DNA of 64,000 nt from Vibrio metschnikovii CIP 69.14. Lineage in GTDB: Bacteria; Pseudomonadota; Gammaproteobacteria; Enterobacterales; Vibrionaceae. The DNA is taken from assembly GCF_000176155.1 (NCBI RefSeq), contig NZ_ACZO01000007.1:620001-684000 (forward strand). Reading direction: 5' to 3'. Shown here one piece after another: positions 1-64,000 of this stretch (the stretch's first letter is position 1; every line of letters starts with the position of its first letter). The notes beneath the pieces are model-generated. The model worked only from the letters and a program-made list of their open reading frames with translations. It did no database searches and had not been told where the DNA came from. The translations under genes were made by a program, and so were the position numbers.

Positions 1-171
1 AAATTGCTAATTTAGAAAAATGCAAATTATCTGAACATCGCTTCGATGTGTGTCCAGCTCAGCTTCTACTGGTGCGGATCAGAAAATTGAGAACCGGAAA
101 TTACTACTTTTAAACGGTATTGAAACGGTGTTCGTGTCACCACTTCTTGGAAATAAGAGGGATTCTAAAGC

Positions 172-675
172 CTAAGCGGGCGGTGCATGCATAACAAATT
201 GAGCTTCTAAATTGTTTAGTAGCTCAAAAGTGTTGATATAAGACACTTTGAAGTGCTCACAAATGTTTGGGATTAAGATTTTTTTCTTGATTTTTTTGTC
301 GAGCTTTTCGTGGGTAACGATAACTGCTCCAGTTGTTATAGCTTTAGCAATTAGCCAAGGGTCTGCCCCTCTCAGAAATTCTTCATGTGTTCCGTCATTC
401 ATTTCAGTTAGAGACATTACATAATTCACGATTTCTACGAAGGCAAGTTGGGTTGCTTCGTCATCATTAGCTTCAAACAAATGTGAATGTTCTTTAACCC
501 ATGTTGCGAGTTCATCATTACCGTTTGTCAGTTCTTTCTTTATGAATTCGATACTGGCAACGCCGTATTGCTTGTTTGATTGCAATAACCACTGCCAGTA
601 ACCCGGGCAAATTGTCATCGAATAGTATCGGTTTTTCGCTTCAATAAATGTATTTGCATCTAGCAGGTAATTCAT
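172..675 (-). CDS. DUF4411 family PIN-like toxin of a type II toxin-antitoxin pair
   Basis: A 167-residue protein beginning MNYLLDANTFIEAKNRYY, the N-terminal pattern of the DUF4411/PIN-like group, in which the early Asp (D7 here) and a later acidic residue in DPWLIAKA (about residue 106) are expected metal ligands of an RNase fold. A run of Lys around residues 128-134 (KKIKKKI) could contact RNA. Its ATG overlaps the stop of the upstream antitoxin gene by four bases (672-675), so the two are translationally coupled with the antitoxin first, as is usual for these modules. The toxin role is inferred from family and arrangement. RNase activity cannot be proved from sequence, but the pairing with an XRE-ImmA/IrrE protein is well known for this family. 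Confidence 0.8.
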   Translation of the reverse strand: MNYLLDANTFIEAKNRYYSMTICPGYWQWLLQSNKQYGVASIEFIKKELTNGNDELATWVKEHSHLFEANDDEATQLAFVEIVNYVMSLTEMNDGTHEEFLRGADPWLIAKAITTGAVIVTHEKLDKKIKKKILIPNICEHFKVSYINTFELLNNLEAQFVMHAPPA

Positions 676-1805
676 AAGGCAAGTTTGCTCGCGTACGTTT
701 TAATTTTACTTGGTTGGATTCCCAATAAGCTCCCGGCATCCCGAAGTAACATCCTACCACTCAGTGCTTCTGCAACAACTGCACTAGAGAATAAAGCACT
801 GTTACGGGCACCTGCGGTAATGTTAAAGTCTCCTCCGCTGCTTTTTTTGCGTTTGAACGCTTCCATTTCACGTTGGTAAAACTCCCAATAAGTATCAGAG
901 TCTATAGCACCACAGTCGAGAGCTCGTTTAGCCACGACGAGTTTACTAACGTGAAATCTAGAACTAATTTCTACTGCATTGTTTAGTAGGCTAACTAGGG
1001 GGTTCCACATTTCATGGAACTCTTTTTCTGGGACAAGGAATTCGCCGGCTACAGCATTGCAGAACTTTTCCTCTTCGGCATGTTCGTTGCCAAGATCAGA
1101 AATACCACTACTGCCTATCCAAATATGAGCTAATTCATGAACAAATGTAAAAAGCCTTGCTGCTGGCGCATCAGAGCTATTAATGAATATTACAGGCGCT
1201 AGTTTGTCGGAGATGGCAAAGCCTCGAAACTCGCTGACTTCGAGCTTTCTTCTGGTGTTATTTCCTACGATGCCGCTTCTCATAACAAGAATGCGAGAGT
1301 TTTCAGCTGCGCTGATAAGTTGACGTTGATAGTCTTCCCAGGTGCCTTTTTGAGGCAGAGGAACTTCTAATTCACCCCTTATGTTTTGCGCAACTTCATA
1401 AACAGTATTTTTTGTAGAAAAGCGACCAACAAACGGCAATTTCTCTTCACCAATTTGTCGCAAATACTCTTTATACCACTCTTGTTTATACATTACCTGT
1501 TTAATGATATCTCTCATCTCAACAGATACTTCATCACGATGCTTATTACCTATAGTTCTAAGATCGGGAATAGGTAGTTCTTCTTTAGGTGGATTAACTA
1601 AGAATAGATAGCCAAAAGGAATATTAGTAGCGCTTGCAATTTTTTGGGCTTGAGCGAATGTTGGCTTAGATGTTCCGGCCTCCCATTCAACTACCCGATC
1701 AACCTTTTTAATCCCTAATTTTTGAGCAAAAGCCTCCTCACTTAAGCCGGCTCGTTGCCGTGCCCAAGTTACAATCTGGGGATTAATTAATGCTTGCGTT
1801 GCCAT
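672..1805 (-). CDS. XRE-type HTH plus ImmA/IrrE metallopeptidase domain protein (antitoxin)
   Basis: A 377-residue protein. Residues about 8-65 form an XRE helix-turn-helix (ARQRAGLSEEAFAQKLGI..VVEWEAGTSKPT). The middle carries an IrrE/ImmA-type zinc-peptidase motif HELAHIWIG (about residues 222-230) with a downstream Glu-rich stretch (EHAEEEKFCNAVAGEFLVP) typical of COG2856. The last 50 residues (FSSAVVAEALSGRMLLRDAGSLLGI) resemble the C-terminal segment found in COG2856 antitoxins paired with DUF4411 toxins. ATG at 1805 is the first codon of a two-gene operon. The protein probably neutralises the downstream toxin and represses its own promoter. A TTACTGTAA palindrome at 1824-1832, just upstream of the start, is a candidate operator. 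Confidence in family is high, in exact role moderate. Confidence 0.85.
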   Translation of the reverse strand: MATQALINPQIVTWARQRAGLSEEAFAQKLGIKKVDRVVEWEAGTSKPTFAQAQKIASATNIPFGYLFLVNPPKEELPIPDLRTIGNKHRDEVSVEMRDIIKQVMYKQEWYKEYLRQIGEEKLPFVGRFSTKNTVYEVAQNIRGELEVPLPQKGTWEDYQRQLISAAENSRILVMRSGIVGNNTRRKLEVSEFRGFAISDKLAPVIFINSSDAPAARLFTFVHELAHIWIGSSGISDLGNEHAEEEKFCNAVAGEFLVPEKEFHEMWNPLVSLLNNAVEISSRFHVSKLVVAKRALDCGAIDSDTYWEFYQREMEAFKRKKSSGGDFNITAGARNSALFSSAVVAEALSGRMLLRDAGSLLGIQPSKIKTYASKLAL

Positions 1806-2119
1806 GGTCTCTACTTACTTATTTTACTGTAACTACAATACATATCATAGGTGACATTATACATAACTTGTTTTATTAATCGCTAGCAGAACTGCCTTGA
1901 ACTGTGCGAAAAGCTAGGTTCCTTAATGTAACCACTCCTACTTAATTACACACACAATTAGAAAATATATGGTGAATGATGGTTAAGTGAAATGAATTAT
2001 CAATATATCGAGACACATAATGGGGCAAAGAAGAGTCAGCATAAAGCTGGACATTCATGATAAAATGCCAGCATAACATCTGATATTTAAAGAATTTATC
2101 GACCCCAAAAAGCCCATTA
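1806..2119. other. Intergenic region with divergent promoters, no gene seen
   Basis: This 314-base AT-rich gap separates the antitoxin gene (leftward) from the reductase gene (rightward). On the minus strand a TATAAT hexamer at 1856-1861 sits about 50 bases before the antitoxin start, and a 9-bp palindrome TTACTGTAA lies at 1824-1832. A 66-codon open frame on the minus strand (1942-2142) overlaps the start of the reductase gene and resembles nothing I know. I do not call it a gene. Confidence 0.5.
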
Positions 2120-3109
2120 ATGTCTAACGCTACTACAAACACAAGAATTCACCAGCTCTGTTTCGGTCAACCGCAAGATTCATTGACAATTGAACATGTA
2201 CCTTTGGATTTGCTTGAAAAAGATAAAATCAGAGTCAAAATCGAAGCAACTAATATTAATCCAAGCGACTTGTTGTCTATTCATGGTGTAGGTCAATACA
2301 GGCATAGCCATCAACCGCCCAGAGTGCCCGGATTTGAAGCTGTAGGTCAAATCATTGACTCTAACCATGCAGAATTTATTGTAGGACAAAGAGTTGTCGT
2401 GGCTACCAGCGGTACTTGGCAGCAATATATCGATGTATCACCAGATAACCTCTTCATCATTCCGTCACATCTGGACAATAGCTATGCGTGCCAGTTGTAT
2501 ATCAATGCGCTAACCGCGTGGGTTTTAACTACCGAAATTGCTCGGTTGACGAAAGATGATGTACTGATTATCAACGCGGGAAGCTCTGCAATAGGTAAAA
2601 TTTTTGCACAGCTATCTTCATCGCTAGGGTTCACTCTCATTGTCGTAACGTCGAAGCCTGAAAATTATCCATATGCTTCAAACCATGTACTAGATGCAAA
2701 ACAAGACCTACTCACTCAAATACAGAAACTTGATTTGCCTAACCCCAATATCGCATTCGACGCCATTGGAGGCAAAGCAGGAACTGAGCTGATTCTTACC
2801 GTCAGCAAGAATGGGCGGTATATCAACTATGGAACGCTTTCTCTGGAGTTTTATGAGCCAAGCTTCTTTGAGTATACGAAGAACCAGAATATAGACTTCA
2901 GCACATTTTTCTTACGCTACTGGGAGAACTCGGTTGGTAAAGGTATCAGGCGCGAAAAGTTTTCGATGATGCTAGACCATTTCATCACCAATAAAATACA
3001 ACTAGATGTTGAACGCTGTATTCCATTGGAACAAGTTCAATCTGCTATCGAGCTAATCGAGTCTAAATCAACGACCTTACATGGAAAAATCATATTGACC
3101 CCGATGTAG
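2120..3109 (+). CDS. Zinc-independent MDR-family oxidoreductase (quinone/enoyl reductase-like)
   Basis: A 329-residue medium-chain dehydrogenase/reductase. The N-terminal GroES-like domain (about residues 25-120) shows the family signature INPSDLLSIHGVGQYR and VPGFEAVGQI. A Rossmann domain follows with a modified nucleotide-binding stretch INAGSSAIGKIFAQLSSSLG at about 150-170, in place of the usual AxxGxVG. No structural-zinc Cys cluster or catalytic Cys/His pair is visible, so it belongs with the quinone reductase and Etr1/enoyl reductase side of the superfamily, probably NADPH-dependent. The substrate cannot be assigned. It stands alone, with the toxin-antitoxin pair upstream and an intron remnant downstream, so it may be part of an imported segment. 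Confidence 0.75.
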   Translation: MSNATTNTRIHQLCFGQPQDSLTIEHVPLDLLEKDKIRVKIEATNINPSDLLSIHGVGQYRHSHQPPRVPGFEAVGQIIDSNHAEFIVGQRVVVATSGTWQQYIDVSPDNLFIIPSHLDNSYACQLYINALTAWVLTTEIARLTKDDVLIINAGSSAIGKIFAQLSSSLGFTLIVVTSKPENYPYASNHVLDAKQDLLTQIQKLDLPNPNIAFDAIGGKAGTELILTVSKNGRYINYGTLSLEFYEPSFFEYTKNQNIDFSTFFLRYWENSVGKGIRREKFSMMLDHFITNKIQLDVERCIPLEQVQSAIELIESKSTTLHGKIILTPM

Positions 3110-3192
3110 TGGTTCTGGCTAGTTATGAGAAAAAGTATTCAAAAGTCGTCAGTGTAATTTACTGTTGCGTATTTACTCTAAGCAACTTTGGT

Positions 3193-3300
3193 CGAGTAGA
3201 CGACACCTGTTACCAAGTGCCGCCCCTCTAAGAACCGTACGTGCAACTTTCACTGCATATGGCTCAAGCCTTCACTGAGGCGTTACTCGGCAAGATAGGA
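3193..3300 (-). mobile_element. 3' remnant of a bacterial group II intron (domains V and VI)
   Basis: On the minus strand, 3265-3232 is a 34-nt domain V hairpin: it starts GAGCCATATGC, has a GTGAAAGT apical region and ends CACGTACGGTTC, matching bacterial group II introns. It is followed by AGAGGGG and a domain VI helix with arms CGGCACTTG and CAGGTGTCG around a GTAA turn, ending near 3193 with CTACTCGAC, a typical intron 3' end. No reverse transcriptase frame or earlier intron domains are present to the right, so this is a truncated, inactive tail. Domains V and VI are seen directly. Truncation is inferred from the short gap up to 3704. Confidence 0.8.
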
Positions 3301-3360
3301 AGGTTGCAAAGGTTGAATATTAAAGAATCTATCATCACGATTGAATAGAGCATTAGTCAA

Positions 3361-3414
3361 TTAGTGTAAATAAAGTTACCGTAAAATTAGTTACAGTAAC
3401 TTTGTTTACACTAA
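3361..3414. repeat. 54-bp near-perfect palindrome (24-bp arms, 6-bp spacer)
   Basis: Arms 3361-3384 (TTAGTGTAAATAAAG..) and 3391-3414 (..CTTTGTTTACACTAA) are inverse complements at 22 of 24 positions around the spacer AATTAG. The arms contain GTTACCGTAA and its partner TTACAGTAAC. There is no T-run, so it is not an ordinary terminator. The 6-bp central spacer between inverted arms recalls tyrosine-recombinase core sites, but the arms are about twice as long as those of dif. It lies between an intron remnant and the siderophore locus. Function unknown. Confidence 0.7.
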
Positions 3415-3642
3415 CTTCCATGCCATAAAGCAGTCTTCAGGCATGAAAAGTGTTGATTTTACTAGCTGTCAATCAAGTATCTTGATTCCGTTAGCGTTGA
3501 ATTCTAAGTATTAGGCTAACAACTTTTAGAGCAGCTTTGCGTTACGCTGATCACCTCTCAGCATGTTTCTGGGCAAAACCTTGCTAGAACAAAAGATAAA
3601 CGACGACAGAGCTCACTTGCTGCTGACCAACCACTTAAATAA

Positions 3643-3670
3643 TAAACGTCCGATAATTATCGGACGTTTA
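3643..3670. terminator. Bidirectional terminator-like perfect palindrome after the siderophore receptor gene
   Basis: A perfect 28-bp palindrome (TAAACGTCCGATAA and its mirror) gives a 12-bp stem with an AATT loop. It sits 35 bases past the stop of the leftward receptor gene. T-rich sequence flanks both sides. Confidence 0.7.
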
Positions 3671-3704
3671 TGTGTTGGTTTTGCACGGTAATCAATAGCG
3701 CCTT

Positions 3705-5786
3705 TTAGAATTTATAGTCAGCGATGATACCGAATGTGCGTGGTCCGCCAACTTCGATCAGATCATTCTTGTGACGTAACACATAATCCTCGTTGGTCGC
3801 ATTTTTAACATAAGCACGAACGGTTAAGTTATTTATGTTGTAACCAGCATTGACGTTAAGCACCGTGTAGTCACCAGCTGAAGTACTTTCAGTGTTGGCT
3901 AAGTTAGTATAATAGTCTGAAACATAGTTGACTCGTGCGCCAAAGAATAAGCCTGAGTCAAAGTTTTGTGTAAAGCCTAAGCCTGCAGAAAGGTCAGGGG
4001 CATAGCTAAACTCTTTGCCAGTGAGATCGACGGTTGTTCCGCTAGGCCCTTGGGTGACTTCTGTTTTCAGTAAGCCAACAAAGGCAAAAACATCTAACCC
4101 AGAATCAAACCAGTACGTCGTTTCAACTTCAGCACCATAAGTTTTACCTTTAGGGATATTCGCTACGTAATTATCGAACCGGCTACCGCTGTCTCCATAG
4201 ACGACGGTATGGTAATTACGGTAATCGTTGTAAAAGATATTTGCTGTTAAACCAAGCCGGTTCTCTAGGAAAGTAGAACGTGAACTGAGTTCGTAGGTCC
4301 AGACTTTTTCTGGTTTAAATACAAAGAGATTCTCTTGGCCCTCGTTGTAGCCTATGCCACCAGCATTGTAGCCTTTACGAGCGGTTAAACCTAAGTTCCA
4401 AGTATCAGAGGCCTCGTAAGTTAAGCCAACTTTAGGCAGCAAGATACCGTTGTTTTCTTTTTCTTTGAAGTCGAGAGGCAATCTTGCATGGTCAAAATCA
4501 CGATCAAGCTTGTCATGCTCGTAGCGAGCACCCAGTAACAGTCCCCATTGAGAGGCAATCTTGATTTTGGAATCAAAGTAAATGGAATGGGTTTGGACTT
4601 CATCAATACGTTTTAGTGAGTCAGTTTGTGTGTTTTGATCTTTAAAATAACTGCTGAGTCCGAAAATCGCATTGTATTTTTCGTCTAAAGAATTATAAGC
4701 CAGTTTAGCTTCTACAGTATAATTCTCCTCGTCCACATCGCCCCACCAATTCGTTGAAGGATAGGCTTTAAACTTGGTTGAGTAATCTCGCCTTGCCAGT
4801 AGGAAATCGGCTTTAAGTTCTTCATTGATGAGATAACCGACATCAAGATTAACGTTCCAGCTTTTAGTTTCTTGACGACGAGTACCGCTGGCATCGGTGT
4901 ATTCCAACTTACCACCATCTTTATCGACAAGGTTTGTATATTGGCCTTCTTCATTACGGCTGGCGACCGTGAGTTTCGCGGTGAGTTTATCGGTGCCAAA
5001 AGGTTGAAATAGCAGTTTACCCCGGACGTTATGAGATTTTATTTCTGAAGGATCCCAAGGGTATTGATCATTGTTTGGTAATGAATAATCGATCGGCGTA
5101 TTGCCTGTTGTCCCTTCAGCGGCAATACGGAAGGCAAGTTTATCTTCGACGATTGGGGCAGAGACAACCCCAGCTAAGTGGTATTTGTTGTCCTCATTTT
5201 CGTAGCCAACTCGGAACTTACTTTCTGTGTAAAACGTGGGGTCTTGGGTTTTGATGACTACGGCACCACCGATGCTGTTACGTCCTTGATTCGTTGATTG
5301 AGGGCCTTTGTATACTTCGACCTGCTCTGTATCCCATAGCCCAGCTTTACCGAAAGCTTCACCTGTCCAAGATTCAGATACACCATCAACAGTGGTATTC
5401 ACCCGAGGCGTGGCTCCGGTCATGAATGAGATGAATCCATCTCCAGCTCCACCTCGTCCATCAACGCCACGAATGTGTGGCATTCCTGATGGGGCGTTAA
5501 GTACGTTAGGGACTCTATCCAGTAAATCGTAGTAAGTTCGGTCTTCGCCATTATCCGCTTCTGCAGTAAAAATAGTCACCGAGCTGGTATTCTGCGCCAG
5601 CGTGCCGCCCAACTTTTCACCAAGAACAACAATCGTTTCTGAGGCCCGAACATTATTCGCTTCTTGCTGTTCTTGAGCGTAAACGACCGAACTGGCGCTG
5701 CCTAGGCAAATCAGGCCAATCATCGTAGAAAGAGTACTCCTTGTATAGCGAGGGGTATTACCACTGTTTAAGTCCATAAGCTTCAT
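3705..5786 (-). CDS. fvtA: TonB-dependent outer-membrane ferric catechol siderophore receptor (FvtA-like)
   Basis: A 693-residue receptor. A signal peptide (residues 1 to about 38, ending VVYAQ) is followed by a TonB-box-like stretch ETIVVLGEK (about 50-58), the plug domain (YDLLDRVPNVLNAPSG..IRGVDGRGG, EVYKGPQSTNQGRNSIGGAVVIKTQDP) and a 22-strand barrel ending ..FGIIADYKF with the C-terminal aromatic. Length and plug motifs fit ferric siderophore receptors. Position beside the esterase and NRPS makes it the receptor for the siderophore made here, equivalent to FvtA of the vanchrobactin system. That symbol is by context, not by alignment. It is transcribed divergently from the esterase gene, and a Fur-like box at 5866-5884 lies in the shared promoter region, so iron repression is expected. 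Confidence 0.85.
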   Translation of the reverse strand: MKLMDLNSGNTPRYTRSTLSTMIGLICLGSASSVVYAQEQQEANNVRASETIVVLGEKLGGTLAQNTSSVTIFTAEADNGEDRTYYDLLDRVPNVLNAPSGMPHIRGVDGRGGAGDGFISFMTGATPRVNTTVDGVSESWTGEAFGKAGLWDTEQVEVYKGPQSTNQGRNSIGGAVVIKTQDPTFYTESKFRVGYENEDNKYHLAGVVSAPIVEDKLAFRIAAEGTTGNTPIDYSLPNNDQYPWDPSEIKSHNVRGKLLFQPFGTDKLTAKLTVASRNEEGQYTNLVDKDGGKLEYTDASGTRRQETKSWNVNLDVGYLINEELKADFLLARRDYSTKFKAYPSTNWWGDVDEENYTVEAKLAYNSLDEKYNAIFGLSSYFKDQNTQTDSLKRIDEVQTHSIYFDSKIKIASQWGLLLGARYEHDKLDRDFDHARLPLDFKEKENNGILLPKVGLTYEASDTWNLGLTARKGYNAGGIGYNEGQENLFVFKPEKVWTYELSSRSTFLENRLGLTANIFYNDYRNYHTVVYGDSGSRFDNYVANIPKGKTYGAEVETTYWFDSGLDVFAFVGLLKTEVTQGPSGTTVDLTGKEFSYAPDLSAGLGFTQNFDSGLFFGARVNYVSDYYTNLANTESTSAGDYTVLNVNAGYNINNLTVRAYVKNATNEDYVLRHKNDLIEVGGPRTFGIIADYKF

Positions 5787-5865
5787 ATTAAGAAATCCTT
5801 TAAAAATAGGGAAAATGTTTGATGTTGTAACCGTTTTTATGTAAAAGATTATTGCGGATGATTAT

Positions 5866-5884
5866 GTTAATGATAATTGTTAGT
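5866..5884. promoter_or_regulatory. Fur-like box in the receptor/esterase divergent promoter
   Basis: The 19-mer GTTAATGATAATTGTTAGT matches the classical GATAATGATAATCATTATC consensus at 14 of 19 positions by eye. A nearly identical stretch (including the following ATTTGC) occurs upstream of the isochorismatase gene at 21765-21783. Confidence 0.75.
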
Positions 5885-5966
5885 ATTTGCAATTATTGGT
5901 GGTGTGAATTTATTCCGCTGGCTTGTTTTTGATGAATAAGAGAGTGGTTGATTAATAGGAATAGTC

Positions 5967-7295
5967 ATGTTGTTTGAAGAACCCAATGCACACAGCAACC
6001 CAAATCTTCATCAGGTTTGTCGATGGCTTTCTCGCGATGGTTGCAATATTGGCGATAACAGGTGGTGGCAACAAATGGCGTTTGAAGGGATGCCGATAGT
6101 GATGAATGCTGAGGATGAATACGCTGATGTGATCTTTATTTGGCGAGAACCGAGAGGTTCAGATATCCGAGAAGTGTACATTGATATTAATGGTGTCACC
6201 GACCATCACAGTTTTACTATGGCCAAGCTTTCTCAGATAGAAGGTACGGACGTGTGGTTTTATATCGCTTCTATTAAGCACACTTGGCGCGGTGGTTATT
6301 CTTTTATTCCAGTCCCTCATCAACTATGTCAGCCAAGTTATGTTGGCAGTTATCAAGAGAAAAGGGCTCAGCACCGTGAATGGTTAAAAAAACTATTTCC
6401 GTTGAGTTGTCGTGATGATCTTGGCAGAAACCGATTGGATCATTGCCTGTGGGGAATGAGCAAAACACCGCTGCATATGCCTAATGCTCCGTCGCAAATC
6501 TATTGGCAAATTTTTGATCAGAATGGCGGTAACAGTCCCATTAAGTCGAGTTTCTCCCTCAACTGGCAGAGTAGGATACTGAATAACAGCCGCAGTGTAT
6601 GGCTGTATTCCACCACACGCGATACGCAGAAAACATTGCCTGTTGTTTTTATTCTTGATGGCCGTTTTTGGTCTGAGTCGCTACCGATATACGACGCATT
6701 GTCATGCGCGACTCAGCAAGGCGTATTACCAGAAGCTCTGTATGTGTTGATTGATGAAGTGGATGGCCGTCTGCGAAGTGAAGAACTCAGTTGTAATCCG
6801 CTGTTTTGGCAAGCACTGATACAAGAACTATTCCCTTTAATTTCGGGTTATTTCACCATTAGTCAAGATCCCGAGCAAACCGTAGTCGTCGGTCAGAGTC
6901 TCGGTGGTTTGGCTGCTATGTTCGCTGCATTGAATTGGCCTGAGCGTTTTGGAGCGGTCGTGTGTCAGTCTGGATCATTTTGGTGGCCAGATTTTTCTCT
7001 GGTTAAACCGCCTAGTGACTATGTACCACCTGAGTCACCGCATCTTCTTAGTGATATGAGTCGACAGATACATCAAGGGTTGGGTCGTCACTGCTGTTTG
7101 AACATTTTTATCGAAGTAGGAAGTGGCGAAGACATCATGGTCGATCTTAGCTTGGACCTATACCAGCAACTCGCTGCTCAACGACACAATCTTCAATACC
7201 GAGTCTTTGATGGCGGGCATGAACGTCTATGTTGGCGTGGTGGCATCATCGATGGACTCTCTTACCTTTTTTCATTACCGCCGAAACGGAGTTAG
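5967..7295 (+). CDS. vabH: Fes/IroD-type ferric catecholate siderophore esterase
   Basis: A 442-residue alpha/beta hydrolase with the enterochelin-esterase layout. An N-terminal domain (to about 190, GYSFIPVPHQLCQPSYVGSY) precedes the catalytic esterase-D-like domain. The nucleophile is in VVGQSLGGLAAMFAALNWPERFG (about residues 311-333, Ser in GQSLGG), followed by CQSGSFWW and a late catalytic His in DGGHERLCWRGG. It hydrolyses seryl ester bonds of an oligomeric DHB-Ser siderophore after uptake, releasing iron in the cytoplasm. Its presence suggests that the product is an ester-linked oligomer rather than a simple monomer (inference). ATG at 5967 has AGGA seven bases upstream. The stop lies two bases before the MbtH-like start, so it opens the esterase-mbtH-NRPS operon. 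Confidence 0.85.
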   Translation: MLFEEPNAHSNPNLHQVCRWLSRDGCNIGDNRWWQQMAFEGMPIVMNAEDEYADVIFIWREPRGSDIREVYIDINGVTDHHSFTMAKLSQIEGTDVWFYIASIKHTWRGGYSFIPVPHQLCQPSYVGSYQEKRAQHREWLKKLFPLSCRDDLGRNRLDHCLWGMSKTPLHMPNAPSQIYWQIFDQNGGNSPIKSSFSLNWQSRILNNSRSVWLYSTTRDTQKTLPVVFILDGRFWSESLPIYDALSCATQQGVLPEALYVLIDEVDGRLRSEELSCNPLFWQALIQELFPLISGYFTISQDPEQTVVVGQSLGGLAAMFAALNWPERFGAVVCQSGSFWWPDFSLVKPPSDYVPPESPHLLSDMSRQIHQGLGRHCCLNIFIEVGSGEDIMVDLSLDLYQQLAAQRHNLQYRVFDGGHERLCWRGGIIDGLSYLFSLPPKRS

Positions 7296-7297
7296 AC

Positions 7298-7492
7298 ATG
7301 TCTGAACAATACGTTAATCCTTTTGATAATACTGAAAATCAGTTCACCGTCTTGATTAATCATCATGGTCAATACAGCTTATGGCCTGAATTTAAGCCTA
7401 CGCCATCAGGCTGGAAAAGTACTTTTGGCCCATCCAGTAAACAACGCTGCATCGAATATATCGAAGCTAACTGGCATGACATTCGAGTGTAA
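7298..7492 (+). CDS. MbtH-like protein (NRPS adenylation-domain chaperone)
   Basis: A 64-residue protein, MSEQYVNPFDNTENQF.., with the family fingerprint NxEnQFTVLINHHGQYSLWPEFKPTPSGW and a terminal CIEYIEANWHDIRV. MbtH-like proteins bind and activate adenylation domains of NRPSs. An in-frame ATG exists earlier (7229), but it lies inside the esterase gene. The ATG at 7298 is two bases after the esterase stop and gives the standard family length. It is encoded between the esterase and the NRPS in one operon, like YbdZ next to EntF, so the partner is almost certainly the NRPS immediately downstream. Confidence 0.9.
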   Translation: MSEQYVNPFDNTENQFTVLINHHGQYSLWPEFKPTPSGWKSTFGPSSKQRCIEYIEANWHDIRV

Positions 7493-7559
7493 ACCACCCT
7501 TCAGTACAGTAAAAAATAACTAAAAAAGACAAGTGATTATCATTTTAAGGAATGGATGA

Positions 7560-10500
7560 ATGAAAGAACATCAAGTACCAGAAGAACAGTATCCTCTTAT
7601 TGGTACTCAGCAGGGTATTTGGTTTGGGCAGCAACTGATGTTAAGACCCGAAGAATTTAACGTCGCCCATTACATCGAGCTTGATGGAGAGATTGATTTA
7701 GAATGCTTTAGCCAAGCTGTTAATAGCGGTATTTTTGCCGCTGATTCACTACATTTTCACTATTTCGAGATTGATGGGGAAATTAAGCAGGGGATTATCG
7801 AGCCTAAGCAAGCTCAAAACGTTTTGGAGATCATGGATTTCTCGCAAGCGGCTTCTGTTGATGAATCGGCTCTTGAATGGATGAAAGAGGATCTCGTTAC
7901 TCCGATCAATTTACAAGAGGCAAAACCAAGGTATCGACATTGCTTAATTCATGTGGGTGATAACAGCAAAACCAAGTGGCTATGGTATCAACGTTATCAT
8001 CATATTGATGTTGATGGATTTAGCATTAACGCCATCACTGATTATATTGTTAGCGAGTATAATCGGTTAGTTGCGGGGACCGCTGGGCCAACCCCATTTA
8101 CTCCTTTCAAAGCGGTTATCGATGAGCATCAGCACTTTCATCAATCTGAACAATATCAAGCGGCTCGTCATTTTTGGCAACAACAGGCACGTCAATTACC
8201 GGAAGCTCTCAGTTTAGTGACCGGAGGTAGACAAAGCTCGGCGAATATCGTTGAGAAATTCAACATTGAATTAGAGGGTGGCGATTGGCTTAATCGCGGA
8301 GGTCATAAAATTCTGCCTTCAGAGCTTGCCATGGCATTGGTATTTGCTTACCTACATTTAGTTTCTGGAGAGCAAAATATTGGTGTGGGCTTCCCATTTA
8401 TGCGTCGAATGGGTAGCTGCGCTGCGAGCTCATCAGGGGCCGTCGTCAATATTCTGCCGTTGACAGTAAACGTCGATCCAATAATGTCACTGTTTGATGT
8501 TGCTAGGTCGATGAATAAAGTTATCCGCCAAGCTCGTTGTTATCAAATGTACGATGCCGAACAAATTCAACGAGATTTCGGCAAAGTTGGGCAAGTTTTG
8601 TATGGACCAATTCTTAATTACAAACCTTTTGAAGAAGACATACATTTGGCAGGAATAAAAGGCCGGACGCACATCCTTTCAGCCGGCCCCATTGATGATA
8701 TTGAGTTTTCTCCCCAGCTAAATAATAACCAACTGGGCTTAACGTTGACCGGGAATGCTGCCAAGTACTCTGAACAGTCACTGGCCTTGCATGCGCATCG
8801 TTTCGCTTATATGGTCGAACAGATAGCCCGTAATCCAGATACCGCTTTGCATACACTGGATATTATTCCGACGGATGAACGAACGAATATTGCTCGGTGG
8901 TCTACAGGAAAGACGCTGAATGAAAAACCTCAAGTTCAGACAGTGTTAGCCGTATTTGATCAACAGGTTAAATTGAAACCTAATGTCGAGGCGCTAAAAT
9001 TTGCTCAACAGAGTTGGAGCTTTATTCAGCTAGACAGAGCTGTTGAAAATAAAGCCCAGCAGATTAAGGGATTGGGCGCTCGCAAAGGTGATATCATTGG
9101 TGTCGCCATTCCTCGTAGTGCTGACACGATTATCACAATGTTGGCTATCCTACGAGTAGGGGCAGTCTACCTTCCTATTGATTTAGCATATCCCCAGGAA
9201 CGTATCGAAACCATTTTAGAACAAGCCCAACCATGGGGGGTGATGGTGGAAAACGCTGAGCTCTTGCCGTGGAATCACCTTACCCGTTGTATCTCTTTGA
9301 CTGATTTAGGCAGCCTAGCTGTTACTGAGCGTATCAAGGTTGATATTGATCCTTCAGATATCGCTTATATTGTATTTACCTCTGGCTCGACGGGTAAACC
9401 GAAAGGGGTAATGAACACTCATGGTGCGTTGCTAAACTTATTACATTCACATCAGCATTCCATTTTTGCTCGTACCATTCGATGTCTTGCTGAGAAATAT
9501 CAATGTGCTGAGAATGATGTGCTAGTGAGAGCTGCGCATACGACATCATTCTCATTTGATGCGTCTTGGGAGCAAGTGCTCTGGATGCTCTGTGGTCATT
9601 CACTGTACCTGTACGATGATGAACAACGCAAAGATGCCTATGAATTAACTGAAAAAGTCAAAAAAGATCATATTGATGCATTAGATCTTCCCCCTCTATT
9701 ATTGGGTCAAATGCTTGATAACCAATTGATGGAAGCTGAGCATGTCCCTTCACTAGTGTTAATCGGGAGTGAAGCTGTGCCAGAGAAACTCTGGTCGAGA
9801 GTGAAAGCTTATCCGCAATTGTTGGTGGAAAACTTCTACGGCCCCACCGAGTTTACCGTTGATGCCGTGAGTGCATCACTCAACGTCGACGACACCCCCG
9901 TTATTGGTCGCCCAATACTCAACGCTCAAGCTTATGTGTTAGACAAGCAATTAAATGCGGTTGCTGTTGGTGTGGTTGGTGAGTTGTATCTTGCTGGGGC
10001 CGGGTTGGCAAAAGGGTATTTAAATCAAGCTGGAATGACAGCAGAGCGGTTCATCGCTAATCCCTTTGCACATGGTCAAATCATGTATAGAACCGGTGAT
10101 TTAGTGAAATGGCGTGATAATGGTCAGTTGGACTTTGTTGGCCGTAGTGACGATCAGGTCAAAATTCGTGGTTTCCGTATCGAGCTTGCTGACGTGGAAA
10201 GCATAATTAGTGCTATTGATGGCGTTGAAACAAGCGTGGTGGTGGCAGAGCGTTATGGAGAGTCTCACCGACTGATCGCGTACTGTACATTGGTCAATCC
10301 GGATCGGTCTGAGTTAAATGAATCTCTCTTATTGGCCCATATTTCCTCCTCTGCGCCAGAATACATGGTGCCTGCCGCTTTAGTGATCATCGATAAATTT
10401 CCTCTTAATGTGAACGGTAAAATTGACCGAAAGTCACTACCTAAACCTGTGATTATGTCTAGCCATGGGAGCGTGGCTCCGACTACCCAAGAAGAGCAAG

Positions 10501-13500
10501 TCTTATGCGATGCGATTGCTGAACTACTTGGAATAGCAAAGGTTGGAACGTCGGACGATTTCTTTGCTCTCGGAGGAGATAGTATTTCTGCGATGGGCCT
10601 TGGCACATTATTACGGAAAGTGGGTTATGAGCTCCGCCCTAAAGAAGTATTTGCGGCACGTCAGTTAGGCGTGATGGCAACGTTGATGAAACCGCTTAGT
10701 ATTGCTCGTCAAGGTACACTCAATCAGGATGGGGAAATTCGGCCTCTACCAATGTGGCGCTGGTTTGAAGAAACCTTTGCTGAAAACACGAGTTATGTTC
10801 AAGGCGTATTTGTCGAGATCGAACCCGATGTGATGCTAGTCCATCTTCAAGCTGGATTAAAGCAATTGGTCGCTCACTATTCTGCCTGCCGCTTGATGAA
10901 ACGAAATCAAGGTTACCGTATTGAGCCAGTGGAGAAGGTAAATACCGATTCTTGGTTAACAACGAGTCGAGTTGAAGATCTGGAATACGTTGATCTTGAT
11001 GAAATGTTTGAACAATTTGGTCAAAGGTTAGCGCCGAACAGGAATATGCTCCAACTGATCCATGTTGTTGATAGAGCAGGGCGAAGTGGATTAATGATCC
11101 TTGCTCATCACTTGATCATTGATGGGGTCTCTTGGCGAATTTTATTGCCGCAGTTAAAAATGTTGGTTCGCGCGCAAGTCAATGGAAGCAAGCCTGATCT
11201 TAACTTTGAGGTTACTGGACTGAATACTTGGTCGCAAGCGCTCTACCAACACTTACCACAGTTGATGAAGCAAGCGAAAGGTTGGATTGAGCAGGAGTCT
11301 TGCTTTATTGAGCCGTTAAAACCGTCAACGGCAAAGGGCCGTATTATTCATCATCGGGCATTGTTACCGACAGAGCTAACACAAAATGTTATTCGCTATT
11401 GCCAAGAATCCCGAGTGCTCGACATTGATGAGATATTGATGGCAGCGGTGACATCTGCACTAGGTAAGTGTTATCAAAAAGAAGCGATTAAGCTGAATTT
11501 AGAATCTCATGGTCGTGAAGAGTTTGACGCTGCACTGAACCTTACGCAAACCATAGGCTGGTTTACTACTGAATTTCCAATCGTCGTTGTTCTACCTAAA
11601 GACGGCGACCTTGTCGAGTTACTTAAACAGGTAAAACAATCTAAGCGGCGCATCAAGGATAAAGGCTTAGGTTATATGTCTTTGAGATATTTAGATAACG
11701 TATATCGTGATGAGCTTGCAGAATTATCTAAGCGTAATCAAGCATCGTTATTGTTTAATTACTTAGGACGTTTTGAGCAGGAACAGGGTAACTGGACTCC
11801 CATTCGTCGGCAGGGTAAGTTTGCCGATACGTTAGCGGTCTCTTTAAATAGCGATAACGCTCTGTTACATCCGTTAGAACTGAATGTTTTTGTCGATGAG
11901 AGTGACCAAGAGACCAAATTTGCTCTTAATTGGACTTGGGATGAAGCGCAATTCAGTCATGATGAGATTCGCGTTATTGGCAACCATATCACTCAGCAAC
12001 TTGAAGCGATTCTGGATTGGTTTAGTGCGCAACAAGAGCCACAAGCGATCCTTCGGGTTCCAGCTGAATTTACTGAAGATGATGTATCACTCAACGATGC
12101 AGAAAGGTTAGCTCATCGCTTTGGCCCATTTAGCGATATTCTTCCCGCTTTACCGCTGCAAGAGGGCTTATTGTTTCAATCACAACTGGGAGATGAGAAA
12201 AGTAACTACAACTCAACGACCCGATTAAGCTTCAACGGTACAATAGTACCGCAGCGAGTTCAGCAAGCGCTGAATGCCGTGATCATGCGTCATCGGCAAT
12301 TACTGGCTAAATTCGACAGTTCGATTTTAGGAAGAACCGTTCAATTGCTTCCTCAAGCGATGGCTTCTTGGCCATTGAAGTGTATCGATATTCGTAAAGA
12401 GAGTCGTCAATATCAACAGGCGTATCTTGAGCAAGTGGAAAAGAAAGAACTCGTTCGTCAATTTGATCTCAATAACCCTAATGAATCATTACTGGGTGCG
12501 ACGTTAATCCATCATGGTGACAATCACAGCACTTTATTTATTTCTGCTCATCATCTCGTTGTTGATGGTTGGTCAACCCCTATTTTATTGGCTGATTTCC
12601 TTGCCGCCTATGGCCAAGACAATCAAAACCTGCCACAGATATCCTCTCAATATGCAGATGTCGTCAATCAACTTAAACTGCGGGATAAAGCCCCCGCTCA
12701 AGCACTTTGGCAACAGGTACTGAAGGACGTGACACCAACGATTGCCTTCGAAGATATCCCCGTTGAGGATAGTGTAAAAGAGGGGGAATTGATCATTGGC
12801 GCAGAGCAAACCCAGCAATTAACCCAATGCTTAAGTCGTTATGGTTTGACGTTCAATTCATTGGTACAAGGGATTTGGTCATGTATTTTGGGGAGCATAA
12901 CAGGTCGAGAAGATATCGTATTTGGTACGCCAATCTCTGGTCGATTTGGGCATATAAAGGGCATTGATGAGCACATTGGTTTGTTCAGCAATACAATTCC
13001 CGTGCGTATGAAACTGAATCCTAAACAGAGCTTGTTGCAACAATTACAAGCTCATCAGAACACTCAAATTCAGCTTCTTGAGCATGATGAACTGGGTTTG
13101 AGTGAAATTCAGCAGTTGGCGGGGGGCGAAACATTATTTGATACCTTATTAGTGGTGGAAAATTACCCTGATCATTCTGATTGGTACCAACGAGATTATC
13201 AGGGAGCGAAACTTACCCACATTCACAACCGAGGCTATACCCACTACCCATTGACTATCCTGGTTCTCCCTGGTGAGCAAATCCATATTCTATTTGAGTA
13301 TCGTGACACTATTGGTATTGCACAGCAAGTCATGCAGCGTTTTGAGAGAGTACTGCAAACCATTATTGATGAGCCCGATATTCCCTTGTCACAACTGGAT
13401 TTACGGTTAGAGGAAGAAACCGTCCTTCAGCAGCGTATTAACCGGACGGAAACTGAAGTTCGTCATAGTACATTAGGCATGCTCATGACCGAGCAGGCAG

Positions 13501-16028
13501 AGCGCACACCGGATCATGTTGCCTTGGTCGATAATGAATATAGTTTCAGCTATCGAGAGATGCGTGAATACGTCATTGCTATCACTAACTTATTGGTTAA
13601 TCAGGGTATTAATATCGGTGATATCGTTGCCGTTGCGCTACCAAGAAGCGTTAAACTCAGTCTTGCTCTTAACAGTATAATCGAATCTGGGGCCGCTTAT
13701 CTTCCGTTAGATGTCAGTTACCCCGATGATAGATTGGCTTATATGATCAGCGATGCTAAGCCGAAACTGATCATCACTACCTCTGATTATAGCGAGCGTT
13801 TTAGCGATCTTGGTGAGCTTTTTATCTTAGATGAACTACCACAAGCCACACCATATAGCGATGTAACGAGACAACAAGCATTACGCCCAGAACATGGCGC
13901 GTACATTATTTATACCTCAGGTTCTACAGGTAATCCAAAAGGAGTGCTGGTTTCTCATCAAGCGATCATTAACCGTTTGCAATGGATGCAGCACGAATAT
14001 CAACTTAATCACAAAGACGTTGTACTACAGAAAACACCTTGTAGCTTCGATGTTTCCGTATGGGAGTTCTTCTGGCCATTGATTCAGGGGGCAACCTTAG
14101 TTATGGCTCCACCAGAATCGCATAAAGATCCAGAATGGCTTATGTCGATTATTGAAGATTATCAAGTCACGACGATGCACTTTGTTCCTTCAATGCTTGC
14201 TGCGTTTATCGCGTCGATAGCGGCGAACTCGGATAAAGAGCGCAACGTCGCCCCAAGTTTACAGCGCGTATTTTGTTCGGGTGAGGCGTTATCTAAGGAT
14301 TTATCGACGGCCTATGCCAAGTGGATTAACGCACCGTTACATAATCTGTACGGCCCGACGGAAGCCGCTGTTGATGTGACCTATTGTCCAGCGTTTGGTG
14401 AATCACTGGACGAGAGTTTTGGCAATAGCGTACCGATTGGCTTGCCAGTTTGGAATACGCAGTTGTATGTCTTAGATAGCTTTCTGCGAGAAACACCTCT
14501 CGGTGTTCCTGGTGAGTTGTATCTTGCTGGAGAACAACTGGCGATTGGTTATCTTAATCGACATTCACTTACCGCCGATAGATTTATAGCCAATCCGTTT
14601 ACTCATGGAGAGCGCATGTATCGGACGGGGGATATCGTCCGTTGGTTACCGTCAGGGAAAATAGAATATTTGGGAAGAAGTGATGAGCAGCTAAAAATCC
14701 GAGGTCAGCGAATTGAACTCGGTGAGATCGAAGTCGCCCTTCAGTCTTTGCCAAGTGTTAAGCAAGCCTTGGTCTGTGCCAAAGTCTTCGGCTTAGAAAA
14801 AAGTATGGCAGGAGCCGATGAGCGTCAATTGGTTGGTTACGTGATTCTCAATGAAGATGTCCATATCGAGGGTGAAGCGCTTAAAGCTGCTTTGGCAGAT
14901 TACCTTCCTGCTCATATGGTGCCCATCGCAATCATTATCATGGAGACATTTCCTCTCAGCGCTAATGGTAAGTTAGATCGTAAGGCGCTGCCTTTACCTA
15001 GCGATATACTGATAGGGGAAGGCCGTAAAGCGCGTCCTGGCTTAGAAACCCAACTAGTAGGTATTTTTGCTGATGTGTTAGGCATTGACTCGCTGTCTGC
15101 TGAAGATGATTTTTTCTCGTTAGGCGGCCACTCTTTAATGGCTATGAAGCTAGCAGCAGACATTCGACGAGTCTTAAATGTCCCAGTTACTGTCGGTCAA
15201 ATCATGGTCAATTCTACGGTGGAAAAACTGGCGTTATTACTGCTTGATGATAAGGCTCGTAATGATCCAACCTTGGCAGGGTTTGGAGACGTACTTCCTA
15301 TCCGTGCAGGCCATGGGCCTGCTTTATTTTGCATCAACTCAGCATCGGGTTTTGCTTGGCAATACACAGGATTACCGAAGTATTTACAAGGACATTATCC
15401 TATTATTGGTCTCCAATCTCCACGCCCATCTGGGGCCATGGCGGTGGGAGCAGACATGCAAGAAGCTTGTGATATTTACCTGAAAGCCCTAAAGGCGATA
15501 CAGCCTCATGGACCCTATCATCTATTGGGCTATTCATTTGGCGGCAATGTGGCACATAGCTTAGCTGCTCAGCTTCAGCAGCAAGGTGAAGAGGTGGCCT
15601 TTCTTTGTCTTTTCGATACTTATCCACCCGAAGGGCAGGATTGGGAAGGACCAATGAATGAAGAGGTGCAGGATGAAATCCAACGAGAGAAAGAGCGATT
15701 TCTTACCACCAATGATGTAACAGATGATGAACTTGATCAGCAAAGAGCCAAGATGTTTGAGGACATCACCGCCAACTATGAGGATGCGGTTCGGTTGCTG
15801 TCTGGGGCTCAATCATTAAAGTATCAGGGTAGAGTGGAGTTATTTGTCGCTCAAAGAACGCTACCCCAAGGCTATGATATTGATCAGCACTGGCAGTCAT
15901 TCATAACAGGGCTAGAAAAGTATTACTTTGATTGCTCTCATGAAGACATTATTACATCCGAACATGTTGGAAAAATCGGTGAGCAACTTAACCAACTGTT
16001 ATCCGAGAAAAAGACGCTCAAAGCATAA
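7560..16028 (+). CDS. vabF: Two-module NRPS, C-A-T-E-C-A-T-TE, for a DHB-(D-cationic amino acid)-Ser siderophore
   Basis: A 2822-residue synthetase. Domains read in order: condensation C1 (HHIDVDG, residues 147-153); adenylation A1 (FTSGSTGKPKG about 607, YGPTEF about 760, NGKIDRK about 950); carrier T1 (GGDS, Ser1008); epimerisation E (HHLIIDG 1183-1189, then TIGWFTTEFP and LLFNYLGRF); C2 (HHLVVDG 1664-1670); A2 (TSGSTGNPKG about 2119); T2 (GGHS, Ser2525); thioesterase TE (GYSFGG, Ser2659). By eye the A2 pocket reads DVWHFSLVDK, the EntF serine code. A1 reads DAEDLGFVDK, whose two extra acidic residues fit a cationic side chain (Arg, Lys or Orn). The E domain predicts the D form. Known relatives are VabF (D-Arg) and the chrysobactin synthetase (D-Lys). 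The symbol assumes the former. The TE may oligomerise and cyclise the product as EntF does. Confidence 0.9.
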   Translation: MKEHQVPEEQYPLIGTQQGIWFGQQLMLRPEEFNVAHYIELDGEIDLECFSQAVNSGIFAADSLHFHYFEIDGEIKQGIIEPKQAQNVLEIMDFSQAASVDESALEWMKEDLVTPINLQEAKPRYRHCLIHVGDNSKTKWLWYQRYHHIDVDGFSINAITDYIVSEYNRLVAGTAGPTPFTPFKAVIDEHQHFHQSEQYQAARHFWQQQARQLPEALSLVTGGRQSSANIVEKFNIELEGGDWLNRGGHKILPSELAMALVFAYLHLVSGEQNIGVGFPFMRRMGSCAASSSGAVVNILPLTVNVDPIMSLFDVARSMNKVIRQARCYQMYDAEQIQRDFGKVGQVLYGPILNYKPFEEDIHLAGIKGRTHILSAGPIDDIEFSPQLNNNQLGLTLTGNAAKYSEQSLALHAHRFAYMVEQIARNPDTALHTLDIIPTDERTNIARWSTGKTLNEKPQVQTVLAVFDQQVKLKPNVEALKFAQQSWSFIQLDRAVENKAQQIKGLGARKGDIIGVAIPRSADTIITMLAILRVGAVYLPIDLAYPQERIETILEQAQPWGVMVENAELLPWNHLTRCISLTDLGSLAVTERIKVDIDPSDIAYIVFTSGSTGKPKGVMNTHGALLNLLHSHQHSIFARTIRCLAEKYQCAENDVLVRAAHTTSFSFDASWEQVLWMLCGHSLYLYDDEQRKDAYELTEKVKKDHIDALDLPPLLLGQMLDNQLMEAEHVPSLVLIGSEAVPEKLWSRVKAYPQLLVENFYGPTEFTVDAVSASLNVDDTPVIGRPILNAQAYVLDKQLNAVAVGVVGELYLAGAGLAKGYLNQAGMTAERFIANPFAHGQIMYRTGDLVKWRDNGQLDFVGRSDDQVKIRGFRIELADVESIISAIDGVETSVVVAERYGESHRLIAYCTLVNPDRSELNESLLLAHISSSAPEYMVPAALVIIDKFPLNVNGKIDRKSLPKPVIMSSHGSVAPTTQEEQVLCDAIAELLGIAKVGTSDDFFALGGDSISAMGLGTLLRKVGYELRPKEVFAARQLGVMATLMKPLSIARQGTLNQDGEIRPLPMWRWFEETFAENTSYVQGVFVEIEPDVMLVHLQAGLKQLVAHYSACRLMKRNQGYRIEPVEKVNTDSWLTTSRVEDLEYVDLDEMFEQFGQRLAPNRNMLQLIHVVDRAGRSGLMILAHHLIIDGVSWRILLPQLKMLVRAQVNGSKPDLNFEVTGLNTWSQALYQHLPQLMKQAKGWIEQESCFIEPLKPSTAKGRIIHHRALLPTELTQNVIRYCQESRVLDIDEILMAAVTSALGKCYQKEAIKLNLESHGREEFDAALNLTQTIGWFTTEFPIVVVLPKDGDLVELLKQVKQSKRRIKDKGLGYMSLRYLDNVYRDELAELSKRNQASLLFNYLGRFEQEQGNWTPIRRQGKFADTLAVSLNSDNALLHPLELNVFVDESDQETKFALNWTWDEAQFSHDEIRVIGNHITQQLEAILDWFSAQQEPQAILRVPAEFTEDDVSLNDAERLAHRFGPFSDILPALPLQEGLLFQSQLGDEKSNYNSTTRLSFNGTIVPQRVQQALNAVIMRHRQLLAKFDSSILGRTVQLLPQAMASWPLKCIDIRKESRQYQQAYLEQVEKKELVRQFDLNNPNESLLGATLIHHGDNHSTLFISAHHLVVDGWSTPILLADFLAAYGQDNQNLPQISSQYADVVNQLKLRDKAPAQALWQQVLKDVTPTIAFEDIPVEDSVKEGELIIGAEQTQQLTQCLSRYGLTFNSLVQGIWSCILGSITGREDIVFGTPISGRFGHIKGIDEHIGLFSNTIPVRMKLNPKQSLLQQLQAHQNTQIQLLEHDELGLSEIQQLAGGETLFDTLLVVENYPDHSDWYQRDYQGAKLTHIHNRGYTHYPLTILVLPGEQIHILFEYRDTIGIAQQVMQRFERVLQTIIDEPDIPLSQLDLRLEEETVLQQRINRTETEVRHSTLGMLMTEQAERTPDHVALVDNEYSFSYREMREYVIAITNLLVNQGINIGDIVAVALPRSVKLSLALNSIIESGAAYLPLDVSYPDDRLAYMISDAKPKLIITTSDYSERFSDLGELFILDELPQATPYSDVTRQQALRPEHGAYIIYTSGSTGNPKGVLVSHQAIINRLQWMQHEYQLNHKDVVLQKTPCSFDVSVWEFFWPLIQGATLVMAPPESHKDPEWLMSIIEDYQVTTMHFVPSMLAAFIASIAANSDKERNVAPSLQRVFCSGEALSKDLSTAYAKWINAPLHNLYGPTEAAVDVTYCPAFGESLDESFGNSVPIGLPVWNTQLYVLDSFLRETPLGVPGELYLAGEQLAIGYLNRHSLTADRFIANPFTHGERMYRTGDIVRWLPSGKIEYLGRSDEQLKIRGQRIELGEIEVALQSLPSVKQALVCAKVFGLEKSMAGADERQLVGYVILNEDVHIEGEALKAALADYLPAHMVPIAIIIMETFPLSANGKLDRKALPLPSDILIGEGRKARPGLETQLVGIFADVLGIDSLSAEDDFFSLGGHSLMAMKLAADIRRVLNVPVTVGQIMVNSTVEKLALLLLDDKARNDPTLAGFGDVLPIRAGHGPALFCINSASGFAWQYTGLPKYLQGHYPIIGLQSPRPSGAMAVGADMQEACDIYLKALKAIQPHGPYHLLGYSFGGNVAHSLAAQLQQQGEEVAFLCLFDTYPPEGQDWEGPMNEEVQDEIQREKERFLTTNDVTDDELDQQRAKMFEDITANYEDAVRLLSGAQSLKYQGRVELFVAQRTLPQGYDIDQHWQSFITGLEKYYFDCSHEDIITSEHVGKIGEQLNQLLSEKKTLKA

Positions 16029-16029
16029 G

Positions 16030-16057
16030 GAAAAACCGGCATACGCCGGTTTTTTTC
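16030..16057 (+). terminator. Rho-independent terminator of the esterase-NRPS operon
   Basis: Hairpin with stem ACCGGC/GCCGGT around ATAC, preceded by an A-run and followed by seven T, directly after the NRPS stop. It can also serve the converging ABC transporter operon from the other strand. Confidence 0.9.
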
Positions 16058-16061
16058 GTTA

Positions 16062-16868
16062 TCAAGACTTGGGTATGATCAAGGGAGTATGGCTTAGAGG
16101 GTCATCAATAATAATGCTGTGTAACCCATAGACGTGGTGGATCAATGCTTCACTAATGATTTCTTTTGGGCTACCTTGGGCGATAATCGCGCCTGACTTC
16201 ATCACAATCAAGTGGTCTGCGTAGCGACAAGAATGATTCAGGTCATGCAGTACGGCAACGACGGTGCGATTCTCTTCTCGATTTAGCTTTCTAAACAGGT
16301 TGAGTAACTCGATTTGATGGGCGATATCTAGGTATGTTGTGGGTTCATCCAATAACAAGTAGGGCGTTTGCTGTGCTAAAGCCATCGCTACCCATACACG
16401 TTGACGTTGTCCGCCGGATAGAGAGTCAACCGTTTGCTGCAGTAATCCCTCTATATTGGTCGCTTGAATGGCATCCTTGACGGCTTTTTCATCCTCTAAT
16501 GTCCAGCGACGTAGAAAAGATTGATGGGGAAAGCGTCCTCTTGCGACCAGTTCATGCACAGTGATACCTGTTGGTGCGATGGCAGATTGAGGGAGCAAAC
16601 TGAGTATTTTGGCTAATTCTTTTCGTGGATATCGTTCGAGGTTCTTACCATCGAAGCAAATTTTTCCTTCACTGGGGGAGAGCAGTTTACTTAGCCCGCG
16701 CAGTAAAGTCGATTTACCACAGCCATTGGGTCCAAGGATAACGGTAAATTGCTTATCTGGTATGTCAAGCGATAGTCCATGAGTGATCTGAGTATCTTGA
16801 TAAGCGAGCGTGATATTTTTGGCTTGCAAACGGCTCTCTTCAAATATGGATTGTAGTGTATTTACCAA
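16062..16868 (-). CDS. FepC-like ATPase of the ferric siderophore ABC importer
   Basis: A 268-residue ABC ATPase with Walker A GPNGCGKST (about residues 46-54), signature LSGGQRQRVWVAMALAQ, Walker B LLLDEPTTYLD and the switch His in VLHDLNHSCRYADH. It energises the inner-membrane permease encoded just upstream. The start is probably TTG at 16868, only five bases after the stop of the permease gene, so translation is coupled. No ATG fits. It is the last gene of a three-gene permease-permease-ATPase operon and converges with the NRPS operon. Confidence 0.9.
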   Translation of the reverse strand: MVNTLQSIFEESRLQAKNITLAYQDTQITHGLSLDIPDKQFTVILGPNGCGKSTLLRGLSKLLSPSEGKICFDGKNLERYPRKELAKILSLLPQSAIAPTGITVHELVARGRFPHQSFLRRWTLEDEKAVKDAIQATNIEGLLQQTVDSLSGGQRQRVWVAMALAQQTPYLLLDEPTTYLDIAHQIELLNLFRKLNREENRTVVAVLHDLNHSCRYADHLIVMKSGAIIAQGSPKEIISEALIHHVYGLHSIIIDDPLSHTPLIIPKS

Positions 16869-16872
16869 AACA

Positions 16873-17910
16873 TCAGCTTCCGGATTGTTGAATTAAAAGA
16901 TATATCAGATAGCAACCACCAATACTGATGGTGACAACTCCGACAGGCAATTGATTAGGGGCAAATAAATTAGCAGCGATAAAGTCTGATAAAGTAAGCA
17001 GCATTGCCCCCATTAATGCAGACGGAATGAGGGCGACTCCCCCTTCCTTCATCAACTTTTTCACCAATTGTGGCGCAACAAGAGAAATGAAAGAGATAGG
17101 GCCAGTTGTGGCGGTTACAGCTGCGGTTAAAATGACACCGAATAATAGGGCGAGTTGGCGTGTTTTTTCGCTACTGATTCCCAGAATCTTTGCACTGTCA
17201 TCGCCCATTTCTAGTATGTTCATTTTTCGTGTCAGCATGGCTGCTGCGATCAAAGCCACTAATATAAATGATAATGAAGGGATAATTTGCTTCCAACTCA
17301 ACCCGTTAAGAGAGCCTGCTCCCCACAGGGCGGCGGTCATCGCAGTTTCTAGGCTACTTGAAACCATCATCCAAGTATTCAAAGCGCTTAACATTGCACT
17401 GATACCAATACCGATGATGATAAGACGAAAACCTTCGATACCGTGCTTAAAGGCCAGTAAATAAACCACACCTGAGCAGACAATACCGCCGATAATCGCA
17501 CCTAAAGCTATCTGGAAATAACTGCCTCCAATCAGAATAATGACAACAAGTGCACCAGTATAAGCACCAGTATTGAATCCAATAATATCTGGACTGCCTA
17601 ATGGATTACGGATTAAGGATTGAAACAAAGCACCACTCACCCCGAGAGCGGCACCAAAGATGAGTCCGGAGGTGAGACGCGGTAGTCGCCATTCAAGGAT
17701 GACGGCAGTAAGAAACTTTTCCCCTTTGCCAAGAAGTACTTGTGACAGCTCAGTAAAGGAGGTCTGTAACTGCCCAGTTGAGAGCGCAAAAGCTGCGACG
17801 ATGATGGTGAAGCAGAATAAAACTAAAGACCATTTGAGCGAGCGTTTTGAGATAAGGATATTCAGCCAGCCATTTTGGCTACCTAGCAAAATAGTATTGG
17901 ATGGTTGCAT
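16873..17910 (-). CDS. FepG-like inner-membrane permease of the ferric siderophore importer
   Basis: A 345-residue FecCD/BtuC-family permease with about nine or ten hydrophobic segments. Family motifs include GAALGVSGALFQSLIRNPLGSPDIIGFNTGAY (about 80-115) and ATTGPISFISLVAPQLVKKLMKEG (about 265-290), which carries the coupling region for the ATPase. ATG at 17910 overlaps the TAA of the preceding permease gene by one base, indicating coupled translation. It pairs with the second permease to form the heterodimeric channel for the ferric catecholate. Confidence 0.9.
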   Translation of the reverse strand: MQPSNTILLGSQNGWLNILISKRSLKWSLVLFCFTIIVAAFALSTGQLQTSFTELSQVLLGKGEKFLTAVILEWRLPRLTSGLIFGAALGVSGALFQSLIRNPLGSPDIIGFNTGAYTGALVVIILIGGSYFQIALGAIIGGIVCSGVVYLLAFKHGIEGFRLIIIGIGISAMLSALNTWMMVSSSLETAMTAALWGAGSLNGLSWKQIIPSLSFILVALIAAAMLTRKMNILEMGDDSAKILGISSEKTRQLALLFGVILTAAVTATTGPISFISLVAPQLVKKLMKEGGVALIPSALMGAMLLTLSDFIAANLFAPNQLPVGVVTISIGGCYLIYLLIQQSGS

Positions 17911-18980
17911 TATTGTTTACCAAAAGTGGTGACTTTACGAGCCAAATAAATCAAAACAGGGGCCCCTACAAAAGCGGTCATAATAGAAACACGAATTTCA
18001 TTGGGGGCAATAATTCGGCCAATAATATCGGCACTGATGATCAGCAAAGGTCCGAGTACGATCGAATATAGGGTCAACCATAACTGATGGGGGCCTGACA
18101 AACGACGAGCGATATGCGGGATCATGAGGCCAATAAAGCCGATCGGGCCTGCGATCGCTGTCGAGCTTCCACACAGTAACGCAATAGCAAATAACGCGGT
18201 AAGTTGTACGAACTTGACGTTTGTTCCTAATGTTTGTGCAATGTCTTCACCGAGAGAAATATTATCTAAAGCTGGGGCGATGATTATCGCTGCGATAATG
18301 CCAACTAGGATAGGAAAAATAGCCATTGAGACGAGTGAAAGATCTCGGATATCTAATGAGCCCGCGTCCCAAAAGCGCATTTCGTCGAACGCGATGGGAT
18401 TGACCAGAGTGATTGAAGAAGAAACGCCCGCAAGTAGAGCTCCGATAGCCACCCCGGCTAACGTCATCTTAAGAGGGTTAACTTTGGCTTCTTTGTATGT
18501 TCCGATTAAATACACAAAAATACTCGTGATCATTGCCCCTAAGAACGCTAACCAAAGATGTTCTGACATACTTTGATTGCCTAATACGACCACGCCAACT
18601 AAGACAAAGAAACTTGCCCCTGAGTTGACCCCAAGAATCCCAGGGTCAGCAAGAGGATTGCGGGTGATGGATTGAATCAAGCAGCCAGCGACAGCCAAAG
18701 CCGATCCGACGAATAAGCCGGTCAATGTTCTAGGTAGGCGGCTTTCTATAATAATAAGGCTGTCAGTAGAGATAGTTTGGGATAGCAATACATCAATGAC
18801 AACACTGGGTGGGATGCTTTTTGCCCCAATAAATAAACTCGCTATACAGACAATAAACAGGGCAACGGTAAGAGAAATGAACTTACTCAATTGACTCGAT
18901 AGTCGGTTAGAAAACAGAGTACTCAGTACGGATGTTTTGAGAACCTGTTGGTTCGCACTCAATTGTGGAAATACACTCAC
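17910..18980 (-). CDS. FepD-like inner-membrane permease of the ferric siderophore importer
   Basis: A FecCD-family permease, about 356-360 residues, with AVAGCLIQSITRNPLADPGILGVNSGASFFV and IAGPIGFIGLMIPHIARRLSGPHQ motifs and about nine membrane segments. The start is uncertain. There is no ATG in this frame before the first helix; candidates are TTG at 18992, GTG at 18980 (used here) and TTG at 18962, none with a clear Shine-Dalgarno. A Fur-like box (18994-19012) lies immediately upstream, so the leader must be very short or the start is one of the later codons. It is the first gene of the importer operon and divergent from the exporter gene. Confidence 0.88.
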   Translation of the reverse strand: MSVFPQLSANQQVLKTSVLSTLFSNRLSSQLSKFISLTVALFIVCIASLFIGAKSIPPSVVIDVLLSQTISTDSLIIIESRLPRTLTGLFVGSALAVAGCLIQSITRNPLADPGILGVNSGASFFVLVGVVVLGNQSMSEHLWLAFLGAMITSIFVYLIGTYKEAKVNPLKMTLAGVAIGALLAGVSSSITLVNPIAFDEMRFWDAGSLDIRDLSLVSMAIFPILVGIIAAIIIAPALDNISLGEDIAQTLGTNVKFVQLTALFAIALLCGSSTAIAGPIGFIGLMIPHIARRLSGPHQLWLTLYSIVLGPLLIISADIIGRIIAPNEIRVSIMTAFVGAPVLIYLARKVTTFGKQ

Positions 18981-18993
18981 TACAAATACCAAT

Positions 18994-19012
18994 AATAATT
19001 ATTATCATTGGC
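18994..19012. promoter_or_regulatory. Fur-like box between importer and exporter operons
   Basis: On the minus strand the 19-mer GCCAATGATAATAATTATT matches the Fur consensus at 15 of 19 positions by eye. It can control both the leftward importer operon and the rightward exporter gene. Confidence 0.8.
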
Positions 19013-19102
19013 GTTATTATATTCTAGTGGTTAGAATGTTCAAGTTTTAAGCTTTTATAGCTCAGAGCTACTTTTTGTTTCCTCAACTTTCGACGTAAAA
19101 AT

Positions 19103-20386
19103 ATGAAAACCTCCCAATTACTATTAGATTTTAGCCTGCTCAAAGAAAACCCCCATTTTAGAATGGTATTCATTGCTCGAATGATGTCAGTTCTTGCTTT
19201 AGGAATGATGACCGTTGCTGTTCCAATCCAGATCCATCAAATGACGGGGTCAACCCTGCAAGTCGGTCTAATTATGGCCTTAGATGGTATAGGTATGTTT
19301 GTCGGACTACTCATTGGTGGTGTACTGGCCGATAAATACGACCGAAGAAAATTGATTTTGATTGCCCGCGCGACCTGCGGAATCGGTTTTGGTGCATTAG
19401 CACTGAACAGTTTATTGGCTAATTCATCATTGGCTGCGCTTTATATACTTTCTGTGTGGGATGGTTTTTTTGGTGCGATGGGTATGACGGCTTTGATGGC
19501 TTCTCTACCGGTGATTGTCGGTCGAGAAAACCTACCCGCCGCAGCGGCTTTGAGTATGTTAACTGTGCGCATTGGGATGGTTCTTTCTCCAGCGATCGGA
19601 GGGCTTATCATTTCGTTTGGTGATGTGAGTTGGAACTACTTAGCCGCCTCTATTGGCACATTAGGTACCCTAATCCCTTTGTTTAAATTGCCTAAAATGA
19701 AAGCGACTCATCAGACACCGGAGAATCCATTACTCTCGTTGTATGAGGGGGTGAGGTTTTTATTTTCCAACAAAGTTGTTGGCTGTGTTGTGGTGTTTGG
19801 TACGTTAGAAACGTTAGCAACGGCGGTTAGAGTCATGTTTCCAGTTTTGGCTTTAGAGACGTTTACCGGTAATGCTACGAATGTCGGTTTAATGTATTCA
19901 GCCATTCCCCTCGGTGCAATGATAGGGGCGTTAACTTCTGGATGGGTGAAAATGTCACCTAAGCCAGGCATGGTCATGGTTTATTCGACAATGGGTACCT
20001 TTTTATCGATAGTCTTGATGGGATTAGCGGGCAACTTCTGGTTGTTTCTCGCGGTGTTGGTGGTCTATGGCTATTTAGGTTCTGTGGCGTCTTTGATCCA
20101 ATATTCAATAGTACAGGGCCATACGCCTGATCACTTGTTGGGACGGGTCAGTAGTTTATGGACGGCACAAAATGTCAGTGGTGACTCTGTCGGTGCGTTA
20201 GGACTAGGAGCATTGGGTAAAGTTATGGCTCCAGCGATGTCAATTTTGAGTTTTGGATTAGGGGCGACTGGAATGGGTATATTGATGGTGATTGCATTTC
20301 GTTCGCTACGCCAAGCAACATTATTTGATCCTGCCTTAGCGCCTCCAGAAAAATTAACGGATTGCTCACAAGTGGCATCAAGTTAA
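19103..20386 (+). CDS. vabS: EntS-like MFS siderophore exporter
   Basis: A 427-residue major facilitator protein with twelve predicted helices. The loop 2-3 motif GGVLADKYDRRKLILIAR (about residues 76-93) is close to the EntS signature, and the N-terminus FSLLKENPHFRMVFIARMMSVLALGMMTVAVPIQIHQMTGS is EntS-like. EntS exports enterobactin across the inner membrane. Here the cargo is predicted to be the NRPS product, as proposed for VabS. ATG at 19103. It is divergent from the importer operon behind a shared Fur-like box and followed by a copy of the Vibrio repeat. Confidence 0.87.
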   Translation: MKTSQLLLDFSLLKENPHFRMVFIARMMSVLALGMMTVAVPIQIHQMTGSTLQVGLIMALDGIGMFVGLLIGGVLADKYDRRKLILIARATCGIGFGALALNSLLANSSLAALYILSVWDGFFGAMGMTALMASLPVIVGRENLPAAAALSMLTVRIGMVLSPAIGGLIISFGDVSWNYLAASIGTLGTLIPLFKLPKMKATHQTPENPLLSLYEGVRFLFSNKVVGCVVVFGTLETLATAVRVMFPVLALETFTGNATNVGLMYSAIPLGAMIGALTSGWVKMSPKPGMVMVYSTMGTFLSIVLMGLAGNFWLFLAVLVVYGYLGSVASLIQYSIVQGHTPDHLLGRVSSLWTAQNVSGDSVGALGLGALGKVMAPAMSILSFGLGATGMGILMVIAFRSLRQATLFDPALAPPEKLTDCSQVASS

Positions 20387-20431
20387 CGGATACCGCCTTA
20401 TGTGAGGCGATATCAGGGCATGCCCTCTTTT

Positions 20432-20527
20432 TGCTTGGAGGTGCAGTGGTGTTGGCTGCGTTCGTTTACGTTAATCGCATCGTCTGTCTATGTGATTGGC
20501 GATAAACTCACTTACCGCCTACTGGCA
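20432..20527. repeat. Vibrio-type short interspersed repeat, partial copy, running into the end of a gene
   Basis: The stretch GTGTTGGCTGCGTTCG.., then AATCGCATCG and ACTCACTTACCGCCTAC, reads in parallel with the full repeat at 55597-55723 seen on its other strand. The copy covers the last five codons and the TAA stop of the leftward periplasmic binding protein gene (20508-20526). Confidence 0.65.
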
Positions 20528-21530
20528 TCTCTAAGTCTCTGGGAGTAAATGCAGATTCTAGAGTGGTCAGTAAATTCATCGAGCTATAGTAGTCGAGCCG
20601 GAAAGAATCATTGCCCATTGGAAAAATATTTCCTTGTTTGATCACGGGTAAGTAGGCGATGAATTTGTTGTTTTTTACTCGTTCGATAGCGGTGTCATCG
20701 GCGGAAAATAACAAAATAGAGCGGCCAGTAATGGCATCAGCAAAGTGTTCTCCGTTGACCGGAACAATATCTTTACGTTTTCCCATTTGATGGTTGTTTT
20801 TAAGCCTATCTGGAAGCGGGCTTATGATAAACCCTAACGCGTTTAGAATTTGTCCCTGAGCTGAGCTTTCTGTCCAGAAGTTTCCGCCGCGATCATCGCC
20901 ATAGTACACCATCGCTGAGACAGGTTGAGGTGGTAGTGATATTTTATCTCTTAATGCGGTAAGTTTGGCATCAAACCTTCTGATCGCGGCTTCAGCTTGT
21001 TGTTCTCTGTCGGTGATAGAAGCTAATAATCGTGCCAGTTCTTGCCAACTCTTATCATCATAATTGACAACAAGAGTAGGAGCGATGACTGAGAATTGTT
21101 GGTAGAGTTTCACCGCTGAGTCTCCGCCTGTTGCGGCAACGATAATCAAATCAGGCTGCTCTTTGGCGATCGCCTCTGCATTCGCCGCGCCTTGATACAA
21201 AGATTTAATACTACGATCGGAAGCAACTTGGCTCCACTGATGAAAAAACCCATTTTCATCGGCTACGAGAGTGTTTGGGCCAGTACCTCCTGAAGCAATC
21301 AGTGGAGCATCAATAGCCAGCAAGGTTCCTGTTATCGAGACGCTGGTAGAAACGATTCGTTTTGGTGGTTCGCTAAGGACAACTTCACCATAACTACTCG
21401 AAATCGTTTTAGGCCAGCCCTGGGAAATGGTTAGGTCTCTGGGAGATAAATGGGTTTCTGTGTTGTCGTTACATCCTATTATGCCAAGGGTAACAATAAT
21501 TCCGAACATGAGAAATGATAAGCGACGCAT
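20508..21530 (-). CDS. FepB-like periplasmic ferric siderophore-binding lipoprotein
   Basis: A binding protein of 340 residues. The signal peptide ends in the lipobox LGIIGC, so it is a lipoprotein. The mature part shows the class III fold pattern: PPKRIVSTSVSITGTLLAID, then EAIAKEQPDLIIVAATGGDSAVKLYQQFSVIAPTLVVNYDDKSWQEL, and a second lobe beginning PVSAMVYYGDDRGGNFW. It delivers the ferric siderophore to the FepDG-like permease. ATG at 21530 is preferred because GGAG lies seven bases upstream; the longer frame would need TTG at 21542. The final codons (PVGGK, stop) come from a Vibrio repeat, so the original C-terminus was probably replaced. The last native sequence looks complete enough for function. 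Confidence 0.85.
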   Translation of the reverse strand: MRRLSFLMFGIIVTLGIIGCNDNTETHLSPRDLTISQGWPKTISSSYGEVVLSEPPKRIVSTSVSITGTLLAIDAPLIASGGTGPNTLVADENGFFHQWSQVASDRSIKSLYQGAANAEAIAKEQPDLIIVAATGGDSAVKLYQQFSVIAPTLVVNYDDKSWQELARLLASITDREQQAEAAIRRFDAKLTALRDKISLPPQPVSAMVYYGDDRGGNFWTESSAQGQILNALGFIISPLPDRLKNNHQMGKRKDIVPVNGEHFADAITGRSILLFSADDTAIERVKNNKFIAYLPVIKQGNIFPMGNDSFRLDYYSSMNLLTTLESAFTPRDLEMPVGGK

Positions 21531-21711
21531 AAGGATCTCCAATGGTTATTGTGCGTAGGGTTTTCTTTAATATGGTCTAGCAGTAACACCGTTATATTCT
21601 CCCCTTGTTGGGTATGTTCGTTCTCGTCACATCGTTATCAATGTTCATCGGTACTGATTGACCGTCTCGCGGTCACGTCAGGTTGTTTGGGGGAATAGTC
21701 GATAATGTATT

Positions 21712-21730
21712 GCGAATCACTATCATTATC
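21712..21730. promoter_or_regulatory. Fur-like box (binding-protein side)
   Basis: On the minus strand GATAATGATAGTGATTCGC matches the Fur consensus at about 15 of 19 positions. It lies about 180 bases before the binding-protein start and 170 before the isochorismatase start. Confidence 0.65.
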
Positions 21731-21764
21731 AATTGATTTAAATGGAATGGTTGTCTATTATCTC

Positions 21765-21783
21765 GCTAATGATAATTGTTAGC
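21765..21783. promoter_or_regulatory. Fur-like box upstream of the isochorismatase gene
   Basis: The 19-mer GCTAATGATAATTGTTAGC is itself partly palindromic and nearly repeats the box at 5866-5884, including downstream ATTTGC. Two separate promoters of this locus therefore share the same operator context. Confidence 0.75.
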
Positions 21784-21885
21784 ATTTGCTTTGCGGTGCA
21801 ACACAAATTAGAACGACTTTGTTCATATGCCTATGTATGTTGAACGTCAGTAAGTCAGCAACTTTTCTCCACAAGGATAGTAACA

Positions 21886-22770
21886 ATGGCCATTCCTAAG
21901 ATAGCAGCGTACCACATACCCTCAAGTGATTCGTTTCCAGCCAACAAGGTAAACTGGCAGCTAGATGCCAAGAAAGCCGTGCTATTGGTGCATGATATGC
22001 AGAATTACTTTATTAATTTCTTTGATAGGGCCGAGGCCCCTATCCCTGAGTTGATAAAGAATATTCAATTAATAAAACAAGCCGCCGGTTTGGCTAATAT
22101 TCCCGTGGTATACACGGCTCAGCCAGCGAATCAAGATCCAGAAGAGCGCGCATTATTAACAGATTTTTGGGGGACAGGATTGACCCAAGATACAGAAATT
22201 ATTTCAGATGTCGCGCCGAAAGAAGAGGATATTACTTACACTAAGTGGCGTTATAGCGCTTTTAAGAAAACGCCATTGCTAGAGTGGATGAATGAAACGG
22301 GTCGCGATCAACTGATTATCGTGGGTGTTTACGCTCATATTGGTATTCTTTCAACGGCTCTTGATGCATTTATGCTAGATATTAAGCCTTTTGTGGTCGG
22401 TGATGCCGTAGCCGACTTTTCATTGGCAGAGCACCAGCAGATGCTTGCGTACATTACTGGCCGAGCTGGTAGTGTGAAGTCTACGCAACGCGTGATTGAA
22501 GAAATTCATCACAGCATTCAATTCGTGGCACCGCTCAGTCTAGAAGTGATGCAAAAAGATATCGCAGAAATGTTAGATCTCGATATAGAAGATGTAGACG
22601 TTGATGAAAATTTGATACTGATTGGTTTGGACTCGATTCGTGCCATGAGATTATTCGAAGGTTGGCGAAATCAAGGCGCCAATATCGCCTTCTCTGAAAT
22701 TATTAAGAAAGTGACATTGAGAGAATGGTGGCAAACGATTGAAAAAGCTAAGAATTACGAAATAGCCTAG
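21886..22770 (+). CDS. vabB: Isochorismatase fused to aryl carrier protein (EntB/VibB-type)
   Basis: A 294-residue bifunctional protein. Residues 1 to about 205 form the isochorismatase ([54 protein letters not shown]), which hydrolyses isochorismate to 2,3-dihydro-2,3-dihydroxybenzoate. The C-terminal aryl carrier domain (about 215-290) has the phosphopantetheine site [16 protein letters not shown] (Ser about 246). The loaded DHB is passed to the C1 domain of the NRPS. ATG at 21886 has AGGATAG upstream. It is monocistronic, ending in a terminator shared with the converging ligase gene. Confidence 0.92.
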
Positions 22771-22784
22771 CCGTACCATTATTA

Positions 22785-22817
22785 TAAAAAACCGATTTCA
22801 TCCGAAATCGGTTTTTT
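22785..22817. terminator. Bidirectional terminator between isochorismatase and DHB ligase genes
   Basis: Stem ACCGATTTC/GAAATCGGT around a short ATCC loop, with an A-run before and T-run after, so it works on both strands for the convergent genes. Confidence 0.9.
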
Positions 22818-22826
22818 AGTGTTTCT

Positions 22827-24452
22827 TTAGTTTGTTGAGAATTGTTCTCTCAGTTGCTTTTTGTTAATTTTACCGACAGGTGTTTTGGGTAATTTATCGA
22901 TAAATCGGATTTGATCAGGAATTTTGTATTCAGCTAGCCCTTTGGCATGCAGAAAACGTTTGAGCATGATTGGTTTAAGTGCTTTTTCTTGATTTAAAAC
23001 AATAATCGCGCAGCTACGCTCTCCTAGAAATTCGTCTTGAACGGCAATTAGTGCCACATCATGTACATCTGGATGCTGTAATAATAGATTTTCGACTTCT
23101 TCTGCTGCAATCTTTTCTCCACCACGGTTGATCTGATCTTTATCGCGTCCAGTGACAATGATATTACCCTCTGGAGTCAGCTTGACTAAATCGCCAGTAG
23201 AATAGAACCCTTGATGATTGAAAGCGCGTTGGTTATGTTCTTGTGCTCGGTAGTAACCGCGAATGGTATATGGACCTCGGGTCAGGAGTTGACCTTCCTG
23301 ACCAGGGGGGACCGGCTTACCGTCTTCATTGAGCACCAGTATTTCGTCATCGGGGGAAATAGGCCGCCCTTGGGTTGAAACAATAACGTCGATGGGGTCA
23401 TCCAAACGCGTGTAATTGACGAGGCCTTCTGCCATACCGAATACTTGCTGTAATTGACAACCTAGTTTTTCTGGTAACTGTTGTGCTGCACTTTGACTGA
23501 ATTTAGCACCACCGACTTGCACTAGCTTTAAACTAGAAATGTCCTCGTTAGCTGAAGGTGCGTATTGCATCCATAGTAAGGCTAAAGGAGGAACGAGCGC
23601 TGATACCGTCACTTTGTGGCGTTCTATTAAGTCAAATGCGGCTTTAGGCGATGAATCTTGACTGAGTATCACGCAGCCGCCGGAAAACAGTACCCCTAAT
23701 GAGCCAGGCGAGCTCAGTGGGAAATTATGCGCCACAGGTAGTACGCATAAGTATTTGGTACTTGAGTTAAACTGACAAATCTCGATGCTGCCTATTACAC
23801 TATAGACATAGTCATTATGGGTTCTCGGTATCAATTTTGGTGTGCCGGTTGTTCCGCCTGACAACTGATAAAAAGCGACATCTTCTGCTTTACTGTTTTG
23901 TTGGTAACAGGCATCCAAGTAAAGAGTATTGAGCGATTGAATATCGCTATAAGTGCTTTTACCTGATGTAATAGCGAATTTTAGTGATGGACAAGTTTCA
24001 AGTAACAATAGGGCTTGTTTTTGTGTATCAACATTTGCGATTTGATCAGAAAAAATATAAGCCTTTGCTTCAGCGTGCTGGCAGAAATAGTTCAACTCGT
24101 TATGACGATGTGCTGGTAATGCAAGAATGGGCTTGATCCCTTTCATGGTGAGAGCAAAAAAGCAGAAGAAAAATTCAGCTTCATTGATCATCTGTAATAC
24201 AACGTTATCACCAGCACTGAGGCCCAGAGCAGAAAAGCCTTTTGAGAGTTGGGCAATATTATTTTGAAGCTGTTGATAAGTATATTGCTGATCCTGACAT
24301 ACTAAGGCGATGGCGTCCGGTGATTGGACCGTCGTTACCGATAAGCAATCAAATAGTGTACGATCTTGCCAGTATCCTTGTTTACGGTAGTACTGCTCAT
24401 AGTCAGTAGGCCAAGGTGTAAAGTCTAATGGTGTTGAAGTCGAAGAAATCAT
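22827..24452 (-). CDS. vabE: 2,3-dihydroxybenzoate-AMP ligase (EntE/DhbE-type)
   Basis: A 541-residue standalone adenylation enzyme. Core motifs are YQLSGGTTGTPKLIPRTHNDY (about residues 186-206), VAHNFPLSSPGSLG, VFGMAEGLVNYTRLDDP, YSTGDLVKLTPEGNIIVTGRDKDQINRGGEKIAAEEVE and the C-terminal Lys in TPVGKINKKQLREQF. The pattern HNFPLSSPG matches aryl-acid activating enzymes such as EntE. It activates DHB and loads it onto the aryl carrier domain of the isochorismatase protein. ATG at 24452; the gene follows the isochorismate synthase gene by nine bases, in one operon. Confidence 0.93.
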   Translation of the reverse strand: MISSTSTPLDFTPWPTDYEQYYRKQGYWQDRTLFDCLSVTTVQSPDAIALVCQDQQYTYQQLQNNIAQLSKGFSALGLSAGDNVVLQMINEAEFFFCFFALTMKGIKPILALPAHRHNELNYFCQHAEAKAYIFSDQIANVDTQKQALLLLETCPSLKFAITSGKSTYSDIQSLNTLYLDACYQQNSKAEDVAFYQLSGGTTGTPKLIPRTHNDYVYSVIGSIEICQFNSSTKYLCVLPVAHNFPLSSPGSLGVLFSGGCVILSQDSSPKAAFDLIERHKVTVSALVPPLALLWMQYAPSANEDISSLKLVQVGGAKFSQSAAQQLPEKLGCQLQQVFGMAEGLVNYTRLDDPIDVIVSTQGRPISPDDEILVLNEDGKPVPPGQEGQLLTRGPYTIRGYYRAQEHNQRAFNHQGFYSTGDLVKLTPEGNIIVTGRDKDQINRGGEKIAAEEVENLLLQHPDVHDVALIAVQDEFLGERSCAIIVLNQEKALKPIMLKRFLHAKGLAEYKIPDQIRFIDKLPKTPVGKINKKQLREQFSTN

Positions 24453-24461
24453 AGAACGCCC

Positions 24462-25643
24462 TTATGCCGTAAGTAATTCGTCAATCTTTATCCCGGCAGC
24501 TTTTAAAATGGTACTCATTTTTGCGCCTGTTTCTTCAAGTTCACTTTGTGGCGATGATTCGTGGACGATTCCAGCACCAGCAAAAATACACATTTCTCGT
24601 TGGCTAACTTCAGCACAACGAATGGTCACAACCCACTCACCATTGCCTCGCGCGTCACACCAGCCAATCATCCCGCAGAAATAACCACGTTCAAACTTTT
24701 CAATCTGTTTAATCGCTTGATAAGCCGAGTGCCTTGGGAAGCCACATACCGCTGGTGTCGGATGAAGTTCTGCCGCAATTTGAAGTGAGTTTATATCTGG
24801 ATCAATAGCTTGGCCTTCTAATCTCGTTGAGAGGTGGAGCATCGTTTCCGTTTCGATCACAGATGGCACCATGGGGGTAAAGAGATTACGGCAGTAGCCG
24901 CTGAGTACTTTTTCAACTTCTTCCACGACAAAGCTATGTTCATTTAAGTCTTTCTGAGTGTCGAGTAAAGAAGTGTGAGATATCTGGTTATCGGATTCAT
25001 TGATTGATTTTGGACGTGAGCCTGCGAGTGGATTGGAAACCACATGCCCACCTTTTTTCGCCAATAGCAATTCTGGGCTTGCCCCCATCAGCTTAGTTTC
25101 TTTTCCAATATCGACAGCAAAAGTATAACCGAGAGAATTAATGGCAAGTAAGTTTCGTAGTAATGCGTTTTGATCAATGATTTGATCGGTGGCTATTCGC
25201 ACTGATCGAGACAGTACGACTTTAGAAAGATCGGTAGTATTAAACAGGTTTAACAAGGTTGCGACACCCTGTTTATAGTCGTTGCCTGTAGGGGGAGAAA
25301 TGACCGTCGCCTTGTTTGCGCCAACCTTATTATTTTTACGTTCTCGTGCACTACTGGAGATATACAGCTTCTCAGGGATAAAAAACTTAGTTGGAGTCTT
25401 TTCATCAAACGGTACGATAGCAAACAATACAGGATTATCATTCTCTGATTTTTTCACCTGTTCGAGCATTTGGTTAGCACGAAGAGCTAGCTCAGAAAAT
25501 GGAATAGCTTGATCGAGTTGTTGCTCAATACCCACACCCAGCATTGAGTTATGTGGCGATGCAAAGAAAAAAGGGGCAGTTTCTAGTTCTTGGCTCAACA
25601 GTTCTTCAGCCATTCTGGAGAATCCGACAACTTCGCGTTTCAT
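24462..25643 (-). CDS. vabC: Isochorismate synthase (EntC/VibC-type)
   Basis: A 393-residue chorismate-utilising enzyme. C-terminal motifs ELHPTPAVCGFPRHSA, FERGYFCGMIGWCDARGNGEWVVTIRCAE and FAGAGIVHESSPQSELEETGAK are those of EntC, and MGASPELLLAKKGGHVVSNPLAGSRPK precedes them. It converts chorismate to isochorismate with Mg2+. ATG at 25643 is chosen because GAGG lies a few bases upstream; a GTG at 25658 would extend it by five residues. It is the first gene of the leftward synthase-ligase operon, behind a strong Fur-like box at 25715-25729. Confidence 0.93.
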   Translation of the reverse strand: MKREVVGFSRMAEELLSQELETAPFFFASPHNSMLGVGIEQQLDQAIPFSELALRANQMLEQVKKSENDNPVLFAIVPFDEKTPTKFFIPEKLYISSSARERKNNKVGANKATVISPPTGNDYKQGVATLLNLFNTTDLSKVVLSRSVRIATDQIIDQNALLRNLLAINSLGYTFAVDIGKETKLMGASPELLLAKKGGHVVSNPLAGSRPKSINESDNQISHTSLLDTQKDLNEHSFVVEEVEKVLSGYCRNLFTPMVPSVIETETMLHLSTRLEGQAIDPDINSLQIAAELHPTPAVCGFPRHSAYQAIKQIEKFERGYFCGMIGWCDARGNGEWVVTIRCAEVSQREMCIFAGAGIVHESSPQSELEETGAKMSTILKAAGIKIDELLTA

Positions 25644-25714
25644 AATGACCTCATTCACAAAGGTGGCAAATATTTGCTATTTGTTTCATACGCAATACAT
25701 TGTAAGATTATACA

Positions 25715-25729
25715 TGATAACGATTATCA
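25715..25729. promoter_or_regulatory. Fur-like box between isochorismate synthase and DHB dehydrogenase genes
   Basis: TGATAACGATTATCA matches the 7-1-7 Fur core (TGATAAT-N-ATTATCA) at 13 of 14 defined positions. It serves divergent genes. Confidence 0.82.
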
Positions 25730-25789
25730 GTTTCAAATGGTAATCGATCTTGTTTGGTGGGTGGTTAATATAAAAGAGGAGATGTTAGG

Positions 25790-26563
25790 TTGAATCAGAA
25801 CAATCAAACAGTATTGCTAACAGGATCAAGCCAAGGTATTGGGTATGCGGTATTGGAACGACTGCTCATCGAAGGGTATAGAGTGGTTGCAACCGATCGA
25901 TGCATTGACAAGCTTGATGAACATTTGGCCTCTCTGCAACGACAGTATGCTGATCAGCTCGATTGTTATGCGATTGATTTGCTTGATAGTCAATTAGATC
26001 AGAAAGTTGCGCAGCTTTGTCGTCAGTATCGTTTTGATCATTTAGTCAGCTGTGCGGGAATATTAAGCATCGGGAGTGTTTCTTCAATGCCTATTGAAGA
26101 AATTAGGAAAATGTTTGAGGTTAATACTTTTGCTGCCATGAGCATTATTCAGAATGTAGCCAAGGGAATGAAACAACGGAAGTCGGGAAATATTGTGGTT
26201 ATTGGTTCAAATTCCGCTAATACGCCAAGAATGAATATTGGTGGATATGCAGCATCAAAATCTGCCTTGCATCTGTTAGTCAAGTGCTGTGCATTAGAGT
26301 TGGCAGAATTCGGTATTCGCTGCAATATAGTCAGCCCAGGTTCTACGAGAACAGAAATGCAGACACAGCTTTGGAATGAAAGTTACGGTGAGCAACAAGT
26401 GATTGAAGGAAATCTTGCTCAATATCGTCTAGGTATTCCATTGGGAAGGATGGCTGAACCTGCTGATATAGCGAATACGGTGCTTTTCCTCATGTCAGAC
26501 TCTGCGCGTCAAATTACTATGCATGACTTACGAGTAGATGGCGGCGCAACGCTCGATAATTAA
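25790..26563 (+). CDS. vabA: 2,3-dihydro-2,3-dihydroxybenzoate dehydrogenase (EntA-type SDR)
   Basis: A 257-residue short-chain dehydrogenase. The cofactor motif TGSSQGIGYAV (residues 11-21), NNAG equivalent SCAGILSIG, catalytic Ser in VIGSNSANTPR, YAASK (Tyr about 159, Lys about 163) and the tail MHDLRVDGGATL all fit EntA. It oxidises the isochorismatase product to DHB using NAD+. The start is probably TTG at 25790, with GAGGAG 8 bases upstream. The nearby ATG at 25782 is out of frame and meets a stop after three codons. The gene is divergent from the isochorismate synthase and convergent with the DAHP synthase. Confidence 0.92.
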   Translation: MNQNNQTVLLTGSSQGIGYAVLERLLIEGYRVVATDRCIDKLDEHLASLQRQYADQLDCYAIDLLDSQLDQKVAQLCRQYRFDHLVSCAGILSIGSVSSMPIEEIRKMFEVNTFAAMSIIQNVAKGMKQRKSGNIVVIGSNSANTPRMNIGGYAASKSALHLLVKCCALELAEFGIRCNIVSPGSTRTEMQTQLWNESYGEQQVIEGNLAQYRLGIPLGRMAEPADIANTVLFLMSDSARQITMHDLRVDGGATLDN

Positions 26564-26589
26564 TTATTCGACAATATTAAAAAGTCAAA

Positions 26590-26617
26590 ATAAAACAGGC
26601 TCTTAGAGCCTGTTTTA
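26590..26617. terminator. Bidirectional terminator between DHB dehydrogenase and DAHP synthase genes
   Basis: Stem AAAACAGGCTCT/AGAGCCTGTTTT with almost no loop, A-run and T-run on either side. Confidence 0.88.
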
Positions 26618-27691
26618 TTAAGCGATTTCTGATTGAAGACAGTGTACTTTACGATAATACTCTACTGCCTGAGCAAGTGTGTCTAGGAAAACAGTGCTGT
26701 CTTCCCAGTCTAGGCATTCATCGGTTATCGATTTACCATAAACGAGAGTCTGATCAAGTCTTTGATTTCCACCTTTTAAGAAACTTTCACACATCACCCC
26801 TGCTATATTTTGTTCTCCATCAATGAGCTGGGTAGCGATATCTTTCACCACTTTCAATTGATTTTTAGCAATTTTACTGCTGTTCCCGTGACTGCAGTCA
26901 ACAATCAGTCTAGGGCTAAGATTGTTGGACTCTAAGTGTTCAGCTGTATTTTTTATATGTTCGCTTGAATAATTGGGAGTTAAGCCACCACGAAAAATAA
27001 TGTGACAATGTTTATTGCCTACTGTGTGTGCGGCCATTGGGGTGCCATCAGCTGATGACACAATCAGTACATGATTATCTTGTGCTGCGTGAATCGCATC
27101 AATAGAGATTGCGGTATTGCCATCGGTCCCATTTTTGAATCCGATTGGGCAATCTAATCCAGAGGCGAGTTGGCGGTGTGGTTGTGATTCTGTTGTCCTT
27201 GCTCCAATTGCTCCCCAGCAGATCAAATCAGCGATGTAAGGTGCGATATTGGTGTCAAGAAACTCTGTAGCCGTTGGGATTCCAAGTTCAAGTATCGATT
27301 TCAGCAGCTTTCTACTGCGATACAGGCCTTGAACTAAATCAAATTGGCCGTTTAAGTTAGGATCAACGATGTATCCTTTCCATCCTCTGCGGGTTCGTGG
27401 CTTTTCAAAATAAGTTCTCATCACGATTTTTAAGCTATCACGATATTTTTCTTGAATTTTGGCGAGCTGCATCGCGTATTCTAGGGCTGCTTTAGGATCA
27501 TGGATCGAGCATGGGCCAATAATGACTAAGAGACGAGAATCCTCCCCACAGATAATACGCTTAATTTCCTCTCTTTGTTTTTTAACAAAGCGATACAGTC
27601 GTTCATCCACGGAAGTATTGGTTAACGATACGCCAATATCGGGCAAAGGGGAGAAGGTTGAAGCATTGATGACGTCGGTTATAGAGTGCAT
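26618..27691 (-). CDS. vabG: 3-deoxy-D-arabino-heptulosonate 7-phosphate (DAHP) synthase, pathway-dedicated
   Basis: A class I (AroF/G/H) DAHP synthase of 357 residues. It shows VIIGPCSIHDPKAALEYA, MRTYFEKPRTRRGWKGYIVDP, ARTTESQPHRQLASGLDCPIGFKNGTDG, FRGG and DCSHGNSSK. It condenses PEP and erythrose-4-phosphate, the first step toward chorismate. Placement inside the siderophore locus behind a Fur-like box suggests that it raises chorismate supply when iron is low, as VabG does in vanchrobactin producers. ATG at 27691 is preferred over TTG at 27703. Whether it is feedback-controlled by Tyr, Phe or Trp cannot be told from sequence here. Confidence 0.9.
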   Translation of the reverse strand: MHSITDVINASTFSPLPDIGVSLTNTSVDERLYRFVKKQREEIKRIICGEDSRLLVIIGPCSIHDPKAALEYAMQLAKIQEKYRDSLKIVMRTYFEKPRTRRGWKGYIVDPNLNGQFDLVQGLYRSRKLLKSILELGIPTATEFLDTNIAPYIADLICWGAIGARTTESQPHRQLASGLDCPIGFKNGTDGNTAISIDAIHAAQDNHVLIVSSADGTPMAAHTVGNKHCHIIFRGGLTPNYSSEHIKNTAEHLESNNLSPRLIVDCSHGNSSKIAKNQLKVVKDIATQLIDGEQNIAGVMCESFLKGGNQRLDQTLVYGKSITDECLDWEDSTVFLDTLAQAVEYYRKVHCLQSEIA

Positions 27692-27743
27692 GGGCGTTTC
27701 CAAATCGAGCTAATCTGTGGTTTTCTATTGTCCCACATTTGTT

Positions 27744-27762
27744 AATGATAACTATTATCATT
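27744..27762. promoter_or_regulatory. Fur-like box between DAHP synthase and PPTase genes
   Basis: AATGATAACTATTATCATT is a perfect 8-3-8 palindrome and close to the Fur consensus. Confidence 0.82.
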
Positions 27763-27920
27763 GCGTTTGGGGTATAGTGTGAGACTAACGGTAATTTGTC
27801 AATATTCAGAAGAGGTAGGAAAATGGGGAAATGCGTCCTAGTATATATAACACATTGTTTTTATTGCATTATAAATATTAATACTAACCATTGTCATTTG
27901 CTGGCTGGATAGAAATACTC

Positions 27921-28643
27921 ATGTTTATTCCAAACTTGCCTAGTTTTTTAGAAATCCATTTCTTAACCGTGGATTATTCGTATCACTTCATCAATACCAT
28001 GTTAATGGAGTATACCGAGTTACCTCACACCTTAAATCAAGCGGTATTGAAGCGAAAATGTGAGTTCTTGGCCGGTAGAGTATGTGCACAACGTGGGCTG
28101 AATCAATTGATGGGTTCTCGCGTAGTGAGTATTAAAATCGGAGAACATCGGCAACCGATGTGGCCGACTGGGATAGTTGGGTCTATTTCCCATTGTTTGG
28201 GCTATGCCGTTTCAGCCGTCGGATTTCAAAGCGACGAATGTATCTCAGTTGGAATAGATATTGAGAAAGTCATCACTACGCAATTTGCTAAAGAAATTAC
28301 CAATCAGGTGTTGTCAGAGGGTGAGATGGTTTTCGCAGAACAGTTTGACGAATTTCAATCGTTCTTAACCCTTGTTTTTTCCGCGAAAGAGTCGATTTAT
28401 AAAGCGATTTTTCCTTTTGTAAAACAAGTTTTAGATTTTGACTGTGTACAGTTGATTACTGTGGATCAAAAACAAAAGACATTACAATTTCAGTTTTCTC
28501 CTTTTTTACTTGAGGTTCTCAATTCGAGAGTGACGGTCAACTACCATTTTTGTCAGGCAGATACAGTAGCGACTTGGTGTTTGCTCTCAACAAATCATCT
28601 TCATTTCAGAACGATGAAAGACGCGGTTAACTTGATTGATTGA
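27921..28643 (+). CDS. vabD: EntD-type 4'-phosphopantetheinyl transferase
   Basis: A 240-residue PPTase. It contains RKCEFLAGRVCAQRGL (about residues 46-61), the metal-binding GIDIEKV (about 108-114) and FSAKESIYKA (about 154-163), together with PMWPTGIVGSISHC, all typical of EntD. It converts apo carrier domains of the NRPS and isochorismatase to holo form using CoA. ATG at 27921 is preferred; a TTG ten codons earlier (27891) lacks a ribosome site. It is divergent from the DAHP synthase gene and is the last recognisable siderophore gene before the isonitrile-type locus. Confidence 0.9.
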   Translation: MFIPNLPSFLEIHFLTVDYSYHFINTMLMEYTELPHTLNQAVLKRKCEFLAGRVCAQRGLNQLMGSRVVSIKIGEHRQPMWPTGIVGSISHCLGYAVSAVGFQSDECISVGIDIEKVITTQFAKEITNQVLSEGEMVFAEQFDEFQSFLTLVFSAKESIYKAIFPFVKQVLDFDCVQLITVDQKQKTLQFQFSPFLLEVLNSRVTVNYHFCQADTVATWCLLSTNHLHFRTMKDAVNLID

Positions 28644-28644
28644 A

Positions 28645-28715
28645 GCCGTCGTTGTTTGGGCCTCGTCGTTTATCTCAATCGCATCGTGTGTTCATATTCA
28701 GGCGATTGTTCCTTG
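28645..28715. repeat. Degenerate copy of the Vibrio-type repeat
   Basis: CGTTTATCTCAATCGCATCG and the following GCGATTG resemble the copy at 20432-20527 and, more weakly, the full repeat at 55597-55723. The match is loose. Confidence 0.4.
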
Positions 28716-28719
28716 ATCA

Positions 28720-28753
28720 GTAACGATGGGTTCTATTTTGGCTGTCTAGTCAA
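28720..28753 (+). promoter_or_regulatory. 34-bp element shared with the lysR/pvcA-like promoter region
   Basis: The element reads GTAAC, two bases, TGGGTTCTATTTT, five bases, TCTAGTCAA, and matches 32191-32224 at 28 of 34 positions without gaps. It lies about 65 bases before the PvcB-like start. It is a likely binding site of the locus regulator or a shared promoter. Confidence 0.7.
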
Positions 28754-28818
28754 TACGATACAGAAGGCGAATAATCTGACGGAGAAGTATTGACTAACCC
28801 AGTATGGAGACCGTTGAA

Positions 28819-29667
28819 ATGCCTTATAAAATAACGTCACTCGACCCTTTTGGGGTTATGGTTGAAGCGCAACACTCTTCTACCCATGTTGTTGAGCTTG
28901 ATATATCGAGCTTACGTCATCTGTTTGAGCGTCATCAGCTCGTGCTCTTACGGGGCTTTACGGTTTTTGAACAGGCTGAAGATTTTGCTGATTATTGTGA
29001 GCAATGGGGAGAAGTGAGCATATGGCCGTTTGGCCGAGTACTTGAGCTGATTCAAAAAGAGCAGCCCGAAGATCATATTTTCGACAGCAGTTACATGCCG
29101 ATGCATTGGGATGGTATGTATCGTCCGCAAGTACCGGAATATCAGATTTTCCAATGTGTCGAGGCTCCCTTACCCGGTAATGGTGGACGGACAACGTTTT
29201 GTCATACCATGCTTGCCTTAGACAATGCTTCGGAGCAGGAGCGCTCATTATGGCGGAAAGTGACGGGACACTATCAACGTAAAATGGAGTTTTATCACAG
29301 TAAAACGGTTTCTCCCATCGTGATGCCTCATCCATATAAAGGCTATGACGTCATTCGTTATAACGAACCCCATGTGGTCGACAATGGTGATTTACTTAAT
29401 CCACCAGATGTTACGTTATCGGGCATTTCAGGTAGCGAAGCAATGGCGTGCCATCAAAGTTTACGCCGCGCTTTGTATGACCCACGCAACTTCTATGCAC
29501 ATGAGTGGCAGTCAGGGGACATTGTTATTACTGATAACTTCTCTTTATTACATGGCCGCGAGGCTTTCACATCACATACCCCACGGCATATTCGTCGTGT
29601 GCAGGTTTTAAGCAATCCGCCTTACCATAACCCTAGTTTGGAGTCGTACGAATGTCCGCAAGAGTAG
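28819..29667 (+). CDS. PvcB-like Fe(II)/2-oxoglutarate oxygenase acting on an isonitrile
   Basis: A 282-residue TauD/TfdA-fold oxygenase close to PvcB/IsnB. It has the HxD pair in MPMHWDGMYRPQVPEYQIFQC (His96, Asp98 from this start), GNGGRTTF, the distal His in ITDNFSLLHGRE (His245) and Arg in RHIRRVQV for 2-oxoglutarate. All three iron ligands are present, so it should be active. PvcB-type enzymes desaturate, or decarboxylate and desaturate, an isonitrile-bearing Tyr or Trp. ATG at 28819 is chosen because GGAGA precedes it by nine bases; ATG at 28804 has no ribosome site. It overlaps the next gene by 16 bases, so the two form an operon. Confidence 0.82.
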   Translation: MPYKITSLDPFGVMVEAQHSSTHVVELDISSLRHLFERHQLVLLRGFTVFEQAEDFADYCEQWGEVSIWPFGRVLELIQKEQPEDHIFDSSYMPMHWDGMYRPQVPEYQIFQCVEAPLPGNGGRTTFCHTMLALDNASEQERSLWRKVTGHYQRKMEFYHSKTVSPIVMPHPYKGYDVIRYNEPHVVDNGDLLNPPDVTLSGISGSEAMACHQSLRRALYDPRNFYAHEWQSGDIVITDNFSLLHGREAFTSHTPRHIRRVQVLSNPPYHNPSLESYECPQE

Positions 29668-31130
29668 TTGATATTGTTATTATTGGTGCAGGTCCGGTTG
29701 GTTTAATGAGCGCTTACTTAGCGCAGCGATGTGGATTGAGTACGGTTATCATTGATAAATCGTCAGAGCCATTACAGGTTGGTCGTGCTGATGCGCTTAA
29801 TGCGAGAACGTTACAATTATTAGAAATTGTCGATCTTTTTGAGCCGCTGTATCCACTGGGTAAGCCTTGCAATACCAGTTCCGTATGGGCAGATGGACAA
29901 TTTATTTCCCGCCAATCTTCATGGTGGGAAGCGTTGGAAGGCTGCTTGCATCCGCATTTTTTGATGCTTGGTCAGTCTTATCTTGAGCAGCTACTGGACG
30001 ATAAACTCACGTCATTGAATGCCCCAGTATGGCGTCAAACATCGGTGAAGGATATTGTTATTCATCCAGAGAATTGCCTGACCGAGTTAACCAATGGCGA
30101 GATCATTGAGTCGCGTTTTGTGATTGGTGCCGATGGCGCTCAGTCGTTTGTTCGCCAGCGGTTCACTATTCCCTTCCAGATAGTGCGTCCGGAAATTATT
30201 TGGGCTGTGATTGACGGCGTTATTGACAGTGACTTCCCCAAAGTTCCGGAAATCATCGTCTTTCAAGCAGAGACTTCGGATGTCGCGTGGATTCCTCGTG
30301 AAGGTGACATCGACCGTTTTTATGTCCGAATGGATACGCATGACTTTACCGTAGAGCAAGTGATTGAAAAAATTAATCGTGCCATGGCACCACATCAATT
30401 AAGGTTTAAAAAGAGAGTGTGGTTCTCTCAATTTGCGGTTAAAGAGTCCGTTGCTGAGCGTTATGACATAGAAAATCGCCTCTTTTTAGCCGGAGATGCT
30501 TGTCATGTTCATTCTGTCAATGGCGGGCAAGGTTTGAATACCGGATTAGCCGATGCGTTTAATTTGATCTGGAAACTGAACATGGCCCTAAAAGGTCATA
30601 CGAATGAGTCACTGCTAACCAGCTATCAAGAGGAGCGTCAACCCGTTGCCCAGAGTGTAATTGCCAGCTCGGGTGAGTTAGTGCGCTCGACCAAGTTTTC
30701 TGCAACGAATACTCATGCGCAAGATTACGTGAAAATAGTCGAGAAGCGTTCGGGCAATATTACCGGAATGGGCATTCGTTATGGTGAACAAGGATTAGTC
30801 GGTACGCGGATATTTGATTTTGTATTCAATACGCCAACGCAAAAAACTCGGCTTTATTCATTGCTGGATTATCGTCAATGGACATTATTGATCGCAAGTG
30901 ATACCGATTATGAGTTGAATCTGCCAGAGTTTATTAAGGTGATTCGAATTGGCTCGCGGGCAGAGTATGCTCCTTATTGGACAAGTCAAAATCCATACAC
31001 TGACCAAGCGTTATTAATACGTCCAGATAGCTACATTCATTCAATCAATGGTTTACTTGATTTGAATGCGTGGTTAGCAACCAGTATCGAGGCAATATCG
31101 AATGGTTTATCAGTGCAACCTGAGCTTTAA
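29652..31130 (+). CDS. PheA/TfdB-type FAD monooxygenase (aromatic hydroxylase)
   Basis: A 492-residue class A flavoprotein. FAD motifs are IIGAGPVGLMSAYLAQRCG (about residues 10-28), IGADGAQSFVRQRF (about 158-171) and FLAGDACHVHSVNGGQGLNTG (about 277-297). The C-terminal 100 residues resemble the thioredoxin-like tail of the phenol hydroxylase group. These enzymes use NAD(P)H and O2 to hydroxylate phenols ortho to the OH. Overlap with the oxygenase gene and nearness to a PvcA-like gene suggest that it hydroxylates the ring of a tyrosine-derived isonitrile. It would take the place of PvcC, which belongs to an unrelated flavin family. Substrate is inferred. Confidence 0.85.
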   Translation: MSARVVDIVIIGAGPVGLMSAYLAQRCGLSTVIIDKSSEPLQVGRADALNARTLQLLEIVDLFEPLYPLGKPCNTSSVWADGQFISRQSSWWEALEGCLHPHFLMLGQSYLEQLLDDKLTSLNAPVWRQTSVKDIVIHPENCLTELTNGEIIESRFVIGADGAQSFVRQRFTIPFQIVRPEIIWAVIDGVIDSDFPKVPEIIVFQAETSDVAWIPREGDIDRFYVRMDTHDFTVEQVIEKINRAMAPHQLRFKKRVWFSQFAVKESVAERYDIENRLFLAGDACHVHSVNGGQGLNTGLADAFNLIWKLNMALKGHTNESLLTSYQEERQPVAQSVIASSGELVRSTKFSATNTHAQDYVKIVEKRSGNITGMGIRYGEQGLVGTRIFDFVFNTPTQKTRLYSLLDYRQWTLLIASDTDYELNLPEFIKVIRIGSRAEYAPYWTSQNPYTDQALLIRPDSYIHSINGLLDLNAWLATSIEAISNGLSVQPEL

Positions 31131-31131
31131 G

Positions 31132-31157
31132 CGGTGAGGACGATGATCGTCCTCACC
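31132..31157. terminator. Weak hairpin after the flavin monooxygenase gene
   Basis: GGTGAGGACGA and its inverse form a GC-rich stem two bases past the stop. No T-run follows, so termination is uncertain. Confidence 0.4.
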
Positions 31158-31284
31158 AACAGACAGTTGATGGTGGCGCAAATGATTTGCTTATTTCTTT
31201 GCTACTCATCGACTATCTAAAACGCCAGTGATGTTACCGACGACTCATTTTATGAGGCAAAATAGTCGGGTTGTTTATTCTCCA

Positions 31285-32174
31285 TCATACTTTGAGTGAT
31301 GCTATCAAATAATCAATAAAGCACCGTACACGAGGCGGAATATTTTTTCGACTTGGGTAGAGAATATTCATCGTTGTGCTGACTTGGTAAAAATCGGGAA
31401 ATAACCGAATGAGTGATGGACCGGGGATTTTATCAATTAAAAAATGAGCGATAGGGCCAATCCCTAATCCATTTTGAATCATGGCCATAACACCTAACGG
31501 CGCATTACTGGTGTGTTTAGGTTGTAATTTTATTTGCTGCTCCTGCCCATTATGGTTAGTTAATGTAAGAATATTATTCGGTAAATTTAGCCGAGAGAGG
31601 TAAACCCAGTCGTGATCTTGTAAATCGTCTAGGCAAGTGATCGGCTTGGCGTTATTGAGATAATCTTGACTGGCGTAAATACCTAATTCAAAAGGAGCAA
31701 TCACTCGGCCTACCATCGACGATGACGTCAACTCACCAATTCTAATCACTAAATCGAGGTTAGATTCGACCATATCTTGCAGACCATCATCTAAGCAAAG
31801 ATCAAAATTGACATGTGGATACTGTTGATAAAAGTCATTTAATAATGGATTGATCAGAAAGGTTCCAACGTCAATCGTCGTTCCAATACGAATTGTTCCT
31901 GATATCTCTGACGCTAAATGATTCACTGCTCCCAGTGCTTGATCAGCGATATTCAGTAAGCCACGGCTGTATTGATAAAAAGTGCTTCCCTCGGTGGTCA
32001 AACTAATTTTTCTGGTTGTTCGGTGAAGTAGCCGCACATTAAGTTTTTTTCTAATAGCGTGACTTGTTCACTGACTTTGGATTTCCCCATGCCGAGTGAC
32101 TCTCCTGCTAATGTGAAGGAACCACATTCGACCACTTTATTAAATATGGCAATACGTTTTAATTCATTAAGCAT
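31285..32174 (-). pseudogene. LysR-family regulator of the isonitrile-type locus, broken by a one-base homopolymer deletion
   Basis: The N-terminal helix-turn-helix (MLNELKRIAIFNKVVECG.., KSKVSEQVTLLEK) is in one frame and ends prematurely. The rest of a normal LysR protein (RLLHRTTRKISLTTEG.., VNFDLCLDDG..) continues in another frame from about 32035. Adding one A to the run of seven A (32044-32050, T7 on the plus strand) restores KKLNVRLLHRTTRKIS and a 296-residue protein of normal length. It lies between the two halves of the locus, divergent from the PvcA-like gene, and its start is 17 bases from a 34-bp element shared with the other promoter. As written it cannot make a full protein. Sequencing error, slippage or real decay are all possible. 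Confidence 0.85.
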
Positions 32175-32190
32175 TACTGTTCCCTTATTG

Positions 32191-32224
32191 GTAACTTTGG
32201 GTTCTATTTTTGTCATCTAGTCAA
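32191..32224. promoter_or_regulatory. 34-bp element in the lysR/pvcA-like divergent promoter
   Basis: Second copy of the element at 28720-28753, 28 of 34 identical, in the same orientation. It lies 17 bases upstream of the lysR start and 183 before the PvcA-like start, consistent with autoregulation. Confidence 0.7.
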
Positions 32225-32367
32225 ACTGCGTTGTCATCTAAATAATGACACAGTCGATTAGAGAGAATTTGAATGCTTTGGTTTCGATTTAATAATAATT
32301 AAATTCTTAAACCCCATTTTCATGGGAGCGGTTCCATTTTATGGGTTGACAATAACCTAAATTGTCA
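32210..32367. promoter_or_regulatory. Phased repeats and palindromes upstream of the PvcA-like gene
   Basis: TTGTCATCTA occurs at 32210-32219 and 32231-32240, exactly 21 bp apart. Palindromic CCCATTTTCATGGG at 32313-32326 and CCATTTTATGGG at 32334-32345 are also 21 bp apart. TGTCAT-N7-ATGACA spans 32232-32250 and TGACAAT-N7-ATTGTCA spans 32347-32367. Two-turn phasing and N7 palindromes suggest a LysR-type operator array. Confidence 0.6.
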
Positions 32368-32406
32368 TCGTTTATTCAGTATTATGAAAATAATTAAGGG
32401 CTGGTT

Positions 32407-34233
32407 ATGCTTGATGTTTACCGAGAAACAGAGATAGATAAAATTACGTTTATTTTACTTGACCAAATTATTGCGCAATGTGATGCATCGTATCAAGGGA
32501 TTGCCACACTAAAACAGCAACTGCGTGATTCGATAAGAGAACAGAAAAAAATCAAATTACTATTACCTGCATTCCCATGTAAAACCAATAATTTAGATAA
32601 AGTGATCAGCCATGAGCCAGATATAGGTGAATATCTAGTGTTAAGACGCTTTTTACAGTGTCTTCGTGATATTGAAGCGGTTTATTCTCCAGGGGTCGTC
32701 TTATATATTTTTTCAGACTACCATACATTCTCAGATTATATTGCCGTTGATTTGTCTCATCATTATGCGTATTCTGATGGACTAAAAGAAATGCTTGTCA
32801 ATATGCATGCTGAAGATTTAATAAAAATAATTAATTTTGAAGATTTTAAAGAGTTTGATCATCTTTGTGATACCGAGTATTTTTCTGGATTACGTAATAT
32901 GTTTTCAGAGCCAGGCTATGCGGAAAATTTCACTGAGTTAAAACTTAGGAATAATAAAATGAATCAAACCTATCTAGGTTTGAAAAAATTCATGAATCAA
33001 GATCAAAAATATGTATTGTCAACGCTTTCTTACAAAGAGCGTCGTCGTCGTTTAGCTGAAATTGCTAAAGGAATGATGATACAAGGGAAAGCTCTAGATA
33101 ACTTTCTAAAACAAAAGTTTTCCGATTCGATTCGTTTGAGTATTCATGAACATCCAATGAATGGAAAAAAGTATTCATTATATTTATTTACAGAGCGACA
33201 ATTTAAAACACCTTGGCATAGCACAGTACTTTTTGATGCAAGCCAAGGTAAAGTGATGATTGACACTAAAGAAAACTATCTCAAGCGTACAGGCATTATT
33301 TTACCTATTTTCTATAAGGATAAAACATGGTGTTATTTACAATTAACTTGCGTTGATCAATCAATGAGTCACGTTGTCAGCCAAATTCGAGCAGAGTTAC
33401 ATCATGAAAAAGCAGGTTTACGTTTAATCAGTCCTACACCTTCTTTATCGGCGTCTGTCTTGAACATTAATGAATTGAGCCAACTAGTTAAAGAGTTTGG
33501 TTCGGTGTTATTGCATGGTTTTGCGCCTTTTCATCATCCAGATGATTTTTCGACTTGGTATCTGCAACATCGTTCTGCTGTCATTTTGGATAATGATCGC
33601 GTTGTTGAAAAATTGTCCGGTGATGCGCTACAGCAATCTATTGGTTGGCAATTCGCTACTTTATCTGATGCGATGGCTAATCGAACTTATCGATACGATT
33701 ACGAAGATATTACTCCTCATGAATATGCTCTGTATTGCGCTTATTCAGAAACGCCTATCCATGTGACTACGATAGATGCTGGATTAGCGCCGTTAACCTT
33801 ACGTGGTCAAGAACGTGAGCAACTAAGAAAGAGCATGTTATATCCAATAAAGCATCACCAAGACTACGCTGAGCAGGAATTACCGCCATTGATTCGTTAT
33901 TGCCAAGTATCTCGGCAAGATATTTTGCGCTGGCAGGGTCACTCACGTGGTCAACATTCAACAATACGCTTACCGCAAGTGGATGGGCGTTCAAGTGGAG
34001 AGCCGATTGAACAGCGTCTTGACCATTTATGCACAGAGCCGTCTCTTTGCTTTGAAAATACTTTGGTGGCAGGGGATATTCTTTTCGTAAATAACTTAAC
34101 GACACTGCAAGCGAGCCATTCGTTATCACCGAGTAATCAATGTTGGCGTATTCAATTGCAGCCACCATCGATCAACTCACCATGGCAGCCACACAACCGT
34201 ATGATGCCAAAGGCCGTCAGTGAAGTAGTGTGA
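32407..34233 (+). CDS. PvcA/Dit1 isonitrile synthase fused to a degenerate 2-oxoglutarate oxygenase domain
   Basis: A 608-residue fusion. Residues about 15-330 are a PvcA/Dit1 domain: LLLPAFPCKTNNLDKV (51-66), PDIGEYLVLRRF, IEAVYSPGVVLYIFSDYHTFSD, SIRLSIHEHP (241-250) and TPWHSTVLFD (268-277). Members make an isonitrile from the amino group of Tyr or Trp with a pentose phosphate carbon. Residues about 350-590 follow the TauD fold and can be lined up with the neighbouring PvcB-like protein (SVLLHGF, ITPHEYALYCAYSE, GDILFVNN, WRIQL). However, the HxD position reads RYD (429-431) and the distal His position reads Gln, so metal binding is probably lost. ATG at 32407 has AAGGG six bases before it. 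The N-terminal part looks AT-richer than the siderophore genes. Substrate unknown. Confidence 0.8.
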   Translation: MLDVYRETEIDKITFILLDQIIAQCDASYQGIATLKQQLRDSIREQKKIKLLLPAFPCKTNNLDKVISHEPDIGEYLVLRRFLQCLRDIEAVYSPGVVLYIFSDYHTFSDYIAVDLSHHYAYSDGLKEMLVNMHAEDLIKIINFEDFKEFDHLCDTEYFSGLRNMFSEPGYAENFTELKLRNNKMNQTYLGLKKFMNQDQKYVLSTLSYKERRRRLAEIAKGMMIQGKALDNFLKQKFSDSIRLSIHEHPMNGKKYSLYLFTERQFKTPWHSTVLFDASQGKVMIDTKENYLKRTGIILPIFYKDKTWCYLQLTCVDQSMSHVVSQIRAELHHEKAGLRLISPTPSLSASVLNINELSQLVKEFGSVLLHGFAPFHHPDDFSTWYLQHRSAVILDNDRVVEKLSGDALQQSIGWQFATLSDAMANRTYRYDYEDITPHEYALYCAYSETPIHVTTIDAGLAPLTLRGQEREQLRKSMLYPIKHHQDYAEQELPPLIRYCQVSRQDILRWQGHSRGQHSTIRLPQVDGRSSGEPIEQRLDHLCTEPSLCFENTLVAGDILFVNNLTTLQASHSLSPSNQCWRIQLQPPSINSPWQPHNRMMPKAVSEVV

Positions 34234-34253
34234 AGATAAATTGATGTATGGAT

Positions 34254-34289
34254 AAAAGGCACAGCAGCTTATCACACTGGGTGCCTTTT
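34254..34289 (+). terminator. Terminator after the PvcA-like gene
   Basis: AAAAGGCAC and GTGCCTTTT form an inverted pair around an 18-base loop, 20 bases past the stop. Confidence 0.6.
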
Positions 34290-34381
34290 CTGATTTGTTT
34301 TACCCGTGATATAGAGGAAGAGGCAGGTATTTATCTCTTCGGTGTAGATGATACCTATGGTCTCGAACCGGTGAACGGTAT

Positions 34382-35311
34382 TTAACTAACAGCCTGACCA
34401 AGAGCAATAAAAAATGGCACGTTAAATAGGACATTAAAAGGAAAAGTAATGCCTAATGCCGCGGTGATCGACATCCCTGCATTGGCTTCGGGCAGACTTT
34501 CTTTCATCGCGGCCGGGACAGCAATATACGATGCGCTGGCTCCAAGTACCGCCATCAGCGTGATGCCGCCAGCGCTAAACCCAAGTAGCATGCCGAGCCC
34601 TGTACCGGCTAACCCGCCAATCATCGGCATTAAAATAGCAAAGCTGATTAAAAATAGGCTGTTATCTCTAAGCGTTGCTAATTGCTGACCGGCAATTAAG
34701 CCCATTTTCAGAAGAAATAACGCTAAAATAGCCGAGAAAAGGTCAATAAACAGTGGCGAAAGCTTGTATACGGTATCGCCACCTACATAACCAATCACTA
34801 AACTGCCGATCATCAATAGCAGGCTTGGATTGGCGAGGAGTTCTTTTTTAAGAAAGTGACGATTAATCAGCGATACACTGCCTTTGGCGAGAATTAAACC
34901 AACGATGATCGCTGGCATCTCCAATAACACGACAAACAGAGGGAAGTAAGCTTCATACGGGATCTGCTTGGCTTCAAGTAGAGCAACCGCGACGGCATAA
35001 GTAGCGACACTGACCGAGCCATAGTGAGCAGCAATGGCACCGGCATTAATCTTATCTAATTGACCAAAATATCTCAGCAGTGGGTAAGCAATCAGAGGTA
35101 GCAACAAACCGAATGCCACCACAATCAAAGCCATCACGACTAAGCTGGCCGCGATATGTGCTTGTAAAGCAATACCGCCTTTAAGGCCTATCGCAATCAT
35201 CAGTATCAGACTGAGGGTTTTATACAGGTTATCTGGGAAAGGAATTTTTGCGCCCAGTAGCTGGCAGACAATACCCAGGATAAAAAAAGCAATCACCGCA
35301 TCAAGCACCAT
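34382..35311 (-). CDS. SbtA-like sodium-dependent bicarbonate transporter
   Basis: A 309-residue membrane protein with about ten hydrophobic helices in two inverted halves. Stretches such as LSLILMIAIGLKGGIAL, HYGSVSVATYAVAV (about 97-110), VVLLEMPAIIVGLILAKGS and LGASASYIAVPAAMKESLPEANAGMSITAALGITFPFNV are characteristic of SbtA (formerly DUF897). The family imports HCO3- with Na+. Its start overlaps the upstream small membrane protein by 11 bases. A CbbR-like LysR gene is divergent. No PII-like SbtB partner is seen next to it, unlike in cyanobacteria. Confidence 0.85.
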   Translation of the reverse strand: MVLDAVIAFFILGIVCQLLGAKIPFPDNLYKTLSLILMIAIGLKGGIALQAHIAASLVVMALIVVAFGLLLPLIAYPLLRYFGQLDKINAGAIAAHYGSVSVATYAVAVALLEAKQIPYEAYFPLFVVLLEMPAIIVGLILAKGSVSLINRHFLKKELLANPSLLLMIGSLVIGYVGGDTVYKLSPLFIDLFSAILALFLLKMGLIAGQQLATLRDNSLFLISFAILMPMIGGLAGTGLGMLLGFSAGGITLMAVLGASASYIAVPAAMKESLPEANAGMSITAALGITFPFNVLFNVPFFIALGQAVS

Positions 35312-35531
35312 GTTTAGTGCTCTCCTTGCTTGTTAAGCTGATGGTGTGCATTTTTGTTTTGCCAGAACGATTAAACGCGGTTTTAACCCCTTGGAATGCC
35401 GTATAACTTGCTAGTAAAGTAGCACAAACAAGAAAACTAAACGTGTTATGCCCGATGGACAAACCTAAATAGTAGAAGGTTACTAGCATCATCACTGTGG
35501 TCATTGGCAGTGCCATTGTACGAAATCTCAT
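35301..35531 (-). CDS. Small two-helix membrane protein co-encoded with the SbtA-like carrier
   Basis: About 76 residues, MRFRTMALPMTTVMMLVTFYYLGLSIGH.., with hydrophobic segments at about 7-27 and 29-50 and a basic tail KTAFNRSGKTKMHTISL. I do not recognise a named family. ATG at 35531 is chosen because GGAG lies 7-8 bases upstream; ATG at 35558 has none. It overlaps the carrier gene, suggesting a subunit or regulator of that carrier (inference). Confidence 0.65.
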   Translation of the reverse strand: MRFRTMALPMTTVMMLVTFYYLGLSIGHNTFSFLVCATLLASYTAFQGVKTAFNRSGKTKMHTISLTSKESTKHGA

Positions 35532-35655
35532 CACACTCTCCTGCAAATTTTTCAGCATGTTATGCTGTTTTAATAATAGATAAAAATAGATAATTACTAA
35601 CTTTTATATAGATAATGCTCTATATTATCTCGGTAAACTTGGTTGGAGGTGAGCA

Positions 35656-36591
35656 GTGGCATCGAGATTACACGCCCATATTGGCACGTTTCGCCAGCTA
35701 GAGATCTTATTAGCGGTTTATCATGGCGGAAGTATTACGGCTGCGGCAGACAGCTTGTTTTTAACTCAACCTACGGTTTCTATGCAGTTAAAAAAGCTTG
35801 CTGAGGCGATAGGCTTACCGCTTTATCAACAAGTTGGTAGAACACTTCGTTTTACCGATGCTGGATTAGCCACGGTAGAAACGGCGAAAAAAGTTCTCCA
35901 AAACTGTGAAGAATTGGACATGCGTCTGTCGCGTTTAAAAGGCCTTGAGTCGGGAACGCTCAAATTAGCGGTGGTCACCACGGCAAAGTATTTTATTCCT
36001 CATTTACTTGGCCCTTTTTGTCAGCGCTACCCCGGCATCGATATTCAATTGACGATCGCCAACCGGCAGCAAGTGATGGAGCGCTGTGAGAATGGTGCCG
36101 ATGATTTTTATGTGTTTAGTCATTTACCCGAAGGCTTAGAGCTGGACGTGATTGAATTTATGGCCAATGATTTGGTGGCGATTGCCGCGGCGAGCCACCC
36201 TTTCACACAGCAAGAGAGCGTGTCATTAGCCGAGTTTTGTCAGGAAGATTTTTTGATCCGTGAAGTGGGCTCGGGAACCCGCTATGCAACGGAAGCTTTC
36301 TTTAAGAAACAAGCCTATCAGCCTAATATTAAAATGACGATTGCCAGTAATGAGGCGATTATTCATTCCGTATTAGCTCGCTTGGGGGTCTCTATTTTAT
36401 CTGCTCATACCTTGGCGTTTGGTAATATATACGGTGTTCAAGTGATTAATGTTGAGTCGTTACCGATCAAAACCAGATGGTCATTCTCGTGGACTCGGCA
36501 GCGCGCCTTATCGCCGATTGCCGAGGTTTTTCTCAATTATGTGCAAACAGAAGGGCGTGAAATCATTCAGAAAACGGTGCAATTGTCATAG
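35656..36591 (+). CDS. LysR-family regulator, CbbR-like, divergent from the bicarbonate carrier
   Basis: A 311-residue LysR protein. The N-terminal HTH (FRQLEILLAVYHGGSITAAADSLFLTQPTVSMQLKKLAEAIG, about residues 13-55) and effector domain (GTLKLAVVTTAKYFIPHLLGPFCQRYPGIDIQL) are close to the CbbR group that controls CO2-related genes. GTG at 35656 is supported by GGAGGT six bases upstream. The AT-rich 97-bp gap between it and the small membrane protein ORF is a likely two-way promoter. Predicted role is control of the SbtA-like operon in response to carbon status (inference). Confidence 0.85.
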   Translation: MASRLHAHIGTFRQLEILLAVYHGGSITAAADSLFLTQPTVSMQLKKLAEAIGLPLYQQVGRTLRFTDAGLATVETAKKVLQNCEELDMRLSRLKGLESGTLKLAVVTTAKYFIPHLLGPFCQRYPGIDIQLTIANRQQVMERCENGADDFYVFSHLPEGLELDVIEFMANDLVAIAAASHPFTQQESVSLAEFCQEDFLIREVGSGTRYATEAFFKKQAYQPNIKMTIASNEAIIHSVLARLGVSILSAHTLAFGNIYGVQVINVESLPIKTRWSFSWTRQRALSPIAEVFLNYVQTEGREIIQKTVQLS

Positions 36592-36660
36592 CGAGTCAGT
36601 TGCTTATGCAAAGAGTAAAGCCTGTATTGGCAATCACGATGATTAATAAGGAATATAAAT

Positions 36661-37344
36661 ATGAAAAAGTGGTTATTACTGATCACGATTGCGATATTGG
36701 GCGTAGCATTTTTTGCACTCGATCTCAATCAGTTGCTGACCTTAGACGGCGTTCAGCGTCATTTAGCGCAGTTTGAACAATGGCGTAGTGATGCGCCTTT
36801 GCTGGTGGGGATGCTATTTTTAGCGATCTATGTGCTAGTGACTGCGTTGTCGTTACCGGGAGCAGCGGTGATGACGCTTGCCGCGGGGGCGTTATTTGGC
36901 TTATGGTGGGGAACACTGATCGTTTCTTTTGCCAGCACCATCGGTGCTACCTGCGCTTTTTTAGTTGCGCGCTATTTACTGAAAGAAACCGTACAACGGC
37001 GTTTTGGTGAGCGCTTACAAGCACTGAATAATGGCGTAGAAAAAGACGGAGCCTTTTATTTATTTACTCTACGGCTGGTGCCTATTTTTCCCTTTTTTCT
37101 GATCAATATTTTAATGGGCTTAACCACGCTTCGCGCCGTAACCTTTTACTGGGTCAGTCAAGTGGGCATGTTGGCCGGAACCCTTGTCTACGTTAACGCG
37201 GGGACTCAACTAGCGCAACTAGATAGCCTTGGGGGGATTTTATCGCCAGCGATTTTATTCTCGTTCGCGTTATTAGGGATATTCCCTTTGGTCGCGAAAA
37301 AAGTGGTCGAGAAAATCAATCAACGCCGGCGAGTCAGTGAATAG
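36661..37344 (+). CDS. TVP38/TMEM64 family membrane protein
   Basis: A 227-residue protein of the VTT/DedA superfamily with about five to six helices. The core motif is SLPGAAVMTLAAGALFGLWWGTLIVSFASTIGATCAFLVARYLLKETVQRRFG (about 63-115), followed by RLVPIFPFFLINILMGLT. Family members are proposed lipid scramblases or small-molecule transporters; the substrate here is unknown. ATG at 36661, 69 bases after the LysR gene on the same strand, so cotranscription is possible. Confidence 0.82.
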   Translation: MKKWLLLITIAILGVAFFALDLNQLLTLDGVQRHLAQFEQWRSDAPLLVGMLFLAIYVLVTALSLPGAAVMTLAAGALFGLWWGTLIVSFASTIGATCAFLVARYLLKETVQRRFGERLQALNNGVEKDGAFYLFTLRLVPIFPFFLINILMGLTTLRAVTFYWVSQVGMLAGTLVYVNAGTQLAQLDSLGGILSPAILFSFALLGIFPLVAKKVVEKINQRRRVSE

Positions 37345-37381
37345 TGTTTATCGTTACCCTGAAAGCGCATCGGATATTAAT

Positions 37382-37792
37382 TTAACGACGGCTTTGGCGA
37401 CTGCGTGCCGCTCTTTCTTTATGAGCGGAAGCCGCTTTAGCTTGTGATTTCAAAATCGAGTCTACGGTTAATTCCATCGGCTCTTTGGGCTGTAGGCCAT
37501 GAGGGAAGGTACGTGCCCGTGGCGATATATTGAACTCTTCACTGGAAGCGCGGGGCATACGTTTAAAACGATACAGATAAAAGTTTTCTAATTTTTCTCG
37601 TGCCCAATCGGTTTTATTTAAATATTTGACACTACTTGCTACCGAAGGGTTGGTATGAAAACAGTTAAAGCGCATCGCCGTATCTAAAATATCCCAGCCG
37701 TAAAAATCCACCAGCTCTTGCAGCAAGGTTTCTAACTTAAGGCCGTGTAATGGGTTGTTTTTTTGTAGTTCAATTCTTTCTTGATCAGTCAT
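37382..37792 (-). CDS. VF530-family DNA-binding protein
   Basis: A 136-residue protein. Residues 12-78 (NNPLHGLKLETLLQELVDFYGWDIL.., CFHTNPSVASSVKYLNKTDWAREKLENFYL) are the VF530 domain (DUF2132), named for a Vibrio fischeri protein with reported DNA binding. The basic tail (SQAKAASAHKERAARSRQSRR) adds positive charge. It is monocistronic and supports a Vibrionaceae origin. Cellular role is unknown. Confidence 0.85.
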   Translation of the reverse strand: MTDQERIELQKNNPLHGLKLETLLQELVDFYGWDILDTAMRFNCFHTNPSVASSVKYLNKTDWAREKLENFYLYRFKRMPRASSEEFNISPRARTFPHGLQPKEPMELTVDSILKSQAKAASAHKERAARSRQSRR

Positions 37793-37960
37793 GATAATCG
37801 GCTCCTAAGGGTAAACGGTAGATAGGGTAGGTATAGCAGGATTTGGCAGATATTGGTGATGTACTTGTTCATCCTTGCAGAGGGTGCGCATTCTAGCAGA
37901 GTTGATCGTACTTCCCTATGATTATCTGATTATCTCTGCTCCGTTAACACTATCCCCTTG

Positions 37961-38045
37961 CTACTTGAAGTTGCAGCGATGTCAGTTCAGCTCGTTTTAA
38001 TATTGATGCTGATCGAGAGTCGCTTATCTGCAACTCCAAGTCGTT
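37961..38045. repeat. Vibrio-type repeat, internally deleted copy
   Basis: Terminal inverted pair CTACTTGAAGTTGCAG and CTGCAACTCCAAGT, about 85 bp end to end, matching the ends of the repeat at 55597-55723. Confidence 0.65.
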
Positions 38046-38060
38046 TGGATATCACATCAT

Positions 38061-39014
38061 TTAGGAAGCGGATGAATGAGTGGTAAAATAGTGCAAACGT
38101 TCAACCAATAAATCGACAAATCCCTGCCGATCAACATCAAATAACACGGTCGCATTGGCGGGCTGATTCGTTAGTTGATAACGATCAACCACGGTCATGC
38201 CTCGCGTATACTCACCTTGAGTTTCAATACCGACCCAGCATGTTTGAGCTTTAAACAGTTCAGGGGCCAATAACCAAGCGATGGTGCATGGGTCATGCAA
38301 CGGTGCGCCGGCTAGCCCCCATTTTGGGTCACGATGGTAAATCATAAAAAAGTCGAGCAGTTCGGCCACGACACCAGCAATCGGATTATCAATTTTCCGA
38401 ATACGTTCGATATCCTCATCCATGATTTGTGCCCGATGGGTGACATCGAGTCCGCACATGGTGATCGGAATACCGGATTGAAAAACCAGCTTAGCGGCTT
38501 CCGGGTCGACATAAATATTAAATTCCGCTGCCGGAGACCAGTTTCCGGTTTCAGCGCCGCCGCCCATTAGGACAATTTCTTGAATTTTCGGTATTAACTC
38601 ACGATGTGTGGCCAGCAGTAGGGCAATATTCGTCAGTGGACCCGTTGGCACTAGAGTAACGTGTTGTTCACTTTGTCTAAGGATGTTAGCCATTAGCTCA
38701 ACGGCGTGCTCCGTTTGAGGAGCAAAACTGGGGTCAGGTAAGGTTGGGCCATCCAGCCCCGTCTCACCATGAACATTATCAGCAATGATCAACTCGCGCA
38801 TTAAGGGTTTTAGTGCTCCACCAGCCACTGGAATATCACTTCTACCCAGTAAGGTAAGAATACGTAAAGCATTATTTAAGGTTTTCTCAGGGGTTTGGTT
38901 ACCGGCACTGGTGGTCACTGCTTTGATTGCTAACGATGGGGAAGCGCAAGCTAGAATTAACGCAATGGCATCATCATGGCCGGGGTCGCAATCTAAAATA
39001 ATCGGACGTGTCAT
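38061..39014 (-). CDS. rihA: Pyrimidine-specific ribonucleoside hydrolase (RihA-type)
   Basis: A 317-residue nucleoside hydrolase with the Ca2+-binding DCDPGHDDA (residues 8-16), [62 protein letters not shown] and [11 protein letters not shown]. It is very similar to E. coli RihA across its length. It hydrolyses cytidine and uridine to base and ribose. The next gene upstream is a YeiL-like Crp/Fnr regulator, reminiscent of the yeiK-yeiL neighbourhood in E. coli. Confidence 0.9.
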
Positions 39015-39069
39015 AAAGAGGGGTACTCCGTGTGTTTTTAGACTTCAGTGTATCGATTTTGCCAACCAC

Positions 39070-39136
39070 AAAGTGTGATTGTATCGCTGAAACGAAGAAA
39101 CCTAATGCAAACGAAAACCCTAAAGTGTGATGGTAT
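39070..39136. promoter_or_regulatory. Paired 15-bp repeats upstream of the nucleoside hydrolase gene
   Basis: AAAGTGTGATTGTAT at 39070-39084 and AAAGTGTGATGGTAT at 39122-39136 differ at one base and are 52 bp apart. Each contains the TGTGA half of a CRP site. They may bind CRP or the adjacent Crp/Fnr-type regulator. Confidence 0.5.
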
Positions 39137-39147
39137 ATAAAATTAAG

Positions 39148-39831
39148 TTATTGAGGATTGCTATTTAAGAAGCGTTGCAGCTCTTGTTCATCAACAATAG
39201 TTAGTCCAGTCGCGGTTTTTTCCACTAACCCTTGAGCGATCAATTCGTTGACCGCTCGGCGATAGACTCTGCCTGAGGTACCAAATCGCTCGGCTTCTTG
39301 ACTCGCTTTGCTAAAGCTCCCCAGCGCCATCGTTGAGCGTTGGCGTAAAAGTAAGTCATAAGCAATGTTATAAGTCAAAGGATGGAGTAGGCGGTTAGTG
39401 TAGATCTCCATTGAATCACGGTAATCTTCTGCCAACGCAGCGGCAAAATACACCATCATTTCGGGATGTTGTTCAAGGGCTTTCGCTAGCGAAGTGAGAC
39501 AAATAATATCGACTTGTAGATGCTCATCGGCGGTGACCGTCCACTGACAGGGCGTTGCGGTAAAAAACTCCATCTCACCAAAAATATGATAGTCGCAGTT
39601 AGCCTCTCCTAATTGAAATCGTCGCCCGTTAGCGGCGAGAATGCTCATTGAAACGCGCCCGCCGGGAACCACGTAAATATGCTCTAGTGGTTCACCTTGC
39701 TTAAGAATATCGCTCCCAGCATCGATATAAGCGGTACTCATTTGGCACTGATAGATGAATGTCTTAAAGGCTTGCTTTTGTTCTACCAAGTAGGCGTGGA
39801 AGCGACCGGATGAATAGGGGGTTATTTTCAT
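39148..39831 (-). CDS. Crp/Fnr-family regulator (YeiL-like)
   Basis: About 227 residues. An N-terminal cyclic-nucleotide-binding-like beta roll (ILKQGEPLEHIYVVPGGRVSMSILAANGRRFQLGEANCDYHIFGEMEF) is followed by a linker helix and a winged HTH (RFGTSGRVYRRAVNELIAQGLVEKTATGLTIVD). The Cys in YQCQMS and EANCDY could hold an Fe-S or disulfide sensor, as suggested for YeiL. ATG at 39831 is used; a TTG ten codons earlier (39861) is possible. It sits between rihA and the phosphorylase-pnuC operon, so it probably regulates nucleoside salvage (inference). Confidence 0.75.
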   Translation of the reverse strand: MKITPYSSGRFHAYLVEQKQAFKTFIYQCQMSTAYIDAGSDILKQGEPLEHIYVVPGGRVSMSILAANGRRFQLGEANCDYHIFGEMEFFTATPCQWTVTADEHLQVDIICLTSLAKALEQHPEMMVYFAAALAEDYRDSMEIYTNRLLHPLTYNIAYDLLLRQRSTMALGSFSKASQEAERFGTSGRVYRRAVNELIAQGLVEKTATGLTIVDEQELQRFLNSNPQ

Positions 39832-39937
39832 AATATATCGACGAGAAATCAGGATGTTCAACGTTAGCTTGATTAGCCACAGGTCGCAAGTTTTGCTTTC
39901 TCTGATGTGAAAATCAATGAGCGCTAAGAGATGAGAT

Positions 39938-39966
39938 AAGCAGCGGTATGGTAGTCACCGCTGCTT
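39938..39966. terminator. Hairpin after the nucleoside phosphorylase gene
   Basis: AAGCAGCGGT and ACCGCTGCTT make a 10-bp GC-rich stem with a 9-base loop, 20 bases past the stop. No clear T-run. Confidence 0.5.
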
Positions 39967-39985
39967 AATGCGCTTGCAGGAAAAA

Positions 39986-40714
39986 TTAAACGCAGTGACT
40001 CAAGGCATCTAACGCTGCCGTTGCGGCAAGTGTTTCACCCGCCATCATCGCTTGATCAGCGTTAACGTATTGCGTGACGCCTTGCTGTACATCTTGCTGG
40101 TACAAAACGACATTATTGAGTACAGACGCAACTTGTAAGCCACGTAATCGCCCTACGGTGAGCAACGCTGATGTTTCCATATCTGCCCCTAAGACTCCTT
40201 TCTTATTCCAATAATGACACAGGTTTTGTTCTTCATCGGTATAAAAACTATCGTGTGAGCGAACCAATCCAAAATGGACCGCTGTGGGCTGCTGTGTTAA
40301 AAATTCGTGTAAGCGACTCAGAAGCGAAAAGCTGGAAAATGCAGGGTAGGTGTTTGCAATATAGGCTTTTGACCCGCCCTCATCCCGTACCGCGGCTTCC
40401 GCGACAATCAGATCACCCAGTTGAATGTTAGCCTGCATTGCACCAGCAGAACCAACGCGCACAATATGGCTGACACCGCACTGCTTTAACTCTTCTATCG
40501 CAATGATCAAAGAAGGCGCTCCAATACCAGTGCTACATACGGTGATCTCTCGCCCATTATAACGACCATTGAATAAGCGGTATTCACGATTTTCAGCAAT
40601 CAGCTCAGGATTATCGAGTAGTGCTGCGATTCGATTGGCTCGATTCGGTTCCCCACAGACAATCACGCGATTGGCGACTTGGCCATGGGCAACATTGATG
40701 TGGGGCTGAATCAT
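39986..40714 (-). CDS. Nucleoside phosphorylase (Udp/DeoD family)
   Basis: A 242-residue family I nucleoside phosphorylase: VIVCGEPNRANRIA (phosphate loop), VCSTGIGAPSLIIAIEEL, HIVRVGSAGAMQANIQLGDLIVAE and the ribose-binding GADMETSALLTVGRL. It phosphorolyses a ribonucleoside to base and ribose-1-phosphate; uridine or purine preference is not clear. Its ATG overlaps the pnuC stop by four bases. Coupling with a nicotinamide riboside carrier hints that it may cleave nicotinamide riboside (inference). Confidence 0.83.
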   Translation of the reverse strand: MIQPHINVAHGQVANRVIVCGEPNRANRIAALLDNPELIAENREYRLFNGRYNGREITVCSTGIGAPSLIIAIEELKQCGVSHIVRVGSAGAMQANIQLGDLIVAEAAVRDEGGSKAYIANTYPAFSSFSLLSRLHEFLTQQPTAVHFGLVRSHDSFYTDEEQNLCHYWNKKGVLGADMETSALLTVGRLRGLQVASVLNNVVLYQQDVQQGVTQYVNADQAMMAGETLAATAALDALSHCV

Positions 40715-41463
40715 ACCGAGGCCTCTTGAACTTGGTTTGCTGACGTTACGGTTTGGCTGTTACGTTGTGCAGTACGAACCCATTGCCGAGTTCCATTTGC
40801 GGCAATAAACATCAAAATAGCGTATTGCACAGACATCGCATAAACACCTTGAGTCGCATAAATACCGACGCTGATGATATTAATCACAATCCATAGCATC
40901 CAGTTTTCGACATATTTACGTGTCATTAAAATTTGCGCGACGATGGATAACACTGTCATGGTTGAATCCCAAAATGGAAAAGCATCGGGTTCTAACACAG
41001 GTTGTGCAAGTTCAGCTCCTAATCCATTCATGATTTCGACACTAATGTTTGCGAGAGCAAAAAAGAAAGGATCAATATAAACCGTCAGTAAACCAATACT
41101 GACGATACTAATACCCGCTGTGATCAGTAGTTTTTGTTTACTTAACCAACGAACTTGTAAAATATCACCTTCCGCGTTGGGTTTTGTCCATGCGTACCAA
41201 CCGTAGACATTTGCGCAAAAAAAGAACAGTTGAAGCAATAACAAACCGTAGAGTTGAATTTGGAAAAAGATCACGGCAAATAGGGTGACGTTGAGCAAAC
41301 CAAAAAGATAGTTGATGGTTTTTTCTTGGCTGGCAAACCAAATGCATAGCAAGCCAAATACGGTACCAAAAGCTTCGATCCAGCTCATGGCATAGCCAGA
41401 GCCAATCGGGATATTAACCAGTGTGTTATTAATATCGAGTAGAGCAAAAAGATCCATAGTCAT
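40711..41463 (-). CDS. pnuC: PnuC-like nicotinamide riboside transporter
   Basis: A 250-residue membrane protein with about seven helices and PnuC motifs: WIEAFGTVFGLLCIWFASQEKTINYLFGLLNVTLFAVIFFQIQLYGLLLLQLFFFCANVYGWYAW is split over helices 1-3, and WMLWIVINIISVGIYATQG lies near the end. It moves nicotinamide riboside (or a related nucleoside) by facilitated diffusion for NAD synthesis. It is the first gene of a two-gene operon with the phosphorylase. A 12-bp palindrome at 41521-41532 lies in its promoter region. Confidence 0.87.
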   Translation of the reverse strand: MTMDLFALLDINNTLVNIPIGSGYAMSWIEAFGTVFGLLCIWFASQEKTINYLFGLLNVTLFAVIFFQIQLYGLLLLQLFFFCANVYGWYAWTKPNAEGDILQVRWLSKQKLLITAGISIVSIGLLTVYIDPFFFALANISVEIMNGLGAELAQPVLEPDAFPFWDSTMTVLSIVAQILMTRKYVENWMLWIVINIISVGIYATQGVYAMSVQYAILMFIAANGTRQWVRTAQRNSQTVTSANQVQEASV

Positions 41464-41520
41464 TACCGTGGTGATTGATTGTATGCGCCTATCTTAAATG
41501 GTTCTTTGTGTTAATCGGGA

Positions 41521-41532
41521 GGACATATGTCC
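41521..41532. promoter_or_regulatory. Perfect palindrome upstream of pnuC
   Basis: GGACATATGTCC, flanked by GGGA and CCC, 57 bases before the pnuC start. A candidate operator; the binding protein is unknown. Confidence 0.45.
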
Positions 41533-41601
41533 CCCTACGATTGAGAGCGATCATACATTTAATCAATAATCTGTTTTTTATAAAGGCTGAAAACCGCTTA
41601 T

Positions 41602-42078
41602 TTACTCTTCATATTTAAAGCGTGTAGTTATTTGATAGTCCGAGATAGTCAAATGCGACCGACTGCAAGGGTTACCTTGGTTATCAGAACCGACCGATAA
41701 CTGTTTGTCTTGGTGATCGAAAACTATTTCAACATACTGGCAATCATCTTGGCCATCACGAAGATAAGGATTGTTAACGGTTGGTTTGACACTAAAAGAA
41801 TGAGGATCTGGTGCGTCTAGCGTGAGTGGTGAGTTAACGCTCGGTCGAGCATCAGAGGCCAGATAATCGTAGCTTTCTTGAGAATCAAGATAAGGATTAT
41901 GAGTGGGTGGCAATTTGAAAATGAAACTGTCTTTTGCTGGCGCATCAAGGTCTAAGGTCTGTGCCGCTTTATCGCTAGTGCTTTGGTTAAATATATCCAA
42001 TTCTTTTTCAGACGCAGTCACGGATAGCGAGATCAGTAACAGTGTCCCAGCCAACGTTGAGAATTTATGTGGTTGCAT
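41602..42078 (-). CDS. Exported protein with a duplicated motif, function unknown
   Basis: A 158-residue protein starting MQPHKFSTLAGTLLLISLSVTAS, a likely signal peptide. The mature part has two similar units: LDAPAKDSFIFKLPPTHNPYL (about 44-64) and LDAPDPHSFSVKPTVNNPYL (about 87-106). Each is built on LDAP, a Ser-Phe pair and NPYL, and is separated by a Tyr/Asp-rich linker. Two Cys residues (DDCQY and NPCSR) near the C-terminus could form a disulfide. ATG at 42078 is preferred to the earlier ATG at 42108. I do not recognise a family. It is convergent with pnuC on neither side and divergent from the haem receptor, whose iron-regulated promoter it may share. Confidence 0.6.
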   Translation of the reverse strand: MQPHKFSTLAGTLLLISLSVTASEKELDIFNQSTSDKAAQTLDLDAPAKDSFIFKLPPTHNPYLDSQESYDYLASDARPSVNSPLTLDAPDPHSFSVKPTVNNPYLRDGQDDCQYVEIVFDHQDKQLSVGSDNQGNPCSRSHLTISDYQITTRFKYEE

Positions 42079-42108
42079 ATGAGTACCTTGTCCATCTTTT
42101 ATTATCAA

Positions 42109-42412
42109 TATCTGGGAGCGGTACCATATACATTTTTTTACAAAAGTAAATAAATTTGGGGGTTGTAAAGGTAGCGTTTTACTGAGTTGGGTTTTTTACT
42201 GCGCAGCTTTGATTGTGATACTTATCACGTATTTTTGATTTCCACTGTATTGGCTAAACGATAGTTTTTAAATCTAACGTGTTAATAAATATAAGCATAT
42301 TGAATTTTTTGGTTATTTTCAGCACAATCTCAACTTAATTTCTGGTTAATGCAAATGATAGTAATTGTTATTCGTATAAAGTAGTATTGCGCACATTGTA
42401 AATCTGTTATTG
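42109..42412. other. Divergent promoter region of the haem receptor
   Basis: A 304-base AT-rich gap. A Fur-like site lies at 42356-42370. No gene or other structure is seen. Confidence 0.6.
42356..42370. promoter_or_regulatory. Fur-like box upstream of the haem receptor gene
   Basis: TGATAGTAATTGTTA fits the 7-1-7 Fur core at about 11 of 14 defined positions, 43 bases before the start. Confidence 0.65.
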
Positions 42413-44587
42413 ATGAATAAGGTAATCACTCAGATGTTGACTAAAACGCTACTTTCTACCTCAATATTGCTTGCTCTTTCTCCTGCGGCGTTTGCCGAAA
42501 AAACAACTCAGTTTGATGAAGTGGTCGTATCTGCGACACGGACGGCGCAAAGTCTTGATAATACCGCAGCCTCGGTAGCTGTGATCTCAAGTAAAGAATT
42601 AGAAGCGACTATGGTTAGAGACGTTGCGGACATTTTTGAATACACGCCGGGAGTAACGACCAGTGGTTCTTCACGTCAAGGAATGCAAACCATTAATATT
42701 CGGGGTATAGAGGGTAACCGCATTAAAATTTTGGTTGATGGTGTTACACAAAGCCAAGCTTTTGATGACGGAGGGCCTTACTCTTTTATTAGTTCAAGCG
42801 CTATTAGCATTGAACCAGACATGCTGAAAAGTGTTGAAATTGTTAAAGGGGCGGCATCAAGCTTACATGGAAGTGATGCTATTGGCGGCGTTGTAGCTTT
42901 TGAGACCAAAGATCCACGAGATTTTTTAAAAGGGGATGCGACGACAGGTGGACAAATTAAATTATCTTATGCTTCGGAAGATAAATCATTCAGTGAACAC
43001 GTTGCTATTGCTCATCGTAGCGGTGATTTAGAAACCTTAGTGGCGTTTACTCGTCGTGATGGTCAAGAGCCAAAAAACTTTGGTGATCACAAAGAAAATT
43101 ATTCAATTTCTGGACAAGACAGCGCGAATAATGACTTATTATTGAAGCTACAATATCAACTTTCTGAAGCGCATCGAATCGAGTTTACAGGAGAAATGCT
43201 GCGTAATCAGGTTGACTCTGATATTGTTCACTCAAGTTATAAAAATTATACCGGACGAGATATTACCAAGCAGTACCGTTTTGGATTAAAACATATTTGG
43301 TTTTCTGATTTACCGCTTGCCGATACGATAACCAGTCGAGTCTCATGGCAAAGTAAGGAAGAAAACGGTTTAACTAAGCGTTTTCAGCCAGCCTCTGCCG
43401 GAAGACCTCCTTATCAACCCGCTAACAATGATAATCATCAAACGAAAGATTATTTTTATAGCGATGACAAAATTGAATTAGAAGCTCAGTTCGATAAGCT
43501 CATTACTTTAAATAATAGTGAGCATAATATTATGTATGGTATCAATTTGCTAAGCAGTGATATTTCAAATATTAACAATGAATATAATTCTGATCCAGCG
43601 ACACCAAATCAGGTGATTGTGTATACACCCGATGCTGAAGAACAGAAAATTGGTTTATTTATTCAAAACGAAATTGCTTTGCTTAATGGTAATTTGATTG
43701 TAACACCTGGTTTACGTTACGATTCATTCAGAACTGAACCTGGTGATAATGCTGGAAAAGGGCTATCCAAATTTAATGATTCTGCTGTAACCGGGCGGTT
43801 GGGTACTCTTTATCGTTTAGACCCAAACAGTGCAATTTTCGCGCAAGTGAGTCAGGGGTTGCGCTCACCTAACTTTACCGAGCTTTACTATAGCTTTAGT
43901 AACCTTGCTCATGGTTACGTTATTGAGCCTAATCCAAATCTTAAGTCTGAAAAAAGCCTTTCTTATGAGCTAGGCTATCGTCACAATAACGATTTTTCTG
44001 CAACAGATATCTCACTATTTTATAGCAGCTATGATGATTTTATAGAGCGGGTAGTGACTAAGGTCGAATCGAAAATAAACTATCACTCTTATATCAATTT
44101 ACGTGAAGCGACTATTAAGGGCGTCGAATTATCTAATCAGTTAAAGTTAGATGAATTATTGAATGCTCCACGAGGGTTGACAACTCGATTAGCAGCGAAT
44201 TATACCGAAGGTAAAGATGGTGATGGACGACCTCTTAATAGTATCAATCCATGGAATGTTGTGGCAGCTTTGAATTTTGATGATCCAGATTCGACATGGG
44301 GAACGAGTTTAAAACTCAACTATACTGCGGGAAAATCAAACCGTAATATTAATAATGATAAAGCAACTGGTGGTACAGAGAATCAAGTTGAGTTATCTAG
44401 TTCAACTATTTTTGATATTACAGCTTATTATAAACCAATCAAAGACCTGACTTTGACTGCTGGTATATTTAATATTGCAGATAAAGAGTATTACCGCTGG
44501 AATGACATTAGAGGTAAGAATATTTTAGATAATGATTATTCTCAATCGAAGCGTAATTTTGCAATTACGGCAAAATATGAGTTTTAA
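42413..44587 (+). CDS. TonB-dependent haem/haemoglobin receptor (HutA/HutR type)
   Basis: A 724-residue receptor. The signal peptide ends PAAFA (about residue 28). Then come TonB box FDEVVVSATR (about 34-43), the plug (VRDVADIFEYTPGV, INIRGIEGNRIKILVDGV, SVEIVKGAASSLHGSDAIGGVVAFETKDP) and a barrel ending FAITAKYEF. The haem receptor pair is recognisable as LRSPNFTELYY (FRAP-like) and EPNPNLKSEKS (NPNL). It belongs to the TonB-haemoglobin/transferrin/lactoferrin group and should take haem across the outer membrane. ATG at 42413 is used; ATG at 42434 also gives a plausible signal peptide. It is followed by tonB-exbB-exbD, which can power it. Confidence 0.85.
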   Translation: MNKVITQMLTKTLLSTSILLALSPAAFAEKTTQFDEVVVSATRTAQSLDNTAASVAVISSKELEATMVRDVADIFEYTPGVTTSGSSRQGMQTINIRGIEGNRIKILVDGVTQSQAFDDGGPYSFISSSAISIEPDMLKSVEIVKGAASSLHGSDAIGGVVAFETKDPRDFLKGDATTGGQIKLSYASEDKSFSEHVAIAHRSGDLETLVAFTRRDGQEPKNFGDHKENYSISGQDSANNDLLLKLQYQLSEAHRIEFTGEMLRNQVDSDIVHSSYKNYTGRDITKQYRFGLKHIWFSDLPLADTITSRVSWQSKEENGLTKRFQPASAGRPPYQPANNDNHQTKDYFYSDDKIELEAQFDKLITLNNSEHNIMYGINLLSSDISNINNEYNSDPATPNQVIVYTPDAEEQKIGLFIQNEIALLNGNLIVTPGLRYDSFRTEPGDNAGKGLSKFNDSAVTGRLGTLYRLDPNSAIFAQVSQGLRSPNFTELYYSFSNLAHGYVIEPNPNLKSEKSLSYELGYRHNNDFSATDISLFYSSYDDFIERVVTKVESKINYHSYINLREATIKGVELSNQLKLDELLNAPRGLTTRLAANYTEGKDGDGRPLNSINPWNVVAALNFDDPDSTWGTSLKLNYTAGKSNRNINNDKATGGTENQVELSSSTIFDITAYYKPIKDLTLTAGIFNIADKEYYRWNDIRGKNILDNDYSQSKRNFAITAKYEF

Positions 44588-44779
44588 TTATTAAAGTAAA
44601 AGGTGATTTTGCTCTGCCATAGTTTTAGATTGTCTTCTGACATCTGAAGCTATGGCATTACATTAACTGATTATGCCCAAAACATTCATCCGACCTATCT
44701 CAAACTAAACTCTTATTCATTGAAATATAAAGCTTTACTGCAATTTTTACCTCTTCGGCTCAAGTTGTCATCTTTTGTA

Positions 44780-44803
44780 AATGATAATGCAATTGATAAT
44801 TGA
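44780..44803. promoter_or_regulatory. Possible Fur-binding region upstream of tonB
   Basis: Three GATA-type hexamers (ATGATAATG, TTGATAATT, TGATATT) are packed in 24 bases, about 65 bases before the tonB start. This is weaker than the boxes in the siderophore locus. Confidence 0.45.
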
Positions 44804-44867
44804 TATTGTTTAGTTGTTGGGTAATAATCTCCCCATTAAGGCGCTTAGTTTTGATTTGGAGCACGAC

Positions 44868-45566
44868 GTGAATTTCCCCAGATATTGTGTTGCGGCGACA
44901 CTTTCACTTGCCATTCATGGAACCCTGCTGTTGATGGATGATGAAGCCAAAGTTTTTGCTATGCCAGCTGGGAATCAATCGACCTCGGTATCGCTCAACT
45001 TTGTTGCTCAACCTCAAACTGTACGTCATGAGCAGCTGGTGTCATCGCCAACTGAACCTAAACAGCAGAGCAAGCCGAATACGCCGAAGCCAGAGCAGAG
45101 AAAGCCTCAAGAAGCGAAAAAGGTAGTGAAGTCGGATAAACCTGCTCCTGCGACTCAACCATTGGAGAAAAAAACAGCGCCCTCATCATCATCGTCGGTA
45201 GTCAAGGAAGAACCGACCAATCAGTGGCAAGAGAATAAGGAGCCGGCTCCAGAGCCCAGTCGTAGTGGGATAACCAATCAACCTACGCTTGTGGAAACGC
45301 CCTCATTTCTTTCGCGCCCCACACCGCCTCACTACCCAAGGCTGGCTCAAAAGCGTGGTATTGAGGGGGTGGCTTTATATGAAGTGTGGCTGGATGAGCA
45401 TGGCCGACAAATTAAGCAAATTTTACTCTCTTCATCGGGAGCTCAATTGCTCGATCAATCGGCGCTGAGTGCGATTAAACAATGGAAATTTTCACCTTAC
45501 ACGGTGAATGGGCAAACCATGGCTCACCGTGTGCAAATCCCTGTACGTTTTAAATTGGAAGGATAA
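44868..45566 (+). CDS. tonB: TonB energy-transducing protein (TonB1-type)
   Basis: A 232-residue protein. One N-terminal helix carries the S-x3-H pair (SLAIHG) needed for contact with ExbB/ExbD. A Pro/Lys/Glu-rich periplasmic spacer covers about residues 50-140 (KPNTPKPEQRKPQEAKK..). The C-terminal TonB domain is HYPRLAQKRGIEGVALYEV.. to VQIPVRFKLEG. GTG at 44868 is chosen because GGAG lies six bases upstream; the open frame extends 18 codons further without a ribosome site. Its TAA overlaps the exbB ATG by one base. It spans the envelope and powers the haem receptor and probably the siderophore receptor. Confidence 0.9.
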   Translation: MNFPRYCVAATLSLAIHGTLLLMDDEAKVFAMPAGNQSTSVSLNFVAQPQTVRHEQLVSSPTEPKQQSKPNTPKPEQRKPQEAKKVVKSDKPAPATQPLEKKTAPSSSSSVVKEEPTNQWQENKEPAPEPSRSGITNQPTLVETPSFLSRPTPPHYPRLAQKRGIEGVALYEVWLDEHGRQIKQILLSSSGAQLLDQSALSAIKQWKFSPYTVNGQTMAHRVQIPVRFKLEG

Positions 45567-46273
45567 TGGAACTACTGACTCAACTTGAGCAAGAGCTTGG
45601 CCTGATGGCTTGGCCATTATTTTTGTGCTCTCTTTTCGCGACGATGATTATCGTTGAACGTCTAATCCAAGTGTTATTTACCCTTGGGGCCAGTCGAGGT
45701 TCGATTGGTGCGGCGCTTAATCAAATTTCCCCGATGCACAGCGATCAAATTGAAGCGTTAGCAGAGGAGTTATCGACTAGACGGTCACTACTTTACAAAG
45801 GGGTCGCGATGCTGTTGGCTCATCACGATTTTTCTAAAGGGCTACGTGAAGATACGGCGGGGATCTGGCTTCAAGATAAGCGCCATCAGCTTCATTCCGG
45901 ATTACGATTATTATCCCTGATTGGTGCGATCAGTCCATTACTGGGTTTATTAGGTACGGTACTCGGATTAATTGAAATGTTTAAAGGTGTCGCGCTTTCG
46001 TCTGGCAATATTACACCGAATGATCTCGCCGATGGATTAGGGATTGCGATGCGCACGACGGCAGCAGGTTTATTGATTGCCGTCCCTGCGATTACCGCGG
46101 CTCAATTACTTGGTGCATGGGCAGATAGAGTCATGGCGAAACTTGAGCATACTTTAAACTATGTCAATTTATGGCTTGAAGGGGTATCGCTACAGCATGA
46201 CTGCACTACTAAAAATGGACGTTGCAGCCATGCTAATCATGTCGTTGAAAAAACAGCGGTCAATCCATCATGA
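45566..46273 (+). CDS. exbB: ExbB proton-channel subunit
   Basis: A 235-residue MotA/TolQ/ExbB protein with three membrane helices (about 13-33, 132-152, 170-190). The family motif is LRLLSLIGAISPLLGLLGTVLGLIEMFKGVA, with GLGIAMRTTAAGLLIAVPAI following. It forms the pentameric proton channel with ExbD. It overlaps tonB by one base and exbD by four, so the three are translated from one mRNA. Confidence 0.92.
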   Translation: MELLTQLEQELGLMAWPLFLCSLFATMIIVERLIQVLFTLGASRGSIGAALNQISPMHSDQIEALAEELSTRRSLLYKGVAMLLAHHDFSKGLREDTAGIWLQDKRHQLHSGLRLLSLIGAISPLLGLLGTVLGLIEMFKGVALSSGNITPNDLADGLGIAMRTTAAGLLIAVPAITAAQLLGAWADRVMAKLEHTLNYVNLWLEGVSLQHDCTTKNGRCSHANHVVEKTAVNPS

Positions 46274-46677
46274 TTAAAACGCCGCCAACGACAGAATCAT
46301 CACTGATGCCAGATTTAACGCCATTATTGGATATCATCTTTATTGTGATGGTCTTTCTACTGCTGACTGCCGCGGTTAAGTTTACGTCATTAGACGTGTC
46401 TTTACCGAGCACCGATTCATCTGTGGTCAGTGAAATCAATACCCAATCCATTACGGTGAATATTTTGGCTCAACAGCCGTATTGGGCAATTGATGGTACC
46501 ACTTATGTCGCTTGGCAAGATTTTACAGAGGCATTATTAAAGCGCAGCAAAACCAGCGAACAGCCTATTGTGATTGCAGCGGATAAAACCGCTCAAGTAC
46601 AGAATTTGGTCAAGTTACTGGCATTTTTACAAGATAATGGCATTGCAGCGACACAGCTTTTGACTGATGACGATTAA
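46270..46677 (+). CDS. exbD: ExbD proton-channel subunit
   Basis: A 135-residue protein with one helix containing the essential Asp: MPDLTPLLDIIFIVMVFLLLTAAV (Asp about residue 19 in LLDII). A periplasmic domain ends TAQVQNLVKLLAFLQDNGIAATQLLTDDD. It completes the TonB-ExbB-ExbD motor. The hutBCD haem importer genes that follow exbD in V. cholerae are absent here. The stop overlaps the end of the convergent AraC gene by four bases. Confidence 0.92.
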   Translation: MIKTPPTTESSLMPDLTPLLDIIFIVMVFLLLTAAVKFTSLDVSLPSTDSSVVSEINTQSITVNILAQQPYWAIDGTTYVAWQDFTEALLKRSKTSEQPIVIAADKTAQVQNLVKLLAFLQDNGIAATQLLTDDD

Positions 46678-47570
46678 CGTAGAGTTTGAAACTGATTGCG
46701 AAACGTTTTTGGTGTCATGGCTTTAATCGCTTTAAATTGGCGATTAAAATTGGATAGATTACTAAAGCCAGTTTTCTCAGCAACCAGAGCAATGGGAAGC
46801 GAAGAACTGGCTAGCAGCTCACATGCTTTACCGATCCGAAACTTTTTAAGATGTTCAGAAAAACTCATCGAGTAGTGTTTTTCAAATAAGCGATAGGTTG
46901 AGCTTTCACTCATATGCAGTACACGGCATAAATCGGTTATTTTTATCGGGTCAGCGAAATGAGATTCGATATAGCGTTTGGCAAGGTGGACTTTTTTGTG
47001 TGCTTCACTGTTGGCACTTAATTGCGATAGTCGGTAGCTAGAGGCTGATAAACGCTGAGCGTCTTGATCTTCCGCCATGATCAATAACGACTCTATAATT
47101 CGTAGCGCCTGATAAGAACTGGCTAACTTTTCAATATCACTCAACTGGTTAGCAATAGCCTGAGCCGTTGCGTGGCTCAGTTTTAAGCCGTAGGCTGAAT
47201 TCTCAAGTAAACGTTGAATAGACTGTGTCGGTGGTAAGATAGCTTGAATTTTATCAATCCATTCTGGTTTAAACCAGACAATCGTTGAGTGCAGTGCTTG
47301 CGCTTGTTTGTGGTGTAGGCGACCAGTGATCATATGAGGCAAGCCGGGGCCATATAATAATAAGGTGTGATCGTCCACGGTACCGCTAGCATCCCCTGCA
47401 AAATAGTTTCCCTGAAAGTTTTGGTTCGGGTTGTGATAGAGCACCAATTCATATTCCGTATGATAATGCCACGGGCAAGAAAACTCTTCCGTATCCGCTT
47501 GGCAGTGATAATGACGGATAACCCAGTCATGGTTTAGGCTCTGCAGTACATTTTCAATCAAAGGGCGCAT
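46674..47570 (-). CDS. AraC-family transcriptional regulator
   Basis: A 298-residue protein. An N-terminal cupin-like domain (CPWHYHTEYELVLYHNPNQNFQGNYFAGD..LLLYGPGLPHMI) precedes two HTH motifs of the AraC type (IKITDLCRVLHMSESSTYRLFEKHYSMSF and IALVAEKTGFSNLSNFNRQFKAIKAMTPKTFR, about 208-292). ATG at 47570 follows GGAG by eight bases and is preferred to the earlier 47600 start. Cupin-AraC proteins of this kind usually sense sugars. The divergent neighbour is a SetA-like efflux transporter, which may be its target (inference). Confidence 0.85.
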   Translation of the reverse strand: MRPLIENVLQSLNHDWVIRHYHCQADTEEFSCPWHYHTEYELVLYHNPNQNFQGNYFAGDASGTVDDHTLLLYGPGLPHMITGRLHHKQAQALHSTIVWFKPEWIDKIQAILPPTQSIQRLLENSAYGLKLSHATAQAIANQLSDIEKLASSYQALRIIESLLIMAEDQDAQRLSASSYRLSQLSANSEAHKKVHLAKRYIESHFADPIKITDLCRVLHMSESSTYRLFEKHYSMSFSEHLKKFRIGKACELLASSSLPIALVAEKTGFSNLSNFNRQFKAIKAMTPKTFRNQFQTLR

Positions 47571-47811
47571 AGCTGTTCTCCATCTATTGGCTCTGATCAT
47601 AAAGGCTTAGCCTTTTCTGTCAAATGATGTATTTATTTTGACGGTTTAGTATTAAAAGTGGCAGGAATAGCATCATTTATCTTATCAGGATTGATTACAC
47701 TAGCGGCGTGTTCTCCTACAACTTAAAGCGGCAGCGCCAAGCAACTTGGGAACATGGTAATTTTTATTTGTGACTCGTATCGGGTTACTTCCTGCCATTG
47801 GATAGCATGAC

Positions 47812-49023
47812 ATGTATCAAGATAAAACCGCCTTATTGTTTATCATGACCGCCTTAGTGACGGGATTATGTGGGGCTTTTTTTTACCCATTATCGAGTCT
47901 ATTTATTGTTGAAGCGCTCGGTGCTTCGCCGATGATGCTGAGTGTGTATATGGTCATGGCGGTTGTGAGTTCCGTGGTGGTGTCGCAGTGGTTAGCCAGA
48001 CAATCGGATCGGCACTGGCAACGCAAAGTGATTTTATTGGTAGCACTTGGCTGTTATTTGATCACTGTGGTCAGTTTTACCCTCATTCGTAGTTATTGGT
48101 TAGCGATTGTTGTCGTTACCCTATTTGGTAGTGTAAGTGGTGCATCGTTTGGTCAACTGTTTGCCCTAGGACGGGAGTACGCTGATCGCCATGTGGCAGA
48201 TAAAACTACTTTTCTTGCCACGATGCGCGCAGGGATTGCCATTGCTTGGGTGTTTGGCCCTCCTTTGGCATTTATGCTCAAAGCCAGCTTTGGTTTTAAT
48301 GCGGCGTTCAGTGTTTCTGCTGTGATTGTGACGATTGCTATTGTGCTGATTGCTAAATATTTACCGAAAGGTGTTGAAAAAGCGTCAGCCTCAGATCCTG
48401 CTGCCGCGTTATCATTACCCAAGCAAGGGGCGGTAAAGCGGCTTATCATTTTATATTGTATGACGATGGTGTTTACCTTTGCAGCGAATAATTTATACAT
48501 TACCAGCATGCCTTTGTATCTTTCACAAGAGTTGCTCGTTCCCGCTCATTGGTTAGGCTTACTGTTTGGGATGGCAGCGTTATGTGAAATACCAATCATG
48601 TTGCTGGCGGGGAAATTAGCGCAGCGTTTTGGTACGACTCAACTTCTGTGCGCGGGTATAATGAGTGGCATGGCATTTTATTTGATTATGCTAACCAATA
48701 CGACCTTCACCACTTTATTATTAGCGCAAATCCTCAATGGCTTTTTTATCGGTGTCTGTGCGACTTTAGGCATGGTGGTGTTGCAGGATATGATGCCTGA
48801 TCGTTTGGGGACAGCTTCCACACTGTTTTCCAGTATTCTTAGTATTAGCTCATTAGTGGCGAGTGTAGCGTTGGGTGTCGTGGGTGAGCTGTTCAACTAT
48901 TTCAGTACGCTGTATGTCTCGCTGATTGGCGCTGTGGCGGCATTAATCTTGCTCAGAGTTTTTATATGGTTAGCCGCAAAGCACGAGCAGCGCGCTAGCG
49001 TTACTTCTAACGCGCTGAGCTAG
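47812..49023 (+). CDS. SetA/SotA-like MFS sugar efflux transporter
   Basis: A 403-residue twelve-helix MFS protein. The loop SQWLARQSDRHWQRKVILLVALGCYL (about 63-88), FGQLFALGREYADRH, FLATMRAGIAIAWVFGPPLAFML and LAGKLAQRFGTTQLLCAG are like the SetA/SetB family, which exports sugars and analogues. The substrate here is not known. ATG at 47812, 241 bases from the divergent AraC regulator. Confidence 0.8.
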   Translation: MYQDKTALLFIMTALVTGLCGAFFYPLSSLFIVEALGASPMMLSVYMVMAVVSSVVVSQWLARQSDRHWQRKVILLVALGCYLITVVSFTLIRSYWLAIVVVTLFGSVSGASFGQLFALGREYADRHVADKTTFLATMRAGIAIAWVFGPPLAFMLKASFGFNAAFSVSAVIVTIAIVLIAKYLPKGVEKASASDPAAALSLPKQGAVKRLIILYCMTMVFTFAANNLYITSMPLYLSQELLVPAHWLGLLFGMAALCEIPIMLLAGKLAQRFGTTQLLCAGIMSGMAFYLIMLTNTTFTTLLLAQILNGFFIGVCATLGMVVLQDMMPDRLGTASTLFSSILSISSLVASVALGVVGELFNYFSTLYVSLIGAVAALILLRVFIWLAAKHEQRASVTSNALS

Positions 49024-49049
49024 CCTTAATGAAGGTAATCATTAAGGCT
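49022..49049. terminator. Bidirectional terminator between the MFS gene and trhO
   Basis: AGCCTTAATGA and TCATTAAGGCT form an 11-bp stem with a 6-base loop directly after the MFS stop. The genes converge here. Confidence 0.8.
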
Positions 49050-49066
49050 AAAGCTTGAATGGCAGA

Positions 49067-50056
49067 TTAACGAGGTTTTTTTTGGTTACGTTGCTGGGCT
49101 TTACGGGCTAACTTTTCAGCTCGTTTTTGTTCGATAATCTGCGCTGTATCGCTGCCAATGTGCGCTTCACCTCTTTGTTTGGCTAACTGCACTTGTTTTT
49201 CTCTTTCACGAAAGCGTGCCAGTTGTTCTTCGCTATGAGTGCCAAAGCATTGTGGACAACTAACCCCTTGTTCAAACTGTTCACTTTGCTTATCTTGTTC
49301 GGTAATCGGTAACCGGCAGGCATTACAGATTTGGTAATCACTTTCTTGTAATCCATGACCAACCGCGACGCGGCCATCGAAGACATAACAATCACCTTGC
49401 CATAAGCTCTCTTGCTCTGGCACTTCCTCTAAGTATTTTAAAATGCCACCTTCGAGGTGATAAACCTCTTCAAATCCTTGTTCTTTAAGATAAGCGGTGG
49501 ATTTTTCACAGCGAATGCCGCCGGTACAAAACATCGCTACTTTTTTATGTTTCTCAGGATCGAGGTTTTGTTTTACATAGTCGGGAAACTCACGGAAAGT
49601 TTCGGTATGTGGATTTTGAGCATGCTTAAAGGTGCCAATTTGGATCTCATAATCGTTACGAGTATCGACGACCAGCACTTCAGGATCGGAAATCAGCGCA
49701 TTCCATTCTTTCGGCTTAACATAAGTGCCAACCACATGACGAGGATTAATACCTTCAACTCCCATCGTCACGATTTCTTTTTTGAGTTTGACCTTGCTGC
49801 GCTGAAAGGGCTGCTCTGAAGCCAAAGATTCTTTATAAACGGTTCCTTTGAGGCAAGGCTCTGTATCCAGCCAAGCAATTAAAGCATCAATGCCTTCTCG
49901 TGATGAGGCAACCGTGCCGTTAATCCCTTCGCTAGCGAGTAATAATGTACCGCGGATATGATGCTTTTCCATTAGCTCAAGCAGTGGAGCTTGCAGCGTT
50001 TGGTAATGGTTAAGCTCGACAAACTTGTACAGAGCACAGACAACATAGTGACTCAT
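49067..50056 (-). CDS. trhO: tRNA uridine 5-hydroxylase (TrhO, rhodanese fold)
   Basis: A 329-residue protein of the YceA/TrhO family. An N-terminal acylphosphatase-like domain ([15 protein letters not shown]) is followed by a rhodanese domain with the active Cys in [16 protein letters not shown] (about 172-187). A zinc-like Cys set CNAC..CPQC (about 243-268) and a Lys/Arg-rich tail complete it. It forms 5-hydroxyuridine at position 34 of certain tRNAs, using O2. Housekeeping gene, monocistronic. Confidence 0.92.
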
Positions 50057-50363
50057 TGGGGACCTTTTAAAAACCGTATAAAGAGTTGGCGCGTAGTATA
50101 GCGAAGCATGGCTTGTACAAACACGGATAGTTTATAGGGGTATAAGCGGTACTTTCGGATAAAAATCGTGACAATTGAATGGAGGTTGTGTGGACTGAGA
50201 TGAGCAGCATTGGCTCAATATTCATCTTGTTCAGAAATTTCGTATGTTATTGTCAGTTTATATGGGTTTCCATCACAATTTTTTTCTCTAAACTAAGCAC
50301 TATCTTAGGAAAGACAATAATTCTTTGTCTAAATTGAATCGTTAAATTTATTGAGGAAAAGAC
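50057..50363. other. Intergenic region before the DoxX gene, with a LysR-like palindrome
   Basis: A 307-base gap with divergent promoters for trhO and doxX. AGACAA-N7-TTGTCT at 50312-50330 is a LysR-type palindrome 33 bases before the DoxX start. Nothing else was seen. Confidence 0.5.
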
Positions 50364-50810
50364 ATGAAATCACTCATTACCAAGCTGGTTGAATCAAAAT
50401 CTGGTTACAGTACACTGGCTTTACGTATCCCGATTGGGATTGTTTTTATGGCACACGGCGCACAAAAGTTATTCGGCTGGTTTGGTGGTTATGGACTAGA
50501 GGGAACCGGACAATGGATGGCATCGATCGGTTTAGGCCCGGGTATGTTGATGGCATTTTTAGCCGGCAGTGGTGAGTTTTTTGGTGGTTTAGCCATTTTA
50601 CTGGGTATTTTGACTCGTCCTGCTGCAGCGGTACTTTCTGTAACTATGTTAGTAGCTATTTTTGCGGTGCATTTTGAGCATGGTTTATTCATGTCGAATG
50701 GTGGTTACGAATTTGCATTAGCTTTATTGGCGGCCAGCGTGTCGTTAATGATGTCTGGTGCGGGTAAATTGAGTATCGATCAGATTATTTCTCAACGTCT
50801 GCGTGGCTAA
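50364..50810 (+). CDS. DoxX-family membrane protein
   Basis: A 148-residue protein with four helices: ALRIPIGIVFMAHGAQKLFGWFGGYGLEGTGQWM (about 20-53), a stretch through FLAGSGEFFGGLAILLGILTRPAA, then VTMLVAIFAVHFEHG and ALALLAASVSLMMSGAGKLSID. This is the standard DoxX/YphA layout. Some relatives respond to quinone-like or redox stress; function here is not certain. ATG at 50364 follows GAGGAAAAG. Confidence 0.85.
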   Translation: MKSLITKLVESKSGYSTLALRIPIGIVFMAHGAQKLFGWFGGYGLEGTGQWMASIGLGPGMLMAFLAGSGEFFGGLAILLGILTRPAAAVLSVTMLVAIFAVHFEHGLFMSNGGYEFALALLAASVSLMMSGAGKLSIDQIISQRLRG

Positions 50811-50855
50811 GTTAGTGTATCGGCCTCAAGGCTGGTAATGAGTATCGAGATTGAT

Positions 50856-50888
50856 AAAATGCCGACTTTGTACAAGTGCGGCATTTTT
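50856..50888. terminator. Terminator after the DoxX gene
   Basis: AAATGCCG and CGGCATTT stem around ACTTTGTACAAGTG (itself partly paired), followed by a T-run. It works for both convergent genes. Confidence 0.85.
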
Positions 50889-50898
50889 GTTGTCTAGC

Positions 50899-51738
50899 TT
50901 ATATCGAGATTTTCATTGCTACTGGGTAAGTGAAGAAAATAAGATGGATAAAATTAAATAAGAAGTGCAAGAGCACGGCAACCCACAAACGACCACTGCA
51001 ATAATAGATCGCACCATAAAAAGCACCAGCTAAAGTGGCAAATAGTGCTAAAGTGACGCCTCCTGCTAGGTGAGCTAAGCCAAATAGACTACTCGCAATA
51101 ATAATACCTAAACTAAATCCCCACTTATCCGTTATTTTTTGTTGTAAATAACCTCGGAAGAACGCTTCTTCTGCAACGCAGGTCAACAACGCATTATTAA
51201 GAGCAAATAACCACCACCATGTAGGGAGCGTTAACTCTGGTTTAATCGCACCGAATCCCCAAGCAAGCAATAACAAACTGAATAATGGTAGTGAAAGTAA
51301 AACCACTTGCCGCCAAGGAATGCGCTGCTGATGACCTAATAGGGTAGGATAAGCCAGCAGAAGGGCAAAGAAGACCATCGGTTTATCGAGATTAAGATAG
51401 AGATTGAAAGGGACACTATTCGGCCCCGCCAGCACCCCATCTAAGACTTTAGGGTTTTCAAATCCTGGGATAATGTGTAACAACAATAAGCCGCACCAAA
51501 CGAGCAAAGTACACTGTGCTACGGTTTGCCAACGCTTGGCGAGCGATGGTGTGTAATACGCGAGTATCAGCCCTAGTGAAACATACAAAAATGCGAGACT
51601 AGAGAGGCGTTCTGTGAACCATGCTCCAACCAGTGAGAGAGCAAGTAACGAGAAGGTGAGTAAAAGACGTTTTTGAAAGCCCACGATTACGGCCAGCAAC
51701 AAGGGTATCCAAATCCATAAAGAGGGATGAATTAGCAT
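50899..51738 (-). CDS. CPBP-family intramembrane metalloprotease (CAAX protease-like)
   Basis: A 279-residue protein with about eight helices. The glutamate motif CVAEEAFFRGYLQQK (about 188-202), then SSLFGLAHLAGG (His about 224) and VAVLLHFLFNF (His about 258), define the CPBP/Abi family. Members cleave membrane proteins or modify bacteriocin-like peptides; the substrate is unknown. No bacteriocin gene is adjacent. It is followed on the same strand only by its terminator. Confidence 0.85.
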   Translation of the reverse strand: MLIHPSLWIWIPLLLAVIVGFQKRLLLTFSLLALSLVGAWFTERLSSLAFLYVSLGLILAYYTPSLAKRWQTVAQCTLLVWCGLLLLHIIPGFENPKVLDGVLAGPNSVPFNLYLNLDKPMVFFALLLAYPTLLGHQQRIPWRQVVLLSLPLFSLLLLAWGFGAIKPELTLPTWWWLFALNNALLTCVAEEAFFRGYLQQKITDKWGFSLGIIIASSLFGLAHLAGGVTLALFATLAGAFYGAIYYCSGRLWVAVLLHFLFNFIHLIFFTYPVAMKISI

Positions 51739-51777
51739 AAAAATATTCTTAACGTGTGGTTTATTATTGAATGTTTA

Positions 51778-51952
51778 TAGGGTCTGTTGACCCTTTGCGA
51801 TTAAAACGTTTTTAGCTGAACCCTTCGGGCTGCGTTTATGGTTCCTTTCTACGGCGTTATCGGTTTCTCAGGTAGAATAACTACATTTCTCTGCTTTGTA
51901 TAAAGAAGCCACAAATTGCTGAAAAATCAGCTCAAAAGGTCAGCGGACCCTA
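51778..51952. mobile_element. MITE-like element with 20-bp inverted ends and TA flanks
   Basis: Ends TAGGGTCTGTTGACCCTTTG (51778-51797) and, inverted, TAGGGTCCGCTGACCTTTTG (51933-51952) agree at 17 of 20. The 175-bp interior has no coding frame but holds small hairpins (for example AACCCTTCGGGCT). The TA at both outer edges fits target duplication by IS630/mariner-type transposases. It occupies most of the gap between the CPBP protease and tyrS. Confidence 0.7.
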
Positions 51953-52062
51953 AGTATAGAGAATGATTAGCTATCATCATATTCTACCAGTGAGCTGAGG
52001 TTTATTCGCTAGGTTGAGGTTGTAAGGCACCATAATTATGGTGCCTATTTACACTGTAAAAC

Positions 52063-53325
52063 TTAATTGAGTTTGGCCAAAGCAAACTGTTTCTTACCAC
52101 GTTGAATGACATAATAGCGATCAAACAAGGCAAATTGACTACTGAGCTGTTCTTGCTCCACACGCTCACCATTAATACGAATCGCACCATTGGCTAACCA
52201 CTCGCGGGCTTGACGTTTTGAGCTAGCTAATTGGGTTACCAACATCAACTCAATAAGGCTATCCGTATTATCCGTTTGATAACAAGGCAGCCCATCCAGT
52301 TCCAACTGCTGCAACTCAGCTAAACTCAGTTGGTTCATCTCACCACGAAATAGCGCCTGAGTGATGCGCTGCGCGCTTAATAAGCCTTCTTCACCGTGTA
52401 CAAAGCGAGTTAACTGTTCAGCTAACACTTGTTGCGCTTGTGGCTTACCCGTACTGGCTTTGTCTTGTTGCTCAATGGTTTCAATGTCGGACAGTGACAA
52501 AAAGGTGTAGTAGCGTAGGAAGCGATACACATCAGCGTCATCGGTATTGAGCCAAAATTGATAAAAGGCATAAGGTGAGGTTTTGTTACTATCGAGCCAG
52601 ATAGCCCCACTCTCTGTTTTACCAAACTTAGTGCCATCTGATTTAGTGATCAAAGGTAGGGTTAAACCATGAACCACTTGATTATTAAGCCGGCGGGTAA
52701 GGTCGATTCCGCTCACAATATTACCCCATTGATCATTACCGCCAATTTGCAATCTGCATTGATATTGTTGATTCAAATGGGCGAAATCAAATGACTGTAG
52801 CAAGGAATAGCTAAATTCAGTAAACGAGATCCCCTGATCTGGACGGCTTAACCGTTGCTTGACCGATTCACGGTTGATCATCGTATTGACGGAGAAGTGC
52901 TTACCAATATCACGGAAAAAGTCGATCACATTGATTTTTGTAATCCAATCGGCGTTGTTGACACAAAGAAGTGGCTGAGTCATATGTGGTGTCATCACCT
53001 GATCAATTTGCTGAGCTAAATCATTGACCCATTGCTGCACGGTGGTTGATGGGTTCAATGTTCGCTCCGCGGCTTTAAAGCTGGGGTCGCCAATCATCCC
53101 CGTTGCGCCACCAATCAGAGCAATGGCGGTATGCCCAGCATCTTGAAAGCGCTTCAACATTAATAAAGGGACTAAGTGACCAATATGTAAGCTGCCAGCA
53201 GTGGGGTCGAAGCCGCAGTAAAGTGTTTGTGGACGGTTCAAGAGCTCGCTGAGCTCGTCGATAGGAGTGCTTTGTGCCATTAAGCCTCGTTGGGCTAATT
53301 CATGTAGGAAATGTGCTGAGTTCAT
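52063..53325 (-). CDS. tyrS: Tyrosyl-tRNA synthetase
   Basis: A 420-residue class I synthetase. It shows [30 protein letters not shown] (HIGH signature), [57 protein letters not shown] (KMSKS equivalent KFGKT) and a C-terminal S4 RNA-binding domain ([22 protein letters not shown]). It is close to E. coli TyrS in length and motifs. ATG at 53325 with AAAGG upstream is preferred to 53337. A second tyrS elsewhere is common in Vibrio, so this may be one of two copies (not testable here). Confidence 0.93.
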
Positions 53326-53475
53326 ACGGCCTTTCATCTTTTATAGACTGGATTTGGCCAGAATACGGATAAAACCCATCAGAGACGATGTCCCTAAAGG
53401 GATAGATAGGGCAATTTTATGGATGAGGGAAAATAATCGCTCACGTAAAGCTGATAGGGCGCGTTAACTCTGCTG

Positions 53476-54267
53476 TCAATAGCCTTTGGTGATCAAATGG
53501 TTTAAAAATAATTGGAATAATTCACTTAATGATGAGATTTGCAATTGCTGGTAAATACGTTTGCGGTGGTTTTTTACCGTCCCGTGACTAATGCTAAGCT
53601 GCGCGGCGATTTCTTGGGAATCGAGTCCTTGAACCAATAACGTAGTGATTTGCTGTTCACGAGGAGTCAGACAATCGGTGGCAAAATCAGCGATAGCTGC
53701 TGCTACCCAGTGGCGTAAATCATGCTCTGATTGACTGTTTTCTGCCAGGAATAATGCTTGTGATCCCCAATGTTGACGGCATAAAGCCTGCAAAACCGTA
53801 AAACTTTGCTTTAAGCCATTAATTTGTTGCTGTGAAATAGGTTGATCGGTTTGTAGCATGCCTAAGTAGATAACGATCCAGCGATTATCCTCCAGATCGA
53901 CGGCAATACAGACTTCATCTTGCCAACCCGTTTTTTGATAAAAATCGACATGATAATTTTCCTGCAATGGATTGACAGGCTTAAACTCGCTACGTTGTAA
54001 AACACCAGTTTGTTGTTGCTCAACGATCGCGACGTAAAAGGGATCATATCGATACGAATGAGTTAAATAGTGCTGAAATAGCAATTGACGTTGCGAGGGC
54101 AGTGAATCATAGAGATAAATCGGATGCTTATGTTGGCGATAGCCTAGGATCACAGCGCAGTCAAAAGTGACAAAGCGCTTAAGCAGTTGGATAAACTGAG
54201 CGGTAAACTGGGGGGTTTTTAATGCCGCGATGACCTCGCCAAGCGTTTGATATTCGTGAGTCTTCAT
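53476..54267 (-). CDS. LuxR-family transcriptional regulator
   Basis: A 263-residue protein. The C-terminal LuxR HTH is CLTPREQQITTLLVQGLDSQEIAAQLSISHGTVKNHRKRIYQQLQI (about 199-243). The N-terminal 170 residues (FVTFDCAVILGYRQHKHPIYLYDSL.., HSYRYDPFYVA) resemble a GAF/autoinducer-binding-like sensor, but I cannot name its ligand. No luxI-type gene is nearby. It is nine bases downstream of the rhodanese gene on the same strand, so they are probably cotranscribed. Confidence 0.82.
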   Translation of the reverse strand: MKTHEYQTLGEVIAALKTPQFTAQFIQLLKRFVTFDCAVILGYRQHKHPIYLYDSLPSQRQLLFQHYLTHSYRYDPFYVAIVEQQQTGVLQRSEFKPVNPLQENYHVDFYQKTGWQDEVCIAVDLEDNRWIVIYLGMLQTDQPISQQQINGLKQSFTVLQALCRQHWGSQALFLAENSQSEHDLRHWVAAAIADFATDCLTPREQQITTLLVQGLDSQEIAAQLSISHGTVKNHRKRIYQQLQISSLSELFQLFLNHLITKGY

Positions 54268-54276
54268 ACTATAGAA

Positions 54277-54648
54277 TCAATCTCGATTTGGCATGGATTG
54301 GCGTATTTCATCCAGTCCACCGGCATCATGGACATGAGTAAACCCTTGTTTAATCAAATGTTGTTTAGCGATATTAGAGCGGTTACCAGTGCGACAATAA
54401 AGCACGATAGGTTGGTCTTTGGCAAATTGGGTTAAGCCAGAGTTCATCATTTCACTCAGTGGGATGTGCTGAGCGGAGTCAAGATGCCCTTGCATAAATT
54501 CTTGTTCAGTTCGAACATCAATCAACACTGCGCCTTCAGCGATCATGGACCAAGCAATTTCAGCGCGTGGTGAAGCGACTGTGCTTCCAGATAAGAGAAC
54601 GCTGATAAATAGAGCTATTCTGATCAAGCGTAAAATGTAGCGTCGCAT
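54277..54648 (-). CDS. Periplasmic single-domain rhodanese (PspE/GlpE-like)
   Basis: A 123-residue protein. The N-terminal signal (MRRYILRLIRIALFISVLLSGSTVAS) suggests export. The rhodanese domain has VLIDVRTEQEFMQGHLDSAQHIPL and the active Cys loop VLYCRTGNRSNIAK. It transfers sulfane sulfur, probably in the periplasm. ATG at 54648 with GGAG upstream is preferred to a TTG at 54660. It precedes the LuxR-type regulator in an operon. Confidence 0.85.
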   Translation of the reverse strand: MRRYILRLIRIALFISVLLSGSTVASPRAEIAWSMIAEGAVLIDVRTEQEFMQGHLDSAQHIPLSEMMNSGLTQFAKDQPIVLYCRTGNRSNIAKQHLIKQGFTHVHDAGGLDEIRQSMPNRD

Positions 54649-54660
54649 CGTGTTCTCCAA

Positions 54661-54999
54661 TCAAAATGATAAATTGAGTGTTCAATCACTCTGTTTGGTT
54701 ATGGGCATTTTCTAGCATTTGATGCCGTCAATACCTATATAAGATAAATGGGTTCGTTATTTCAATCATTTCGCAACAGTATGCCTATTTTACACTTTTT
54801 ATTCCATATGGCTTGATTAGCTATAACTCCAAGTGGTTTAGCTATGAGGGTGCAGTAAGATGATGTGACTGGATTTTGCTATGTACATGGCGATTTTGTG
54901 GCTTAGCTCTCCCCCGTGATAAAAAGGGCTAAGTTTTTTAGTCGATTAGCCGTTACACTAGAAAGACTTTTCGCTCTAGAGACAGATAAGGACATACTC
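54661..54999. other. Intergenic region with a remnant of the Vibrio repeat and a possible terminator
   Basis: A 339-base gap. At 54820-54848 ATAACTCCAAGTGG resembles one end of the 55597-55723 repeat. At 54901-54940 TTAGC..CCC and GGGCTAA followed by a T-run could form a terminator or attenuator ahead of the beta-barrel gene. No gene is seen. Confidence 0.45.
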
Positions 55000-55512
55000 A
55001 TGAAAAAGTACTTTCCAACCTTAAGCTTAGCGGCTTTATTGTTGGCTGCTGCTGCCCCCGTTTATGCTCAATCTACCCCTTTTAATATGACGGCCAGTGC
55101 TGGTCCTACGCAAGTGTCTTATGGCGGGCAAAGTGCAACGGGTTATCAATGGCAAGTTCGAGGCTCCTACCGTTTGACGCCATTTAGTTCGGTTAACTTA
55201 GGCTATGGCGAAACGAACGCCGATTTAAAAGATAAAGAAGGTGATAAACACGCTTATAAAGCTTATACCGTCCCGCTAACTATGACGCTGCGTCACCCTA
55301 TGCAGATAGGTGATGTGTATTTACGAGCGGGTGGTCAATACTACAATCGGACTTATAAAGACGTTGAAAGTGATGGGTTTGGTTTGACTGGAGCCGTAGG
55401 AATCAATCTGAATAATATGGACGGTTCGAATTTTTCTCTAGAAATCGGTTATAGCACCCAAGGAAGTGCAGATTCAACCTCAATTACTATCGGGGCTGGG
55501 ATTGGCTTTTAA
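55000..55512 (+). CDS. Small outer-membrane beta-barrel protein
   Basis: A 170-residue protein. It has a clear signal peptide (MKKYFPTLSLAALLLAAAAPVYAQS) and alternating strands: GYQWQVRGSYRLTPFSSVNLGYGET, YTVPLTMTLRHPMQIGDVYLRAGGQYYN, FGLTGAVGINLN, FSLEIGYSTQG, SITIGAGIGF. The C-terminal Phe suits BamA recognition, and about eight strands are expected. No family name can be given. ATG at 55000 is preferred because it begins the signal peptide and follows GATAAGGAC; the open frame runs 28 codons further upstream. Confidence 0.78.
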   Translation: MKKYFPTLSLAALLLAAAAPVYAQSTPFNMTASAGPTQVSYGGQSATGYQWQVRGSYRLTPFSSVNLGYGETNADLKDKEGDKHAYKAYTVPLTMTLRHPMQIGDVYLRAGGQYYNRTYKDVESDGFGLTGAVGINLNNMDGSNFSLEIGYSTQGSADSTSITIGAGIGF

Positions 55513-55596
55513 GCGTATTGATTGAGCTTGTGATTCACATACTTGCTTCCCATAGCATCATGTCTACCGAGTCGCTAACCTCGACGTCATACTCGC

Positions 55597-55723
55597 TATA
55601 CCCAACTACTTGGAGTTGCAGGTAGGCGGCAAGTGAGTAAATCCCCATGAGCATAGAAAAACGATGTGATTGGGGGAAACGAACGTAGCCAACACCGCTG
55701 CTGCTTCAAGTAGGAAGGGTATA
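55597..55723. repeat. Full-length Vibrio-type short interspersed repeat (about 127 bp)
   Basis: Imperfect inverted ends: TATACCCAACTACTTGGAG at left and, inverted, TATACCCTTCCTACTTGAAG at right. The interior includes CACTTG-like GGCGGCAAGTGAGTAAATC and GTAGCCAACACCGCTG. It is the reference copy for the fragments at 20432, 21606, 28645 and 37961. Confidence 0.75.
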
Positions 55724-55799
55724 AACAGCGAGGACTGTCGAGTTTATCTTTTACCAATAAGCCGATTTAGTGATGATAAGTCATCACGGCGAGATATTA

Positions 55800-57340
55800 T
55801 CAGTTCACTGTGACTGATTCTTCAGCATCAAGTTTTTTGATTATCGCATCAATCGGCATCGCTCTTGCGTAGACATACCCTTGAATTAAAAACACACCTT
55901 GTTGAGCAAGGTAATCGACTTGGTTGATGGTCTCTGCGCCTTCTGCGATTAACTCAATATTGACCGCTTTTGCTGAAGCAATAATCGAGTCTAGCACGCT
56001 CTTTTTCACATCATCGGTTTCTATCATATCAACAAACATTTTGTCTATTTTTATGCTACGAATATGCAAATGTTGTAGATAAGAAAACCCCCCATAACCT
56101 GTACCGAAATCATCGATTTTAAACTGGTAACCTTTGTTCATCAGTAGGGCAATTTCCTCACTCGCGACGGCTAAATCGTTGATCGGAATACGTTCTGTTA
56201 GTTCAAACTTCATGCGTTCAGATTGAGGCCAATTCAGAGAACGTAGCAGAGTAGAAAGATGACGCTTTTCAACATGCTCAGCGACCAAATTAATACTGAC
56301 CCAATGTGATATTGGTAAATGGTCTAAATCACGTAAGACGATCTTAATGATTTGATTGGTGATTTTAATTATTAATCCTGTACTTTCAGCGGCATGAATA
56401 AATAAATCTGGGGCGATTAATTCGTGACCTTTTTGCCAACGCAGAAGTACTTCGTAACCGACAATTTTTTCAGTCCGGCTATCGATGATGGGTTGATAAT
56501 AGGGAAGAAATTCATTGTCGCGAATCCCTTTTTCAATTAAGCCTTCGATTGAATTGCGGTAATTTCGCATAATCCAATAACCGCCCATCAGTAAACCACC
56601 GAATAAAAGGCTCAATGGCGTGCCCCAGATCAATAGGTTATGTTGTACATACTGTTTTAGGGCCTGCCCCGCCCAGAGAGCTTGTGTATTGGCGGCTGCA
56701 ATGCCTTGCACTGACATGTTCAATGAATAAGCATTAGTTTCGTTGAGAATGGCTTCATTGCCTCTTTGAACTAATAATACGAGATGCTCTTGATTGACAA
56801 ATCGCGCTTCATAATAAAAGCAGCCGGAACAAGGTTGATTGAGCTTGCTTTGTGTCCAACTGCTATCTAAAACCCAAATTGCTGTATTACCTTCTTGAGA
56901 AAATTGGATCATTAGTTCACTTTCTGTACCGGCAATGTCTGGTGTTGCCGCGAGAGAAAATACCGCTGCTCCTTTACTATGATTTAGATCACTCAGTGCA
57001 GTCCATTCTAATGGATACCCAAGAGTTGAGCACTGTTTCCCTTCATTGGTTGCGATGCCCATAAAACGGATATAACGACTGTAATAGTGGGGATCGCGAA
57101 TCACTTGCCAGTCATGATCGCCACAGTCAAATTGCAGTTGTTTGATCTGCTGCTGAATCATGGTTTGTAACTCGTTACTACGCAGGGTCAAATAACGTTC
57201 GATTTGGGATTTTTTTGCGTCAATAATAAGTTTGTAGCGTAAGAGCTAATCAGTGGAAAAGTGGCAAAATAAATCAAAAGTGGCAGAAGCAACAAAGAGA
57301 AAGTGCGTTGTCTTGTGCGATTGACTGGCAAGATTTTCAT
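55800..57340 (-). pseudogene. CSS-motif EAL domain protein (c-di-GMP phosphodiesterase), frameshifted near its N-terminus
   Basis: The main frame (55800-57191) holds a periplasmic domain with the CSS-type Cys residues (FDCGDHDW, KQCSTLG, QPCSGCFYY), a second helix (LLFGGLLMGGYWIMRNY, about residue 192) and a complete EAL domain (YEVLLRWQ for EAL, NLVAEH, DDFGTGYGG, IKIDKMF). The expected first helix, MKILPVNRTRQRTFSLLLLP.., starts at 57340 in a different frame and runs into the main frame around 57240. Adding one base there gives 513 residues, the normal family length. EVLLRW stands for EVLLRW-type EAL, so activity is plausible if intact. It may be a decayed gene or a sequence error. Confidence 0.8.
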
Positions 57341-57690
57341 CCCTAAAACGGTCGTGTGTTTACATTACTTTAGCACTCTTTGTGTTACCCTCAGGTGTTA
57401 TCTGAACAGATATTGCGAAAATGCTGTCTCACTAATGAGAATGTTGTCTATTTAATGAGAGTGAGTTCTTATTATGGTCAAATCAGCATCAGGTGCTTAT
57501 TGATGTTTATTCACGGAAAAATTTTGAACACTAAGACAATTTTTTGTTGCTATTCTCATAACTTGCTCCACAAACGCTATCTTTATAGGAGCCTGCTTTG
57601 GCAGAGTTTGATGCTGTTTCGTCATGCACTATAGGTTAAAAATACCAAGCCGTTTGTCTTTATTTAGGGTCATCATTAAAGGAGGTGATT
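57341..57690. other. Intergenic region, nothing convincing
   Basis: A 350-base AT-rich gap between the EAL gene and the P-type ATPase gene. An 84-codon open frame (57380-57634) has no recognisable domain or ribosome site and is rejected. A promoter for the ATPase is expected but not assigned. Confidence 0.5.
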
Positions 57691-60418
57691 ATGGAAAAAC
57701 ACTCACCGAACACCGCGACAACGAAAGTCCGCCGCCAAGCCTGGCATAGCCAATCTGAGCAAGATATAGTCCAACAGCTCAATACCAATACAGACAATGG
57801 CTTATCATCCCAAGAAATTCAAATTAGACTAGAGCGTGATGGACGAAATGTCATTACTGGTCAGGCCATGATGCCAGCATGGAAACGCTTACTATTACAA
57901 TTTCATAATCCTTTGATTTACATATTGTTAGTCGCAACGTTAGTCACGACCATCTTGGGCGAATACGTTGATGCTGGGGTCATCTTATTGGTGGTTTTAA
58001 TCAATGCGTTGATAGGTTTTATGCAAGAAAGTAAAGCCGAGCAAGCGATTAACTCACTCAAGAAGATGCTGTCTTCCAATACAACAGTGATCCGCGATGG
58101 TAAAAAACAGTCGGTGATTACCACGGATCTTGTGTGTGGCGATATTGTCGTTTTAGCATCGGGTGATAAAGTGCCTGCCGATATTCGTCTTTATCAATGC
58201 CGAGATTTACAAATTGATGAATCGACCTTAACGGGGGAATCAGTGCCCGTTGAAAAGCAGTTGGGCGAGCTTGAACCAGATACCGTATTAGGCGATCGGC
58301 AAAATATGGCTTTTGCGGGCACGTTAGTCACTTATGGTACCGCTCAAGGCATTATTGTCGCCACTGGCGATAACACTCAAACTGGCCAAATCGCGAGCAT
58401 GATTGCCGGAGCCACCCAGTTAGAAACGCCACTCACTCGGAAAATCCATGCATTTAGCCAATTATTGCTATGGGTCATTTTAGTTTTAGCAGGGGTAACC
58501 TTTTTTATCGGGCTTGGTTATGGTTTACCTGCTGCGGATACTTTTATGGCAGCCGTTGCTTTGGCGGTGGCCGCGATTCCGGAAGGTCTTCCTGCGGTGG
58601 TTACCATTACGCTAGCGATAGGTGTACGTCGCATGGCAAAACGTAATGCGATTATTCGTAAGCTATCAGCGGTAGAAACGCTTGGGTCGACCAACGTCAT
58701 TTGCTCAGACAAGACGGGGACTTTGACCGAAAACCAGATGACGGTGCAAAAGCTTTATGCGGGAGGCTCTGCTCTTGAAGTAACAGGCAGTGGTTATGCT
58801 CCGCATGGTGAAGTTTCTGATATTTGGAAAGAGAATACGGCTTTTCAACATTTATTACGTGCGGGATTATTAAATAATGATTCGCGGCTGTTGGAAAAAG
58901 AAGACCGTTGGTTGGTAGAAGGTGATCCAACGGAGGGGGCACTGATCGCTTGCGGATTAAAAGCGGGATTAGATAATGCGTCTTGCCAGCAAACTTACCG
59001 TCGTCTCGATACCATTCCTTTTGAGTCTGACCGTCAATACATGGCAACTTTGCATCGTTTTTGATGATCAACACAATTTGATTTACCTCAAAGGTTCGGT
59101 AGAACAAATCAGTCGCCGTTGTCGTCAGCAATTGATGTCTGATGGTAGTGTCGTAACACTCGATCACGATAAGCTGGATGAGCAAGTTACTCAATGGGCG
59201 AGTCAAGGGTTGAGGGTATTAGCGTTTGCGTTGCAGTGGGTTGATCATCATGAACAAACGTTGCAGCGTTTTAATCAACATGAAGGCGAAGCGAATCTTA
59301 TTTTTTTAGGCTTGCAAGCGATGATAGATCCCCCTCGTGCCGAAGCAATTGAAGCGATTAAGACCTGTCAAAAAGCGGGTGTTCAAGTCAAGATGATCAC
59401 CGGCGATCATGCGCTAACAGCGAAAGCGATTGCCTCTCAAATCGGTATCGCCAGTGATACTCACTCTGATTTTGGGGCGGTATTAACGGGTCAACAGTTG
59501 AGTGCATTAGATGACGAGCAGTTGATGCGAGCTTGTCGTGAAGTTTCGGTATTCGCTCGAGTGGCACCCGAGCAAAAGTTACAATTGGTTAATGCTTTAC
59601 AATCTCACCAATTGGTTGTCGCGATGACAGGTGATGGCGTCAATGATGCGCCTGCTTTAAAGCAAGCGGATATTGGTATTGCCATGGGGATCAGCGGTAC
59701 TGAAGTCGCGAAGGAAGCTTCGGACATGGTACTGACCGATGATAACTTTTCATCGATTGAAGCGGCAGTAGAAGAGGGGCGCAATGTTTTTGATAATTTA
59801 ATCAAATTTATCACGTGGATTCTGCCAACGAACCTAGGCCAAGGATTAGTGATTATGGTGGCGATTGTCTTTGGATTAACATTGCCAATTTTACCTGTAC
59901 AGGCACTGTGGCTTAATATGACCACTGCCGTTTTTCTTGGCTTAATGCTGGCTTTTGAACCCAAAGAAGAAGGCATTATGCAACGGCAGCCTCGCGAGTT
60001 AAAACAGCCGATTCTCAGCCGAGAAATTGTCGGTCGGATTATTTCGGTCAGTAGCTTATTACTATTGGGGGCGTTTGGGTTATTCCAGTGGTCAGTTGCA
60101 CAAGGTGCGAGTTTAGAAGAATCGCGCAGTATTGCTGTTACTCTGTTTGTGGTGGTGCAAAGCTTCTTTTTATTAAACTGCCGTCGTTTGAATGGTTCGA
60201 TTTTTACTATGTCATGGCAGACCAACCCATGGATTGTCGTTGGGATTGCCTCAATGATTTGCGCACAATTGGCATTTTTATATTTGCCGTTCATGAACGT
60301 GCTATTTCAAAGTGCGCCAATTTCGGCTAGCTATTGGGTGGTGATGGTCGCTTACGGAATTGCAGTCATGATATTGATTGAGCTTGAAAAAATGCTTTGG
60401 CGACGCATGAAACGCTAA
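57691..60418 (+). pseudogene. P-type cation ATPase (type IIA, Ca2+/PMR1-like), split by a one-base insertion
   Basis: Two open frames make one P-type ATPase. The first has the actuator TLTGESVPVEKQ, helix 4 AIPEGLPAVVTITLAIG and phosphorylation motif CSDKTGTLTENQM. It stops after YMATLHRF at 59064. The second continues FDDQHNLIYLKGSVE.. with MTGDGVNDAPALKQADIGIAMG and the last six helices. Removing one T from the run of five at 59058-59062 joins them as LHRFDDQHNL and gives about 908 residues, the normal length. PEGLP suggests Ca2+ or a related cation. ATG at 57691 follows GGAGGT. As written the nucleotide-binding domain is cut, so no working pump is made unless this is an error. Confidence 0.87.
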
Positions 60419-60484
60419 AGGTGACGTTAACTAGCCCCCAGAGTGTCGATACACTGAGGGCTTAACGTCTGGCGTCTGCTTGTT

Positions 60485-61135
60485 TTATGCTTGTAACTCA
60501 TTGAGGACGTGTTGTAATGATGGCCGAATATGGTGGCCAAGTGCGCGGATACTGTCATTAGGTTCGACGAGATCTGGGATTTGAAACGTATGCATCTTGG
60601 CAGCCATGGCCGAGCGAACACCATTATTGGAATCTTCAAATGCCAAACATTGTTGAGGATCTACCGATAGTCGTTGGGCTGCCAAAAGGTAGATTTCAGG
60701 ATCAGGTTTACCATTGACAACTTCACAACCCGTAGTGAGGGAATCAAAATAGTGATCAAGTTTGGCTAAGCGTAATTTAATGGTAGCGACTTCTTTTTGC
60801 GTTGACGTGGCGACAGCAGTAGGAATATTGTGTTGCTTCAGCCATTCCAGTAACTCAATTACGCCTTCTTTGACGGGAATTGGGTGATGTTTAACGACCG
60901 CGTCGTAGCCTTTGCGCCATTCTTTGTGCAACCGTGGATAATCAAGATCGGGACCATAGCCTGCTTTTAAACCTTGCTCAATTCCAGCGGCGTTGCAGCC
61001 AATCACAGAGAGGTAGACTTCGCGCAGAAAAGGAACACCTACCGTCTGGCATGCTTGTTCAAATACTCTTAAACACACGCGTTCGGTATCAAGCAGTAGG
61101 CCATCCATATCAAAAATAGCAGCATTATAATTCAT
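60485..61135 (-). CDS. HAD-superfamily phosphatase/phosphoglucomutase-like protein
   Basis: A 216-residue HAD subfamily IA protein. It has the nucleophile motif FDMDGLLLDTE (residues 8-18), VATSTQKEVA (motif II), GKPDPEIYLLAAQRL (motif III Lys) and FEDSNNGVRSA (motif IV). A helical cap covers about 20-80. It most resembles the YcjU/YniC group of sugar-phosphate phosphatases or beta-phosphoglucomutase-like enzymes. Substrate unknown. It is monocistronic and convergent with the ATPase gene. Confidence 0.85.
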   Translation of the reverse strand: MNYNAAIFDMDGLLLDTERVCLRVFEQACQTVGVPFLREVYLSVIGCNAAGIEQGLKAGYGPDLDYPRLHKEWRKGYDAVVKHHPIPVKEGVIELLEWLKQHNIPTAVATSTQKEVATIKLRLAKLDHYFDSLTTGCEVVNGKPDPEIYLLAAQRLSVDPQQCLAFEDSNNGVRSAMAAKMHTFQIPDLVEPNDSIRALGHHIRPSLQHVLNELQA

Positions 61136-61405
61136 AAAAAACCTTTGGGCAGAGTGAAAGAATGATCATTATCTTTATGTGATAGTAAACGTTGATATCG
61201 TCTTATTAATTGAAGTGACGTTATGAACAAATCCAAGTCTATCTCTGTGATTTTTGGTTATATAAATCATCTAATTAGCCGAGATAGTTTATAACACTTG
61301 AGTTATGATAGATAACGATCCATTTTTCAGTATCATCGTCAGTCGCTCTAAGCTGAACAACAGCTCTGAGTTATTATTTGGCAATCTTTGGTAGGGTAAA
61401 CAACA

Positions 61406-63172
61406 TTGAAGTCAATATCAATCAAGCAGTGGATGCCTGGGTTATATCAGCTTAAGCAGTATGAAAAAGTGTGGTTGTTGGATGATGTTCGTGCCGCCTT
61501 TTCAGTGGTGGCAGTCGCACTACCTGTCGCGATTGCTTACGCTCAATTGACAGGGGTATCGGCGATTGTTGGCCTTTATTCCTGCGTACTACCGATGATG
61601 GTGTATGCGTTGTTTGGTACTTCTCGACAACTAATTGTGGGGCCTGATGCGGCGACGTGCGCGGTAGTGGCAGCTGTAGTTACACCTCTAGCCGCTGGTG
61701 ATCCGACTAAACACTGGCAGTTGGTCATTACCATGACGGCGATGACCGGTTTTTGGTGCTTAATTGCGAGTCGCTTTCGTTTAGGTCTTTTTGCTGATTT
61801 TTTATCTCGTCCTATCTTACTTGGGCTACTCAATGGCGTGGCATTAACCATTATTGTTGGGCAGCTAGGTAAAGTCTTCGGCATTAACTATGAGCAGCGT
61901 TATCTATTAGAAAGAATCATTGAAGCTCCCCACCGTTTATTGGATTTACACTGGCAAACGGTGTTGATCAGTGGAATAACGTTACTCGTTTATTGGTTAT
62001 CGAAACGCTTTCGACCTGCGTGGCCTGCGGCAATGTTAGCCATCGTGGTTGCGGCTATTTTGGTATGGTTCACTAAACTTGATCGTTATGGGGTAAGTGT
62101 TGTTGGGGTTATCGAAGGTGGCCTACCGATTTTTCAAGCGCCAGCATTTAATATTGGTATTACTCGAGAACTGGTTGTGCCTGCACTTAACTTAGCTGTA
62201 GTGAGTTTTGTGAGTATGATGCTGACTGCGCGCAGTTTTGCGGCGAAAAATGGTTATGATATTAATCCGGATAAAGAGTTTCGAGCGCTTGGTTTAGCAA
62301 ATTTAGCGTCGGCTTTTTCACAAGGTTTTGCGATTAGTGGGGCGGACTCGCGTACGGCCGTGAACGATGCTAATGGCGGAAAATCGCAATTAGTATCAAT
62401 CATTGCTGCTGTAGTGATTGGTTTTGTGGCGATTTTTCTTTACCAACCACTGCAATATATTCCGAGTGCGGCATTAGGAGTCGTCTTGATCATTGCTTCA
62501 ATGTCATTACTGGATCTCAAAGGGGTTTGGGGATTAAGAAAACGCAATCGTGATGCCTTCTATCTCTCGTCGATTACGTTGATCGCGGTGCTGGTCGTAG
62601 GGGTAATTCCTGGTATTACGCTTGCCGTCTTATTAGGATTATTCCAATTTTTACGTGTGGTGATGCGCCCGAGCGATCAGTGCTTAGGCTTGGATGAAGA
62701 CGGTACAATTCGTACCATGGATGAATCCAGTAAAGCGTCTGCCATTCCTGGCCTTTTGTTGTACCGTTTTAATTCACCATTAACTTATTTTAATGCGCCG
62801 TACTTTAAAGCGCGTTTATTAGAAAAGATCGATCAAAATCAAGGTGAACTGAGCTGTGTGGTGATTGACGCCGTAGCGAGTTTTACTCATTTGGATTTAA
62901 GTGTAATGGCGGTACTGGCTGAAACACAGACGTTACTTAAAAAACGTGGTATTCGTTTAATTCTTGCCGGACGCAAGCGCAGTCTACGCCAATGGTGTGA
63001 AGCTGCGGGCGTCCCTGTTGGGGATGGCGGACTGGTGTTGCGTGCGGATATGTACTTGGCGATTAAGTTGACGGGTTGTTATCAACATGCCGTTGAAGAA
63101 GGTCAAATACCAACCGTACAGAAAGAACCTAATCCAGACGATCCGCCTAAGCCTATTCCTGAGGTTGCTTAA
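61406..63172 (+). CDS. SulP-family anion transporter with STAS domain
   Basis: A 588-residue protein. The transmembrane part (to about 430) has LPVAIAYAQLTGVSAIVGLYSCVLPMMVYALFGTSRQLIVGPDAATCAVVAAVVTPLA split across helices 1-3, and later ALGLANLASAFSQGFAISGADSRTAVNDANGGKSQL. A cytoplasmic STAS domain (about 450-555, PLTYFNAPYFKARLL, VVIDAVASFTHLDLSVMAVL) follows. SulP carriers move sulfate, bicarbonate or other anions; which is unknown. The start is probably TTG at 61406 with AGGG nine bases upstream; ATG at 61433 is the alternative. The gap before it (61136-61405) shows nothing else. Confidence 0.87.
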   Translation: MKSISIKQWMPGLYQLKQYEKVWLLDDVRAAFSVVAVALPVAIAYAQLTGVSAIVGLYSCVLPMMVYALFGTSRQLIVGPDAATCAVVAAVVTPLAAGDPTKHWQLVITMTAMTGFWCLIASRFRLGLFADFLSRPILLGLLNGVALTIIVGQLGKVFGINYEQRYLLERIIEAPHRLLDLHWQTVLISGITLLVYWLSKRFRPAWPAAMLAIVVAAILVWFTKLDRYGVSVVGVIEGGLPIFQAPAFNIGITRELVVPALNLAVVSFVSMMLTARSFAAKNGYDINPDKEFRALGLANLASAFSQGFAISGADSRTAVNDANGGKSQLVSIIAAVVIGFVAIFLYQPLQYIPSAALGVVLIIASMSLLDLKGVWGLRKRNRDAFYLSSITLIAVLVVGVIPGITLAVLLGLFQFLRVVMRPSDQCLGLDEDGTIRTMDESSKASAIPGLLLYRFNSPLTYFNAPYFKARLLEKIDQNQGELSCVVIDAVASFTHLDLSVMAVLAETQTLLKKRGIRLILAGRKRSLRQWCEAAGVPVGDGGLVLRADMYLAIKLTGCYQHAVEEGQIPTVQKEPNPDDPPKPIPEVA

Positions 63173-63210
63173 ACAATTAGGCCCGCGATTATGCGGGCCT
63201 AAATTTTTGC

Positions 63211-64000
63211 TTAGAAGCCTTTAATATTTTCAGCTTCTAGCTCAGTAAAGTATTTGACCGTTTTGACCTTAAGTTCTTGAGTCGCGGGAGCATCACAAAC
63301 AATCACCGCTTTAGGATGCAATTGTAGCGCTGATACGGTCCACATATGATTCACACAACCTTCAACAGCGGCTTGTAAGGCGAGTGCTTTATTGTGTCCG
63401 GTTACGAGGATCATCACTTCTTCAGCATCTAACAAGGTACCAACACCAATCGTTAGCGCATATTTAGGTACTTGTGAGATATCACCGTCAAAGAAGCGCG
63501 AGTTAGCAATACGAGTATCTTCAGTTAGGGTTTTTATGCGAGTACGTGAAGAGAGTGATGACGCAGGTTCGTTAAAGGCAATATGTCCGTCATTACCCAC
63601 GCCACCCATAAAGAGATTAATTTTACCGTAAGATTTAATTTTATCTTCGTAGCGTTTGCATTCCAGCTCATGGTCGTCAGTATTGCCGTCTAATAAGTTA
63701 ATATTTTGCGGCTGAATGTCGATATGGTTGAAGAAATTATTGTACATAAAAGAGTGGTAGGACTCTGGGTGATCTTCAGCAATACCTATGTACTCGTCCA
63801 TATTAAACGTCACGACATGTTTAAAGCTGACCTCACCAGCTTGATACAACGCAATCAGTGCTTTGTAAGTGGCTAGCGGCGTTCCTCCGGTTGGCAGCCC
63901 AAGTACAAAAGGGCGATCGGCAGTCGGTTTGAAAGCATTGATACGTTTTGCAATATGTGCCGCAGCCCACTTACCTACCTGTGCCGCTTGTTGTAATGGA
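63211..64000 (-). CDS. nagB: Glucosamine-6-phosphate deaminase, first few codons beyond the window
   Basis: 262 of an expected 266 residues are visible; by comparison with E. coli NagB only about four N-terminal residues (MRLI) lie past the end. Motifs include [56 protein letters not shown] and [33 protein letters not shown]. It converts glucosamine-6-phosphate to fructose-6-phosphate and ammonia in amino-sugar (chitin-derived) catabolism. Convergent with the SulP gene. Confidence 0.95.

Follow-up and report, generated by a model that had tools for sequence, protein, structure and literature searches.

The window, a 64,000-nucleotide stretch of Vibrio metschnikovii CIP 69.14 DNA, carries a four-gene module that begins 160 bp past the PPTase gene, the last gene of a siderophore locus, and thus lies directly after that locus as the preliminary description had stated. 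The following features were identified:

28707..28753, + strand: LysR-operator-like repeat 5' of the PvcB-hydroxylase pair, 79% identity over 47 nt to 32178-32224
28804..29667 (alternative start 28819), + strand: putative standalone Fe(II)/2-oxoglutarate oxygenase of the PvcB/PIsnB family, with PIsnB-type residues
29652..31130, + strand: class-A FAD aromatic hydroxylase (NF005531/PRK07190), its first 16 nt overlapping the PvcB gene
31285..32174, - strand: LysR regulator, frameshifted in the window, intact in V. injensis
32178..32224, + strand: LysR-operator-like repeat between LysR and the fusion gene, source of the 17-base core
32407..33381, + strand: isonitrile synthase domain (PF05141), residues 1-325 of the fusion protein, from Pfam and structure-chain matches
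33382..34233, + strand: C-terminal PvcB-like pseudo-oxygenase domain of the fusion, triad lost, from hhalign and residue comparison

The four module genes take up the whole of 28804-34233, and other open reading frames of at least 80 aa there overlap them in other frames. The gene families proposed in the preliminary description were borne out. The PvcA/Dit1-type protein at 32407-34233 matches PF05141 over residues 41-289 (E 8.9e-61, 206.2 bits, gathering score 26.4), the intact PvcB-like oxygenase (28804 or 28819 to 29667) matches PvcB (3eat, 3.9e-81) and 7tcl (1.1e-73), and the aromatic flavin hydroxylase at 29652-31130 matches NF005531/PRK07190 (888.9 bits, cut-off 530) and PF01494. The LysR gene is present, but its open frame in the window, 31285-32037, lacks the DNA-binding N-terminus and is split from the start at 32174 by a frameshift in a homopolymer run; the frame is intact in V. 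injensis (L006). Residues ~335-608 of the 32407 protein form a degenerate PvcB-like domain, which had not been spelled out before.

The PvcA-oxygenase fusion was found in 11 of 227 Vibrio genomes; a twelfth row, G666, was dropped from the count for its weak TauD-only match. NF005531 scored above its cut-off in nine of the 227, and these are the nine genomes in which PvcB is adjacent and the module is present. In the synteny check proposed earlier, synthase, oxygenase and hydroxylase were conserved in these nine genomes, with LysR alongside in eight (none was found beside the module in G157). In all nine carriers the hydroxylase gene overlaps PvcB, by 4 or 16 nt, PvcB itself being split in G187. 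A conserved gene for a ~870-aa lamin-tail-domain protein adjoins the module in 5/9 carriers; Pfam gives the lamin tail domain only. No Vibrio-type fusion was recognised outside Vibrio in 394 order-level and 398 phylum-level sampled genomes, which included the window's own genome and other Vibrio. The PvcA matches at these levels lie in frames of 286-477 aa (477 aa in G1375), except for the window, G938 (an 879-aa frame with a different fusion) and G954 (a 657-aa frame with a PvcA match below cut-off). At class level, a search with the fusion model matched 4 of 369 genomes, the window's own included.

Among solved chains, the 32407 protein comes closest to L-Tyr/L-Trp isonitrile synthase family proteins (4.4e-23) and to PvcA (3e59, 3.6e-22). 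An alignment of 21 synthase rows, comprising the 11 Vibrio fusions and 10 others after exclusion of two divergent G938 rows, has 28 columns that are invariant, also in the window. The L-tyrosine isonitrile synthase equivalog NF045653 gives the protein just 99.5 bits, below its cut-off of 600, and the amino acid used is therefore not fixed. Yeast Dit1, for which an N-formyl amino acid rather than an isonitrile has been reported, belongs to PF05141 as well (PMC10153163), and the isonitrile-desaturating oxygenase family also accepts N-formyl tyrosine in vitro (PMC9467999). An N-formyl product is nonetheless improbable here, given that the nearest solved relatives are bacterial isonitrile synthases and that the partner oxygenase belongs to a family that desaturates isonitriles. 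The synthase half has 32.8% G+C against 43.1% in the window; in each of the 11 fusions its G+C is also below that of the oxygenase half, and composition therefore says little about origin. The synthase tree is of unsure rooting, with 8 of 20 inner branches open and a very long outgroup branch. AlphaFold2 modelling of the fusion from 4 aligned sequences reached a mean pLDDT of 35.7, useless as a structure prediction.

PIsnB-type enzymes are characterised by an HxD...H triad, Arg265, Lys or Arg at 107 and Asn or His at 188 (PMC9467999). All of these are found in the standalone oxygenase (28804-29667), as H101, D103, H250, R265, R107 and N187, the N188 equivalent. The markers of PvcB-type isocyanoacrylate oxygenases, Leu107 and Cys188, are absent from it, Arg and Asn taking their places. 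The match of R107 and the N188 equivalent to the PIsnB type favours a vinyl product over an acyl isonitrile, with the qualification that marker residues alone do not switch the product type (PMC9467999). The earlier suggestion of a ring-hydroxylated vinyl or acyl isonitrile is supported for synthesis, desaturation and ring hydroxylation, as judged from families and active-site residues, and was narrowed to a ring-hydroxylated vinyl isonitrile as the best guess given the decarboxylating PIsnB-type markers. The N188 position is Ala in G634 and in the G187 fragment; the split G187 gene was excluded from the tree and the residue table. In the tree, the standalone oxygenase groups with those of five genomes having clusters of PvcA, PvcB and a glycosyltransferase (100/99). 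A recent duplication of the fused domain as the source of the standalone PvcB was rejected, since the two sets separate at 100/100, with a long-branch warning.

We also asked whether the module is "welded" to the siderophore locus, as had been claimed. As a functional unit this was not supported: the two are neighbours only in the window and the near-identical V. injensis, and the module is sited away from the siderophore locus in the other seven of nine carriers. Within the ~20 kb fetched for six other carriers, the window's siderophore genes had no match at 1e-5 apart from a weak ligase similarity to EntE (28-29%), about 9 kb from the module, in L050 and L051. Conversely, L075 and L076 have relatives of the siderophore genes, and the module is absent from the 20 kb fetched. 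A scan with a 19-bp Fur consensus found 13 matches in 20-40 kb over both strands, where 5 shuffles give an expectation of 2.2. Fur-like sites lie at the siderophore promoters (21712, 21765, 25716 and 27741) and further ones outside 20-28 kb, and none with ≤5 mismatches was found in 28644-34289; siderophore co-regulation of the module was rejected on this ground. Judged from gene location in the seven other carriers, the module's own operator-like repeat and the lack of such a Fur-like site, a functional link is not supported. In one further carrier, G649, a gene for a TonB siderophore receptor lies 2 kb from PvcB, which leaves room for a loose siderophore association. The receptor and the adjoining siderophore locus in the window, together with similar enzyme classes, could also fit a paerucumarin-like route, in which an isocyanoacrylate would be ring-hydroxylated to a coumarin-type or acyl isonitrile that acts with the siderophore in iron handling. 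We consider this unlikely, as the oxygenase has Arg and Asn at the PvcB-type marker positions, the module has no Fur-like site with ≤5 mismatches, and siderophore genes were largely unmatched within the ~20 kb fetched for the six other carriers.

The module has candidate regulatory sequence of its own. The 17-base core lies 5' of LysR, in the same orientation, in all eight module genomes where LysR was found: it is exact in two, one being the window from which it was taken, and has 1-3 mismatches in six. No operator match was found near LysR in G174 or G636. The copy at 28707..28753 has 4 mismatches to the core, a level at which 2-3 chance matches per 64 kb are expected; V. injensis and G649 likewise have a copy of the repeat 5' of PvcB.

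The C-terminal half of the fusion differs from the standalone enzyme at its iron site. Aligned with hhalign, the nine degenerate domains match the PvcB family with a probability of 99.3 (E 3.5e-20). The window's copy has GWQ where HWD is expected and Gln for the distal His. The HxD Asp and the distal His are both missing in 9/9 genomes with a separate PvcB and hydroxylase and both kept in 2/2 Vibrio fusions without them (G174 and G636), a correlation that counts as one phylogenetic contrast, G174 and G636 being sisters. Apparently, the fused half lost its iron-binding residues because the separate intact oxygenase does its job. Purifying selection on the domain, and an Arg265 equivalent retained in six of nine copies (lost in G157, unclear in G187 and G634), would suit a domain that still catalyses, through altered metal ligands or independently of a cofactor. 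This is very improbable, however, because the replacements vary by lineage, with Q, A, N or G in place of the Asp and Q, L, R or I in place of the distal His, and the first His persists in 5/9.

Sequence divergence was then compared between the two halves. Against TauD, the intact fused domains (G174, G636) score 77.0 and 72.2 bits, and six representative degenerate domains score 14.2 (window), 16.0, 16.0, 31.3, 33.9 and 43.3, so that three of the six still pass the gathering score of 27. As for a PvcA domain with PF02668 in one chain, the window's fused domain is homologous yet stays at 14.2 bits. The dN values of the oxygenase and synthase halves are 0.031/0.050 in the intact pair and 0.525/0.116, 0.509/0.218, 0.025/0.014, 0.018/0.008 and 0.005/0.004 in triad-lost pairs. 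In the distant triad-lost pairs, where dS is saturated, dN of the oxygenase half is 2.3-4.5 times that of the synthase half. In the three recent ones, dN/dS is 0.120, 0.090 and 0.072 for the oxygenase half and 0.148, 0.109 and 0.085 for the synthase half; as the former is no higher, relaxation is visible only in distant pairs. The excess dN there, and the three sub-threshold TauD scores, the window's included, would be expected if the domain were a decaying remnant that serves neither structure nor docking. Such a remnant is doubtful, since the frame stays open without a stop in the domain in all nine triad-lost genomes, dN/dS in the recent pairs (0.07-0.12) is not above that of the synthase half, and all 11 fusions retain the end motif NSPWQ(P/A)(H/Y)N. 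The triad-less domain is under purifying selection.

Taken together, the gene families point to a module that very probably produces a reactive isonitrile compound from an aromatic amino acid. In the 32407 protein, the N-terminal half would act on an aromatic L-amino acid, Tyr likelier than Trp, and convert its amino group to an isonitrile; the PIsnB-type oxygenase, with Fe(II), O2 and 2-oxoglutarate, would decarboxylate and desaturate it to a vinyl isonitrile; and the flavin hydroxylase would hydroxylate the ring, the product most likely being an isocyanovinyl compound of the catechol type. LysR may govern both transcription units via the shared operator. The C-terminal half would derive from an oxygenase that once performed the second step in cis, as the fused oxygenase of G174 and G636 presumably still does. 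Where the separate oxygenase-hydroxylase pair is present, the fused domain has lost its iron site and would persist in a non-catalytic role, probably a structural or docking one. The reading as a whole, an isonitrile pathway with a separate PIsnB-type oxygenase, a hydroxylase and a non-catalytic fused domain, is in our view likely. We propose only tentatively that a trans-acting oxygenase took over from the catalytic second domain, which was retained as a pseudo-oxygenase to dock the newcomer and pass on the unstable isonitrile amino acid, with the states before (G174, G636) and after both visible.

Isonitriles are rare, metal-binding and bioactive groups. Their clusters are missed by common genome-mining software, according to PMC10153163. 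The Vibrio set offers a natural experiment, in which the second domain of the same fused enzyme is either seemingly live or disabled; among the genomes seen, disabled copies occur only alongside the separate oxygenase-hydroxylase pair. This makes it testable whether a dead catalytic domain can act as a partner platform, and gene content would predict which Vibrio make hydroxylated and which plain vinyl isonitriles.

Three known systems come closest. Pseudomonas aeruginosa pvcABCD (paerucumarin; PMC3639982) likewise combines an isonitrile synthase, an oxygenase, tailoring genes and a LysR regulator, PtxR, whereas the window's oxygenase is PIsnB-type rather than PvcB-type, its synthase is fused and the gene order is different. 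The isnA-isnB pair for the rhabduscin aglycone in Photorhabdus/Xenorhabdus (PIsnB, PDB 7tcl) shares the PIsnB markers of the standalone oxygenase; in contrast, the window's module has no glycosyltransferase gene, which is present in 5/5 comparison clusters, its synthase belongs to a fusion protein encoded in a separate transcription unit, and it has the NF005531 hydroxylase. Fused synthase-oxygenases are themselves known: the two-domain isocyanide synthase-dioxygenases (ICS-DOX) V. cholerae IsnAB and A. fumigatus XanB/IcsB (PMC5974471) are single chains in which a PvcB/TauD-like domain follows a PF05141 synthase, as in the window, and already in Vibrio. No description of the replaced, disabled form was found: the window's fused oxygenase half is without the Fe-binding triad and falls below the TauD gathering score, and it is accompanied by a separate PIsnB-type oxygenase and a hydroxylase.

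The preliminary description had named an isonitrile synthase, a PvcB-like oxygenase, a flavin hydroxylase and a LysR gene, and all four exist in the window, with the LysR gene frameshifted. The features are:

32407-34233, + strand: isonitrile synthase fusion (PF05141 at residues 41-289, 8.9e-61)
28804-29667, + strand: standalone oxygenase, PvcB/PIsnB family (3.9e-81 to 3eat, 1.1e-73 to 7tcl)
29652-31130, + strand: flavin hydroxylase NF005531 (889 bits against a cut-off of 530)
28707-28753: 47-nt repeat, copy upstream of PvcB, 79% identical to the other copy
32178-32224: 47-nt repeat, copy between LysR and the fusion gene
ending at 28643: PPTase gene of the siderophore locus

The proposed PvcA/Dit1 character of the 32407 protein was borne out by this PF05141 match, and its nearest solved structures are isonitrile synthases. 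The LysR frameshift lies near the N-terminus (32045 region, - strand), inside a homopolymer run, and could be an assembly error; LysR is intact in V. injensis (L006), and the window proteins compared are 94-100% identical to their V. injensis counterparts.

Using a model of the full fusion, we found it in 11 of 227 Vibrio genomes, leaving a weak, TauD-only twelfth row out of the count. In nine of these 11, PvcB and an NF005531 hydroxylase lie adjacent, and these are also the only nine of the 227 in which the hydroxylase exceeds its cut-off. The synthase-PvcB-hydroxylase set recurs in other Vibrio, with LysR adjoining in eight of the nine carriers; beside the module of G157, no LysR was found. 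Of the module, the sister genomes G174 and G636 carry just LysR and the fusion, and a genome-wide PvcB search in both (E 0.001) matched solely the fusion itself. G187 and G634 are mutually nearest in all three parts (synthase half, PvcB and hydroxylase), G627, G628 and G629 cluster in each, and G649 is nearest to the window after V. injensis; these shared groupings fit joint inheritance. The G187 standalone PvcB (L010 11283-12181) is broken into two overlapping frames, which is a frameshift or an assembly error.

Fusion residues ~335-608 align to PvcB (hhalign probability 99.3, E 3.5e-20, for the nine triad-lost domains). In G174 and G636, this domain bears MHWD and VHGR, the iron-binding HxD...H triad; its TauD scores there are 77.0 and 72.2 bits. 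In all nine others, Q, A, N or G has replaced the HxD Asp, and Q, L, R or I the distal His; the first His is kept in five. Six representatives of these domains score 14.2-43.3 bits, and three, the window's among them, miss the TauD cut-off of 27 bits.

Identity in the oxygenase and synthase halves, respectively, is 95% and 91% for the intact pair G174-G636, 47% and 82% for G187-G634, and 47% and 69% for window-G649. The dN ratios of oxygenase to synthase half point in the same direction: ~0.6 for the intact pair, 4.5 for G187-G634, and 2.3 for window-G649; three recent pairs that lack the triad give 2.2, 1.8 and 1.2. Evidence against relaxed selection is that dN/dS in the recent pairs is no higher in the oxygenase half (0.07-0.12) than in the synthase half (0.09-0.15), dS being saturated in the distant pairs (G187-G634, window-G649). 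The reading frame is open in all nine, and the NSPWQPHN motif at the fusion's end is near-invariant, so the fused domain has lost its catalytic residues yet retained part of its constraint. Triad loss and PvcB presence form one evolutionary contrast, in a synthase tree of uncertain rooting, and this alone does not prove cause.

The standalone oxygenase has an intact triad (H101, D103, H250), together with Arg265, Arg107 and Asn at position 188. In PMC9467999, Lys/Arg107 with Asn/His188 is tied to decarboxylating vinyl-isonitrile formation and Leu107 with Cys188 to isocyanoacrylate formation, with the warning that single swaps left the product unchanged. Arg107 occurs in all eight tabulated Vibrio PvcBs and Asn188 in seven, G634 having Ala; the G187 fragment, outside this table, also has Ala. 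The Vibrio PvcBs join the oxygenases of G860, G958, G977, G992 and G813 in the tree (100/99). All five of those clusters contain a glycosyltransferase gene, and we infer them to be rhabduscin-type.

A 17-base core of the repeat lies upstream of LysR in all eight module genomes having LysR. In the window, V. injensis and G649, LysR sits between hydroxylase and fusion gene, and a second core copy precedes PvcB. With four mismatches to the core, the window's PvcB-side copy is of a quality expected 2-3 times per 64 kb by chance, so what supports it is the 47-nt repeat and the fact that it recurs. Around LysR of G174 and G636 no core match was found, and G157 gave a match at chance level only.

Upstream of the window's module lies a 2,3-dihydroxybenzoate siderophore locus with a 2822-aa NRPS, enterobactin-type transport genes, an EntE-like ligase, isochorismate synthase, an EntA/DhbA-like dehydrogenase and DAHP synthase. 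As a functional unit, the proposed weld of the two loci was not supported: the module of five carriers among the nine (G187, G634, G627, G628, G629) instead lies beside a conserved gene for a ~870-aa lamin-tail-domain protein, relatives of the siderophore genes occur with no module within the 20 kb covered (L075, L076), and Fur-like sites, located at the siderophore promoters, were not found in the module at up to five mismatches. In the window, and in the stretches of V. injensis, G649 and G157, the lamin-tail gene is lacking. An Sbt_1-type transporter adjoins a divergent LysR gene at 34382-36591 of the window; this downstream pair is also close together in L077 (G149) and L078 (G621), without siderophore genes or module. 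In G649 (L047 15615-19895), PvcB of the module lies ~2 kb from a gene for a TonB siderophore receptor, which passes the TIGR01783 cut-off, and ~4 kb from an N-monooxygenase-like gene that scores under its family cut-off. We interpret the adjacency in the window as a local juxtaposition of genes; any tendency of the module to settle near iron genes is at most weak.

Other clusters with PvcA and PvcB genes differ in make-up. L070 (G938 C15) 3587-10307, a xanthocillin-like bacterial cluster, holds an 861-aa cNMP-binding-PvcA-DUF924 fusion beside a second PvcA, an O-methyltransferase and a PvcB-cytochrome P450 fusion (~697 aa). In L072 (3503-6497) and L073 (3929-6902), the gene that follows PvcA-PvcB encodes a cytochrome P450, a third enzyme different from the flavin hydroxylase or glycosyltransferase of the other types. 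Among the open-access titles searched, none was found on a disabled oxygenase domain or on a Vibrio synthase-oxygenase-hydroxylase module. We take VC1949 to be the V. cholerae IsnAB gene. VC1949 is listed as pvcA in PMC5816637. Bacterial two-domain synthase-dioxygenases are themselves already known: PMC5974471 names V. cholerae IsnAB as an example.
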